Shown here: piece by piece, positions 1-46,182 of the stretch
Layout: each line of letters opens with the position of its first letter
Numbering within the stretch: position 1 is the stretch's first letter
IMG/VR virus record: IMGVR_UViG_3300042691_043300
Coordinates: 1 to 46,182 of that record
Source of the DNA: a virus
Strand: one strand, 5' to 3'
Length of the DNA stretch: 46,182 nt
Made by a program: the position numbers and the translations under genes
The notes under the pieces: model-generated
Told to the model about the DNA's origin: nothing
What the model saw: only the letters and a program-made list of their open reading frames with translations
Databases searched by the model: none

Positions 1-450
1 ATCTGCTTGTTTAAAAAACGCTTCTGCATTTGCTAACATCTGTTTTCGTTCATATTCAACATATGTGCCGTCGGCTTTCATCCTAGTTTCAATTCTGAAT
101 TGACAATCTGCACATCTACCAAATTTTGCTCTAAATCGCTGATCTAATTTTGTAAATTTTGTTGTTTTACAATCTTCTAAACAATTAGGATATGAATTTA
201 AATATTCTCGTATTTGGTCAACTGCTTCTTTATGCACGCCCGTTTTTACACGGTACCCTTTTTTCTGCTCCCAAATACATGACACATTTCCATATTCATC
301 ATATTCTTCCCAAATTTCACCTATTTCACGCTTTTTATTTTTTTCAGCGGATACCTCTGTATCTGTAAATCCTATTTTTGTACGTGTTTGAGTTCTGTGT
401 GTCCCATCAATCATTTGACGGATAGCTTTGATATTTTGTAATTTTGACAT
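1..450 (-). CDS. Conserved-type hypothetical phage protein, C-terminus cut by window edge
   Basis: This is an open frame from an ATG at 450 to the left edge of the window, 150 codons without a stop, so the C-terminus lies outside. The visible part is hydrophilic. It contains paired cysteines (NCLEDC and RCADC, about 25 residues apart) that could bind a metal, followed by a basic and aromatic stretch (KADGTYVEYERKQ). An N-terminal segment MIDGTHRTQTRTKIGF is rich in Arg and Thr. I do not recognise the family. It is the last gene of the leftmost co-directional run, 14 nt after the stop of the gene before it, so it is probably co-transcribed. A zinc-binding nucleic-acid protein is possible but unproven. 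Confidence 0.7.
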   Translation of the reverse strand, partial: MSKLQNIKAIRQMIDGTHRTQTRTKIGFTDTEVSAEKNKKREIGEIWEEYDEYGNVSCIWEQKKGYRVKTGVHKEAVDQIREYLNSYPNCLEDCKTTKFTKLDQRFRAKFGRCADCQFRIETRMKADGTYVEYERKQMLANAEAFFKQAD

Positions 451-464
451 AACTATTTTTTAAT

Positions 465-734
465 TTATTTAGATCTTAATTCTGAACTCAACTTTGTTAT
501 TTTATCTTTCGGAAAATCAATCATTTCAGCAAATTTAACTAAAATTTCAATTTTCTCTTTGTGAGTGTCTATTGATTTTAATCTACGAGAAAGAGCTGAT
601 CTTGATAGACTATCTAAAAATGCCTTTACTTGTTTTGCACCTTTTGATTGTTTTTCTTTTTTTTCTTCCTCGGCCTCATTCAATTCTGTATATACAACTT
701 CTCTTATAACTTGCCGTAAATATTTAGTATTCAT
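465..734 (-). CDS. Small helical protein with possible capsid-targeting N-terminus
   Basis: This 89-residue, highly charged and predicted helical protein has no recognised domain. Residues 1-20 form an amphipathic segment (LRQVIREVVYTELNE) ending in a Leu-Asn-Glu context. That resembles the L/I-x-E sites cut by T4-type prohead protease in capsid-targeted proteins. Residues 20-31 are a run of Glu and Lys, and the rest looks like a compact helical bundle. The start is an ATG preceded by AAAGGAC and, 15 nt upstream, by the TATTTAT box seen before other probable virion genes. Packaging in the head is inferred only from the leader and the upstream box. Confidence 0.75.
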   Translation of the reverse strand: MNTKYLRQVIREVVYTELNEAEEEKKEKQSKGAKQVKAFLDSLSRSALSRRLKSIDTHKEKIEILVKFAEMIDFPKDKITKLSSELRSK

Positions 735-749
735 CTAAGTCCTTTTTTA

Positions 750-756
750 ATAAATA
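750..756 (-). promoter_or_regulatory. TATTTAT box (candidate late promoter)
   Basis: On the minus strand TTGATATTTATTAAAAAA lies 15 nt before the ATG at 734. It shares TTGATATTTATT with the boxes at 9201 and 32990. Confidence 0.5.
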
Positions 757-762
757 TCAATT

Positions 763-3027
763 TTATCTGGAATATTTGAAAATTCCTAGTATTTGATTTA
801 ATGGAGCAAACGCACCTGTCAATTTATATGTGTTTCCGTTATAAACAAATACAATCCCTTCAGATGGTACAATTTTTTCAAACCCGCCTAAATCTTGTAA
901 TCGTTTCAATTCCAATTCTAATTTTTTAATACTTGAAGTATCTCCTGATTTTTGAATATCATCAATCGTAGATTTTAATGATGTCAACATTTGTTTTCGC
1001 GCTGCTTCAGGATTTGCAGTTAACACTGATGTCATAAATGACAATACATCAGCACCTACATTTAAAAATATTCTTTCAAATTTCATTATGTTTTCTTTTG
1101 TAATCTGTTTTAAATCACCTTTGTCAACAGTCTCAGCCCAATCTTTAACAACAGGATCCTTTATATCTTTTAAGCGGAATCCTTTATCTAAAAACGCCCA
1201 TCTTTTAATTAATCCCCGCTTTTCATCATTTGACAAGTTATCCGGTGCACTCATATCAATCCATTCATCCCACCAGGCCTTATGATATTCAGATATACCT
1301 GCATCGTCACTTAATCCAAATTCCGTCTGTAATTGATTTATTTTGTTTAAATAAAAAGGTTTTTTATCTTTCAATTCACGACTCTTAGGTAATGTTTGAA
1401 CTGGAGGTCCTTGTATTGAAAATTTATCCTGTACATTAGCATTAACATCACTAATCATGTTTGCAAGTAAAAAACCTGCTTGTGGATTTTCGCTAATAGG
1501 ATTCCCTTGTTCATCATATTCCATTGTACCATGAAATACAATTAATGATTGACCATACGGAATTACATTTACACTCTCAGGGTAAATTATTTCGCAATTC
1601 ATGAATGCACGTCCTTCCTTAAATATTTCCTGTTTTTGATTCTCAGATAATGCATCAATTGCTTTTCTAAGATCCCGTATTGCAAAGGCAAATGCATTTG
1701 ATATTTCACCTCTTCCAGCAAATTTAGATATCAATTCATCTTCGGTCATTGCATTAGCACCGGCATTTGCAAGATTGCCTTTATTTCTTGCAGCAATCAA
1801 TTTACCATTTTTCCAACTTATCGCTAATGCCTGCCCGTCTGTTTTTTCACGAGCCAATTCTAATTCACCGTCTAATGCTTTACTGACAATTGATTTGAGA
1901 TCGCCAAATGTTAAATCCATATCAATATCAAATGGATGTGACATATGACCGTACGCGCCACCTTCATTCAAATTTTTACCCATTCTAAATGTTGCTGCCT
2001 TTTTACCATTTATTGTAGGCATATCATGTTCATCTTTTCCTATGTCTTTTACTTTTACCTTTTTGTTTTTAAATCGGCCCATTAAAACCGTGTCACCTAT
2101 ATCAACAGGTAATGTTATATCTTCATTTGATTTTTCTCTTTCAACTTGAAGTACAGGGTCAGGCGTTGCAAAATAAGGCTTTCGCATTATTGTTTTAGCA
2201 ATCAAACGATTCGCCATATTTTTAAAAGGTATATTAATATTTGTACGTTTATCTGTAATTACAAATTCTAAATATTTTTCTGTGAAATCATCAAATGCCT
2301 TTCTGTTTCGCATCAATCTCTTAAAAAATCCTATCATTTCAGGTTTTGTTATTTCCTTGCCATTTCTAGGATCGTTTAATCTTTGAAAGAAATGATGTAT
2401 ATCCTTTCCAAATTCAAAATCATGAGGTGATAAATTTGTATCTGCAAAACGTTCAACATCATCAAGATCCGATTTAGCCATTTCATTCAGGCTTAATAAT
2501 TTTGTACGAATCAATGTATAAATTTCTTTATTAAATCGATCGTATGCCCTTTTAAACCCATTTTCAGCTTCGGTCTCATCAGGCACACTTATCCATTGTC
2601 TGACATCAGTCCCGCTTATTGCTCCAGGTAATGCAGGTGCAATATAAACATATCCTGCAATTGGATACGGTTGAAATTCAGTGGCAGAATTATAAGGTTG
2701 AAAATATTTACCTCCCAATCGTTGTGCATCTTTTTCGCCAACTGATGAAATATACACTGTCGATTCTTCTGGATATTTTGATAATATTTCAATTGGGCTA
2801 TATGGATTTTTTACCTGTACAATACGATTAGATGGAATTTTAAACATCTTCATCATTATAATTTTTTTCTCCATAAAATTAAATGGAGATTTTTGTGAAT
2901 CTGTTTTATTTGATGTTGCAATATAAACATCCGCATCAGGAAATTTTTTTAAAAGATGCATATAACTTTTATAATGTCCCATATGAAATGGCTGAAATCT
3001 GCCTGAGAAAATTACTATTTTTTTCAT
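763..3027 (-). CDS. Fusion of HxGH nucleotidyltransferase (NMNAT/cytidylyltransferase-like) and ATP-dependent DNA/RNA ligase
   Basis: Residues 1-145 form a nucleotidyltransferase domain with GRFQPFHMGH (HxGH at 15-18) and the late motif ISGTDVR (137-143). These are the catalytic signatures of NMN adenylyltransferases and cytidylyltransferases. Residues 180-350 hold a phage-type linker region (LSPHDFEFGKDIHHFFQRL, then VLMGRFKNKKVKVKDIG). Residues 390-754 carry the covalent nucleotidyltransferase motifs of ligases: motif I KTDG with K395 as the likely adenylated lysine, a motif III-like MNCEIIYP (476-483), motif IV EGIVF (723-727) and motif V YKLTG (734-738). Similar large proteins occur in marine T4-like phages, as I recall. 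The substrates are not known. NAD synthesis combined with nucleic-acid end repair is one reading, and nucleotide priming for the ligase is another. Confidence 0.85.
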   Translation of the reverse strand: MKKIVIFSGRFQPFHMGHYKSYMHLLKKFPDADVYIATSNKTDSQKSPFNFMEKKIIMMKMFKIPSNRIVQVKNPYSPIEILSKYPEESTVYISSVGEKDAQRLGGKYFQPYNSATEFQPYPIAGYVYIAPALPGAISGTDVRQWISVPDETEAENGFKRAYDRFNKEIYTLIRTKLLSLNEMAKSDLDDVERFADTNLSPHDFEFGKDIHHFFQRLNDPRNGKEITKPEMIGFFKRLMRNRKAFDDFTEKYLEFVITDKRTNINIPFKNMANRLIAKTIMRKPYFATPDPVLQVEREKSNEDITLPVDIGDTVLMGRFKNKKVKVKDIGKDEHDMPTINGKKAATFRMGKNLNEGGAYGHMSHPFDIDMDLTFGDLKSIVSKALDGELELAREKTDGQALAISWKNGKLIAARNKGNLANAGANAMTEDELISKFAGRGEISNAFAFAIRDLRKAIDALSENQKQEIFKEGRAFMNCEIIYPESVNVIPYGQSLIVFHGTMEYDEQGNPISENPQAGFLLANMISDVNANVQDKFSIQGPPVQTLPKSRELKDKKPFYLNKINQLQTEFGLSDDAGISEYHKAWWDEWIDMSAPDNLSNDEKRGLIKRWAFLDKGFRLKDIKDPVVKDWAETVDKGDLKQITKENIMKFERIFLNVGADVLSFMTSVLTANPEAARKQMLTSLKSTIDDIQKSGDTSSIKKLELELKRLQDLGGFEKIVPSEGIVFVYNGNTYKLTGAFAPLNQILGIFKYSR

Positions 3028-3048
3028 TTTATACCTATATTATTATAA

Positions 3049-6000
3049 TTATGATTTTCCAATAACATACCAAGTCGTTCCATCAGATTGAACTGTTACA
3101 CTGTCTTTATTATTTATCAAACTGTATCCACGTGCACCGTCTATTGTTGCCCCAGAAGACCCGCTTACAGGAATTAATGATGGAGATGTGAAATCACCTA
3201 CAAGGTTTTTAACCACACATATTCTTCCGTTTTTTACTGCTGGCAATCTGACTGTTTGCACGGTAGTACATACAATTGTGTAATCGTCATCTTTAAATGT
3301 ATATTCGCTTGAAGGCGCGATTACAGATATAGGTAAATTGACGGACCCACTCATAACACTAAATGAACCTGTCACACCCAATGAACCTGTTATTTGTGCA
3401 GAACCTGTAAATGGGAATGCTGAACCTGAGCTACCACCTCCCGGTATTGATATTGAAGCTGTACTATTACTAATTGTAGCAGTGACACCTGCTCCTTCAA
3501 ATTTAAGATATGCAGCTGAGCCTAAATCACTTGTTTCATCTATAACAAATACACCTGCACTTCCCGAACCGCCAGGTATTGATATTGAAGCTGTACTATT
3601 ACTTAATGTTGTAGTGACACCTGCCCCTTCAAATTTTAAATGTGTTGCAGTCCCTAAGTTTGTCGATTCATCAATTATTGTCATTGCAACACTTCCAGAT
3701 CCACCTCCTTCACTCCCTGAGGGTATATCTTTAAATGATAAATCACCATTAGCGTCGGTAATTACCATTTTCTGCGTACCTGATGTTGGTGGTGCTGTCA
3801 ATAATGTTGACATATTTGATATTCTCAAACTTCCGGAAATGTCTAATTCTTTTTGAGGATTAGGTTGATTTATTCCTATTCGACCATTTGCAGATCCTGA
3901 GAATATAATATCTGAGTTTATGTCTGCTGGAAAATAAGAACCGCTTCCGAATATCAATCCCGCAATGTTTATTCTATTTGTTGATTCATATGGCACAGAT
4001 ATGGCATTACCTATAACAATGTTCCCATATGATGGACCGCGTCCAGGAACACTTCCTATTGTTTCAGATTGCCCTGCTCTAAATCCTATAAAGTTTGAAA
4101 AACTTGCACTCGCAGCACGTTGACCTGCTCTCCATCCTATAAAGTTTGAATATGACCCGCTATACGATTGTCTTCCAGCAAACCATCCTAAAAAATTTGA
4201 ATTGCTCGCGGAAGCTGCTTCTGTCCCAGCAAAGAATCCTATAAAATTTGAATTACTGACACGTGCGTTCCATCCGGCCTGTCTTCCTATAAAATTTGAA
4301 TCAGTTATTCCGGATGCAGCATATCCGGCCTGTCTTCCTATAAAATTACAATCGTTTGAACTTGACGCGAGATACCCAGCTTCAAATCCTATAAAATTAG
4401 ATCTTATTGAATTTGCGGCTTGCTGCCCGGCTACATATCCGATAAAATTGGAATATGATGAACTTACAGCTAAATTACCTGCTTGTTGACCTATAAAATT
4501 AGAAGATATAAGTGCAGAAGCTTCCGAACCTGCTGAATATCCTATAAAATTTGATTGATTTATATTATCACTGTCAGATCCTGCATATGAGCCTATAAAG
4601 TTTGAATTGAAAGCTCTAGATGACGAACCACCTGCAAGAAATCCTATAAAATTTACTTCCTGTGATGATGATGCGAATAAACCTGCAAATGGGCCCAAAT
4701 AAACCGCGTTGCTAGCTACCAATGCATTAGCTCCGGAGCCGTTTCCTAGAAAAATGCTAGATAACGTAGTATTTGAATCTTTACCCGATTCATGTCCTAT
4801 AAAAGTTGAGTTACCACCACTTACAGCATTATAGCCTGCACGGTAACCTATATAGGTTGAACCTGACATAAATTCTGGTGTGATATTATAATAAGGAGAA
4901 GTGCTTTTATAACCAGCTTGATACCCTATAAAATTCGAGTATGATGAATTTGATGCAGAAATACCAGCTTCATACCCTATAAAATTTGAATATGATGATG
5001 TATTAGCTAAGGCGCCTGCTGTCCATCCTATAAAATTTGAATATGATGAATTGAATTGCCGTTTAGGTGGTAAACTTCCTTCACCACTGAAATCACTTGA
5101 ACCTATCCCTGCTTGGTAACCTATAAAATTCGATCCTGTTGAAGCGGTTGCTGAATATCCTGCAAACAACCCTATAAAATTTGAAATAGATGCAGTGTCA
5201 GCATTAGCGCCTGCTGCATATCCTATAAAATTAGTATACGGCGAATCCGTTGATTTGTATCCAGCCTGGGCACCAATAAAATTAGAGACAATAGCATTAG
5301 ATGCAGAAATCCCAGCTTCATACCCTATAAAATTTGAAGCATACGCATTTGTCGCTCTATTACCTGCACTATATCCTATAAAAATACCATCACTGGCAGC
5401 TGAGGCTGTAAATCCTGAATTTTGTCCTATAAAAATAGATCTGGCTGCATTTGTTGCTCTGTATCCAGAATCCTGACCTATAAAAACAGCATTGTTTGCA
5501 TTAGTTGCTTGATAACCTGCCTGGCGACCAAAAAAGTTTGAATTGTTAGAATTCGTTGCTTGATAACCTGTCAGGCCACCAAAAAAGTTTGAATTATTAG
5601 CATTTGTAGCTGTGTAACCTGACCAAAATCCTATTATATTAGATCCGCTGGCGTTTGTTGCTTGAAACCCTGCGTTATACCCTATAAAATTGGAACCTGA
5701 AGCATTTGCAGCTTCATAACCTGCTTGTGTGCCGATAAAGCTCGAATTATTAGATCTAGAAGCCGAATATCCTGCATATGTTCCTATAAAATTTGAGTTT
5801 GATGCAGAGTCTGCAATCCTACCAGACTGATAACCTATAAAATTTGAACCTGACGCTTCTCTCGAAGATTGTCCTGCTTGATACCCTATAAAATTTGAAT
5901 TGGATGCATTTATTGAACCTTCACCAACTTTATACCCTATAAAATTTGAGTATGCTGCTTTTCCAGAAAGAGGATATGTATCCCCAGCTTCCCAACCTAT

Positions 6001-9000
6001 AAAATTGGAATATGCTGAATCTACTGCAGAGAAGCCTGCCCTGCTTCCTAAAAATATTGAACCTGAAGCGTTTGTTGCTGATAAACCAGCGTTTGTGCCT
6101 ATAAAAACTGAGTTATTTGCGGCTCTTGCTGAAATTCCTGATCCAAGTCCTATAAATACAGATTTAGTGGCATCGTCTGCGTTGCGGCCGGCGGCATATC
6201 CTATAAAATTGGAACCTGACGCATTGATTGCTTGGTATCCCGCTTCAGCGCCTAAAAAATTTGAATTAATAGCGGCTGTTGCTGCATACCCAGCTCGCCA
6301 TCCCAAGAAATTTGAATGTCGTGCATTTGTTGCTTGATATCCTGCTTCCCATCCTAAAAAGTTTGCACCATTAGCATTTGTAGCTTGATAACCTGCCCAA
6401 TAACCTAAAAAGTTTGAGCCTGAAGCATTAGTTGCTAATTGTCCTGCGGATGACCCTAAAAAGTTTGAAAATGCTGCAGAAGTTGAATTACGCCCTGCAG
6501 ATGACCCTAAGAAATTTGAAAATTGTGCCTGTATGGCTGATAAACCTGCTGCATCCCCGAGGAAATTTGAATTACCGGCACCGGCAGCGCCAACACCTGC
6601 GTTCTGTCCTAAGAAATTTGAATTCGCTGCAGCGGTGCTGCCACTTCCAGCATTCAGACCTAAAAAGTTTGAATTCGCAGCAGAGGTGGCACCTCTTCCC
6701 GCGGATGACCCGAAGAAATTTGAATTAGTGGCATTAGTAGCTTGGCGTCCGGCATTCTGTCCTAAGAAATTTGAATTACTAGCATTTGTTGCTTGATACC
6801 CGGCGGCGAAACCTAAGAAATTTGATTGTTGCGCAATTGTTGCAAATTCACCTGCAGAACGCCCTAAGAAGTTTGAATCGGGAGCATTTGTTGCAAAATA
6901 ACCCGCTTGCTGACCTATAAAATTTGAATTAGGTGAAGTTGTAGAACCGGATCCCGCAGATCTTCCTATAAAATTTGAATTATTAGAATTTGTAGCATGG
7001 GCGCCGGCAAATTCTCCTATAAAATTTGAGTTGTATGAGTTCGTTGCTGCTCTTCCTGCAAATCTTCCTAAAAAAATCGACTCAACTGCTGCAGTTGCTT
7101 GAAAACCTGATCCTGTTCCGAAAAATATCGAATCGGTTAATGAAAACTGTGTTGTGGATGGATTGTATGAATATAATGTAGATCCTGACACCTTAACAGC
7201 CTGATCTCCAATACTCGATGATATTATTTGAAATACTGGGCTGTTATTTAATCCATTATCAATAATCGTACTTCCAAGGCCGCTGCCCGTAAAAAACAAT
7301 CCATAAACTTGACTTGATGCTTTTGATCTGTCTTTTTTCTTATTTAAATATTCAACATTGAATACAAGCTCTGTGTTTGTTTTTAATGTTTCTAATGGAA
7401 CAAATAATCTTGCTTGATTTGGAGAATACCCGAATTCATTTCTAGGTTGTATTGAAATGTTTTTTATAGTAATATACAATGCATTGTTAAACAAGAAAAC
7501 AGGGTATATTTTACCACCGCTTAATGTTTTAAAATAATATGTGTATGTAGCTACCCCCGCTGATACTTTTTTTGTCAATGAACTTATACGTTCACCTTCA
7601 CTTGAATCATCTAGAATTTTAACCGAATCTTTATTTTGTATTGTATCACGCAAAATGCTTGAACCTGATATAAATACATCTAATTGTAAATCACCGGTGT
7701 CCCTTATAGATCCCTGAAAGGGTAATCCTAATGCGAATTCTAATTTAAATTCTGTATTAGGTACAACATTTATGCCGTATCCTTCTTTTAATTTTATTTT
7801 AAAATCATATGGCATTGTAGGATCTGATAGGCCAGTTGATTTAATTAAAACACCTTGACTGCTAAATGGATTGTCAGTATTATCAAAATCATATAACGCG
7901 GTATATTTACCGCTAGTTATCTCCCAATAGTTATCAAAATCTACAGAACCCGTCGGTCTACCAATAGGACGTTCAATCAATTCAGATTTCGATAACACCA
8001 GACTTGATGAGTCAATAAGGTATTCTTGAGGTCTCACCCTGAATTCACCAATAGGTACAAATTCACCAAATGTTCCATATGGTTTATAAGATATTGCAAC
8101 CGAATCAACTTTACCCGCTAAAGGTTCTAGATTGTCAAATTCTAATTGAACAAACGATTCTGAATCATTTGTAGCCAAATCTGACTTTGTTGTATAATAG
8201 CTTGCGGTTACGTTTGTTGCATCCTTTATACTTTTAAAAACATTGTCTTTATTATCTCCATATACATGTTTAAACGGAGGCCAAATTTTTACGTTGCTTT
8301 TATCTATGACTTCAATTATACTACATGAGAAATCTGGAACTGTTACACCCGAAACATTTAATTGTGATGTAAGACCCCTTATTATAATCTCACCGCCTTT
8401 ATAATCTTCTGTAAAATTACCATTAGCATCGTATAATGTAGGAACATCGGAATATCGTGATATTGATATTTGTTTAGTTTCAGCTGTGTTTCCTGATTCT
8501 AAAATTTTAGGATCTAATATAACCTGCAAGTTATTTTCTGAAATTTTTGTTCCCGATTTTGAAGAATCTGAATAATCATATGATGTCAAAACTGGATTGA
8601 TTGAAACCTTTAAGGCTCCTGTTACTTCAACTTTTCTATCTGTCCCTGATTGATATGTTTTATATTCTTCAAAGCGTTCTTTAACTCTAATTGTAGGAGC
8701 CTGTGCAAAAATTATTTCATTTTCTGTTTCTTCTGTTGGTATTACAACAACTTTACCTCTCCAAAAAATATTAGGAAAATCGATATAATCTATTGATGAT
8801 GCTGGGTCATTTGAATATGATAATTGCTTACGATTTTTTACATCATATGAAGCACGGCCTGCTATATAGATTGAAGCTTCACCGGGAGGTGTATCTTCAT
8901 AAACATGTACAACAATTAATCTAGAACCGTCTTCTCCTGTAAGATCTGTGACTTCATGATAAATTACGCCACCTGCAGAATCAATAACATCAATATATAA

Positions 9001-9183
9001 AAGCGATCCTTTTACAAGAGTATCTTTATTAATTCGTATTCTAAAACTATTTTTTCCAACATATAATTTATCAGGAACATCAAATAATCTAAAATATTGA
9101 TCTGATGTTTTTGATTGATCTATTATTTTTGCATAAGGTAAGTATTCTTTAAGACCTGTACCGAATCTCTCATTTTGAATCAT
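3049..9183 (-). CDS. Giant tail-fibre/adhesin protein with 59 tandem 17-residue NFIGxxAG repeats
   Basis: This 2044-residue structural protein has three parts. Residues 1 to about 680 form a beta-rich N-terminal part, presumably the baseplate-attached end. Residues about 683-1711 are 59 near-regular copies of a 17-residue unit of the form NFIGxxAGxxATNAxxS. The C-terminal part begins with GRIGINQPNPQKELDISGS, a motif common in Bacteroidota fibre proteins. It contains two 44-residue duplicated units, then a beta-rich tip containing TIDGARGYSL. The repeat resembles the beta-roll heads of trimeric adhesins and the NTAIGYQAG repeats of Bacteroidota S74-type fibres, but no S74 autoprotease domain is visible. 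A TATTTAT box and AAAGG precede the start. Receptor binding is inferred from architecture and position. Confidence 0.9.
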   Translation of the reverse strand: MIQNERFGTGLKEYLPYAKIIDQSKTSDQYFRLFDVPDKLYVGKNSFRIRINKDTLVKGSLLYIDVIDSAGGVIYHEVTDLTGEDGSRLIVVHVYEDTPPGEASIYIAGRASYDVKNRKQLSYSNDPASSIDYIDFPNIFWRGKVVVIPTEETENEIIFAQAPTIRVKERFEEYKTYQSGTDRKVEVTGALKVSINPVLTSYDYSDSSKSGTKISENNLQVILDPKILESGNTAETKQISISRYSDVPTLYDANGNFTEDYKGGEIIIRGLTSQLNVSGVTVPDFSCSIIEVIDKSNVKIWPPFKHVYGDNKDNVFKSIKDATNVTASYYTTKSDLATNDSESFVQLEFDNLEPLAGKVDSVAISYKPYGTFGEFVPIGEFRVRPQEYLIDSSSLVLSKSELIERPIGRPTGSVDFDNYWEITSGKYTALYDFDNTDNPFSSQGVLIKSTGLSDPTMPYDFKIKLKEGYGINVVPNTEFKLEFALGLPFQGSIRDTGDLQLDVFISGSSILRDTIQNKDSVKILDDSSEGERISSLTKKVSAGVATYTYYFKTLSGGKIYPVFLFNNALYITIKNISIQPRNEFGYSPNQARLFVPLETLKTNTELVFNVEYLNKKKDRSKASSQVYGLFFTGSGLGSTIIDNGLNNSPVFQIISSSIGDQAVKVSGSTLYSYNPSTTQFSLTDSIFFGTGSGFQATAAVESIFLGRFAGRAATNSYNSNFIGEFAGAHATNSNNSNFIGRSAGSGSTTSPNSNFIGQQAGYFATNAPDSNFLGRSAGEFATIAQQSNFLGFAAGYQATNASNSNFLGQNAGRQATNATNSNFFGSSAGRGATSAANSNFLGLNAGSGSTAAANSNFLGQNAGVGAAGAGNSNFLGDAAGLSAIQAQFSNFLGSSAGRNSTSAAFSNFLGSSAGQLATNASGSNFLGYWAGYQATNANGANFLGWEAGYQATNARHSNFLGWRAGYAATAAINSNFLGAEAGYQAINASGSNFIGYAAGRNADDATKSVFIGLGSGISARAANNSVFIGTNAGLSATNASGSIFLGSRAGFSAVDSAYSNFIGWEAGDTYPLSGKAAYSNFIGYKVGEGSINASNSNFIGYQAGQSSREASGSNFIGYQSGRIADSASNSNFIGTYAGYSASRSNNSSFIGTQAGYEAANASGSNFIGYNAGFQATNASGSNIIGFWSGYTATNANNSNFFGGLTGYQATNSNNSNFFGRQAGYQATNANNAVFIGQDSGYRATNAARSIFIGQNSGFTASAASDGIFIGYSAGNRATNAYASNFIGYEAGISASNAIVSNFIGAQAGYKSTDSPYTNFIGYAAGANADTASISNFIGLFAGYSATASTGSNFIGYQAGIGSSDFSGEGSLPPKRQFNSSYSNFIGWTAGALANTSSYSNFIGYEAGISASNSSYSNFIGYQAGYKSTSPYYNITPEFMSGSTYIGYRAGYNAVSGGNSTFIGHESGKDSNTTLSSIFLGNGSGANALVASNAVYLGPFAGLFASSSQEVNFIGFLAGGSSSRAFNSNFIGSYAGSDSDNINQSNFIGYSAGSEASALISSNFIGQQAGNLAVSSSYSNFIGYVAGQQAANSIRSNFIGFEAGYLASSSNDCNFIGRQAGYAASGITDSNFIGRQAGWNARVSNSNFIGFFAGTEAASASNSNFLGWFAGRQSYSGSYSNFIGWRAGQRAASASFSNFIGFRAGQSETIGSVPGRGPSYGNIVIGNAISVPYESTNRINIAGLIFGSGSYFPADINSDIIFSGSANGRIGINQPNPQKELDISGSLRISNMSTLLTAPPTSGTQKMVITDANGDLSFKDIPSGSEGGGSGSVAMTIIDESTNLGTATHLKFEGAGVTTTLSNSTASISIPGGSGSAGVFVIDETSDLGSAAYLKFEGAGVTATISNSTASISIPGGGSSGSAFPFTGSAQITGSLGVTGSFSVMSGSVNLPISVIAPSSEYTFKDDDYTIVCTTVQTVRLPAVKNGRICVVKNLVGDFTSPSLIPVSGSSGATIDGARGYSLINNKDSVTVQSDGTTWYVIGKS
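3443..3706 (-). repeat. Two tandem 132-bp coding units near the fibre tip
   Basis: Two adjacent 132-bp units (3443-3574 and 3575-3706) both encode a 44-residue segment of the form IDExxxLGxAxxLKFEGAGVT, ending STASISIPGG. Both copies begin on the plus strand with the same run of about 29 bases and differ by scattered substitutions after that, so the duplication looks recent. They lie in the C-terminal part of the giant fibre gene. Confidence 0.85.
4062..7135 (-). repeat. 51-bp tandem coding repeat array (59 units)
   Basis: This is the DNA behind the 17-residue repeats of the giant fibre gene. Each unit is 51 bp and on the plus strand shows a core like CCTATAAAATTTGAA followed by a variable half. 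Most units are exactly 51 bp. A few are longer where the protein has inserts (near 5970, 5080 and 4880), and one is a codon shorter. The variable half has diverged while the NFIG core stays nearly fixed. The C-proximal units use mostly NFIG and the N-proximal ones mostly NFLG, which suggests block duplication. Confidence 0.9.
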
Positions 9184-9200
9184 TATAAATACCTTTTACA

Positions 9201-9207
9201 ATAAATA
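9201..9207 (-). promoter_or_regulatory. TATTTAT box (candidate late promoter) of the giant fibre gene
   Basis: On the minus strand TTGATATTTATTGTAAAA lies 17 nt before the ATG at 9183, just after the stop of the gp47/gp46 fusion gene. Confidence 0.55.
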
Positions 9208-12200
9208 TCAAGCCATTTTGATTTCAGAAAATCCGTTGTTTGATTTATTTATGTGTATTAACCCGTCAGCTAAATCTTTCATTGCATCAAGATGGCTTAT
9301 ACACAAAATAAAATCAAATTGTGTTTTAAGATAATCAAATAACAAATTAACAGAACCTATCTTTTCTGAATCTAATACACCGAATCCCTCATCAATTGCA
9401 ATAAAATTAGGACGAGGAAGACTTGAAACATTTATTAAAGCAGCACGCATTGCAATTGAAATCATAAATCTCTCCATACCTGATGCAAGTTCAACGGGCC
9501 AACTTGTGTCATCATTATAATGAAGATAACAATTTATGTTTTTGTCATCGGCTTCTAATGTCACATAAAATTCTACAATTTGATTTAATATTGAATTCAC
9601 CTCATCTTCAATAACAGGCATTATTTTTTTCAATAAAATGTGAGGAATTCCATTTTTGGCAATTGCCCCTAAATAGGCTTCATATACAGATACTTCATCA
9701 TATAAATCACTTAATTGTTTTTGTTTATCTTTCCATACATCAAATGTTGTTTTTAGAGCAGATAGTTTACTGTTACAATCCATTAATTGATTTTGAAACA
9801 CTTTATATTTAGATTTACAATCAGTGTATTCAAATTCCAATTCTTGTATTTTTTTGCTTATTTCTTTGTTAGTGTTTTGAATAGTTTTCTGTTTATGGTA
9901 TTTCTTTTCTTGGTGTTTTAAATGTTTTATTTTGTCATCTATTGATTTGATAACAACTGATCTGTGTTCTTGTTGTTGTTGCCGTTTTGATATATCATTT
10001 TCAATATCGGAGATTGCAATCTGCAATCTATTATAAGATGATTCTGCAGCAATAGTTTCGGGCTTTAAAATTTCTATTTGATTGTTGATACTTTCAATAT
10101 CAGATTTCAATGTTTCATATTCCGATTCCTTTTGTGGCAATAATTTTTTAGCCTCTTCTGCTTTTTGCACAAATGGATTACTTGTACAATATTTGCAATC
10201 AGGGTCATATTCATGTGTATCTAAATGTGCAATTTGTTCACGCAGATGCTTTAAATTTGTAGATACTCTAGCGTATTTTTCTTTTAATTTTTGATGTTGG
10301 ATTGTTAATGCTTCTAATTTTAATTTGGATTCTGTTATAGATTTAAAATCAATTTTAGAAAATTCAGAATTTGAAATTTTAAGGTCAGAAGTTAATTTCT
10401 TTAAAATTAATTTATCTGAATTAATATCATCATTTAATTGGTCTTTTTGTACAGATGAATTTTGCATCTGTTCCATAACTGTATCAATATCGATTATCTC
10501 ATCTACATTTATTATCTTAGTTGAATATGATTTAATTACATCTTCCAATTCATGCATATGTTGTTCACTTGAAACAAATGAACCTGATATTTCAAGAAAT
10601 TTTTGTTGGGTAGAATCAATTTGTTCAGGTAATTGTGAATATGAATCCTGTGCAATGTCTAATTCCAAATTTTTAATTAACGCCTGTTGTCCCTTAATTT
10701 CATTTCTTGCAATTATATACAAATCATCAAAAATGGATATGTCCAAAAATGAATTTAATAATTCTTTTCGTTCTCTCTGTGTTTTGAATATAAAATTCTT
10801 GTTGTCATTTTGCGTAGATAATGCAGTCAATAAAAAATCATCATATGAACCTATATACCCTCGAATAACACGGTTCGTTGAATCACGGTCTACATCATTC
10901 AGACTAAAATATTCACCATTTATAAATTTACCAAAATTAACATCAACTCTAACATTACCTGTCCTTTTATGTTCTTCACCTATACGCTCAATAACATAAG
11001 TTTCATGATTCAATTCAAATGTCAGCTTGCAATTGAATTTTGTTTTTTTGTTATTTAATACATCCTTTGCCCGATATGTTCTTGAGCATTTATCAAATAA
11101 ACAAAATGTTACGGCATCTAACAATGTAGATTTACCTGAAGCATTAGGTGCGAATAATCCTTGTATGCCTGTAAAATTTGACATATCTACAAAGTTATTT
11201 TCGCCATATGAAAACATATTTGAAAATTCGAATGTCAAAGGCTTCCATACAACATTACGGACAACAACATTTGAGTTATCTAATTTAGCATTCATTATTC
11301 TGTTAACATGACGTATTCTATCAATATCAACATGTTGACCGCCCTCGATATCTTTTATATAGGTTGTAAGCAAATCATTTTGATATTCAACATCACGAAC
11401 ATCACCTAATACAGTATTACTATTGTTTGTAAGGTATTCATGATTATTAACTTTTATAACAGTTGTTTCAAGCAATTTATGTCTTGTTTTTAACAATTGA
11501 ATCGCCTTTGTAACATCTTTATAATTTGTGTTGTTATATTTTATACGAAGGTTTAGATTTTTAGGTAATGAATCAATGTAATCTCTTGGAGTTATAATTT
11601 TACCATCAATCATTTCGATTGTTGCATATGCAATAGTATTTTTTATTTCAATAAATTGCGCAGATTTTGTTTTCAAATCCCAAACCATAAATCCGTGTTC
11701 AAGATCCTCACCATGATTTTGTTGAATCAATGAACCTGCATATGCAATTGTTTTTTCTGAATTTAAAAATTGCCGTTTATGAATGTCACCTAACAATGCT
11801 AAATCAAAGCCTTCAAACATTTTAGGACCGACAAATTCATTTTGTATTTCGTGATTTAGATCTGTAATTGCGCTATTAACTGCGCCGTGATGCAATGCTA
11901 TTTTATAAGGTGCATCGATGTCAGTTGAAAGAATCCATTCATTAGGTGTACCGTAAACAGAGAATACAGAGAATTTTACACCATTAAATTCATACACCCC
12001 GGTATCTTTCCAATAATGAAGATTAGGATGATTTAATGTTGTTACAATTGGCGATAATGCATCAAGTCTTGAATCATTATTTAGGTTAGTATCATGATTA
12101 CCTGTTATCAAAATTGTAGGTGCAATGTCAGCACATGATTTGAAAAAATCAGCAACCATTTGAATAAGTTCAGGTGACATGTCATTTTTTGAATGTACAA

Positions 12201-12345
12201 TATCACCTGCTAAATATATAACAGAATCAGCATCAACATTATCTTTTAGATATTTGTATAATTGTTTAAATATTGATTTGTATTCAGTATGTCTTTTGAA
12301 ATTGCGAATGTGAACATCTGCAATGTGAAATATTTTTGAAATCAT
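9208..12345 (-). CDS. Fused recombination exonuclease: gp47 (Mre11/SbcD) + gp46 (Rad50/SbcC)
   Basis: The N-terminal third is a Mre11/SbcD-type metallophosphoesterase with ADVH (9-12), GDIVH (47-51), GNHD (82-85), LHHGAV (near 151) and GDIHK (near 186). From about residue 365 it becomes a Rad50/SbcC-type ABC ATPase. It has a P-loop FAPNASGKST (near 396), long coiled coils around a CKYC zinc hook (near 715), a signature-like ELASGMERF (near 958) and a Walker B/D-loop IAIDEGFGVLD. T4 encodes these as two genes whose products process DNA ends for recombination-dependent replication. Here they form one 1045-residue chain. The first P-loop glycine is alanine. The ATG overlaps the primase stop (TAATG), so the two are translationally coupled. 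Confidence 0.93.
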   Translation of the reverse strand: MISKIFHIADVHIRNFKRHTEYKSIFKQLYKYLKDNVDADSVIYLAGDIVHSKNDMSPELIQMVADFFKSCADIAPTILITGNHDTNLNNDSRLDALSPIVTTLNHPNLHYWKDTGVYEFNGVKFSVFSVYGTPNEWILSTDIDAPYKIALHHGAVNSAITDLNHEIQNEFVGPKMFEGFDLALLGDIHKRQFLNSEKTIAYAGSLIQQNHGEDLEHGFMVWDLKTKSAQFIEIKNTIAYATIEMIDGKIITPRDYIDSLPKNLNLRIKYNNTNYKDVTKAIQLLKTRHKLLETTVIKVNNHEYLTNNSNTVLGDVRDVEYQNDLLTTYIKDIEGGQHVDIDRIRHVNRIMNAKLDNSNVVVRNVVWKPLTFEFSNMFSYGENNFVDMSNFTGIQGLFAPNASGKSTLLDAVTFCLFDKCSRTYRAKDVLNNKKTKFNCKLTFELNHETYVIERIGEEHKRTGNVRVDVNFGKFINGEYFSLNDVDRDSTNRVIRGYIGSYDDFLLTALSTQNDNKNFIFKTQRERKELLNSFLDISIFDDLYIIARNEIKGQQALIKNLELDIAQDSYSQLPEQIDSTQQKFLEISGSFVSSEQHMHELEDVIKSYSTKIINVDEIIDIDTVMEQMQNSSVQKDQLNDDINSDKLILKKLTSDLKISNSEFSKIDFKSITESKLKLEALTIQHQKLKEKYARVSTNLKHLREQIAHLDTHEYDPDCKYCTSNPFVQKAEEAKKLLPQKESEYETLKSDIESINNQIEILKPETIAAESSYNRLQIAISDIENDISKRQQQQEHRSVVIKSIDDKIKHLKHQEKKYHKQKTIQNTNKEISKKIQELEFEYTDCKSKYKVFQNQLMDCNSKLSALKTTFDVWKDKQKQLSDLYDEVSVYEAYLGAIAKNGIPHILLKKIMPVIEDEVNSILNQIVEFYVTLEADDKNINCYLHYNDDTSWPVELASGMERFMISIAMRAALINVSSLPRPNFIAIDEGFGVLDSEKIGSVNLLFDYLKTQFDFILCISHLDAMKDLADGLIHINKSNNGFSEIKMA

Positions 12346-13283
12346 TATAACAACTGTTGGATTTTGTATTCAAATAATCTTGATTCTGATAACCTGGGAG
12401 ATGATTCAATCAAATCCCACATATAATTATATCCTAAACTGTTAGGATCTTGCCCTTTTGGCAATTCTACAAAATGAACATTTACGCCAAATCCCATCAA
12501 ATATTCTGCATGTGAAATTGATTTTTTCAAAGCATCTGAATCTAATGCAATATATAAATCCTTGACTTGATTTTCCAATATTTGCATTTTTAATGTCTTT
12601 GACAATGTTGTGCCATATAAAGGACTTGCATTTCTTTTAAGGATTATTGCATCTAATGCCGATTCAACTAATATAATTGGCAAATTCCAATTCAGTTGCA
12701 TTTCAAATCCTACAATATTTCTGCTATAAGGTGGGTTTACAAATTTTGTTTTGTTTGAATTTAGAAATGTTCTTGTTGTAAAATATGTTAATTTTCCTTG
12801 TTTATCATAATTAGGAAAAATCATCATATCTTTGTATCGTCCTTCTGTACAATATCCTATCCTATATTTTAATATGTCATGTGCAGTTACCCCTCTTCTT
12901 TGTAAATATTCAATACAGGTTTTCCATAAAAAGTTTTTCTCTTTAGGAACCCACAATGGAATATATTCTTTTGGCAAATTGCATACTTCCTTTGTCTCAT
13001 CAGATTCATAAAGATCCGCTAAATTTCTGCTTTTAAAATTGGGTATCTTTGAAGCTAATTCTTCTAATAAACCTGTCTTGACATTTAATCGCTTTAATAA
13101 TGTAAAAAGACTTTTACCTTTTGTGCCGCAAACCCAACAATGCCAATATTGTGTTTCAGGATGTATTTCTAATTTTTGCTTTGAATGCTTACAAAAAGGA
13201 CAATTAAATGCATGATTGCCTTTGCTTTTATGTGTAGATGCACCTAAAACCGATTCTAATATTCTTACTATATCGCCCACCAT
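12345..13283 (-). CDS. DnaG-type DNA primase (T4 gp61-like)
   Basis: This primase of about 312 residues would make RNA primers for lagging-strand synthesis. Residues 28-52 form a zinc ribbon (CPFC ... HCWVC) as in CHC2 primase fingers. A Toprim-like region follows, with ILVESALDAIIL and then LYIALDSDAL, containing the acidic residues that bind catalytic metal. The length matches phage primases without a fused helicase. I place the start at the ATG at 13283. A TTG two codons upstream is possible but has no clear ribosome-binding site. The gene sits directly behind a host-type promoter-like element and overlaps the nuclease gene that follows it, making a small replication/recombination operon. 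Confidence 0.9.
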   Translation of the reverse strand: MVGDIVRILESVLGASTHKSKGNHAFNCPFCKHSKQKLEIHPETQYWHCWVCGTKGKSLFTLLKRLNVKTGLLEELASKIPNFKSRNLADLYESDETKEVCNLPKEYIPLWVPKEKNFLWKTCIEYLQRRGVTAHDILKYRIGYCTEGRYKDMMIFPNYDKQGKLTYFTTRTFLNSNKTKFVNPPYSRNIVGFEMQLNWNLPIILVESALDAIILKRNASPLYGTTLSKTLKMQILENQVKDLYIALDSDALKKSISHAEYLMGFGVNVHFVELPKGQDPNSLGYNYMWDLIESSPRLSESRLFEYKIQQLL

Positions 13284-13289
13284 ATTCAA

Positions 13290-13321
13290 TAAACATATGG
13301 AATATTATTGAGATTTCCAAA
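13290..13321 (-). promoter_or_regulatory. Host-type promoter-like element P1 (TTTG-N20-TATGTTTA)
   Basis: Reading on the minus strand, TTTG (13321-13318) is followed by 20 nt and TATGTTTA (13297-13290), matching the Bacteroidota -33/-7 form TTTG ... TAnnTTTG. TTTG opens the shared extended element TTTGGAAATCTCA. It lies just after the stop of the GIY-YIG gene and just before the primase. The predicted transcript would begin within a few bases of the primase ATG, so it would be almost leaderless. Confidence 0.55.
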
Positions 13322-13327
13322 CTTTTT

Positions 13328-13780
13328 TTAGGATTTGTCTAAAATAGATTTCAATTCAGAATTACCTCGCAATGCCATGAATCTTCTTGGACCTATACAA
13401 TCATTGTAAAATTCATCTGATAGAATGACATCATATTTATGATGCATGTTTTCCTCTAAATAATTTACTTGACCTTTTGTCATTGCAAAGTGTAATATTT
13501 CAAATTTGAAATTTTCTTTACCTAATTTATGAATGTCTTCAAGTAAAGGTTTGTTTGAGCCCATATATTCACGCCAATCAGATTCAGTTGTTACCTTAGC
13601 TCTTCTGACTTTACCTTCACGTTTTTGTTTTGCAGTTAATGCTTTTTTGCGTGTTGATGAAACATATTTTCTGCCAATATATTTTTTACCGGTCAATGTA
13701 TTAGTAATCATATAGACGAAACCATGCACACCTGCAGGTATCTCATCAACTATTTTATCTTTATGAAACCAATGTGACAT
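13328..13780 (-). CDS. Free-standing GIY-YIG homing endonuclease
   Basis: This 150-residue GIY-YIG nuclease carries GFVYMITN (20-27) and KKYIGRKY (32-39) with the catalytic Arg of the GRK context. The conserved Glu lies in NYLEEN (105-110), and YNDCIG follows. These match the Seg-like phage endonucleases that cut DNA to spread between related phages. A basic stretch at about 44-62 could contact DNA. It is not inside an intron or intein. It overlaps the metallopeptidase gene stop by one base and lies immediately before promoter-like element P1, at the junction of structural and replication genes, a typical place for such mobile genes. Confidence 0.9.
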   Translation of the reverse strand: MSHWFHKDKIVDEIPAGVHGFVYMITNTLTGKKYIGRKYVSSTRKKALTAKQKREGKVRRAKVTTESDWREYMGSNKPLLEDIHKLGKENFKFEILHFAMTKGQVNYLEENMHHKYDVILSDEFYNDCIGPRRFMALRGNSELKSILDKS

Positions 13781-14475
13781 TATTTTTCATTTATCTGTTG
13801 TAAATATTCATACATATATTTCAAAAACTTATTCCACACTTTCCGGTTGCCATATTCGTTGCCTTGAAAATAATCATAATAATACCAAAAAGCATTTGAT
13901 TCTTCTTTTGATGCTTGTCGAATATTACCGCCTTCTGCTGTGCGCAATAATTGTAGTATGTCTTTTACTGAATAACCTAATTGCATATAATCTTCAACAG
14001 CTTCTCTTGCAAATGCTTGTATTTCTTTTGGGTGTGAAAGATATTCCGAATTTATATCACTATTTGAACTGTCAACATAATTAGCGTTTTTCAACATTTT
14101 TATAAATTGGTCACGATGTGTTAATTCATGAGCAATTATAGATGAAACAATATTTTTAAAATTATCCCATAAGTAATCATCTTCAAACGTTTCCCAAAAA
14201 TTACTATCATATCCTATTCCTATAGTACCATCGGAATAAATAAAACCTTTTGTAATACCTACTTCAGCCCAAGAATCTCTTAACGGTTCACCGAATGAAG
14301 GACTGTCTTCAAACTTGATTCTTTTAGACTGAAATTTTTTATTTAAAATATCAGCAATTTCTATATTTGATAAATCATTACCTATTATTTCATCTTTAAC
14401 TGAATCTATATAGTATGACACCCAACTTACTGATTGGTATCTCCTTTCTGTTAATAGTTCAATCAATCGTATCAC
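13780..14475 (-). CDS. HELTH zinc metallopeptidase with capsid-targeting-like leader
   Basis: This 231-residue protein has a zinc-peptidase motif H116-E-L-T-H120 in SSIIAHELTHRDQ, and a later HPKEIQAFA whose Glu151 fits the third zinc ligand of a gluzincin-like fold. No signal peptide or membrane segment is visible. The first ten residues, MIRLIELLTE, match the short leader of other small proteins here and end in an L-x-E context like T4 prohead protease sites. The start codon is GTG, overlapping the TAG of the lipoprotein gene (TAGTG). Given the leader and the late-gene context, I infer it is packaged in the head and may enter the host with the DNA. Its substrate is unknown. Confidence 0.75.
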   Translation of the reverse strand: MIRLIELLTERRYQSVSWVSYYIDSVKDEIIGNDLSNIEIADILNKKFQSKRIKFEDSPSFGEPLRDSWAEVGITKGFIYSDGTIGIGYDSNFWETFEDDYLWDNFKNIVSSIIAHELTHRDQFIKMLKNANYVDSSNSDINSEYLSHPKEIQAFAREAVEDYMQLGYSVKDILQLLRTAEGGNIRQASKEESNAFWYYYDYFQGNEYGNRKVWNKFLKYMYEYLQQINEK

Positions 14476-15089
14476 TAATGAATCATTTTAGGTCTGAAAA
14501 TATTGGATGTTTTATCCAATGGGTATAATATTGATTTTGTAATAAATATAGAACCGTCCTTTTTAATTTCCCATTCCAATGGAGTGAATGTTTGATCTCT
14601 CCATAAATTATATAATTGCGAAGAATTATCTCTACCTAAAACGGTAATATCAATATATTTAGCAGAATGTAAATCCCGTAATTGATTTTCACCATACGGT
14701 GTAAATGTAAATTGATTTCCAACTGACTTTGAATGCCCGGAAAAATAATATTCTGTGCTGTCACTAAAATTTACTCGTATTTTATAATGCTTTAATAAAA
14801 CACCTCCTGAATTTATATCAGGCAATCCTGATGCAAACATTTCAACAGAATCGATTTTTGCTGCATTGAAAATTTTATATGATCTGAATATTGTATTGTT
14901 ATCTGCTACTAAATAATTGTCTGTTGTCAATGATGATTTAAAAAACACAATATCTGCATTTGCTGAACGCGTTGCAACTTGTGTTGTTTTATTGTCTGTA
15001 TTATTTTCAATTTCATCTTTTTGACAACTTAGAAAAATTAAACTTGAAATAAATGATAAAAATAAAATTGAATAAATTACCCTTTTCAT
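14475..15089 (-). CDS. Putative Bacteroidota-type surface lipoprotein
   Basis: I choose the ATG at 15089, not the one eight codons upstream, because it has a strong AAGGAG ribosome-binding site at the right distance and gives a clean signal peptide. Residues 1-21 are a positively charged start plus a hydrophobic core ending IFLSC, with Cys22 as the predicted lipidated residue. The residues after it, QKDEIE, resemble the lipoprotein export signal that sends Bacteroidota lipoproteins to the cell surface. The mature part of about 183 residues is polar and probably beta-rich. I recognise no domain. A role in blocking superinfection or altering the host surface is plausible but inferred. Being a virion component is a weaker alternative. 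Confidence 0.75.
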   Translation of the reverse strand: MKRVIYSILFLSFISSLIFLSCQKDEIENNTDNKTTQVATRSANADIVFFKSSLTTDNYLVADNNTIFRSYKIFNAAKIDSVEMFASGLPDINSGGVLLKHYKIRVNFSDSTEYYFSGHSKSVGNQFTFTPYGENQLRDLHSAKYIDITVLGRDNSSQLYNLWRDQTFTPLEWEIKKDGSIFITKSILYPLDKTSNIFRPKMIH

Positions 15090-15105
15090 AAAAACTCCTT
15101 TTTTG

Positions 15106-16779
15106 TTAGCCATCCCATCTTACTGCAATATTAATATCAACGTCTTCTCGCATCTGTATAGGTTGACCCAATTTTGCAACAGCAACCATATGACCTTCCG
15201 AATTATACATTCCTATTGTTGTTGCATACGGTCTTAATAACGAACCTGTCATGTCATCTATTAATAAATCGGATTTAGGTGATTGTAATGCAGTTGGATT
15301 TGTTGTGATGCTAAAATCACCCTTTCTAATTCTGCACATCACTTCATACTCATATATCCTGTGTACACTTTGAAAATCAAGTTTGAAATCTGAATTGAAT
15401 GTGTTTATATATTTGTTATTTAATGGCGACAATACAATTAGACCTTTGCGGTAAAAAACATTGCCTACAATCGCTGTATTGTACATATAGTCTGGATTTG
15501 CGAGACCTTTATAGAAATTGGTATCCAATACCGATCCTGTATAATATGCTTTGTCAACAAACCTTATTTCGTCTAATGACCCACTAAATGAATCCAATCC
15601 ATTTTGATTTCTTGAACCGAACATTAATTCAAAATCATTCAAGCAATTTCCAGTAGTGTCATTTATTGATGCAGATACAGGTCCGCCATTCACAACCATT
15701 TTCAACCGTGCTATATTAGATTCAGTATATTTTGTTACACTTATATGTGACCATTGATTTGAAGACACTGAACAGGACATCTGTGCAATTGTTTTACCAT
15801 CAGATCTTTTAAAATATAATCTATTATTATGCCATGTAAAATCATATGGATATATGTCGGTCGATTTATCCCTAAATGAACTTGACATATAAACAGTTTT
15901 TGCAGATTGACCTGAACCTACATATGATCTTTCTTGATAGCCCCAAGTGTTTTCAAATATAGTTCCATTTTTTGATATTACTGACCCTGTTCCTGATTGT
16001 GTTGATGGGTTTATCCAAAATGATATAGTAAATTCTTCTGTTGAATCAAAGTTATATTTATCATTATTGGGTGTACGTATAAAACTATAATTTGTGCCGT
16101 CATTTTTAAAATATGCAGCCATTCCACATTGTGAACCTGATATTGCGTGTCCTACATTATATGTAACATTATTAACAATACTAGGATAATTTTTTGAATC
16201 TATTTGATATGAGTCATAAACATATTTTCCGCTTGTTGTTCCTGAAAAATATTTAAAATTTCTAAATTCTGAATTGAATCCCCAAAAACCTATAACATTA
16301 TGTCTAGAAAACCCTATCAATCTTGACTCTAAATCTGAATCATAAAGATTGCCATACCCATCATCAATCAATGTAATACTACCTGATGTAATTTTTATAG
16401 ATCCAGGTCGCAGACGTTCACCGTGATCCATATACGGAATTGATAATATTGATGCTGTTATATTTAAATGTTTAAAGGTATATCTTCGATTTGGATGTTC
16501 AAATGAACCGTATGCATTATAAGGATCTCTGTAATATAAATGATTTATCGATTGCCAAGTAACATGTTTATATGTCCCGTCCGAATTTTTAGGATCGTTG
16601 TTTGCTTTAGCATCACCAATTGGAGTTAACAAGCTTGTATGATATCCCTCTGTTAATGTATAGCCGCTTCCAGATTGAAACAATTGATTGCGATTGTAGT
16701 TAAATGTTTTATATACTTTAATTGGTGTTAAAGTGAAATCCTGTTTACCTATCGGGGCGAATGTAGTTGGAATAGCCAT
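15106..16779 (-). CDS. LamG-like tail-associated/adhesin protein
   Basis: This is a 557-residue virion-type protein. Residues around 210-420 form a concanavalin/LamG-like jellyroll, with the FTISFWINPS strand, MSCSVSSNQWSHISVTKY and a later LDEIRFVDKAYYTG strand typical of such folds. These usually bind sugars or act as spacers. The last 50 or so residues (TTIGMYNSEGHMVAVAKL) match the ends of the next two genes upstream, so the three share an attachment or assembly domain. AAAGGATG precedes the ATG. Receptor or glycan binding is inferred from the fold and its place among baseplate-distal genes. Confidence 0.8.
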   Translation of the reverse strand: MAIPTTFAPIGKQDFTLTPIKVYKTFNYNRNQLFQSGSGYTLTEGYHTSLLTPIGDAKANNDPKNSDGTYKHVTWQSINHLYYRDPYNAYGSFEHPNRRYTFKHLNITASILSIPYMDHGERLRPGSIKITSGSITLIDDGYGNLYDSDLESRLIGFSRHNVIGFWGFNSEFRNFKYFSGTTSGKYVYDSYQIDSKNYPSIVNNVTYNVGHAISGSQCGMAAYFKNDGTNYSFIRTPNNDKYNFDSTEEFTISFWINPSTQSGTGSVISKNGTIFENTWGYQERSYVGSGQSAKTVYMSSSFRDKSTDIYPYDFTWHNNRLYFKRSDGKTIAQMSCSVSSNQWSHISVTKYTESNIARLKMVVNGGPVSASINDTTGNCLNDFELMFGSRNQNGLDSFSGSLDEIRFVDKAYYTGSVLDTNFYKGLANPDYMYNTAIVGNVFYRKGLIVLSPLNNKYINTFNSDFKLDFQSVHRIYEYEVMCRIRKGDFSITTNPTALQSPKSDLLIDDMTGSLLRPYATTIGMYNSEGHMVAVAKLGQPIQMREDVDINIAVRWDG

Positions 16780-16787
16780 ACATCCTT

Positions 16788-19700
16788 TTATTGTGTGACT
16801 TTAACAGTAAATAACATTTCATCTGTAAGAGAGCTCTTTATAGGTTTTGATATTTTTCCTATTGCCAATAATTCCTTCTCATCATTATATAATCCAATTG
16901 AACTAAAATACGCTTTATTCTGTCTTAAAAATGAGCTTATAATATCGCCTTCTGAACCTGTGACATATGTTGGATTATTTGAATAATTCAAATGTGAATT
17001 TTTCAATGTCACAAAATATCTGGCAGATCTTTTAATATCAACACCCCTACCATAAAATGCTAAAGGATCTCCGGAAAGATCTGTCAATCCTCTATCTAAT
17101 ACCACTTTCATTGAATGGAATAATCTATATGCATTATATCCATTTTTATCAACTGATCTGTTTGTATTCAATCCCAATTCATCAAGTTTTTTACCTGATA
17201 AAACAATTATACCGTGACTAGGATATACACGTCCATAACTTGTTTTTCTAACTGGAACTAATATAAATCCGTTGTCTAAATCTGAATAATTTTCAAAATA
17301 TGTGCCATCTAATAAAGTTGAAGTATCTTTAGGATTTACAGGATCTTCTACAAAATCTTGTAATGCCCATGCATCTGTAACAAATGCCATGTTAACATCA
17401 GGTTGATATGAACCGCTTATTACAGACCTATTATATGGCACCGAACCTGAAAATAAATATTCTAATAATAAGGGTTGCGTTCGCCATTTAAGATTACCAT
17501 CATATGTTACACCATTAACTGTCAATTTTTGTTTAACCGTTACCTTTGATAAATCCTTTGTAGGTGCAAATGTAAATCCTTCAAGTGTCTGTTGTGATGC
17601 AGGTGCAGCTGATACCTGAAAATCAGAATTATACCATATCGAAGTTCTACAAGATCCTGACATTTTTGTGGGTGATAATGTTGAACCTATTGGTAAATTG
17701 AAGCTTCCTGTCCATACACCTTCATAAATTGATTCATATACATTATAATATGTATTTATTTCTTTTAATGACATTGTATATGAAGAACTTACTAATGTTG
17801 CAACAGGATTTATGTTTTTCAATGTATTTGGAGGTGTTACATCAACAACAGATCCTGAAGATCCGTCTATTCTATATGTAACACTACCATCTAGACCCCA
17901 AAGATACACTCTTGAACCTTGAACCGTAACAGTTGAATTGTTTGCTATTATTGATGTATTTATGTAAGTATCTGTTGACGGTACAGCTAAACTTGCAGAA
18001 ACAATGCTTGATGTCACATATGAACTACCTACACCGTCTTCAATTGTTCCGATAACTACATCATATGAATTGCTTGACAAATATACAGGTTTAACTACAC
18101 TAGGACGTTTTGTTAGTGTATCGACAAGTGTTAGAGTTGAACCTTGATATGATGCAGTAAACATGTTTGAAAGTATACTGTCTTTTTCTTCATCTAGAGA
18201 AAATGATGTTGATGCAAATGTCATTTCCCAGTTACCGGGATCTAATGATTGTTTAAATCTTTTTCTTGCAATATCAATTATGTAAACATAATCTTCATCT
18301 GTACCATTAAAATTAAATTTTTGTTGTCCATGAGGTAATAACACATGCGCATATTGTGTATACATTGCCTTTGTTAATGTTTGATTATCCAAACCTCCCA
18401 AATCTCTAGCGCCTTTACCTTCATAATCAGCATATATTATATTATATTGGATTTCTGCTGAACATGTAGGTTTAGTATCAGGTGATCTATCATACACCGG
18501 TAAAATGTAACTCAATGAAGACGAATCAGACAAGCTTTGTGTTGAAGGTGTCAACAAAAATGGTGTATCATTTGACCATAATGCAAATGATGTAATATCA
18601 ATGGTCTTTAATGTATCGTCCTTCCTAATAGGATAATATACCCGTGCAGATGCCGTAGGTTCCTTTACCTCTTTGGGTGGCGGTGGCGGTGGCGGTGGAG
18701 GTGGATCCACATACCCACATGATTTTGAATTAGTTTCAATTCTTTCAATATATGTGCCGCAATTACCATCATGATATTCAGCGTATTTATCTAAATTTAT
18801 ACAATAGGTTCGAACTAATGTACCAGATGATGTACATGACGGTGCAGGTATTGCACCGCAAAATACAGAATTATCTTCTATTTTCTGTTCATATTCACCG
18901 CAGGCTCCATTTGTATAAATTCCCCATTTCTCTAATTTTAATACCGCTTGTGCATATGATGAATTTCTACATTCATATCGTATTAGTGTACCTGCTAATG
19001 GACACGGATTAGGTACATTAGATCCAGGTTCGATTGATTCCCCACACAAACAAACCACAAAATCATGAGCATACGGTTCATTAGGATCTGGCTGGACTTT
19101 GCATACACAATATTTATGCTGCCAACAAGGATCGATCATCCAATTAAAATCATATCCTTCACGATTTTGGTAATTAGGATATCCTGAATACCACGATATG
19201 AGCCAATCGCCCTGTGTAGGTTCTGGAACAGCTTCACACCCTGGAGGATTAGGATTACATCTAGGGTCTACAGAGGCACATTCAGCACAATTTTTTGGAC
19301 ATTCCGGAAGACAAGGATTTGATGTACAGGGATTAGGTGGTGCGCAATTAGGATGATCTGGATATTGCACACAAAATGGCAACGCATCACAATTATGTGC
19401 AGCATATGAATCAACAAAATATGTATGGTCACTATCAGAATCTAATTTTAAATCATATACAATTGTATCATCAAATAGACCAGAATTAGTTATTTCAAAT
19501 GATTCAATTAAAACAGGTCCTGATTCAGTTACAATATAATCACCAATTGATAATTGTTTTATTATACCGCCATCATGCAATATTTTATCAAATGCTTTAA
19601 ATGATTTCCTTGATAATTCAATATCTGCTGTTAACCATAAACCGTCAATTGACTTGAAAATGTGATCTGGTGTAGCAAATGATTTACCATTATTTATTGA

Positions 19701-21200
19701 TAGCAATCCCCTTTCACCTATAATAGGTGTTATTTTGTCAATAACTTTTGCGGTTTTTCCAGAACTTGTTTTTACTTCATCACCAATTGCAACATTTTGT
19801 ATTTGGCAATAACTACCATCACTCATTGCAACTTCAGTATCACCTACAAAACAACATACTGGAAATTCCGGGTCGGTCGGGCCAGTTGGGCCGGTGAAAA
19901 CATCCGGTAAACATTGTACACAAGTTTGATATGACGGTTTACCATCTAGATTCGGTCCTATCTTTTGAGCTGTAGGGCTGTTTTCTTGTGTTATTGTTAT
20001 TTGTCTGTAACATTTCCAAGATGTAGAAGGTGCCGGATTAGGAAATCTATATATCTGATTTAATCCCTCGAGTGTTGTCCTATATGCATCTATTATTTCA
20101 TCTACATTGTCGCAATTCTCAAGTGTACATCGATACCAGGGATTCTGAGGAGGTTGTACAGTTTGACAATTACTTGAGCATTCACTTAATGATGCATATT
20201 GACCATTTACTGCAGGTTGACATCCATTTGTTCCGCAAGTATACCTGATACAACCACTTTGTTGACATAATTGTGGAGTCGGGTAATTAGGTTCAGGTGG
20301 GAATATGTCAGCATTATTATTAGGTTCGTATGTAAATGGAGTGCATGTTCCATTATTACAATAATATACTGTTACTAATGCTGATGGGCTGCCAGGTCCA
20401 CCTGCAGGTCCTAATCCTTGATCTGATAATGATAAATTACATTGAGTACAATTAGTATATGTTGAACCTGCATTTGATAAATTAAAACCATTCAAACCGT
20501 CAGTTTGTTGCCATGCGGCAGATTTTACCCTCCAACATACATTATCTACTTTATAAACCTCTCCTATTGTCCAGCCGAATGATACACCGGGTGTTTCAGT
20601 TGATAATGGGAATCTATATGCAGGTGATGTTATTAATGGATTTTGACAATTTTCTAATGTGTATATGACTTTCCAAGGTGCAGGTGGCACATATGTACAT
20701 TCAGCACAAGTTTGATATTTAGGTTGATTTGTTAAATCTATACTATATTGTGAAATAGGATTTACAGGTACCGAATCAAATTGAACTACAACAAAGCATT
20801 GTCCGCCAGGACCTTTAACAACACCATTAGTTGGCAAATCAGCAAATTGTGATGTTCTTCTTGCTGGTATCGGTGTTGCATTTGGATTGCTACATGGTCG
20901 AATCCTATAATAAAAAGTTTGCGTAGGTCCAGAACCACCGCCTTGATTAGAACCGCCGCCGCTTGATGGTTGGCCTTGCGGATTTAAGCATGTACTGCAA
21001 TTAGTATATAATACTAGCCCTTCCAATTGTAAGGCGCCTGCAGGTGCAGCGCCTGTTGCTGGATTTGCTACAGACATTACTCTATAACATACACCTGAAC
21101 CGTCATTAAAAACCTGACCTACAGAAGCAGTACCGTTATTTCTATAACCTATTCTAGGCTGATTAGTGCTACAATTTAATAAGTTGTATAAATTGGCCAT
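16788..21200 (-). CDS. Cysteine-rich adhesin-like virion protein containing a mini-intein
   Basis: This 1470-residue mosaic protein starts with four copies of a 75-90 residue domain ending in a Tyr-x-x-Cys-x-x-Cys motif (YTNCSTC, YQTCAEC, YTNCTQC, YQTCVQC). A complete intein-like Hint domain follows at residues 450-603. Next come a Cys/Pro-rich stretch, two copies of a roughly 45-residue domain with CGxY and NSxxCG motifs, a poly-proline run near 832-843, and a C-terminal region of about 600 residues homologous to the protein encoded just upstream. It ends in the shared TIGLYN ... IGKISKPI domain. The many cysteines suggest disulphides and an extracellular location. Host recognition is inferred from the mosaic structure. 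Without the intein it would be about 1316 residues. Confidence 0.85.
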   Translation of the reverse strand: MANLYNLLNCSTNQPRIGYRNNGTASVGQVFNDGSGVCYRVMSVANPATGAAPAGALQLEGLVLYTNCSTCLNPQGQPSSGGGSNQGGGSGPTQTFYYRIRPCSNPNATPIPARRTSQFADLPTNGVVKGPGGQCFVVVQFDSVPVNPISQYSIDLTNQPKYQTCAECTYVPPAPWKVIYTLENCQNPLITSPAYRFPLSTETPGVSFGWTIGEVYKVDNVCWRVKSAAWQQTDGLNGFNLSNAGSTYTNCTQCNLSLSDQGLGPAGGPGSPSALVTVYYCNNGTCTPFTYEPNNNADIFPPEPNYPTPQLCQQSGCIRYTCGTNGCQPAVNGQYASLSECSSNCQTVQPPQNPWYRCTLENCDNVDEIIDAYRTTLEGLNQIYRFPNPAPSTSWKCYRQITITQENSPTAQKIGPNLDGKPSYQTCVQCLPDVFTGPTGPTDPEFPVCCFVGDTEVAMSDGSYCQIQNVAIGDEVKTSSGKTAKVIDKITPIIGERGLLSINNGKSFATPDHIFKSIDGLWLTADIELSRKSFKAFDKILHDGGIIKQLSIGDYIVTESGPVLIESFEITNSGLFDDTIVYDLKLDSDSDHTYFVDSYAAHNCDALPFCVQYPDHPNCAPPNPCTSNPCLPECPKNCAECASVDPRCNPNPPGCEAVPEPTQGDWLISWYSGYPNYQNREGYDFNWMIDPCWQHKYCVCKVQPDPNEPYAHDFVVCLCGESIEPGSNVPNPCPLAGTLIRYECRNSSYAQAVLKLEKWGIYTNGACGEYEQKIEDNSVFCGAIPAPSCTSSGTLVRTYCINLDKYAEYHDGNCGTYIERIETNSKSCGYVDPPPPPPPPPPKEVKEPTASARVYYPIRKDDTLKTIDITSFALWSNDTPFLLTPSTQSLSDSSSLSYILPVYDRSPDTKPTCSAEIQYNIIYADYEGKGARDLGGLDNQTLTKAMYTQYAHVLLPHGQQKFNFNGTDEDYVYIIDIARKRFKQSLDPGNWEMTFASTSFSLDEEKDSILSNMFTASYQGSTLTLVDTLTKRPSVVKPVYLSSNSYDVVIGTIEDGVGSSYVTSSIVSASLAVPSTDTYINTSIIANNSTVTVQGSRVYLWGLDGSVTYRIDGSSGSVVDVTPPNTLKNINPVATLVSSSYTMSLKEINTYYNVYESIYEGVWTGSFNLPIGSTLSPTKMSGSCRTSIWYNSDFQVSAAPASQQTLEGFTFAPTKDLSKVTVKQKLTVNGVTYDGNLKWRTQPLLLEYLFSGSVPYNRSVISGSYQPDVNMAFVTDAWALQDFVEDPVNPKDTSTLLDGTYFENYSDLDNGFILVPVRKTSYGRVYPSHGIIVLSGKKLDELGLNTNRSVDKNGYNAYRLFHSMKVVLDRGLTDLSGDPLAFYGRGVDIKRSARYFVTLKNSHLNYSNNPTYVTGSEGDIISSFLRQNKAYFSSIGLYNDEKELLAIGKISKPIKSSLTDEMLFTVKVTQ
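19392..19853 (-). mobile_element. Mini-intein / bacterial intein-like (Hint) domain, 154 residues
   Basis: The domain lies in frame inside the Cys-rich adhesin gene. All splicing motifs are visible: Cys1 in CFVGDTEV (block A), TPDH (TxxH of block B) in FATPDHIFK, a block F with VYDLKLD and HTYFVDSY, and the terminal His-Asn followed by Cys (AAHN then C). There is no room for a homing endonuclease, so it is a mini-intein or a BIL-type domain. Predicted splicing would join FPVC to CDALPF. Whether it splices or only cleaves cannot be told from sequence. Confidence 0.85.
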
Positions 21201-21209
21201 ATATTACTT

Positions 21210-22694
21210 TTAGAAATCCAATTTAACTTTAATCAACGCTTCTTCTTTATATGATTTTTTAATTGCCTGTGACAATTTTGCAACTGCAACTAAATCTTTA
21301 TTTGTGTTATATAATCCAATAGTTGTAATATAAGTTTTAGGATCTCCATACATATCGCCATGACGCAAATCACCTTCAGAACCTGTTACAAATGTAGGAT
21401 TATTTGAAAAGTTATAATCTGAATTTTTAACTCTTACAAAATAATGTGTTGATTTCACCTTTTCAGCGCCTCTTCCTTGAAATCCTAATCTGTCGCCGCT
21501 TCCATCTGTATATAATCCTGAGCCTGAAATTGATATAAAAAATCTCCTAGGATTATCGCCATCTAATTCTCTGGCTTTTGAAGTTCCGAATGATGCTGAA
21601 ACATCTAACATATCACCATTTAATACAATTATACCTTTTCTCTTAAATAGTTGACCGTATATAACAGGTGCAGTTGGATTAAATATACCATCTTCAATAG
21701 TTCCTGATACAATATTGTAAACCTCACCTGATTGTTTTATAGTTGCCGGATTCACAGATGAATCATCGATTAATCGTAATACTCTTCCAGTTCCTTGTAA
21801 ACCGATTGCGCTACCTGTATATGTATTACTTCCAGATACTGCTGTATATTGTGAACCTGAAAGATGAGCTAAATTTAATTCAATGTTACCTTCATCAAGT
21901 GATTCAAGCATACGAGCTCGATTTACATTTATAACATAAATTGAATTTGCTGTCACGCCATTAAATATAAATGCTTCATCAGTTGGATCTAAACATAACA
22001 ATCTATATTGACCATAAATAGCTCTTGAAGGCGTGTCATCAATTTGACCACCCTGATCCACTGATCCTGAACCGAATCTATTACCATATGCGATACTGAA
22101 TTGTGCTTCAGCATTGCATGTTGATAATGATGAGCTATTATATATTTCTAAATAATATTGTTTTTGTGCAGCGCTTTGGGCTGAACTTGTAAAGAATGTT
22201 GATAATGTACCGGCGCCTCCTGTCCATAATGCACGTGTAACAGTCTCTTGTTGATTGGGAACTACGTCTTCATTACTGAATACTGAAAACAATTTACCTG
22301 AACCTATACCTGAACCTGGAGGTAAAATCACACCACCACCACCTCCACCTGGAGGGAGTAAATCTATCGGATTTCTTCCAAATCCGCCACCACCTACAAA
22401 TCCTCCACCTCCATTGCCCCCGCCTCCATTAAATCCGGTACCGGTACTTATACCTGAATCTTTTCTTGGATCGACTTCGTATACTACATTTTTTTCATCA
22501 ACAATATAATCTTTGCCAGTCGCATCTTTAAATACCGGAATCGCTCCACCAACTACACCTTGAACAGATGGTGTTGTAGTTTGTTTTAATTGATCTGCAT
22601 CCAGGCCTGTCGGTTGGATAGATTTACCGGTTTCCCTTAATCTATCAATTAGTCCCGAATCTAATGTCATATCTGAATTAAAATTAACCGCCAT
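21210..22694 (-). CDS. Tail-associated structural protein, paralogue of the intein-bearing adhesin
   Basis: This is a 494-residue protein with a short N-terminal region, a Gly/Pro-rich flexible stretch (about residues 85-130) and a roughly 360-residue C-terminal part. The last part is clearly homologous to the C-terminus of the neighbouring 1470-residue protein. Shared landmarks are CNAEAQFSIAYG, FNGVTANSIYVINV, SGTIEDG, a KRKGIIVL strand, SNNPTFVTGSEGD and the terminal TIGLYN ... VAKLSQAI. It seems to be the basic form of the family, without the Cys-rich modules or intein. The position after the baseplate genes supports a tail or fibre role. I cannot name a T4 counterpart. Confidence 0.8.
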   Translation of the reverse strand: MAVNFNSDMTLDSGLIDRLRETGKSIQPTGLDADQLKQTTTPSVQGVVGGAIPVFKDATGKDYIVDEKNVVYEVDPRKDSGISTGTGFNGGGGNGGGGFVGGGGFGRNPIDLLPPGGGGGGVILPPGSGIGSGKLFSVFSNEDVVPNQQETVTRALWTGGAGTLSTFFTSSAQSAAQKQYYLEIYNSSSLSTCNAEAQFSIAYGNRFGSGSVDQGGQIDDTPSRAIYGQYRLLCLDPTDEAFIFNGVTANSIYVINVNRARMLESLDEGNIELNLAHLSGSQYTAVSGSNTYTGSAIGLQGTGRVLRLIDDSSVNPATIKQSGEVYNIVSGTIEDGIFNPTAPVIYGQLFKRKGIIVLNGDMLDVSASFGTSKARELDGDNPRRFFISISGSGLYTDGSGDRLGFQGRGAEKVKSTHYFVRVKNSDYNFSNNPTFVTGSEGDLRHGDMYGDPKTYITTIGLYNTNKDLVAVAKLSQAIKKSYKEEALIKVKLDF

Positions 22695-22715
22695 GTTTTA
22701 TATCTCTTTTTTATT

Positions 22716-23399
22716 TTATGGTAAAAATACTGGTGCATCACCTGTAATAGGTGTTCCCGGTGTTGTATTTAATGTTTGTTTTTGTACAGTTATGTTAAGT
22801 GTTGTCTGACCGCCGGTTTCATTACCATAAATTGTTAATGTCGTTGTCTTCGATGATGCAATTGCAGATTTAGCTCTAATTCTAAATGTTTTACCTACAA
22901 CTGATACTGACTGGCCAGGTTCCAAATCTGATAACATTGTTGAAGCTGATTTTGTTCCCAATGCAGCATCTACAACCTCTAATACTGCAACATCACTGTC
23001 TGCTAATACTGCAGTATATCCATATGTTGAATTACCATCAGCATAATTTATTGTTGATGGTCTGATGACATCTTGCTGACCTGCAGTTAATGTAATACTT
23101 GTATTTGGAACTGATACAATTGGAATTCTAACAGTCTTTTTAGGTAATGTGACTAATTTATATCGCATTACTTGCGTTTCATCAGGAACTGCTTCGGTGA
23201 TAGGCATCGCCTCAATTACAGCTCCATAATATGCGGTTCCTTGTGGATGGTCAGGATTCCATAATGAATAATCGATTTCATCATCTGCTAAAGCAAAATG
23301 TGTTATATTAAATTCATTTTGTCCACGAGCAAGAAGTTCCCTTCCTTTTCTAGTCAGAATAGCATCAACAACTATTGATGTATTATTTAAGTACCCCAT
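22716..23399 (-). CDS. Phage structural protein (tail region), function unknown
   Basis: The N-terminal half of this 227-residue protein, with DAILTRKGRELLARG and FALADDEIDYSLWNP, is of a type I associate with tail regions of T4-like phages of Bacteroidota and marine bacteria. The C-terminal half is a Thr/Val-rich beta domain. No enzyme motif is present. AATAGGAT precedes the ATG, and a TATTTAT box lies 31 nt upstream of it in the 57-nt intergenic gap. It follows the largest baseplate gene and probably connects the tail to the distal adhesins, but that is inferred from order alone. Confidence 0.75.
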   Translation of the reverse strand: MGYLNNTSIVVDAILTRKGRELLARGQNEFNITHFALADDEIDYSLWNPDHPQGTAYYGAVIEAMPITEAVPDETQVMRYKLVTLPKKTVRIPIVSVPNTSITLTAGQQDVIRPSTINYADGNSTYGYTAVLADSDVAVLEVVDAALGTKSASTMLSDLEPGQSVSVVGKTFRIRAKSAIASSKTTTLTIYGNETGGQTTLNITVQKQTLNTTPGTPITGDAPVFLP

Positions 23400-23430
23400 G
23401 TATATCCTATTTTTTTAGTTTTATTTAATA

Positions 23431-23437
23431 ATAAATA
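23431..23437 (-). promoter_or_regulatory. TATTTAT box (candidate late promoter), longer spacing
   Basis: On the minus strand ATATATTTATTATTAAA lies in the 57-nt gap before the 227-residue structural gene. The spacing to the ATG (31 nt) is longer than for the other boxes. Confidence 0.4.
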
Positions 23438-23456
23438 TATAACTTTTAAAGATTTT

Positions 23457-26400
23457 CTATTCTATTCTTAAATTACCGTCAGAATTTCCTGCATTAATAA
23501 ATATAGAATTAGGATTGGTTTGTTTTATTTCAACAACAGGTCCACCGTCAACAGTATTAGGTGAATCTATATTTATTCCAGGGCCTTCTAATTTTGACCC
23601 TGCAAACCTTATTCTATTTACAACAGAACATTCATCATATTGATAATACCAATCTTCATATTTAATTCCAGAAAATAATTTCCTATCACGGTTTTGAGTT
23701 TTAATCCATGACTCTTCCCAAGGTGTCAAATAATCATATAACCCCGATGCTTCTGCAAATAATAAAGACCCTGCACTGGCTGATACATGAATTGTAGTTG
23801 AGCCTGATGAAATGAAATTAAATTTATATCTATTTATCCATTCATTCTCACCATCTTTACTATATGATATCTTAATGGTTTGATTCAATTTTTGATTTGC
23901 AGGTGTTGCAGTTTCAAAAACTTTAATTGTAAGATCTACAAAACTTGAAGTGTTTAATGGTGTTGCATATAAATCTAAAATATATCTTGAACCGCTATCA
24001 GCATTGAATCGTTGTTGCAAAACAATACTTCCACTAAATCTTATTGCGGTATCTAATCTGTTACTTATGACATTACTAATAGAACCTGTAAAACTTCCTG
24101 AGCTTGCAGTTCCTGTAACAGGTAACCATGAAGCAGTTAAATACGAATCATTTAAAAGATATGCATCATAATAATATGTTTTTTTCTGATATTTACAATT
24201 AATAATTGGACTAGTTACATATAATTGCATCGACCCTGAAGAAAATCCTGAATATTTATCTATCATTTGAATTTCAATACGTCGATCAGGATAATACGAA
24301 CCTGATAATGAATTTTTTAAATCATAGCTTGATGTTATAATTGCTGAATTCCCAGCGTCTTTTATATTTAATGGACTTGAAATTGAACTTGTTGCTACTT
24401 GCAAAAATTTGTTATCTCTTAGTGCAAATGGCTGCGGTATTGAAGCTGTTGTGTAATTATTTTTTATTTCAAATTCATCACCGAATTGAATTGATGCAGT
24501 TTCATAAAATTGTACAATTTCTGTCGAGCCTGTTAAAGGTATATCTTGTGCATCATATGTAACATATGCAGCACTTTGTGTTAGTATATATGGAACAGAA
24601 TCTGACCACTGTGGGTTTTTAACTTCCGGAAGTCTTGATATTTGAACCTTATTCCTTTGAAGCATATGAGGTTCAATCAAAATACCGGCAATTAAATCTG
24701 CCCTTCCTGGTATAAGTTGTTTTATTTGTTCAAAGAATGTATAATCATAAACGCTTAATATCCGTATAAATGAATTTACATCATATTTTTTTGTGTATTT
24801 TTGAAAATACTCCTGAGCTTTAGCATTTAATGTTGGATATGATATTCCAAATTCATGTTCAGGATCTGCAATCCATTCATCGAAATTTGCAGCGCCCATA
24901 TGATTTGCAATGTCACGATTTATTTGATCTGATGTTGAGAATACAACCGCTAATCTATTTCTATCATTAGGCTTGTCATCATATTCAGAACTTTCACCTC
25001 TTGCTGTTGGTGATAATTCAAATTTTAATGTACTGTCTTCTAATCGTATTTTTTCATTGCCTAATGTTTGCCCTGCAATTTGAGGTGTAACAGAATAAAA
25101 GGTTTCATTTATACTTGAATATTGTGTAAATTGAGTTCCTGAAAAACTAATAAATTGCGTCAAGGCAGGTGTTTTAGATCTGTCAGGTTGAGATGATGAT
25201 ACAAGTGTTACAATTGAATGATCTTCCCGTTGAATATCAATACCTAATGGCAAATACCTATATAATGAATAGTATGAACCTGAAATTGAATCTACATTAT
25301 AAGCCCTGGGATTTCTTACATGATTGTAAAATGTGTCAACACTATATGTTGTATAATATTCTTTATATGCTTGAATAGATCCTGAAAATGAACCGGTTAT
25401 ATTGTAATTATGCGGAGACGCTTTTAGTAAATTAAAATTAATATAAGTTAGGGGGCGCGCTCCTCCTAAATATAAATCATCTTTAAATAGGTCACTGTAA
25501 GGAAATGAATTAGATGTAAGGTGATATAACAATGATACAGATGATGAATGCGAAATTCTACCATATAAACTATCTGATGCTTTTGCTATATCTAAACGTA
25601 GAGAGGCTGTTTGAGATGTAGGTGCTTCATTAGTAAGTCTAATAGTCCAAAAATCTCCATCAAATATAGGTAAATAACCAGAATATGCATATTTTATCGG
25701 TGCCTGATTTACCGATGCATTAGAATCTAATAAAATTTTACCATAAGCTTCACTTCCTGAATATGACGATGATTTATTAGAGTCTAATTCTTTATGAGAT
25801 ACTAATGATATAACAAATCTAGGTGCGCCACTTCCCACTGATCCAGAAGCAAATATCATAACAGGTTGAGCACCTAATGATGCTGATTTTTCAGTTCTAA
25901 ATCTAAATTCATATGTGTCAGGGTATCTAATGTATACAGGTTTTGAACCTGAAACATCACATACTGATAAATTACCCCACCCATCTAATGATGCAGATAC
26001 TAGCGCTTGTGGTATTTTTAAATATGAACCGCTATTTGCAATATTTAAAGCATAACCGTATGTATCTTCAATTAATACCGGTAAATCGTTGTCTATTCCA
26101 GGGCCGCCGTATTCTTTTATTGATATAAGAGATTGCGGAATTCCATATATTGACATCAAAGCCTTTACAGATCTAGATGTCCCTTTTGTTTTTAATAAGT
26201 ATGGTAAATTGTTGACAATCCTTCTCCAAACAGTTTCAGTTTGTTGCTGATGTGCATCTATTCTAAAATTAGGAGATTGTATAAAGCTACCGGTTTCATT
26301 TTCACCTAATTTATAAAGCCATAAATCACTTAATTGACGTACATTTTGTAAATTCCATCCAAAACTTTTTGCAATATATGGTAATAAATCATTACTAGGG

Positions 26401-27830
26401 CCTCGTTGAGGATGTTCATCTCTTTCATGTATTTGGGTTAATGCTTTTATATACATGTAAAGATTATCAAAATGATGACCTATCATCTGAATAAATAACT
26501 GATATTCAGAGTTGTTTCTGTCCATTAAAATATGTTCAGGTATAGACCACCACAAACTATTATAGTTAGTTTCATCATATTGAGAAGCCGAAACTAGATT
26601 ACTTTCAAACCATTGTGTTACAATGCTACTAGTTGCAGAATAATTTAACTGCTTTGATGATGATTCAAATTTAGGCCAAGGTGTAAGTGAACCTGAAATA
26701 TCATATGAAAAAACGCTTTGTGTCGGGCTATGATATAACCATCTTTCAAATGAATCAAATCCCTCTAATAATGCATTTATTTTATTTTGATTAGATGAAA
26801 CATTTTCTAAAACATAATATGAACCTGACCCTGAAATTGAATTTAAAGCGCTGTTATCAATTGAATACGATTCAATCAATCCCATTTTATAATGAAAATT
26901 ACTGAAACGTTCTTCTGCAGAAGAATAATATATAAAATTTTCCCAATTAGAATAATCAATATTTAATAATGCTTGTGATGAAGCAGAAAATGCATTATCT
27001 AATATTTTTTGTGTTGTTGGCGCATCAGATGTTAATAAATCATCCCAACTTTTATATATTGTTGCTTGTGATTGATGTGAATCAATATCTATATCAAATC
27101 TAGGACCTTTTAACTGATTTAAAGGTTGCGTTGTTATTTCAGATGTAAGTGTTATTGTATCAATGTATGAATCAATTATTTCATAACCTACCCACAAAAA
27201 ATCTAAAATGTCAACATTATCATCAATTGGTGATTGCAATTTAAAATATGCAATTGCGGAATCATTAAGATCTAACTTAAAATTAACAACTTTATTTATT
27301 CTGTTAGACCCGAAATTTAAAACAAGATTATTTAAATTATTATCTTGTGAAAGTTTTTTTACATATAAATCAAAACTTCTAAGATTATTTGCATCCGATA
27401 AATTTTTTAAGGATACTTGTACTTCTCTTCTATCAGGCGAAATTTCATTTATAACAAAAGGATAATCATTTAATTGATTAGGTTTCCCAAAAACACTTGT
27501 TATTAAATTAAATGCAATTTTATATGAACCTCGTGTTATACCTGCATTTCTGAATACATCACGAATGTCAAAAAATATACTATATGGGCTGTCAGGTTGT
27601 GATTCTAATATAGGTAATTTATTATAAATAGATGTAATATAATCACCGTCAATTGAATATAAATGTGTTTCCGAAATTAATTTAGATAGATCGTTTCCTA
27701 TTTTAGTAAAATTAGGTATATACAATGATGTAGTTAAAGATTTAAATTCCTTCTCTGTAAAAACTTCACCAGTAATCGGTTTACTTAATGTTTTAATTCT
27801 TTCACTATTTGTATATCGATCTAAACTCAT
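23457..27830 (-). CDS. Large baseplate/tail structural protein with tail-protein-I-like and LamG-like segments
   Basis: This 1457-residue protein is probably a baseplate wedge or periphery component. At about 455-560 it resembles the P2 gpI family: a long helix, LLPYIAKSFGW, then LLKTKGTSRSVKALMSIYG. At about 640-760 a jellyroll-like segment (YEFRFRTEKS, DFWTIRLTNEAP) suggests a LamG fold. Near 970-1090 it has a helical block (NFDEWIADPE, then IKQLIPGRADL and GILIEPHMLQRNK) of a type I know from Bacteroidota phages. The C-terminal third is Ser/Gly-rich beta structure. It lies where T4 places genes 7-10, but I would not equate it with one of them. Its start follows the stop of the coiled-coil gene by 3 nt. 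Confidence 0.8.
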   Translation of the reverse strand: MSLDRYTNSERIKTLSKPITGEVFTEKEFKSLTTSLYIPNFTKIGNDLSKLISETHLYSIDGDYITSIYNKLPILESQPDSPYSIFFDIRDVFRNAGITRGSYKIAFNLITSVFGKPNQLNDYPFVINEISPDRREVQVSLKNLSDANNLRSFDLYVKKLSQDNNLNNLVLNFGSNRINKVVNFKLDLNDSAIAYFKLQSPIDDNVDILDFLWVGYEIIDSYIDTITLTSEITTQPLNQLKGPRFDIDIDSHQSQATIYKSWDDLLTSDAPTTQKILDNAFSASSQALLNIDYSNWENFIYYSSAEERFSNFHYKMGLIESYSIDNSALNSISGSGSYYVLENVSSNQNKINALLEGFDSFERWLYHSPTQSVFSYDISGSLTPWPKFESSSKQLNYSATSSIVTQWFESNLVSASQYDETNYNSLWWSIPEHILMDRNNSEYQLFIQMIGHHFDNLYMYIKALTQIHERDEHPQRGPSNDLLPYIAKSFGWNLQNVRQLSDLWLYKLGENETGSFIQSPNFRIDAHQQQTETVWRRIVNNLPYLLKTKGTSRSVKALMSIYGIPQSLISIKEYGGPGIDNDLPVLIEDTYGYALNIANSGSYLKIPQALVSASLDGWGNLSVCDVSGSKPVYIRYPDTYEFRFRTEKSASLGAQPVMIFASGSVGSGAPRFVISLVSHKELDSNKSSSYSGSEAYGKILLDSNASVNQAPIKYAYSGYLPIFDGDFWTIRLTNEAPTSQTASLRLDIAKASDSLYGRISHSSSVSLLYHLTSNSFPYSDLFKDDLYLGGARPLTYINFNLLKASPHNYNITGSFSGSIQAYKEYYTTYSVDTFYNHVRNPRAYNVDSISGSYYSLYRYLPLGIDIQREDHSIVTLVSSSQPDRSKTPALTQFISFSGTQFTQYSSINETFYSVTPQIAGQTLGNEKIRLEDSTLKFELSPTARGESSEYDDKPNDRNRLAVVFSTSDQINRDIANHMGAANFDEWIADPEHEFGISYPTLNAKAQEYFQKYTKKYDVNSFIRILSVYDYTFFEQIKQLIPGRADLIAGILIEPHMLQRNKVQISRLPEVKNPQWSDSVPYILTQSAAYVTYDAQDIPLTGSTEIVQFYETASIQFGDEFEIKNNYTTASIPQPFALRDNKFLQVATSSISSPLNIKDAGNSAIITSSYDLKNSLSGSYYPDRRIEIQMIDKYSGFSSGSMQLYVTSPIINCKYQKKTYYYDAYLLNDSYLTASWLPVTGTASSGSFTGSISNVISNRLDTAIRFSGSIVLQQRFNADSGSRYILDLYATPLNTSSFVDLTIKVFETATPANQKLNQTIKISYSKDGENEWINRYKFNFISSGSTTIHVSASAGSLLFAEASGLYDYLTPWEESWIKTQNRDRKLFSGIKYEDWYYQYDECSVVNRIRFAGSKLEGPGINIDSPNTVDGGPVVEIKQTNPNSIFINAGNSDGNLRIE

Positions 27831-27833
27831 TTA

Positions 27834-28337
27834 TTAGTTGTTCTTTATTTCAGTTATTATTTGTTGCACAGCTATATTCAAATCATTTTTAACCGTTTCT
27901 GTTATTTGTGTTATAAGAGGCCCCAATTCACCAAAATTAGACCCTATTGTTCCTTGAAGTTCATTTGTAACAGTGTTCAATTGTTGATTGACTTGATTTG
28001 ATAATGTACCTTCTAATGTTGCAATATTTGATTGAGCCTGTGCTAATGTTGAATCTGCTAATGTTTGTAAAGCTTGCCCTTGTGTCTGAGCTGCAATTGC
28101 TTGCTGTTGTGCAGTTTCAGCTGATTGCCTTAATGATTGCATATTAGATTCAGCTTGTTGTTTTGCATCATCTGCAAGATTCATGGCATTATTTGTTGTA
28201 GATGCTAATTGTGCATATTCATCACCAAAAGATAATGCCTCCATATCTTCCGTCCAATCATCTACACGATCCTCAACTTCATCTGCAATATCTTTTACTT
28301 TATTTATTAAATCACTTATTGTACCAAATAATCCCAT
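27834..28337 (-). CDS. Ala/Gln-rich coiled-coil protein, probable tail component
   Basis: The sequence of this 167-residue protein is almost entirely helical. Residues about 45-130 are rich in Ala and Gln with heptad-like spacing, consistent with a long coiled coil, probably trimeric. An acidic amphipathic N-terminal helix (KVKDIADEVEDRVDDW) precedes it. No catalytic motif is seen. The gene lies between baseplate genes, 3 nt from its downstream neighbour. A whisker-like or connector rod role would fit but is a guess. AAAGGGA precedes the ATG. Confidence 0.7.
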   Translation of the reverse strand: MGLFGTISDLINKVKDIADEVEDRVDDWTEDMEALSFGDEYAQLASTTNNAMNLADDAKQQAESNMQSLRQSAETAQQQAIAAQTQGQALQTLADSTLAQAQSNIATLEGTLSNQVNQQLNTVTNELQGTIGSNFGELGPLITQITETVKNDLNIAVQQIITEIKNN

Positions 28338-28348
28338 ATAATTCCCTT

Positions 28349-29002
28349 TTAAGATAAATCACTTGCAGTCATGTTATTTTGTACAGGTGTTGTTAATATA
28401 AATTTAGCAGCCTCTTCTGTTGCTTCTTCATAAGTTAAACCCTGTTGAACATATTTGTTTATTAATGATGTATGCAATAAATCATCAAATTCAGTAGGTT
28501 CAATAATTTGAATTTCATCTAAGCTACGTCCACGTTCAAATAGTAAGACTTCAACAGTTTTATAATTAGGAATCCGACTAACTATTCCATTGTCTATTAA
28601 ATAATATGTATATTCATCCTTTGTTCTTACGCCCTCACCTGTAACTCTAAATATTGTACCTTCAGCAAAGCTAACAGGTTCCGGTAATACATCTGAAAAC
28701 AATGGGTCAGGAAAATATTCAAATTGATTATCTAATACATAAAATAATGATGAATCATTTACTATCAATTTACTTGGAATGAAATTTATCAATACTGATT
28801 CAGATTCCGTAGGTATTATATAATTACCCATCGAGTTGCGTGTTGATAATCTTGAAGCATATATATTTTCTGATTTTATCTGTTCATCTGTTTTATAAAC
28901 ACGAAGTTCAGATTGTTTAGGAATCCGGTTTTCGACAGTTTGCAGCTGTTCAATCGGTATCGATTCTAATTTTTCATAAATAATGTTGTCATGTGTAAAC
29001 AT
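28349..29002 (-). CDS. Hypothetical tail/baseplate protein
   Basis: I do not recognise this 217-residue protein. A mixed alpha/beta central region contains LINFIPSKLIVND and TIFRVTGEGVRTKDEYTYYL. The C-terminus has a helical segment (YVQQGLTYEEATEEAAKFI). There is no signal peptide and no metal-binding motif. It starts 4 nt after the stop of the preceding gene and is flanked by virion genes on both sides, so a minor structural or assembly role is inferred from position only. Confidence 0.65.
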   Translation of the reverse strand: MFTHDNIIYEKLESIPIEQLQTVENRIPKQSELRVYKTDEQIKSENIYASRLSTRNSMGNYIIPTESESVLINFIPSKLIVNDSSLFYVLDNQFEYFPDPLFSDVLPEPVSFAEGTIFRVTGEGVRTKDEYTYYLIDNGIVSRIPNYKTVEVLLFERGRSLDEIQIIEPTEFDDLLHTSLINKYVQQGLTYEEATEEAAKFILTTPVQNNMTASDLS

Positions 29003-29006
29003 AATA

Positions 29007-30122
29007 TTAATTTTCTATTCTAAATGCAAAATTGTTATCAACTATTGTTTCATTTTCATCTGAATCAACAATTTTAAAAATTATTTTATAAAACCTAATA
29101 GGCATAAAATTTGTAGTATCCAATATAATAAAATAACCTTTATCATCCATATCCAATTTAGTCCCTATTGTATCAAAAGGTACAATATCAATACCAGTTG
29201 CAACATCAATAATTGAATAATATGTAGTATCCGGCAAACGTCTTTCAATTACAGACTCTGATATTGAACTATATGATTTAGAAACATATAAATCACGAAT
29301 ACCGAATCGTATCTTTGTTTTTGTGTTATTTGCGTATTTTGCTTTTAAATTTTTGCAATAAATAACATATGATTCAGTTAATTGAGTTTTTGTTGAAAAA
29401 CTGCCAGTATAACCCGAATGGTTATCCCATAATATTTGTAATTTAGGTAAGTAAATTGTGTGTGTCTCTCTACTGAAAAATTTCAATGACCCATATATCT
29501 GGTCATCTGTCTCCGCAGCAGACGAATGTTTTAGTATGAATCCGTTATTTACAATAGAGCCTGATACCCATTGTTTGACAATATTTGTCACATCCATATA
29601 AATATCAGGTGATTCAAATGAAAATGATTGTGATGCTGCAAAATTTGCATTCCAAGAGCCGCCACCTGTATTAGTTGCGAATTCCACACTTCCTGAAGAT
29701 GCATCCCATGAACCTGAATTTATGTTTAATCTATATTTCCATGAAACACCATTTGTTATTTCTGGGTCATCATTGTAATTACCATTACCGTTAACCCATG
29801 ATTGCGCTAATGGGTATGCATATAATGTATACTCTGTTTGTAAAGCAGTTGCTTCTGAAGCATATAATTGTAAATAATATTTTGCTGAACCTGTATCAAA
29901 ATTACCTTCTGTAATATCATTTTGTAAATCTGTTAAATCAAATTGAATTAATATTCTAGAATTGTAATTATCACACCAGCTAAAAAATGAATTATTCGGG
30001 TCATCATAGCTCTGACCGACAGTAAATTTAGTTATATCGATTATTTTATCAACACCTGAATTTCTTTCTGGATGTAATTCATAAATTGTTGTATCTTTTT
30101 TTGGATAGAGTAATTTATACAC
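29007..30122 (-). CDS. DNRLRE-like beta-sandwich tail protein
   Basis: The first 230 residues of this 371-residue protein resemble DNRLRE/CBM96-type modules. A strand RILIQFDL is followed by YYLQLYASEA, a WVNGNGNYNDDP loop, DVTNIVKQWVSG and NGFILK, the usual order in that fold. These modules are non-catalytic and occur in surface and fibre proteins. The remainder is beta-rich. The start is GTG with AAGG upstream, and a TATTTAT box lies 20 nt before it. It directly follows the gp6-like gene, so a baseplate-attached role is likely. No T4 equivalent is evident. Confidence 0.75.
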   Translation of the reverse strand: MYKLLYPKKDTTIYELHPERNSGVDKIIDITKFTVGQSYDDPNNSFFSWCDNYNSRILIQFDLTDLQNDITEGNFDTGSAKYYLQLYASEATALQTEYTLYAYPLAQSWVNGNGNYNDDPEITNGVSWKYRLNINSGSWDASSGSVEFATNTGGGSWNANFAASQSFSFESPDIYMDVTNIVKQWVSGSIVNNGFILKHSSAAETDDQIYGSLKFFSRETHTIYLPKLQILWDNHSGYTGSFSTKTQLTESYVIYCKNLKAKYANNTKTKIRFGIRDLYVSKSYSSISESVIERRLPDTTYYSIIDVATGIDIVPFDTIGTKLDMDDKGYFIILDTTNFMPIRFYKIIFKIVDSDENETIVDNNFAFRIEN

Positions 30123-30142
30123 TGTTACCTTATAATTTTAAT

Positions 30143-30149
30143 ATAAATA
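30143..30149 (-). promoter_or_regulatory. TATTTAT box (candidate late promoter) of the DNRLRE-like gene
   Basis: On the minus strand CAATATTTATATTAAAA lies 20 nt before the GTG start at 30122, with AAGG between. Confidence 0.5.
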
Positions 30150-30165
30150 TTGAATTGTGCAAAAA

Positions 30166-32058
30166 TTACAAATCGATAATTCTACCCTTTATATCATTTT
30201 TAGGATATTTAACTTCAAAAACACAAGGATCCATACTAGGATACACAACTCCATTTCTAGTGGCTTCTTTAACCGAATATAGATTTCCTGAATATCCCAT
30301 ATTTGTATCATACAGATTTTCAATTTCAATATTCTGAACCGATTGAACTCCCTCTATTTTATCAAGCTCGACCATAAGACTTGCAATATTTAATGGCGCA
30401 CCGATTTCCATTTTTTCATTATCTAATAATTCAATTAATTTTTGATTGCATCTAAGTAGAACATCATAACTATTATAACTAGGTCTTGTCACTAAATCAT
30501 AATTCACTCCAATGTTTATTATATACGGATCTTTTATTTGAACAGCATCCGTCATCAATCTATATTGGCGTAAATATTGCCTCAAATTTTCTTTTAGAGC
30601 TTTGTTAGCATGAACAAAATTCCTATTTGAATCAAATGATAACACATAAAGATTTAATGCATATGGATTTGGTATTTTATCATATGAATTCCATGAACTT
30701 ATCTGCACATCCTGTTCTACATATACTTTTGCAATTGCACCGAATCTGTCAGGCATCGTATAACACCTAAGTATATAATCTTCCTTTGTTACTGCACGAT
30801 TTTGTGCAGCAAAATGTGCCATTGCTTCTTCACGAATTATGTCAATAGATTTTTTATTTAATCCTCCATATGCTGCTGAAGGATTATTAACTGTTAATGA
30901 ATTAGTTATTGTTTCATAAATTTCAGGCGATACAATTTCAATAGGTGTATTTGCAACATATGAAACTAATGTTGTTATTGTATTTGAAGAGACATTGCCA
31001 TCAAGACCACTTGATAATGAATACTTGACAGTTAATGTTGTGTTTGACGGTGTCAATCCATATGTTTTTGAATAAAGAAAATTCATAGGATCGATACTGA
31101 CATCTTCTAATCTTTCGAAATAATCTAAACCGATACCTACATTATACGGATTTGGCAATATTTCTTCATCAGCTTCAGTGCTCATTCCTGCACCGAATTG
31201 TATTTCTGTTAATTCATCTTTTCGCAGCCTTGTTATAAATCTCTTTTCTGTTTGTTTATATGATAACAAATAAGGAACAGAAGAATTATATTGTGATAAT
31301 TCAACATCATTGAATGGTATATTTCTTATAGACATAGGAACTATATCTTGCGCTAAAAATTGAACCTCATACCATTTATTTGAATCGCTGTCAGTTATTT
31401 CTAAAATTTCACTTACATTAGGATCTGGAATTACAATTTTATCATAAGGTTTAGGTTCGTTAAACACAAATGATAATGTTGATATACTACCTTCAACAGC
31501 CCTAACTCTCTTTTTTAACAAATAATATTGAATTTCACCGCTGTTATTGTCTATTGAATAAACTGATATTGTTGTCGGGTCATAACTACTACTGTATCTA
31601 AAATCAACCGGATTCACCGTTCTGAAATATATACCATTAGTTGTTGACGCAACTAAGTCTTGCTCAATATTTAATGCATAATTAAAATCAGGACTGACAT
31701 TGCTTCCTTCACCTATTGCAGGCACTAATTGCATTATGTCTAAATCAACTTGCGCAGGAACAAGTGTTTTAGGTTTGTACCCAAGACCTTGTGATAAGTT
31801 ATAAAGATTTATACGTTCATTTACAGTATATAAAAATGATTCTTGCAATTGAACATCTGAATAAAAATTTAAAACATCACCTATATATGATGCCATTTCA
31901 ATAAACATCATTCCAGGTGATGATTCATTAAAATCGCTATAAACTTGTGGAAAATATGTTTTAGCGTAATTTATTAAAGCAAGACGAAGTTCACCAAAAT
32001 CTTTGTTGGTATATTTTATATCCCGTTTTAATTTATCAGATAAACTTACTCTTGACAT
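30166..32058 (-). CDS. Baseplate wedge protein, gp6-like (baseplate J family)
   Basis: The N-terminus of this 630-residue protein contains NKDFGELRLALINYAKTYFP, ESSPGMMFIEMASYIGDVLNF and VNERINLYNLSQGLGYKP. This is the typical opening of T4 gp6 and related baseplate J proteins that form the inner baseplate ring. The region near 430-560 (AMAHFAAQNRAVTKEDYILRC) is the conserved J-domain segment. It overlaps the gp25-like gene by one base, and the 25-6 gene order is as in T4. The length is close to T4 gp6. Confidence 0.92.
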   Translation of the reverse strand: MSRVSLSDKLKRDIKYTNKDFGELRLALINYAKTYFPQVYSDFNESSPGMMFIEMASYIGDVLNFYSDVQLQESFLYTVNERINLYNLSQGLGYKPKTLVPAQVDLDIMQLVPAIGEGSNVSPDFNYALNIEQDLVASTTNGIYFRTVNPVDFRYSSSYDPTTISVYSIDNNSGEIQYYLLKKRVRAVEGSISTLSFVFNEPKPYDKIVIPDPNVSEILEITDSDSNKWYEVQFLAQDIVPMSIRNIPFNDVELSQYNSSVPYLLSYKQTEKRFITRLRKDELTEIQFGAGMSTEADEEILPNPYNVGIGLDYFERLEDVSIDPMNFLYSKTYGLTPSNTTLTVKYSLSSGLDGNVSSNTITTLVSYVANTPIEIVSPEIYETITNSLTVNNPSAAYGGLNKKSIDIIREEAMAHFAAQNRAVTKEDYILRCYTMPDRFGAIAKVYVEQDVQISSWNSYDKIPNPYALNLYVLSFDSNRNFVHANKALKENLRQYLRQYRLMTDAVQIKDPYIINIGVNYDLVTRPSYNSYDVLLRCNQKLIELLDNEKMEIGAPLNIASLMVELDKIEGVQSVQNIEIENLYDTNMGYSGNLYSVKEATRNGVVYPSMDPCVFEVKYPKNDIKGRIIDL

Positions 32059-32537
32059 TATTGAACCTCAATATTAACATTTTGTGCTTCATTTGCAAAT
32101 ATACTTATTACTCTATTCGAATTAGAATTTAAAACACTAAATATTATTTGAATATTTACCGAATTTTCATCACCTAGCTTGTTATTATAGGTATCAACTT
32201 TAACATCAATTAGATTAACATATGGCATCCAAATTGCTGTTTGGTCACGTATTTGTGTTTTTAATATAACTTGAAGTGCATCAGAATTTTGTTCAAAAAT
32301 ATAATAAAGTAATCCTATTCCAAAATTAGGCTGCATGAACCTTTCACCATTTTTAGTTAATAGCAGATTTATATAATTACTAATAACCTGTTCTTCTGTT
32401 GTAACCGACATGTTAAACAACTGTGATGAATCATCAAATTTAGCATTGTTCATAGGTAGTTTTATAGCAAGAGTTGATGACTCTTTATAATAATCCGGTG
32501 GATAAATTTTATTTATTATTTTAACACTACCTGGCAT
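32058..32537 (-). CDS. Baseplate wedge protein, gp25-like
   Basis: This 159-residue member of the gp25/GPW family has the family core INLLLTKNGERFMQPNFGIG followed by LYYIFEQ, and a later I-x-MPYVNLIDVKV strand. In T4, gp25 sits in the inner baseplate and links wedge to hub and sheath. The size is slightly above T4 gp25 because of a short N-terminal extension. Its stop overlaps the start of the gp6-like gene and its own start follows the preceding gene by 3 nt. Confidence 0.92.
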   Translation of the reverse strand: MPGSVKIINKIYPPDYYKESSTLAIKLPMNNAKFDDSSQLFNMSVTTEEQVISNYINLLLTKNGERFMQPNFGIGLLYYIFEQNSDALQVILKTQIRDQTAIWMPYVNLIDVKVDTYNNKLGDENSVNIQIIFSVLNSNSNRVISIFANEAQNVNIEVQ

Positions 32538-32540
32538 TTA

Positions 32541-32972
32541 TCATCTATACATTTGCGAACCATTGTGGCGATTTGCCGATTGTTCCATTATTTGCAATGT
32601 TTTTTTAAAATCTGTTGTTTGCAGTTTGTTCAAAACCTTTGAAACCGGGTCTGTACCTTGTGGTATTTTATAGTCTAATATAGATTCTGTGTCATCACCT
32701 TCCTCATCAAATGGTGTTATGTCTTCAAATATACCTTGAAGATACCCTCCCGTTTTAGGTTTCTCAGTTGTTTTTATTTCAGAAAAAATATCCTGAATAG
32801 AATCCTTTGTTTTAAATGCAGGTTTAGTTTTGGCATCGGATTCATTTAATAATGAAATTTTAGAATTCAATCTTTTAATTTCAGAAATTAAAGGTTTAGT
32901 GCTTCTCTGCACTTCGCGTTCAACAATAATTTGAACAAGCTTTGCTATTTGAACTAATTCATTTCTTGACAT
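32541..32972 (-). CDS. Hypothetical protein in baseplate operon
   Basis: I do not recognise this 143-residue, charged protein. Residues 1-45 form an amphipathic helix of possible coiled-coil type (IAKLVQIIVEREVQ). The middle is low-complexity and acidic, and the C-terminal helix contains VSKVLNKLQTTDFKKTL. The start has a TATTTAT box 17 nt upstream. Lying between hub and wedge genes, it may be a baseplate assembly factor, which is inferred from location only. Confidence 0.7.
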   Translation of the reverse strand: MSRNELVQIAKLVQIIVEREVQRSTKPLISEIKRLNSKISLLNESDAKTKPAFKTKDSIQDIFSEIKTTEKPKTGGYLQGIFEDITPFDEEGDDTESILDYKIPQGTDPVSKVLNKLQTTDFKKTLQIMEQSANRHNGSQMYR

Positions 32973-32989
32973 ATAACATCTGTTTTATA

Positions 32990-32996
32990 ATAAATA
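32990..32996 (-). promoter_or_regulatory. TATTTAT box (candidate late promoter) of the baseplate wedge operon
   Basis: On the minus strand TTGATATTTATTATAAAA lies 17 nt before the ATG at 32972 and would drive the gp25 and gp6 genes. Confidence 0.55.
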
Positions 32997-33016
32997 TCAA
33001 ATAATATCAATTTTTC

Positions 33017-35209
33017 TTAACAGTGAAAATATACTGTAAAATAAGGTTCAGATGCATTTGAAGCATATGTTATGTTGTTTTTCAAATCAGGATTCAATCT
33101 TATCAATTCATCAACAGATTTCTTACCCCCATCTGCATCACCTAATTGAAATACAAATTTTAATCCTTTTTTAAACCCATCATTTACAGCTTTTCTAACT
33201 CTATCAATTGTCCATTTTTTATCATTGAAATTTGCACTGAATGCAAGTCCATGTTGTTGATCTAAACTTTTGTGACCTTTACCATCACGTCCTCTCCAAT
33301 CATTAGTATCTGTAATTACAATTTCATTTTCTCTTAAAACCGGGCTGGCAATTTCACCTAATTCAACAGACAAAGGATGATTAAAAGTTTTACCATTTCT
33401 AGTGGGTAATCCGCCTGCTATGTCTTGTGTAGGTGCGAAACCTTTTTGTTTTCCAATTTCACTTAGGTTCTTACATTTTTTATTTTTTAAATATAACGGC
33501 CGTTTAAAAATGAATTCATCAATAGCACCGCCTGAATTTCCAGGTTTTGAAACATCATTTATTGTATCCTTTGTATTCTTAGATTCGGGTGTGCATTTCC
33601 CTAATTCAGTCATTTTAATTCCTAAATCATAAAACACACTATCTTTTAATGCGCAAAATGTTACATTTTGTCCTGGATCTAATGTAGCAGTCATAGGTTT
33701 GTTTTCACATGAAACATATGAATAACCTTTTAACATTGATGTTTGATTATCCAATTTGAATTTTAAACATGAAGCAGCGCCTCCACCGCCACCGCCACCG
33801 CCACCGCCACCGCCGCCAGAACCCCCTGCACCTCCACCTGCACCTCCACCTGAACCTGCTCCTCCACCTGCACCTCCGCCTCCACCTGCACCTGCACCTC
33901 CGCCTCCACCTGCTCCTCCGCCTCCACCTGCTCCTCCGCCTGATGTTCCACCTGAACCTGCACCTCCTCCGCCTGATGCTCCGGATCCAGCACCTCCACC
34001 TGAAGTTGATGCATTAGATGCTGCTGAAATAATTGCACTACTTACTGGTCCTGAGCTAGGGCCTGCTAATGCAGCACCTAATATAGGCGCTATTACTGTT
34101 GAAATATTATTCGGTGCATTTATTCCAGTTCGTATACTAGGTAAACGACCGCAACCTAATTTTAAAAATCGTAATCTGAAATCTATCAGATTTGTTTTTG
34201 TCACTAATATTGCATGTGCACTAGGACCGCTAGGACCCATTGCTGTTGTTAATGGTCTCTCTGCAGTGCATAATTGTTTAAATTGATTATTAAATTTTTT
34301 CAACCATGACATCAAATCATCTAAATCAACTTTATGTTTATCACTTTGCAATACCACTTTTTTTCCGGTCACGACAGCTGTTTTATTTGCTATCAAAAAT
34401 GCATTATCTTTTTTAGCATTCATGACTATTCGGTCAGCACTCATTAAAGCTTGTGCGCCGGGCCAGGAAGCTATTTTTTTAACTAAACAATTTTTATTAG
34501 TTCCTGGTACAAATTTTAAAATTTTTTGAGATGTTGTTAGATATAAACTTGCCTGATCTTTACCTGCATCTTCAATATCAAAACCTGAGCCTTTTTTCGG
34601 AAATTTAACCCTCATTATTGCAATAGGATCGAATTTAGATTTTCCAGGAAAATATTTTGTTGGATCTTTTTGATAAATTCTCAATCCCGGGCTGTTCACT
34701 GAACCTAATGATTGTGAAAATCTAATAGATTGACCAAATCTACCTTCCCAAATATCATCTCCCTCAAAAGGTTGAAGCATTTGAGTGCCTTTAACATTTT
34801 TACTTATTGTATAACCTAATTCCTTCCGGTCAGCTATTATTTCAGGTGTAGGTTTTGTTCCTCGGGGTCCTGTTGTTTTATCTCGTTTGAATAATTGTGG
34901 CAAATTATGTAATGAAACATCATCAATGGTATTATATGGAGCAAAATAAAAATATCGTTTTGTTTTTAATTTTGCACTTGATTTTTCAGTGCTAGGAGCT
35001 TCAAACAATAAAACATGTTCACCTATCAACGGAATTCGGCGACTGAATGTTGCTGGAGCACACCAGACATTATTAATATGCCCTAAAACCGAATTATCAC
35101 CTCCTGACTTTACTTGTATTGACCCGTCAAATAATAAATTGCCCTTTTCATCTTTTTGGTCAGGCTTATAAGCTTTTTTCGTTTCTATTACTTCAACAAT
35201 ATGAAACAT
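33017..35209 (-). CDS. Baseplate hub/spike protein, gp5-like, with glycine-rich linker
   Basis: The N-terminus of this 730-residue protein has an OB-fold-like opening (FHIVEVIE, then DGSIQVKSG and IPLIGEHVLLFEAP) as in gp5/gpV spike proteins. Residues about 255-300 contain MSADRIVMNAKKDNAFLIAN and VVTGKKVVLQSDKH, typical of the spike beta-prism region. A pure Gly/Ala/Ser tract spans about residues 399-479. After it comes a small Cys domain (SCLKFKLDN ... GKC), then a C-terminal domain of about 160 residues with HKSLDQQHGLAFSANF. That domain weakly recalls M15 peptidases but lacks a clear match to their motif. No gp5 lysozyme domain is visible. The function of the C-terminal part is unknown. 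Confidence 0.8.
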   Translation of the reverse strand: MFHIVEVIETKKAYKPDQKDEKGNLLFDGSIQVKSGGDNSVLGHINNVWCAPATFSRRIPLIGEHVLLFEAPSTEKSSAKLKTKRYFYFAPYNTIDDVSLHNLPQLFKRDKTTGPRGTKPTPEIIADRKELGYTISKNVKGTQMLQPFEGDDIWEGRFGQSIRFSQSLGSVNSPGLRIYQKDPTKYFPGKSKFDPIAIMRVKFPKKGSGFDIEDAGKDQASLYLTTSQKILKFVPGTNKNCLVKKIASWPGAQALMSADRIVMNAKKDNAFLIANKTAVVTGKKVVLQSDKHKVDLDDLMSWLKKFNNQFKQLCTAERPLTTAMGPSGPSAHAILVTKTNLIDFRLRFLKLGCGRLPSIRTGINAPNNISTVIAPILGAALAGPSSGPVSSAIISAASNASTSGGGAGSGASGGGGAGSGGTSGGGAGGGGGAGGGGGAGAGGGGGAGGGAGSGGGAGGGAGGSGGGGGGGGGGGGGAASCLKFKLDNQTSMLKGYSYVSCENKPMTATLDPGQNVTFCALKDSVFYDLGIKMTELGKCTPESKNTKDTINDVSKPGNSGGAIDEFIFKRPLYLKNKKCKNLSEIGKQKGFAPTQDIAGGLPTRNGKTFNHPLSVELGEIASPVLRENEIVITDTNDWRGRDGKGHKSLDQQHGLAFSANFNDKKWTIDRVRKAVNDGFKKGLKFVFQLGDADGGKKSVDELIRLNPDLKNNITYASNASEPYFTVYFHC
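33772..34010 (-). repeat. GC-rich low-complexity tract encoding polyglycine linker
   Basis: About 240 bp of imperfect triplet and hexanucleotide repeats (plus strand rich in CCACCG, CCTGCA and CCACCT) encode the Gly/Ala/Ser linker of the spike protein. The tract is far richer in G and C than its surroundings and has a pure run of 13 glycine codons near 33785-33823. Slippage could change its length. Confidence 0.85.
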
Positions 35210-35580
35210 TATTTAACTCCCATCTTTATAACCTTTGCAGTTGTGTCATTTGCATTCGCTAAAATTTCAGCACGTTCTTCATCAGTTAATCCATATGAAT
35301 TATCTTCGGTTGTTGTTGCTGTTGTTTTTACAAATCTCTGAATTATACCTGCTAATTTAATCAATTGTTCATCATTTTTCACACCCACTTCTAAATATTC
35401 TGCTACAAGAGGAACTAACAAAGCAGCATCATCAGGACTTTTAATAAATTCAGTTAATTTTTTTATTAGATTGGCTATTTGTGAAGATTTTTCATTTGAA
35501 TTTTCATGTATCTGCTTAAGAAGTTTATCAAACGTTTGCCCTTCATATATTTCAATTTCATGAAAATTTAATGAACTCAT
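35209..35580 (-). CDS. Hypothetical helical protein upstream of the spike gene
   Basis: The sequence of this 123-residue protein is almost wholly helical and acidic, with no cysteine, signal peptide or known motif. Its ATG follows AAGGAAA, and its stop overlaps the spike gene start by one base, so the two are translationally coupled. A chaperone or assembly partner for the spike would fit the coupling but is not supported by similarity. Confidence 0.65.
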   Translation of the reverse strand: MSSLNFHEIEIYEGQTFDKLLKQIHENSNEKSSQIANLIKKLTEFIKSPDDAALLVPLVAEYLEVGVKNDEQLIKLAGIIQRFVKTTATTTEDNSYGLTDEERAEILANANDTTAKVIKMGVK

Positions 35581-35588
35581 ATGTTTCC

Positions 35589-35879
35589 TTATGATATGTA
35601 TGTATTCAATTCATATTTGCCATCACCCATTCCGTAAACCTGAATGTTTAATTGTTTTGTTTGAGGCTTGCCGTTTTTCATCAATTCAATACTGAATCGG
35701 TTTGTTTTACCATCAGATGGCTTTTTAGGACCCATGCCTATTTTTGTAGCTGTTTCTTCCTTGCTATATTCATAACCTTTGCTTTCAGCATATTCCAATG
35801 CTGTGTTTATAGCGGAGGTGTATGAATTATGATATATCTGATATTTGTTTTCTTTTAATAATCCTTTAAGACTTATCAT
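35589..35879 (-). CDS. Small protein with capsid-targeting-like leader
   Basis: This 96-residue protein begins MISLKGLLKE, closely matching the leader of the HELTH metallopeptidase (MIRLIELLTE) and ending in the same L-x-E context. The rest has a helix (SAINTALEYAESKGYEY), a basic loop with Gly-Met-Gly-Pro, and C-terminal strands (KQLNIQVYGMGDGKYELNTY). The body could be a small alpha/beta domain. The ATG has a TATTTAT box 17 nt upstream and AAAGGAA near it. I infer head packaging from the leader and box. The activity is unknown. Confidence 0.72.
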   Translation of the reverse strand: MISLKGLLKENKYQIYHNSYTSAINTALEYAESKGYEYSKEETATKIGMGPKKPSDGKTNRFSIELMKNGKPQTKQLNIQVYGMGDGKYELNTYIS

Positions 35880-35894
35880 TTTATATTCCTTTTA

Positions 35895-36626
35895 TTATAA
35901 ATATTTTGCACTATTTATAAATCCGTCCTTTTGATAATCTCTAAACATGTCAGTAAACAGATCCTTTAAAATTTTAACAACCTTTGTTATGTTTTGAGTG
36001 TCAACATTTGACCGTTCACGAATAAGAATATAAAAAAACTTTTTGTTGTAAATATCAAATTCTGAACTGTTTTTCATCAATTCAATAATTGAATCAGCTA
36101 CCCTTTGATCTCTTTTAGATTTAAACAATTTAGTTAAATTTATCTCACACCAATTACACCATTTGATTAAAAAGTCTGACAATGTTTCTTGATAATTACT
36201 TAATATCACTTCATTTGTAATATTCCTCTCAGCATCAACCGCTTCTAATTCGGCTTTTTCTTTTCCTGCTTTATAAAGTAATTGTGAATTTTGAATTAAG
36301 TAATTTTTACAGATAATAGTAAAATATGAATATGCCCTACCTTTTGTTTCATCATAACCAGATATTTTTGTATATAATTGACATACAACCTCTCTTTGTA
36401 AATCAGAGTAATTTGTTTCATATCTATGAAATTTCCATGTATTTATGATATTTTCTGTTAGTTTCATAAATGCCGGATAGATATTATTATTGAACAAGCG
36501 TGTCCGTTCAACAAAATCGGATTCAGATAATTCATTAAATCTAATTATTGCATCTTGTACATCTTTGCCAAAATATATTTTGCGTGGCTTTTTTGCTTTA
36601 GGTGTTTCCAATTCAATCATCTCCAT
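35895..36626 (-). CDS. Late-transcription sigma factor, T4 gp55-like
   Basis: This 243-residue protein has the layout of phage gp55-type sigma factors. One segment contains NNNIYPAFMKLTENIINTWKF. The key region 2-like segment is QREVVCQLYTKISGYDETKG followed by AYSYFTIICKNYLIQ (about 78-112), matching the W/E...F/YDETK...A/YITQACFNAF pattern of T4 gp55 and the AFSYFS.AKNYLI pattern of marine-phage homologues. No region 4 is seen, as in gp55. It would direct host RNA polymerase to late promoters with sliding-clamp help. It overlaps the preceding small gene by 14 nt. The TATTTAT boxes in this window are its candidate targets. Confidence 0.8.
   Translation of the reverse strand: MEMIELETPKAKKPRKIYFGKDVQDAIIRFNELSESDFVERTRLFNNNIYPAFMKLTENIINTWKFHRYETNYSDLQREVVCQLYTKISGYDETKGRAYSYFTIICKNYLIQNSQLLYKAGKEKAELEAVDAERNITNEVILSNYQETLSDFLIKWCNWCEINLTKLFKSKRDQRVADSIIELMKNSSEFDIYNKKFFYILIRERSNVDTQNITKVVKILKDLFTDMFRDYQKDGFINSAKYL
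35897..35903 (-). promoter_or_regulatory. TATTTAT box (candidate late promoter) of a capsid-cargo-like gene
   Basis: On the minus strand AAATATTTATAATAAAA lies 17 nt before the ATG at 35879 and overlaps the TAA of the late sigma factor gene. Confidence 0.5.
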
Positions 36627-36951
36627 TTGTATTCGTTTCCTCGTTTTTTAATGTTTTCTTCAAATTATCTAATTCAATTTTCAATTCCTCAATAGTATTC
36701 TTGATTGTCTTGAAAACAAAACCTACTTCATCATCAGATTCGAATGAACCTAAGCGATCTATCCTTTTTAATTTCGATAAAACTTTTATGTAAGCAATTA
36801 GAAGATTTTCAACTAATGTAACAGAATTTGATTCAATTATACCGATTCGTTCAGTTTCGTTTTCAAGAATTTCAATTTTTTTGTATGCATTGATATTAGC
36901 ATATATCGATACAATTAATGATATTGAAATTATTATTAATATTATTGTCAT
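36613..36951 (-). CDS. Small membrane-anchored protein next to late sigma factor
   Basis: Residues 1-20 of this protein of about 112 residues form a single hydrophobic segment, followed by a coiled-coil-prone helix. A conserved-looking motif DRLGSFESDDEVGFVFKTIK follows, then a lysine-rich helical tail. I recall similar DDEVGF proteins in other T4-like phages, but no function. I use the ATG at 36951; a TTG two codons upstream overlaps the HD gene. It sits in the HD / this gene / sigma series with overlaps, so a link to late transcription is possible but unproven. Confidence 0.7.
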   Translation of the reverse strand: MTIILIIISISLIVSIYANINAYKKIEILENETERIGIIESNSVTLVENLLIAYIKVLSKLKRIDRLGSFESDDEVGFVFKTIKNTIEELKIELDNLKKTLKNEETNTNGDD

Positions 36952-36953
36952 GT

Positions 36954-37757
36954 TCAAACATTAAAAATTTCATCAAAACTTGTTGCTAAATTTTTACCCA
37001 ATTCAGCTTTCTTATCACTTTTTGTTTTTACATCCTTGACTTCATTTGAAATATATTTCAATTTTAAATCTTCTAATTTTGAGGTATTGAATTGATTTGT
37101 TGTTTTAGCCCATCTCTCAAATTCAAATCTTGCAGCTGCTAAATCAGCATTATGCAATATTTGAGGCATTGTATTACGCAATTTTGATTTCAATTGTTTT
37201 GTTAAATAATATGCTTTATTAGAATCATCATATACACCATCATGAATTCGAATACCTAAATATTCATTCCATGACATAGGAATGCGGAATGATTGCAATA
37301 AAAACAATGAACGGTCTGGAGTGAGCGTAAAAGGAATGTTATCATTTGAATCATATATTTTACCTTGATTTTTTCTATGCCATTCAGAAGTATTATATAT
37401 ATAACCATCTTTACCATCTCCAACAAATCCTAATTTACCTAAATCATGATTCATTGCAGCAAACATTAATTCTTGTACAGTAAATCCGGATATATCCATT
37501 CCCATTGATTCATAATGCTTGTATTCTAACAATGCAAAATCCATTACTCTCAAAACATGATCTACATATCCTCCAGGAATTGCATTATGATAATAATCAA
37601 TCGAAGATGCAGGTGAAAACATCAATCTTTCTTCACCTAATGCTGCATACATTTCCTTCAAACCTTCTGCTCTATCAGGAAACATTTTATCAATGCGTTC
37701 GAAAAACTTTTTGTAATTTGTTTGAATTTGTTCCGCTGTTAATGAAAACTGTGACAT
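36954..37757 (-). CDS. HD-domain metal-dependent phosphohydrolase
   Basis: This 267-residue protein carries the HD-superfamily signature: an initial His in GGYVDHVLRVMD (H67), the HD pair in MNHDLGKLG (H104-D105), IRIHDG further on, and the closing Asp in LHNADLAAARFE. All metal ligands appear present. Such enzymes cleave phosphates from nucleotides, cyclic nucleotides or (p)ppGpp. The substrate here is unknown. The gene lies directly upstream of the small membrane protein and the late sigma factor and downstream of element P5, so middle-phase expression is likely. Degradation of host signalling nucleotides would fit but is inference. Confidence 0.82.
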   Translation of the reverse strand: MSQFSLTAEQIQTNYKKFFERIDKMFPDRAEGLKEMYAALGEERLMFSPASSIDYYHNAIPGGYVDHVLRVMDFALLEYKHYESMGMDISGFTVQELMFAAMNHDLGKLGFVGDGKDGYIYNTSEWHRKNQGKIYDSNDNIPFTLTPDRSLFLLQSFRIPMSWNEYLGIRIHDGVYDDSNKAYYLTKQLKSKLRNTMPQILHNADLAAARFEFERWAKTTNQFNTSKLEDLKLKYISNEVKDVKTKSDKKAELGKNLATSFDEIFNV

Positions 37758-37768
37758 AAATATTTTTT

Positions 37769-38320
37769 TTATATTGTAATTAAATTTTGTTCAGTCATTT
37801 TATTTTTACTCATTTCAAAGGGACGAGGTATGTTTTTACCTAATTGTTTGCTTATAAATTCAGGAATTAATTTTTTAAAATAATTTTCTCCTGCAATATC
37901 AAGTTCTTTAAAATGTGAAATTGAAGTTGCAGCGCTGACTTTTACAGGTGAATCTAAATATAAAATTGGAATCATGCATGATAAAAAATAACCTCTTACT
38001 GAAAATGAAACAGTCATTTCGGGTAATTGTTTTTTAATATCTGAAATATATTCTGATAATGATATAAATTTCTGAATGTAATTATCAGAAGGGTCATCCG
38101 GATTCACATAATCTATACAAAAATTCAAAACAACATCAGGATTTACATTTATTTTTGCGCATTGCAAAATATGATTTCTAATAGATGTTGTTATTGAACC
38201 TAAATTAGGTGTTTGTAATGAATCAATCGTAACTATCATTTGTTTAGGATATTCCCTTTCTACGGTATTTCCTATATCAAATCTGTCAGGTATAACTTCT
38301 CCGTATATGTTTTCAGGCAT
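37769..38320 (-). CDS. Hypothetical protein with weak ClpP/crotonase-like pattern
   Basis: No family is recognised with confidence for this 183-residue protein. A strand MIVTIDSL, a helix, a strand VVLNFCIDYV, a helix (ISLSEYISDIKKQLP) and the segment VSFSVRGYFLSCMIPILYL follow the alternating order of ClpP/crotonase folds, where the Ser in an x-S-x-x-x-P/I context would be catalytic. The Gly-x-Ser-x-Gly and His parts are not clear, so it may be inactive or unrelated. It heads the operon with the HD protein and late sigma factor and lies just behind promoter-like element P5. Confidence 0.65.
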   Translation of the reverse strand: MPENIYGEVIPDRFDIGNTVEREYPKQMIVTIDSLQTPNLGSITTSIRNHILQCAKINVNPDVVLNFCIDYVNPDDPSDNYIQKFISLSEYISDIKKQLPEMTVSFSVRGYFLSCMIPILYLDSPVKVSAATSISHFKELDIAGENYFKKLIPEFISKQLGKNIPRPFEMSKNKMTEQNLITI

Positions 38321-38336
38321 GTTTTAATTGTTTTAT

Positions 38337-38368
38337 ATAAAATAGGTAAAAAACCTGAGAATACCAAA
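38337..38368 (-). promoter_or_regulatory. Host-type promoter-like element P5 (TTTG-N20-TATTTTAT)
   Basis: On the minus strand, TTTG (38368-38365) opens TTTGGTATTCTCA and is followed after 20 nt by TATTTTAT (38344-38337). This matches the spacing of P1-P4 and is close to the TTTGGAAATnTCA element. It lies in the 66-nt gap upstream of the operon that contains the late sigma factor, so it would place that gene under the host polymerase. Confidence 0.45.
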
Positions 38369-38386
38369 TATTAACAAAGTTATATT

Positions 38387-39496
38387 TTATGATTTGGTAA
38401 CACTTTTAAGATAATTCTGAACTGCTTCATGGCTCATATTTTTTATTTGATTAGGTGTCAATTCAGGTGTATTTTTGTCTACTGTTACTTCCTCTGTAAC
38501 AATGTCACCATCAGATTTTACTTTTATTATTTTACGTTCCTTTAATATCCGATTCGGATTTTGTTTTTTTTTCTGAATTGCATTATATATGTTTTCCACC
38601 GCAGGTAATGATTCCAATCTTTGTTTTTCAATGGTTTCAGCTTCAATGATTTCTTGTTCGCGCTTTTGTTCCTCTTCAATTTCATTTTCGCGCCTCATTT
38701 GTGTGAATGCAAAATTGGATGCTAAAACTAAAGCAATTGCTAAAGGATCGAAAACAAAAATTATTAATAATAAAAAATAATTAACAATCCTATCCATTGT
38801 GACACCTGTCAATGCACTTATATACTTTAAAGGTCCTAATTCTGCAGCTGCATCAGAATTGTTTTCCAATTCAATTTTTTCAACTTCAAATTTTCCTATA
38901 CTATCAGATGCAATTTGTATTTTTTGCGTCAATTCATCTCTTCTCTTAATTGCATCATCTAACTGAATTTCAAGAGATTTTCTTGCACGTGGATCATTTG
39001 ATCTTGAAGTTATAACTTTCCCAGTTTTCTTGTCAACAAATTGTACTTGTCCTGGATTAGCTAATGAATTTCTTAATTCTGAAATAGATCTAATTATAGA
39101 TTCTTTCTCTGCAGTATATTCAGATTTGGATTGTTCAAATATTTTCTGTTTTGTGTCAACTAATTCAATGCCTCTTGTTACAATTTTATCTTGATTTGCA
39201 GTCAATTGATATGCATTACTTAAAAAACCGTATATACCAGCGCTAGTAATTAGAACTAATACAACAGTTGCTATTGTCAGATATACTTTTAATAAATTGT
39301 TTATTGTTGACCAGTAACGATGTAATAATGTTGCAATGACTAATTTTGCAATTTCCAAACTTGATGCCATTATTATTACTTGTAATGATGCTCCAGCAAA
39401 AAGCTTGCTTAAACCATACACAGAATAAAATGCAGCAGATCCGCTTACAGATAATGCGGAAAAAAGGATTAGGTAAGGTAAAAATTTTTTCATCAT
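38387..39496 (-). CDS. Polytopic membrane protein with coiled-coil domain
   Basis: This 369-residue protein has hydrophobic segments at about 5-28, 33-57, 68-93 and 237-265, with a charged coiled-coil region between the third and fourth (about 100-220) and a charged tail after the last. Motifs such as SGSAAFYSVYGLSKLF, SLEIAKLVIATLLHRYW and VLITSAGIYGFLSNAYQ match a protein type I have seen across marine T4-like phages. Its function is unknown. It is larger than a typical holin. A role in membrane remodelling or in controlling infection of already infected cells is possible. A long leader (about 140 nt) separates it from promoter-like element P2. Confidence 0.8.
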   Translation of the reverse strand: MMKKFLPYLILFSALSVSGSAAFYSVYGLSKLFAGASLQVIIMASSLEIAKLVIATLLHRYWSTINNLLKVYLTIATVVLVLITSAGIYGFLSNAYQLTANQDKIVTRGIELVDTKQKIFEQSKSEYTAEKESIIRSISELRNSLANPGQVQFVDKKTGKVITSRSNDPRARKSLEIQLDDAIKRRDELTQKIQIASDSIGKFEVEKIELENNSDAAAELGPLKYISALTGVTMDRIVNYFLLLIIFVFDPLAIALVLASNFAFTQMRRENEIEEEQKREQEIIEAETIEKQRLESLPAVENIYNAIQKKKQNPNRILKERKIIKVKSDGDIVTEEVTVDKNTPELTPNQIKNMSHEAVQNYLKSVTKS

Positions 39497-39570
39497 GGTA
39501 AGTATTTGCCTATATCAATATTTTAACTGTTTATTCTCTTTTTTTTATTTTTATTCATTATTTCTGTATT

Positions 39571-39587
39571 ATCATAAATATTATGAT
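39571..39587. promoter_or_regulatory. Palindrome with TATTTAT core, possible operator
   Basis: A perfect inverted repeat with 6-bp arms (ATCATA ... TATGAT) and a 5-bp centre lies 75 bp upstream of the membrane-protein gene. It contains a TATTTAT box on the minus strand. It could be a protein-binding site or a chance AT-rich palindrome. Confidence 0.3.
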
Positions 39588-39626
39588 TTTTAAGTTACAT
39601 GAATATTAGTAAAATTGATATGGATA

Positions 39627-39658
39627 TGAAGTTAATAAAAAATATTGACATTTCCAAC
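39627..39658 (-). promoter_or_regulatory. Host-type promoter-like element P2 (GTTG-N20-TAACTTCA)
   Basis: On the minus strand GTTGGAAATGTCA (starting at 39658) is followed at the same 20-nt spacing by TAACTTCA (39634-39627). It shares GGAAATnTCA with P1 and P3. It lies directly after the terminator and would restart transcription for the membrane-protein gene. Confidence 0.5.
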
Positions 39659-39680
39659 CTTTTCTATATTTTTTTAAGAT

Positions 39681-39707
39681 AAAAAAAGCCCAACAATAAG
39701 TTGAGCT
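39681..39707 (-). terminator. Rho-independent terminator
   Basis: On the minus strand AGCTCAAC pairs with GTTGGGCT around a TTATT loop (8-bp stem with one G-U pair), followed by a run of seven T. It lies 24 nt after the stop of the 88-residue gene and would end the transcript coming from the right end of the window. Confidence 0.85.
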
Positions 39708-39730
39708 TAATAACAATTGATTTTCTGACG

Positions 39731-39997
39731 CTATTGTCGCATACCCCCCAACTTGTAATTTTTATGCATGTTAGTAAGAGCGAGTTCAGCTGTCTCTGAT
39801 AAACGTTTCAATTCATTAATTGTTAATTTGAACTCTTTATCACCTATGTGAAATGTACCACAAAAAGCGGTACGGCTTTTGTCCAAAAATTCCTTTTCTC
39901 TGAATGATTCATTCATTTCAAAATCAATTGTGTGGAAAAGTTTACCCATGTGACTTGTACGGTCCGGGTTAATTCCAAAACGTTGATTTACTGACAT
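39731..39997 (-). CDS. Small hypothetical protein
   Basis: I do not recognise this 88-residue soluble protein. Its N-terminal half is polar (NQRFGINPDRTSHMGKLFH). The middle has a strand-like AFCGTFHIGDKEFKLTINEL and the C-terminus an amphipathic helix (LKRLSETAELALTNMHKNY). The stop is TAG, and the strong terminator follows 24 nt later, so it closes its transcription unit. It lies 21 nt downstream of the methyltransferase gene. Confidence 0.7.
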   Translation of the reverse strand: MSVNQRFGINPDRTSHMGKLFHTIDFEMNESFREKEFLDKSRTAFCGTFHIGDKEFKLTINELKRLSETAELALTNMHKNYKLGGMRQ

Positions 39998-40018
39998 ATT
40001 TAAAGGTTTTGTTAAAAA

Positions 40019-40747
40019 TTAAAAGCTATTTTTTAGTATTACTAATTTGTACATATCTGGTACATCTGTATTATCAATGGCAAATTTAACATTCATATCA
40101 TATAATATTTTTGATAAAGGTGTTAATGAATATGATAATTCACCGGATGATTCAATACTATCATTATGTAATATAAATACAGTTCCTATATTGCACAAAT
40201 CTAATGATTTAGTAATCATCATTTTAATATAATCATACCGTCTGTCATCTGAATATATTTCAGGCCACAATCCGTAATCTAATGACATTGTGTTTATGTG
40301 ATAAACATAATCATATTTTTGTCCTGTTGATAATTGATTGTTAAAAATAGCTTCTTGTAAATTATATCTAAATGTGCTAAATGTTTGAGAGTATTTATGT
40401 TGCCCTATCTGAATCATAAGTTCATTAAGGTCAAGTCCTGTATATTTTACATTGGGATATCTATTTAATAGATAACTTCCGAAGTCACCTCTGCCACAAC
40501 CTACATCTAATACAGTTTCAATTCCAGTTACAATTGTACCGAATTCTGCAGCTCGATATAAAACATATTGTTGATAATCAGATTCATAACCTACAAAATT
40601 ACTATCCTCTATCATATAATTTGGATAGGGAGATTCTGTTTCAATTATATCTTCTTGTATATTTTCAATTACATCATCAACAATAGTTTCAGTTAAATTG
40701 GATGATTGTGATTCTACACTGCTTGTTAATTCCGAAAACCTTTTCAT
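40019..40747 (-). CDS. Class I SAM-dependent methyltransferase
   Basis: Residues 79-90 of this 242-residue protein (VLDVGCGRGDFG) are the SAM-binding motif I of Rossmann-type methyltransferases, and TGLDLNELMI gives the acidic motif II. The substrate cannot be told. There is no DPPY or NPPF motif for DNA amino-methylation, and a long N-terminal acidic segment (about 1-45) precedes the fold. A TATTTAT box lies 15 nt upstream of the ATG. DNA, protein or small-molecule methylation are all open. Confidence 0.82.
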   Translation of the reverse strand: MKRFSELTSSVESQSSNLTETIVDDVIENIQEDIIETESPYPNYMIEDSNFVGYESDYQQYVLYRAAEFGTIVTGIETVLDVGCGRGDFGSYLLNRYPNVKYTGLDLNELMIQIGQHKYSQTFSTFRYNLQEAIFNNQLSTGQKYDYVYHINTMSLDYGLWPEIYSDDRRYDYIKMMITKSLDLCNIGTVFILHNDSIESSGELSYSLTPLSKILYDMNVKFAIDNTDVPDMYKLVILKNSF

Positions 40748-40762
40748 AAAACTTATTTTTAA

Positions 40763-40769
40763 ATAAATA
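40763..40769 (-). promoter_or_regulatory. TATTTAT box upstream of the methyltransferase
   Basis: On the minus strand GGTATTTATTTAAAAA lies 15 nt before the ATG at 40747. This gene has no evident virion role, so it may be an exception to the late-gene pattern. Confidence 0.4.
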
Positions 40770-40770
40770 C

Positions 40771-41040
40771 CTATTCAGAATGGTTTTTTATAAAATTGCC
40801 AGAATTATTTTCACTTAAATTAGTATCAATACCTGAACCTATTTTTTTAGACCATTCTGAATCTATGTAATAATTTGCATTGGGATTATCTGCTTTAATA
40901 AATGAATGCTCAACACCGTTTTCCATTTTTACATTGTAAACCCTGCTTCTCTGTTTTGTTGCTTGCCCTGTTATCACACCTACCTTTTTGACACCGTGAT
41001 CTACAACAATTACCTTTTCTCCAATCCTGAATTTTAGCAT
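40771..41040 (-). CDS. Small KOW/SH3-like protein
   Basis: The first 55 residues of this 89-residue protein form a small beta-barrel pattern, FRIGEKVIVVDHGVKKVGVI then GQATKQRSRVYNVKMENGVE, like KOW/SH3-type domains found in nucleic-acid and ribosome-binding proteins. The C-terminal tail is polar and probably disordered. It is the first gene after promoter-like element P4, ahead of the methyltransferase, so it may be made early. Interaction with RNA polymerase or RNA is a guess from the fold. Confidence 0.7.
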   Translation of the reverse strand: MLKFRIGEKVIVVDHGVKKVGVITGQATKQRSRVYNVKMENGVEHSFIKADNPNANYYIDSEWSKKIGSGIDTNLSENNSGNFIKNHSE

Positions 41041-41062
41041 ATTTTTATGTTTTGTTATGCTG

Positions 41063-41094
41063 TAAATATATAAATAAAAAATGGAATAAACAAA
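41063..41094 (-). promoter_or_regulatory. Host-type promoter-like element P4 (TTTG-N20-TATATTTA)
   Basis: On the minus strand TTTG (41094-41091) and TATATTTA (41070-41063) are separated by exactly 20 nt. It lies in the 57-nt gap between the endolysin stop and the KOW-like gene and would give a leader of about 18-20 nt. The extended GGAAATnTCA part is weaker here (TTTGTTTATTCCA). Confidence 0.5.
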
Positions 41095-41097
41095 CTT

Positions 41098-42033
41098 TTA
41101 AGCAAATTTTTTAAGCATGTCAACTAATTCCTTTTGTGGAAACACATCAAATTTATCCTTTCTAACATTAGTGTGTGACAAAATACCTAGAACCTTACCT
41201 GATACTACATCTTTTGAATATTCAAATGCATCATTTGAAGACAATTTCACCAACCTTTGAGCTAAACCTTTACTCAAATCAATTGAATGTTTTTTTGAAA
41301 GCATCATTAATAGATTTTCTAAACTAGATATTTGTTCATCAGTATACTTATGCCAAAATTGATAACCTCTAAATTTAAAACCTAAATCACAAACATATTT
41401 TTTAGGTATCTCCTGTCCTGTATACGCATAATATTTTCCATTTCTCAAAGTTAACCATCCAAAATTACAAATTTCAATGCCTATTGATGTTTTGTGCATT
41501 TCAAAATTTATACCATGATCTGAAGTGCTACCTAAATGCCAACCGAAATACTCATCAGGTATGCATTTTACAATTTTACCATCATGTTCAGAATTGTCAT
41601 TTTTTACATTTATACCACCTATGACATAATGCGTTCCTATTCTTCCTCGTGTGTCATTTTCCCAACTTTCTATCGTGTCATATGGGTTATTCCAACCTGC
41701 TGTGTGATGTAAAAATATATAGTTTTTCCTTTGTATTTTGCCATATTCAGTCACATATTCATCACGGCTAAGCATGAGTTCATTTATTTCATAAGGTATT
41801 TCCGTTTCAGACAAATCTGTTGACGCAACACAATCAGTTTTTTCAATTTGAATTGAATCTAATTTATGTCGTTTAGCAAATGATTCATAGGTTTTTTGAT
41901 CTAACTCACCGTTTGCAACAAGACCCACTTTCATTTGGAAATTTTTAATTCCAGCTTTTGTATGAGCGTCTATAATTCCGGTTTCTTCAAAACCTAATAC
42001 CTTTTGAATTTTGCAAATTTGTTCTTGTGTCAT
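41098..42033 (-). CDS. Endolysin: peptidoglycan-binding domain + N-acetylmuramoyl-L-alanine amidase
   Basis: Residues 1-55 of this 311-residue protein are a PG_binding_1-type repeat (ICKIQKVLGFEETGIIDAHT, then LVANGELDQKTYESFAK). Residues about 100-290 are an Amidase_2/PGRP fold with zinc-ligand motifs LHHTAGW (H109/H110) and GWHLGS (H166), and SIGIEICNFG. It would cut the amide bond between muramic acid and the stem peptide at lysis. There is no signal peptide, so release would need a holin, which I do not see beside it. AAGGAAA precedes the ATG. The binding-then-catalytic order suits a Gram-negative phage lysin. Confidence 0.9.
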   Translation of the reverse strand: MTQEQICKIQKVLGFEETGIIDAHTKAGIKNFQMKVGLVANGELDQKTYESFAKRHKLDSIQIEKTDCVASTDLSETEIPYEINELMLSRDEYVTEYGKIQRKNYIFLHHTAGWNNPYDTIESWENDTRGRIGTHYVIGGINVKNDNSEHDGKIVKCIPDEYFGWHLGSTSDHGINFEMHKTSIGIEICNFGWLTLRNGKYYAYTGQEIPKKYVCDLGFKFRGYQFWHKYTDEQISSLENLLMMLSKKHSIDLSKGLAQRLVKLSSNDAFEYSKDVVSGKVLGILSHTNVRKDKFDVFPQKELVDMLKKFA

Positions 42034-42040
42034 ATTTTCC

Positions 42041-42541
42041 TTATGGCAATGATTTTAATAATGCACCTGACCAAGGTGTTGTTAAACCTGTATAAAAATT
42101 TGTGTATGTTCCTGAAATTGTTATCAAATGTGTTCGTATTACACCCATAAAAATTTTCATAAATCCATCAATGCTTTTATTATTTCGTATATGTGGACCT
42201 TTAAAAACACCTGTATTTGAAACTATAACTGTACCTGTTGGTCCTACACATACTTGACCTACCCAATATAATTTAATTACAGGTGCTATTAATTTAAAAA
42301 TGTTTATTTTTTTATAGCTCCCTGCTCGTCTCTGAGCTTCAAATACTAATTGCATACCTGCTATCAATAAAGGTATACGCAATCCACCTGTAACAAATTT
42401 ACCACCACCCGACATAGTTTCTATGTGATTCAAAACAAGATTATTATAAGCTCTTGAAATTGTAATCGCTTGAATATATTTATTCGAATGAGCAGGCCTC
42501 AGAGATACCATGCATTCTGCTTTAAATAATTTGTAACTCAT
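42041..42541 (-). CDS. Hypothetical protein, probable structural
   Basis: This 166-residue protein has an N-terminal helix (LRPAHSNKYIQAITISRAYNN), a Gly-rich loop (MSGGGKFVTGGLRIPLLIAG), a hydrophobic segment (FKLIAPVIKLYWVG) that might be membrane-associated, and a Gly/Thr-rich end. I cannot assign a family. It overlaps the beta-helix gene by one base and lies immediately upstream of the endolysin. A role in lysis is possible from position, but the protein lacks holin features and more resembles a tail or neck component. Confidence 0.65.
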   Translation of the reverse strand: MSYKLFKAECMVSLRPAHSNKYIQAITISRAYNNLVLNHIETMSGGGKFVTGGLRIPLLIAGMQLVFEAQRRAGSYKKINIFKLIAPVIKLYWVGQVCVGPTGTVIVSNTGVFKGPHIRNNKSIDGFMKIFMGVIRTHLITISGTYTNFYTGLTTPWSGALLKSLP

Positions 42542-43449
42542 TATTCACTATATGATTCTGTTTTTAAATTGTAATCTTCATAAAATGATTGATTTTCATG
42601 AATTCCATCTAAAATAACAGCCCTACCTCCGAGTTTACAATTTGTAACCTGTGATTTACCTTGAATTTGGGCAGTGTCCTTTAATATACAATTGTTGACA
42701 ACTGCATTTCCTCGAATGCAACTACCCGTTTCAAGAATTGTATTATTAACATCCGCATTTTCAAATACCATTGAAGAATTACTTAATTGACAATTGAATA
42801 GTTTGACATTACCCTTTATTTCCGATAAATCTTTTACCATACTTTTTATTACCTTAGAATCACCATGTATTCGAGCATAATGTTTTACTCTAGAAGATGA
42901 GATTTCAGCATTGCCGTATATTACACAACTTTCAGTAATCAATGACCCATGTAAAATTTTTGCATTATCAAATACCCTTGCTCTATGATCTACCCATACA
43001 GGATTATCAGGATCTAAATTGTCAAGAGATTGTACATAACCTCCAATTGTGTGTTTTTCTATTGTTTTTGTGTCAAGTATGTTTCTTTTGTTTGTCATTT
43101 TCAAATCTATGTCTTCTGACTGGATTAATAAATCTTCTAAACGTTTAGAGTTTGTTTCCAATTCAGATTGCAATTCTTTAACTCTTCGAAATTCCTCCTT
43201 TAATGTCAATTCATTTATAACAACATTAAAATTTTCCTGCTTAGTTTGCAATTCTATAATTTCATTTTGAATTAATTCAAATTCCTCCCTTAATTTTCCT
43301 AATTCTGAAATAATTACAGAATCATACCTATCAAGTTTAAATGATTTTAATGCAATTGTTCTGTAAAGTTTTATTGTTTTTTTAGTTATAGGATGTTTAA
43401 CATTTATTGTGTCTGCATCTAATAGTGCTACATAATCGTTTTGTACCAT
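42541..43449 (-). CDS. Left-handed beta-helix protein with coiled-coil N-terminus
   Basis: In this 302-residue protein, residues about 25-125 form a charged coiled coil. Residues about 135-290 show hexapeptide-like periodicity (WVDHRARVFDNAKILHGSLI, IYGNAEISSS, ARIHGDSKV, CIRGNAVVNNCIL, AQIQGKSQV), as in left-handed parallel beta-helices and bactofilin-like proteins. These repeats are usually structural and no acyltransferase catalytic His context is evident. A trimeric fibre or scaffold is likely. The gene lies between the PhoH-type ATPase and the endolysin-side genes. Confidence 0.75.
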   Translation of the reverse strand: MVQNDYVALLDADTINVKHPITKKTIKLYRTIALKSFKLDRYDSVIISELGKLREEFELIQNEIIELQTKQENFNVVINELTLKEEFRRVKELQSELETNSKRLEDLLIQSEDIDLKMTNKRNILDTKTIEKHTIGGYVQSLDNLDPDNPVWVDHRARVFDNAKILHGSLITESCVIYGNAEISSSRVKHYARIHGDSKVIKSMVKDLSEIKGNVKLFNCQLSNSSMVFENADVNNTILETGSCIRGNAVVNNCILKDTAQIQGKSQVTNCKLGGRAVILDGIHENQSFYEDYNLKTESYSE

Positions 43450-43461
43450 TGTAAAACCTTT

Positions 43462-44121
43462 TTAGTCATTTAATAATTTTAATATATTTGATACTGCAGG
43501 ATGTCTGTGATTTTCAGTTAATTCTGCAACATATACATATTGTGAATGTGATATTTTATAAATATCATTTACAGCCGAAATATTTTTAGTTGGCAAGTCA
43601 ATTTGATTAGGATCCCCACAAAATATCATTATACTATCTTTTCCTAATCTGCCAATAGCCATTTGCAGCTGACCTCTTGTTAGGTTTTGATACTCATCTA
43701 CAATGCAGATAGCATTATCAAATGTCTGCCCTCTGAAGTGTGTCAATGCTATCAATTCAACAGTACCGTCTTCATACATCGCTTCAATTTTTTTAGAATC
43801 ATATAATTTCATCAAATTAGATTTGATAGGAACCATCCAAGGCTCCATTTTTTCCTTCAAATCACCCGGCAAAAAACCGTTATTTTCAGTTGATACAGAC
43901 GGTCTCGTTATTATAATTTTTGATTTTTCACGCTTAAAAACTAAATCCAATGCAACTTGACATGCTAACATTGTTTTACCGCAACCTGCTTCACCATGTA
44001 TAAAATTATATGCATGATGAATTATGTTTCCCTTAGCCTCCTTTTGCTCTTCACTTAATTTGATTTTGAAATTGATTGGACCTTTTGGCACACGTTTTTG
44101 TTTTAGTTGTTCTTCTGTCAT
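43462..44121 (-). CDS. PhoH-family ATPase
   Basis: This 219-residue protein carries P-loop GEAGCGKT (43-50), ITRPSVSTENNGFLPGDLKE, and Walker B IVDEYQN (140-146), all typical of the PhoH family, followed by IFCGDPNQIDLP. PhoH proteins are common phage genes with a helicase/ATPase-like core. Roles in phosphate stress or RNA metabolism have been proposed but the function in phages is uncertain. It overlaps the small cupin gene by 4 nt (ATGA), so the two are coupled. Confidence 0.92.
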   Translation of the reverse strand: MTEEQLKQKRVPKGPINFKIKLSEEQKEAKGNIIHHAYNFIHGEAGCGKTMLACQVALDLVFKREKSKIIITRPSVSTENNGFLPGDLKEKMEPWMVPIKSNLMKLYDSKKIEAMYEDGTVELIALTHFRGQTFDNAICIVDEYQNLTRGQLQMAIGRLGKDSIMIFCGDPNQIDLPTKNISAVNDIYKISHSQYVYVAELTENHRHPAVSNILKLLND

Positions 44122-44387
44122 TCATTTTCCTCGGTTATCAATATAATTAGATCATCAGAACCTTTTATGACTCTGTGATACACTTCTTTTGAAATATACA
44201 AAGTCATGTTGTCAGTTAAAGTAATGGGCAATTCATCCTCCATTTGGAATTTCCAATCACCACCTTGAATAACTTTAACCGCACGATTTTTAACATCTCT
44301 ATGCCAATGTAATTCATCTGAATCAACATCAACACCGAAAATGCGCATAAATTTGTTTTGTGAAAAATTTTGTTGTGTGTATATCAT
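44118..44387 (-). CDS. Small cupin-like protein
   Basis: This 89-residue protein forms a single-domain cupin: metal-ligand-like ELHWHRD (H27, H29), then a strand run (VKVIQGGDWKFQMED), a turn (PITLTDNM) and YHRVIKGSDDLIILI with the closing His. The motif spacing fits a minimal cupin. Its substrate is unknown. It overlaps both neighbours by a few bases and lies upstream of the PhoH gene. Confidence 0.75.
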   Translation of the reverse strand: MIYTQQNFSQNKFMRIFGVDVDSDELHWHRDVKNRAVKVIQGGDWKFQMEDELPITLTDNMTLYISKEVYHRVIKGSDDLIILITEENE

Positions 44388-44974
44388 TACCAGTATGTGT
44401 TCATGTTGCTACCTAAACCTAAACTTTGCGCATAACGCGGTAATCTACAAGCCCAATAACCAGGACTTGTTTTATCGGTTTTATCTTTGCAATTATGCCT
44501 ATCTGCAAATGCTTTCCTGCGTTTAGGATCTTTGAACTTAACTGATAATTTACCACCGCCTGATTTTGCTCCGAATGAAACCTTGCGGATATTACCTGAT
44601 TTGGGATCTTTTACATAAACATAAAATTTCTTTATGCCTCCACGTTTAGGCTTATTCAAATCAACATTCTTACCTTGATACTCTGACTCATTTAAATCAT
44701 CATCAGTCATTATCAAATCAAGAGGGACTAATCGGTTTTCATATAACCCAAATGAACCTATTTCTGATTCCATTATGAAATCATCTTCATTATTATTATA
44801 AAAGCCCGCCAAATGCAATTGACGAGCTTCATTTATAATATCAAAAAATTTCTTACTTCCGTGCCTGAAAACATTTCTACTGATAGGAATATCATTATCT
44901 ATATGATATTGAAGATCATCAGATATCTTTTTTTCAGGTTGTAGCGTTTCAAATAAACTTGTAAGTTTTAACAT
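44387..44974 (-). CDS. Phage protein with conserved basic C-terminal domain and capsid-targeting-like leader
   Basis: The N-terminus of this 195-residue protein, MLKLTSLFE, fits the same leader pattern as MIRLIELLTE and MISLKGLLKE seen in other genes here. The C-terminal about 85 residues (KFYVYVKDPKSGNIRKVSFG, RRKAFADRHNCKD, GYWACRLPRYA) form a basic domain I recall from many T4-like phages, with conserved Cys in HNC and WACR. It could bind DNA. A TATTTAT box lies 16 nt upstream. Packaging in the head is inferred from the leader. Confidence 0.75.
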   Translation of the reverse strand: MLKLTSLFETLQPEKKISDDLQYHIDNDIPISRNVFRHGSKKFFDIINEARQLHLAGFYNNNEDDFIMESEIGSFGLYENRLVPLDLIMTDDDLNESEYQGKNVDLNKPKRGGIKKFYVYVKDPKSGNIRKVSFGAKSGGGKLSVKFKDPKRRKAFADRHNCKDKTDKTSPGYWACRLPRYAQSLGLGSNMNTYW

Positions 44975-44990
44975 CTGAATCCTGTTTTAT

Positions 44991-44997
44991 ATAAATA
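44991..44997 (-). promoter_or_regulatory. TATTTAT box (candidate late promoter) of a capsid-cargo-like gene
   Basis: On the minus strand TTGTATTTATATAAAA lies 16 nt before the ATG at 44974, with CAGGA between. Confidence 0.5.
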
Positions 44998-45012
44998 CAA
45001 GACTCATTATTA

Positions 45013-45474
45013 TTACTCACCGTAACTTGCTGAATTTTTTGCATGTTCATATACTTCAATCTTTGTGACACGAACTCTATTATTGGTTTCAACCTTAATA
45101 AAATCATTTATCATATTATACAAATATTCAGCAAAACGCTCACAACCTACCGAATCTAATACCCTTAATTGAATTATTCCTAAATCAGATAATTCTATAA
45201 ATTTATCTAAATGTGGATCATCTTCTGAAACAATTGTTGTGTGATCTAATAAATAATCAAAATACTCCTTAGGTGTCATTCCTAAAATTTTGTTTTTAGC
45301 GCGCTTCATTCCACCGAAATCCCAAACCCAATTACGTTCATCCAATTCACCTTCGAACCATACCCTGAATGATATTGCATAACCGTGCAAAAATTTACAA
45401 TGTGTACCTTCAGCTTTCCATTGTCTAAAACATGCTGAATAACCGTCAAATAATTTTGTTGATGTGAATTTCAT
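45013..45474 (-). CDS. QueD/6-pyruvoyl-tetrahydropterin synthase-family protein with altered metal site
   Basis: This 153-residue protein matches the QueD/PTPS fold. THCKFLHG (24-31) has the catalytic-type Cys26 and one zinc His (H30), VWDFGGMK is the conserved strand, LLDHT holds H78, and YEHA holds Glu143. QueD makes 6-carboxy-tetrahydropterin in 7-deazaguanine (queuosine) synthesis. Two of the three usual zinc ligands differ: the first His is Cys15 (SAC for AAH) and the second His of HGH is Tyr32 (LHGYA). The protein may bind metal differently or have another substrate. No other queuosine gene lies in this window. Promoter-like element P3 precedes it. Confidence 0.82.
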   Translation of the reverse strand: MKFTSTKLFDGYSACFRQWKAEGTHCKFLHGYAISFRVWFEGELDERNWVWDFGGMKRAKNKILGMTPKEYFDYLLDHTTIVSEDDPHLDKFIELSDLGIIQLRVLDSVGCERFAEYLYNMINDFIKVETNNRVRVTKIEVYEHAKNSASYGE

Positions 45475-45487
45475 AATATATTTTTTG

Positions 45488-45519
45488 AAAATATAAAAAA
45501 TAAAAATGAAATTTCCAAA
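45488..45519 (-). promoter_or_regulatory. Host-type promoter-like element P3 (TTTG-N20-TATATTTT)
   Basis: On the minus strand TTTG (45519-45516) opens TTTGGAAATTTCA and is followed after 20 nt by TATATTTT (45495-45488). It lies right after the stop of the 65-residue gene and 13 nt before the ATG of the QueD-like gene. It shares the extended element with P1 and P2. Confidence 0.55.
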
Positions 45520-45717
45520 TTATTCACCATAAATTTCTTCTTCTGCTTTTTTATTTATATAATTTTCTAAACGATTAGCAGACTCAATATATTCTAAACG
45601 TAATTTATGGAATTGAGGATCTGTAAATTCTTTGAAGCTTGAATATTTTCTGAAACAATAATCAAAACCTTCTTGATTTATTCTTGATGTCAAATATGTA
45701 AAATCATTGTCATGCAT
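45520..45717 (-). CDS. Small hypothetical protein
   Basis: This 65-residue, helical and aromatic protein contains EGFDYCFRKYSSFKEF and an acidic C-terminal helix. It has no recognised domain. It begins 2 nt after the stop of the 88-residue gene and both start with ATGCATGA, so they look co-translated. Promoter-like element P3 begins immediately after its stop codon. Confidence 0.68.
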   Translation of the reverse strand: MHDNDFTYLTSRINQEGFDYCFRKYSSFKEFTDPQFHKLRLEYIESANRLENYINKKAEEEIYGE

Positions 45718-45719
45718 GA

Positions 45720-45986
45720 TTAATTATTTTGAGGGTCAAAATCATCATCATCATCACCTGTTTTAACAGCTTCAACTAATGTATATATAGCAGTTGTTTT
45801 TACACCAGCAGCGCTTTCCTTTACAATTGTAAATGATTGAGGCACAAGCATTGCATTCATTTCATGCATTTCAGAAACATAAATTGCTTGAACTACATCC
45901 TCTGATGCATTTGAGAAAAACAAAGGAAATGGGACCGATGTATTTTTTATTTTTTCAATCCTTAAAGGATGTAGTGAATCATGCAT
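45720..45986 (-). CDS. Small hypothetical protein with acidic tail
   Basis: I do not recognise this 88-residue protein. Strand-like segments (VPFPLFFSNASEDVVQAIYV, TAIYTLVEAV) are followed by a C-terminal run of Asp (DDDDDFD). The acidic tail could mimic DNA or bind a partner, which is speculation. A TATTTAT box lies 17 nt upstream and overlaps the end of the partial gene at the right edge. Confidence 0.65.
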   Translation of the reverse strand: MHDSLHPLRIEKIKNTSVPFPLFFSNASEDVVQAIYVSEMHEMNAMLVPQSFTIVKESAAGVKTTAIYTLVEAVKTGDDDDDFDPQNN

Positions 45987-46001
45987 ACGCCTTCTCGTTT
46001 A

Positions 46002-46181
46002 TTATAAATATTTGTTTGTAGGTGATGTTATAACTTTAAGGTCACCTAATTTGTAGTTTTTAAAATATTTGTCATATACCTTCAACCTTAATTTTGAAAG
46101 AGGATTTGATTTGATGTCATTCATTTTAAACAACATGTCAAGATTCATTTGGTACCTTTGTGTGCATGATAGCAATTCAGA
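46002..46181 (-). CDS. C-terminal fragment of a protein cut by the right window edge
   Basis: This is an open frame from the right edge to a TAA at 46004-46002, 59 residues. The segment is basic and helical then strand-like (LSKLRLKVYDKYFKNYKLGD, LKVITSPTNKYL). The N-terminus is outside the window, so the product cannot be named. The stop overlaps the TATTTAT box of the next gene, as also happens at 35895. Confidence 0.6.
   Translation of the reverse strand, partial: SELLSCTQRYQMNLDMLFKMNDIKSNPLSKLRLKVYDKYFKNYKLGDLKVITSPTNKYL
46004..46010 (-). promoter_or_regulatory. TATTTAT box (candidate late promoter)
   Basis: On the minus strand AAATATTTATAATAAA lies 17 nt before the ATG at 45986. Confidence 0.45.
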
Positions 46182-46182
46182 T

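Follow-up and report, generated by a model that had tools for sequence, protein, structure and literature searches.

A Mini-Intein Candidate with Cys at +1 and Asp in Block F in a Cysteine-Rich Virion-Type Protein of an Uncultured Phage

Most inteins are found at conserved active sites. In mycobacteriophages they lie mostly in terminases and in DNA or nucleotide enzymes (PMC5050341), and BIL domains are located in hypervariable regions (PMC7765530); both reports agree with the initial annotation of the DNA described here, which held that phage inteins sit mostly in replication or packaging enzymes and that Hint domains of variable proteins are of the BIL type. BIL domains mainly cleave because they have no nucleophile at the +1 position, and single mutations have made efficient splicers of them (PMC7664689). 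An Asp in block F is counted among the class 1 splicing residues (PMC10663303). Here, we report a Hint domain from a 46-kb IMG/VR fragment of an uncultured phage (46,182 nucleotides, the whole stretch analyzed; hereafter, the window) that naturally has Cys at +1, where BILs have no nucleophile.

The domain is encoded within one long gene, made up of the following parts.

16788 to 21200, minus strand: host open reading frame, 1470-aa precursor (predicted 1316 aa once spliced)
19854 to 21200, minus strand: N-extein, aa 1 to 449, with 26 Cys and several imperfect C..C..CxxC repeats
19392 to 19853, minus strand: candidate mini-intein (Hint domain), aa 450 to 603, 154 aa, 16.8 kDa
18681 to 19391, minus strand: cysteine-rich part of the C-extein, aa 604 to 840, beginning at C604, with 23 Cys
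16791 to 18668, minus strand: C-terminal virion-type domain, aa 845 to 1470, of a family shared with the open reading frame at 21210 to 22694 and with many related phages

Besides the Cys residues of the N-extein, 23 were counted in aa 604 to 900 and 2 in the Hint. The host protein had zero matches in NCBIfam and PHROGs; a frameshift or chance open reading frame was ruled out by its 1470-aa length together with a conserved homolog (below). The family of the C-terminal domain was found in hundreds of viral contigs and also in Flavobacterium, Microcystis, and Rhodothermus phages. Genes in the surroundings were as follows.

21210 to 22694, minus strand: neighbor, paralog of the C-terminal domain (37% identity), without a Hint
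15106 to 16779, minus strand: next gene, laminin-G/ConA-like lectin domain protein
30166 to 32058, minus strand: baseplate wedge subunit (phrog_219, TIGR02243)
32058 to 32537, minus strand: baseplate wedge subunit (phrog_261, phrog_43)

The neighborhood of the host gene is a tail/baseplate module. Position, composition, and gene family, rather than a direct match, suggest that the host protein is an adhesin.

The residues at and between the two junctions are listed here, each of them conserved in L058 (another IMG/VR phage, described below).

19854 to 19856, minus strand: Cys-1 (C449), which yields a VCC junction
19851 to 19853, minus strand: Cys1 (C450), block A nucleophile
19662 to 19673, minus strand: block B TPDH (T510 and H513)
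19452 to 19454, minus strand: D583 of the VYDL motif, the block F Asp; most virion Hints have Asn or Ile here
19392 to 19397, minus strand: block G His602-Asn603
19389 to 19391, minus strand: Cys+1 (C604), residue 1 of the C-extein

The corresponding motifs were CFVGDTEV (block A), ATPDHIF (block B), VYDL...DHTYFV (block F, with D583 and H592), and AAHN-C (block G and the +1 residue), and an endonuclease domain was absent from aa 450 to 603. The window Hint has every residue by which class 1 inteins are recognized (Cys1, TxxH, block F Asp, His-Asn, and +1 Cys), so the full set that the initial annotation had claimed within 154 aa without an endonuclease was present, and its span of 19392 to 19853 and its residue list were correct. 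Class 3 inteins lack a nucleophile at position 1 and have a Cys in block F (WCT); that type was ruled out, as the window Hint has Cys1 and no block F Cys. A Hedgehog-type Hint was ruled out by the His-Asn end.

Searched in isolation against Pfam, the Hint matched Hom_end_hint (1.3e-5) and Vint (2.3e-4), both below the curated cutoffs. A profile of 45 members (the window and 44 relatives) matched PDB sequences of the BIL 2lwy (1.5e-21), the gp41-1 intein (9e-13), and other inteins. AlphaFold2 run on the 45-sequence Hint alignment gave a pLDDT of 93.2 and a pTM of 0.88, replacing an earlier prediction from a 4-sequence alignment (pLDDT 53). The top 45 PDB matches of the model in Foldseek (E ≤ 0.001) were BILs, inteins, Hedgehog autoprocessing domains, and Vint, with Tetrahymena BIL2 (E 5.7e-10), CthBIL4, gp41-1, and DnaB inteins as the best; the best viral matches were a “Hint domain containing protein” and collagen-repeat proteins of uncultured Caudovirales phages. 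A chance match to Hint is excluded, and the predicted fold is confident and nearest to BILs and class 1 inteins.

L058 encodes a 1507-aa protein with a Hint at the identical place; scans of viral contigs and genomes with the single protein and with the paired alignment yielded no other close homolog with a Hint. The catalytic residues, whose loss in close homologs the initial annotation had named as an argument against its reading, were all retained in this sole close homolog (C450, T510, H513, D583, H592, H602, N603, and C604, and C449 was kept too). Protein identity between the window and L058 was 69.5% in the Hint, 35% in the N-extein, 54% in the cysteine-rich C-extein, and 71% in the C-terminal tail. 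Within the Hint, dN was 0.216 and dS 0.855 (NG86), for a dN/dS of ~0.25 (estimated by NG86 and LWL85), a rough ratio with synonymous sites near saturation. Because the Hint is 69.5% identical with a low dN/dS and its flanks are at 35% and 54%, this comparison indicates that it is under purifying selection, constrained and not decaying. Nucleotide identity was 74% for the Hint and 72 to 78% for neighboring virion genes, so the Hint was probably inherited vertically, together with the genome. A recent horizontal gain of the Hint was judged unlikely, since its nucleotide divergence is in line with that of the neighboring genes.

The conservation of Cys+1 is weak evidence alone, because 22 of the 23 cysteines of the C-extein region are conserved in L058. 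Inteins typically, though not necessarily, interrupt a conserved protein at one of its conserved sites; here, both flanks are divergent. The site is fast evolving, as it is for BILs, and is not a conserved active site, which speaks against splicing. A look for intein-free alleles in relatives had also been called for; viral contigs scanned with the C-extein and with the C-terminal domain, as well as scans of genome contigs and named phages, returned no intein-free ortholog, and the sole ortholog found, L058, has the Hint too. With no such allele found, insertion is not provable by comparison.

An alignment of Hints that have no endonuclease and a readable C-terminal end contained 50 rows (45 distinct). 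The residue after His-Asn was Lys in 42 rows, Arg in 3, and Ala in 2 (47 of 50), and block F of these rows was Asn or Ile; counted by distinct mini-Hints, 42 of 45 had His-Asn followed by Lys, Arg, or Ala and Asn or Ile at block F. Such ends are the pattern expected of cleaving BIL-like domains. Among the 50 rows, block F Asp was combined with a nucleophile at +1 only in the window and L058 (Cys) and in L233 (Ser), the last with its block B His replaced by Asn (degenerate block B). The baseplate gene order of the L233 phage is similar to that of the window. Seven further sampled Hints with Cys or Ser at +1, most of them with a long insert, had Asp (three) or Asn (four) at block F, so block F Asp alone is not diagnostic. 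Of 10 Hints bearing a +1 nucleophile, 6 had block F Asp, which was absent from all 47 others (Fisher p 6e-6); this figure serves as description and not as a test, the rows being related and the sample biased by the pattern and regular expressions used. Thus, what is rare in a Hint of a virion protein is a +1 Cys together with a block F Asp.

Hints as such are common in this setting. A degenerate DNA pattern (CFxxGTx[VI]xM[AST]DG) was run on viral contigs, the matches listed being a lower bound, and many among the listed matches were tail-fiber or virion-type proteins. They included L225, with an endosialidase-chaperone domain after its Hints (slightly under the Pfam cutoff), L174, with a DUF4815 domain and several tandem Hints, and L237, with a tail-fiber match; L174, L188, and L228 are members of phrog_358. 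Two relatives that share the virion module carry another sort of Hint, namely L003 (PKD and Hint, ending ...VHN-K) and L155 (C-terminal Hint, ending ...THN-K). Alcaligenes phage Afa-NA1, Achromobacter phage 2-1, and Providencia phage PSTNGR1 have Hints at or near the C terminus of tail or tail-module proteins. A mixed alignment with tail-fiber Hints had no stretch conserved enough for scanning. The initial annotation had considered a Hint in a virion protein unusual, which did not hold, given the many virion-type proteins among the matches listed; what stands of its claim of an unusual element is the rarity there of a +1 Cys and a block F Asp, the virion setting itself being ordinary.

In a maximum-likelihood tree, the window grouped with L058 (support 100/100). 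The pair was joined by L228 (96/80) and fell within a group of 21 virion Hints (90/94), where every other Hint with a readable end has Lys or Arg at +1. Constraining the window and L058 with the seven other nucleophile-bearing Hints cost 9.9 log units (p-AU 0.23), and constraining them with L233 gave a p-AU of 0.16; the AU test rejected neither arrangement, so a grouping with conventional inteins is compatible with the data. Derivation of the window Hint from a Lys+1 cleaving-type virion Hint, which would have regained both a nucleophile at +1 and the Asp of block F, is favored but not established.

On balance, the window Hint seems likely to be a class 1-type mini-intein that splices in cis and belongs to the phage virion-Hint family; it would excise itself and join its exteins. 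We infer splicing, every chemical step, and the timing from knowledge of the intein family. An N-to-S acyl shift at Cys450, aided by T510 and H513, would be followed by attack of Cys604, with D583 helping, to give a branched intermediate; cyclization of Asn603, aided by H602, and an S-to-N shift would then yield a 1316-aa protein whose native junction, ...PVC-CDALPF..., has two adjoining cysteines. Splicing would take place in the reducing cytoplasm before assembly, the cysteine-rich regions being oxidized only later. An unusual feature is the Cys at -1, which might make the first step slower or divert it.

Less probably, the domain acts as an A-type BIL, with mainly N- and/or C-terminal cleavage, which would split off the variable N-terminal part, rich in cysteine, from a conserved C-terminal part that serves as virion anchor and perhaps transfer the N-terminal fragment to another nucleophile. 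The solved folds nearest to the window Hint are indeed BILs, it lies like them in a hypervariable region of a nonconserved protein, and the phage virion Hints most closely related to it have an HN-Lys end; however, BILs are defined by having no +1 nucleophile (PMC7664689), and Cys+1 is found in both the window and L058. The block F Asp, which sets the window Hint apart from its Lys-type relatives, points the same way, and we regard cleavage as an unlikely main activity. Among the sampled phage Hints, often in tandem, many have degenerate C-terminal ends, and this one too might be catalytically dead and retained for a structural role in the adhesin, but the catalytic residues are all kept in the window and L058 despite change in ~30% of the domain residues, which leaves that explanation with very little probability.

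Splicing might also be gated by redox state, with Cys-1, Cys1, or Cys+1 pairing or bonding with the cysteine-rich exteins, so that reducing conditions would be required and precursor may reach the virion. All three cysteines are conserved in L058, a Cys just before Cys1 also occurs in the phage Hints L162, L174, L225, L228, and L237, and splicing of the Pyrococcus abyssi MoaA intein is blocked by a disulfide between an N-extein Cys and Cys1 (PMC10663303). The host protein is, however, cysteine rich throughout, so its junction cysteines may be incidental, and the cytoplasm is normally reducing; we consider such gating improbable. A combined proposal, in which regained +1 Cys and block F Asp made a true splicer that is redox gated via the conserved Cys-1/Cys1/Cys+1 cluster, has a similarly small chance of being right; if it were, the adhesin would mature only in the reducing cytoplasm, or spliced and unspliced forms would exist.

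If cis-splicing is indeed the activity of the window Hint, the host of this mini-intein would be a virion protein of receptor-binding type, as opposed to an enzyme of replication or packaging, and the domain would be a natural counterpart to the laboratory conversion of BIL-type domains into efficient splicers by a single change. The analysis also brings to attention a large, little-described set of Lys+1 Hints in phage virion proteins, and Cys+1 and Lys+1 Hints form a natural pair for probing the function of the Lys+1 domains.

Like class 1 mini-inteins (gp41-1, Npu/Ssp DnaB), the window Hint has the Hint fold, Cys1, TxxH, block F Asp, His-Asn, and Cys+1, and it lies in frame within a longer protein and without an endonuclease; unlike them, it has as its host a tail-module protein that is cysteine rich and evolves fast, does not occupy a conserved enzyme site, has Cys at -1, and has no known intein-free allele. 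A-type BILs (CthBIL4, 2lwy; Tetrahymena BUBL1 BIL2, 6y75/6tmm) are its closest structures by profile and fold and share its approximate length, His-Asn end, lack of endonuclease, and hypervariable setting, but they have no +1 nucleophile, whereas the window Hint has Cys in that position and a block F Asp. The Lys+1 Hints of virion and tail-fiber proteins (L174, L179, L188, L193, L225, and others) resemble it as tree neighbors and in motif layout and kind of host protein; they have block F Asn and Lys or Arg at +1 where the window Hint has Asp and Cys. With the redox-trapped P. abyssi MoaA intein it shares an extein Cys near the catalytic Cys1, but the MoaA host is an oxidoreductase, and a redox effect in the window is a possibility only. 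Measured against these systems, the window Hint is a rare splicing-type version of known virion Hints and not a new kind of element.

A cysteine directly or closely upstream of the Hint Cys1 recurs across otherwise dissimilar phage proteins, tail-type proteins included, as follows (slash, start of Cys1).
Window 19854-19856 (minus strand), Cys-1 (C449)
L162, NCNCDCNCS/CF
L237, NCNCNCACT/CF
L225, SCC/CF and CCC/CF
L174, GC/CF
L228, AAC/CF

Among the listed matches of the degenerate DNA-pattern scan of viral contigs (L170 to L249), phage proteins of virion type carried a large group of Hint domains that ended in His-Asn followed by Lys, frequently with Gly-rich flanks and frequently in tandem (several consecutively in L174). 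Examples from the scan were the following.
L174:3822-4259, Lys+1 Hint
L193:896-1333, Lys+1 Hint
L225:2179-3111, Lys+1 Hint
Because the +1 Lys is conserved, these sequences suggest a role other than ordinary splicing. In a related phage (L233:1-1815, minus strand), the Hint had the block F Asp and Ser at +1, with Asn in place of the block B His, and was followed by a cysteine-rich stretch.

The Hint of L003, a relative sharing the virion module, had a match in a "putative tail protein" of each of two phage records from different hosts. The two matches did not differ in score, identity, or length, which may point to sequence sharing or to a mixed assembly.
PV359490.1, 95026-95448, Salmonella phage Sen-NF
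PV550095.1, Alcaligenes phage Afa-NA1 (L158)

Elsewhere in the window were two further genes.
13328-13780 (minus strand), GIY-YIG-like homing endonuclease encoded by a free-standing gene (phrog_314, 3.7e-18)
9208-12345 (minus strand), calcineurin-like phosphoesterase domain and SbcC/Rad50-like ATPase
PHROGs also listed the former under the family name NAD synthetase (1.7e-38), possibly a misnomer; the latter joins both domains in one open reading frame, an apparent SbcD-SbcC type fusion.

The Pfam AXH model (ataxin-1/HBP1 module) matched 34 of the 45 aligned phage Hint domains (best, 2e-19), and the Hint profile matched ataxin-1 AXH chains in PDB (~5e-6). The loci concerned were as follows.
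Members of the 45-domain alignment (A10)
L155:37-2514
L225:262-3354
A literature search on AXH and Hint together found no paper. On these profile matches, AXH may be homologous to Hint.
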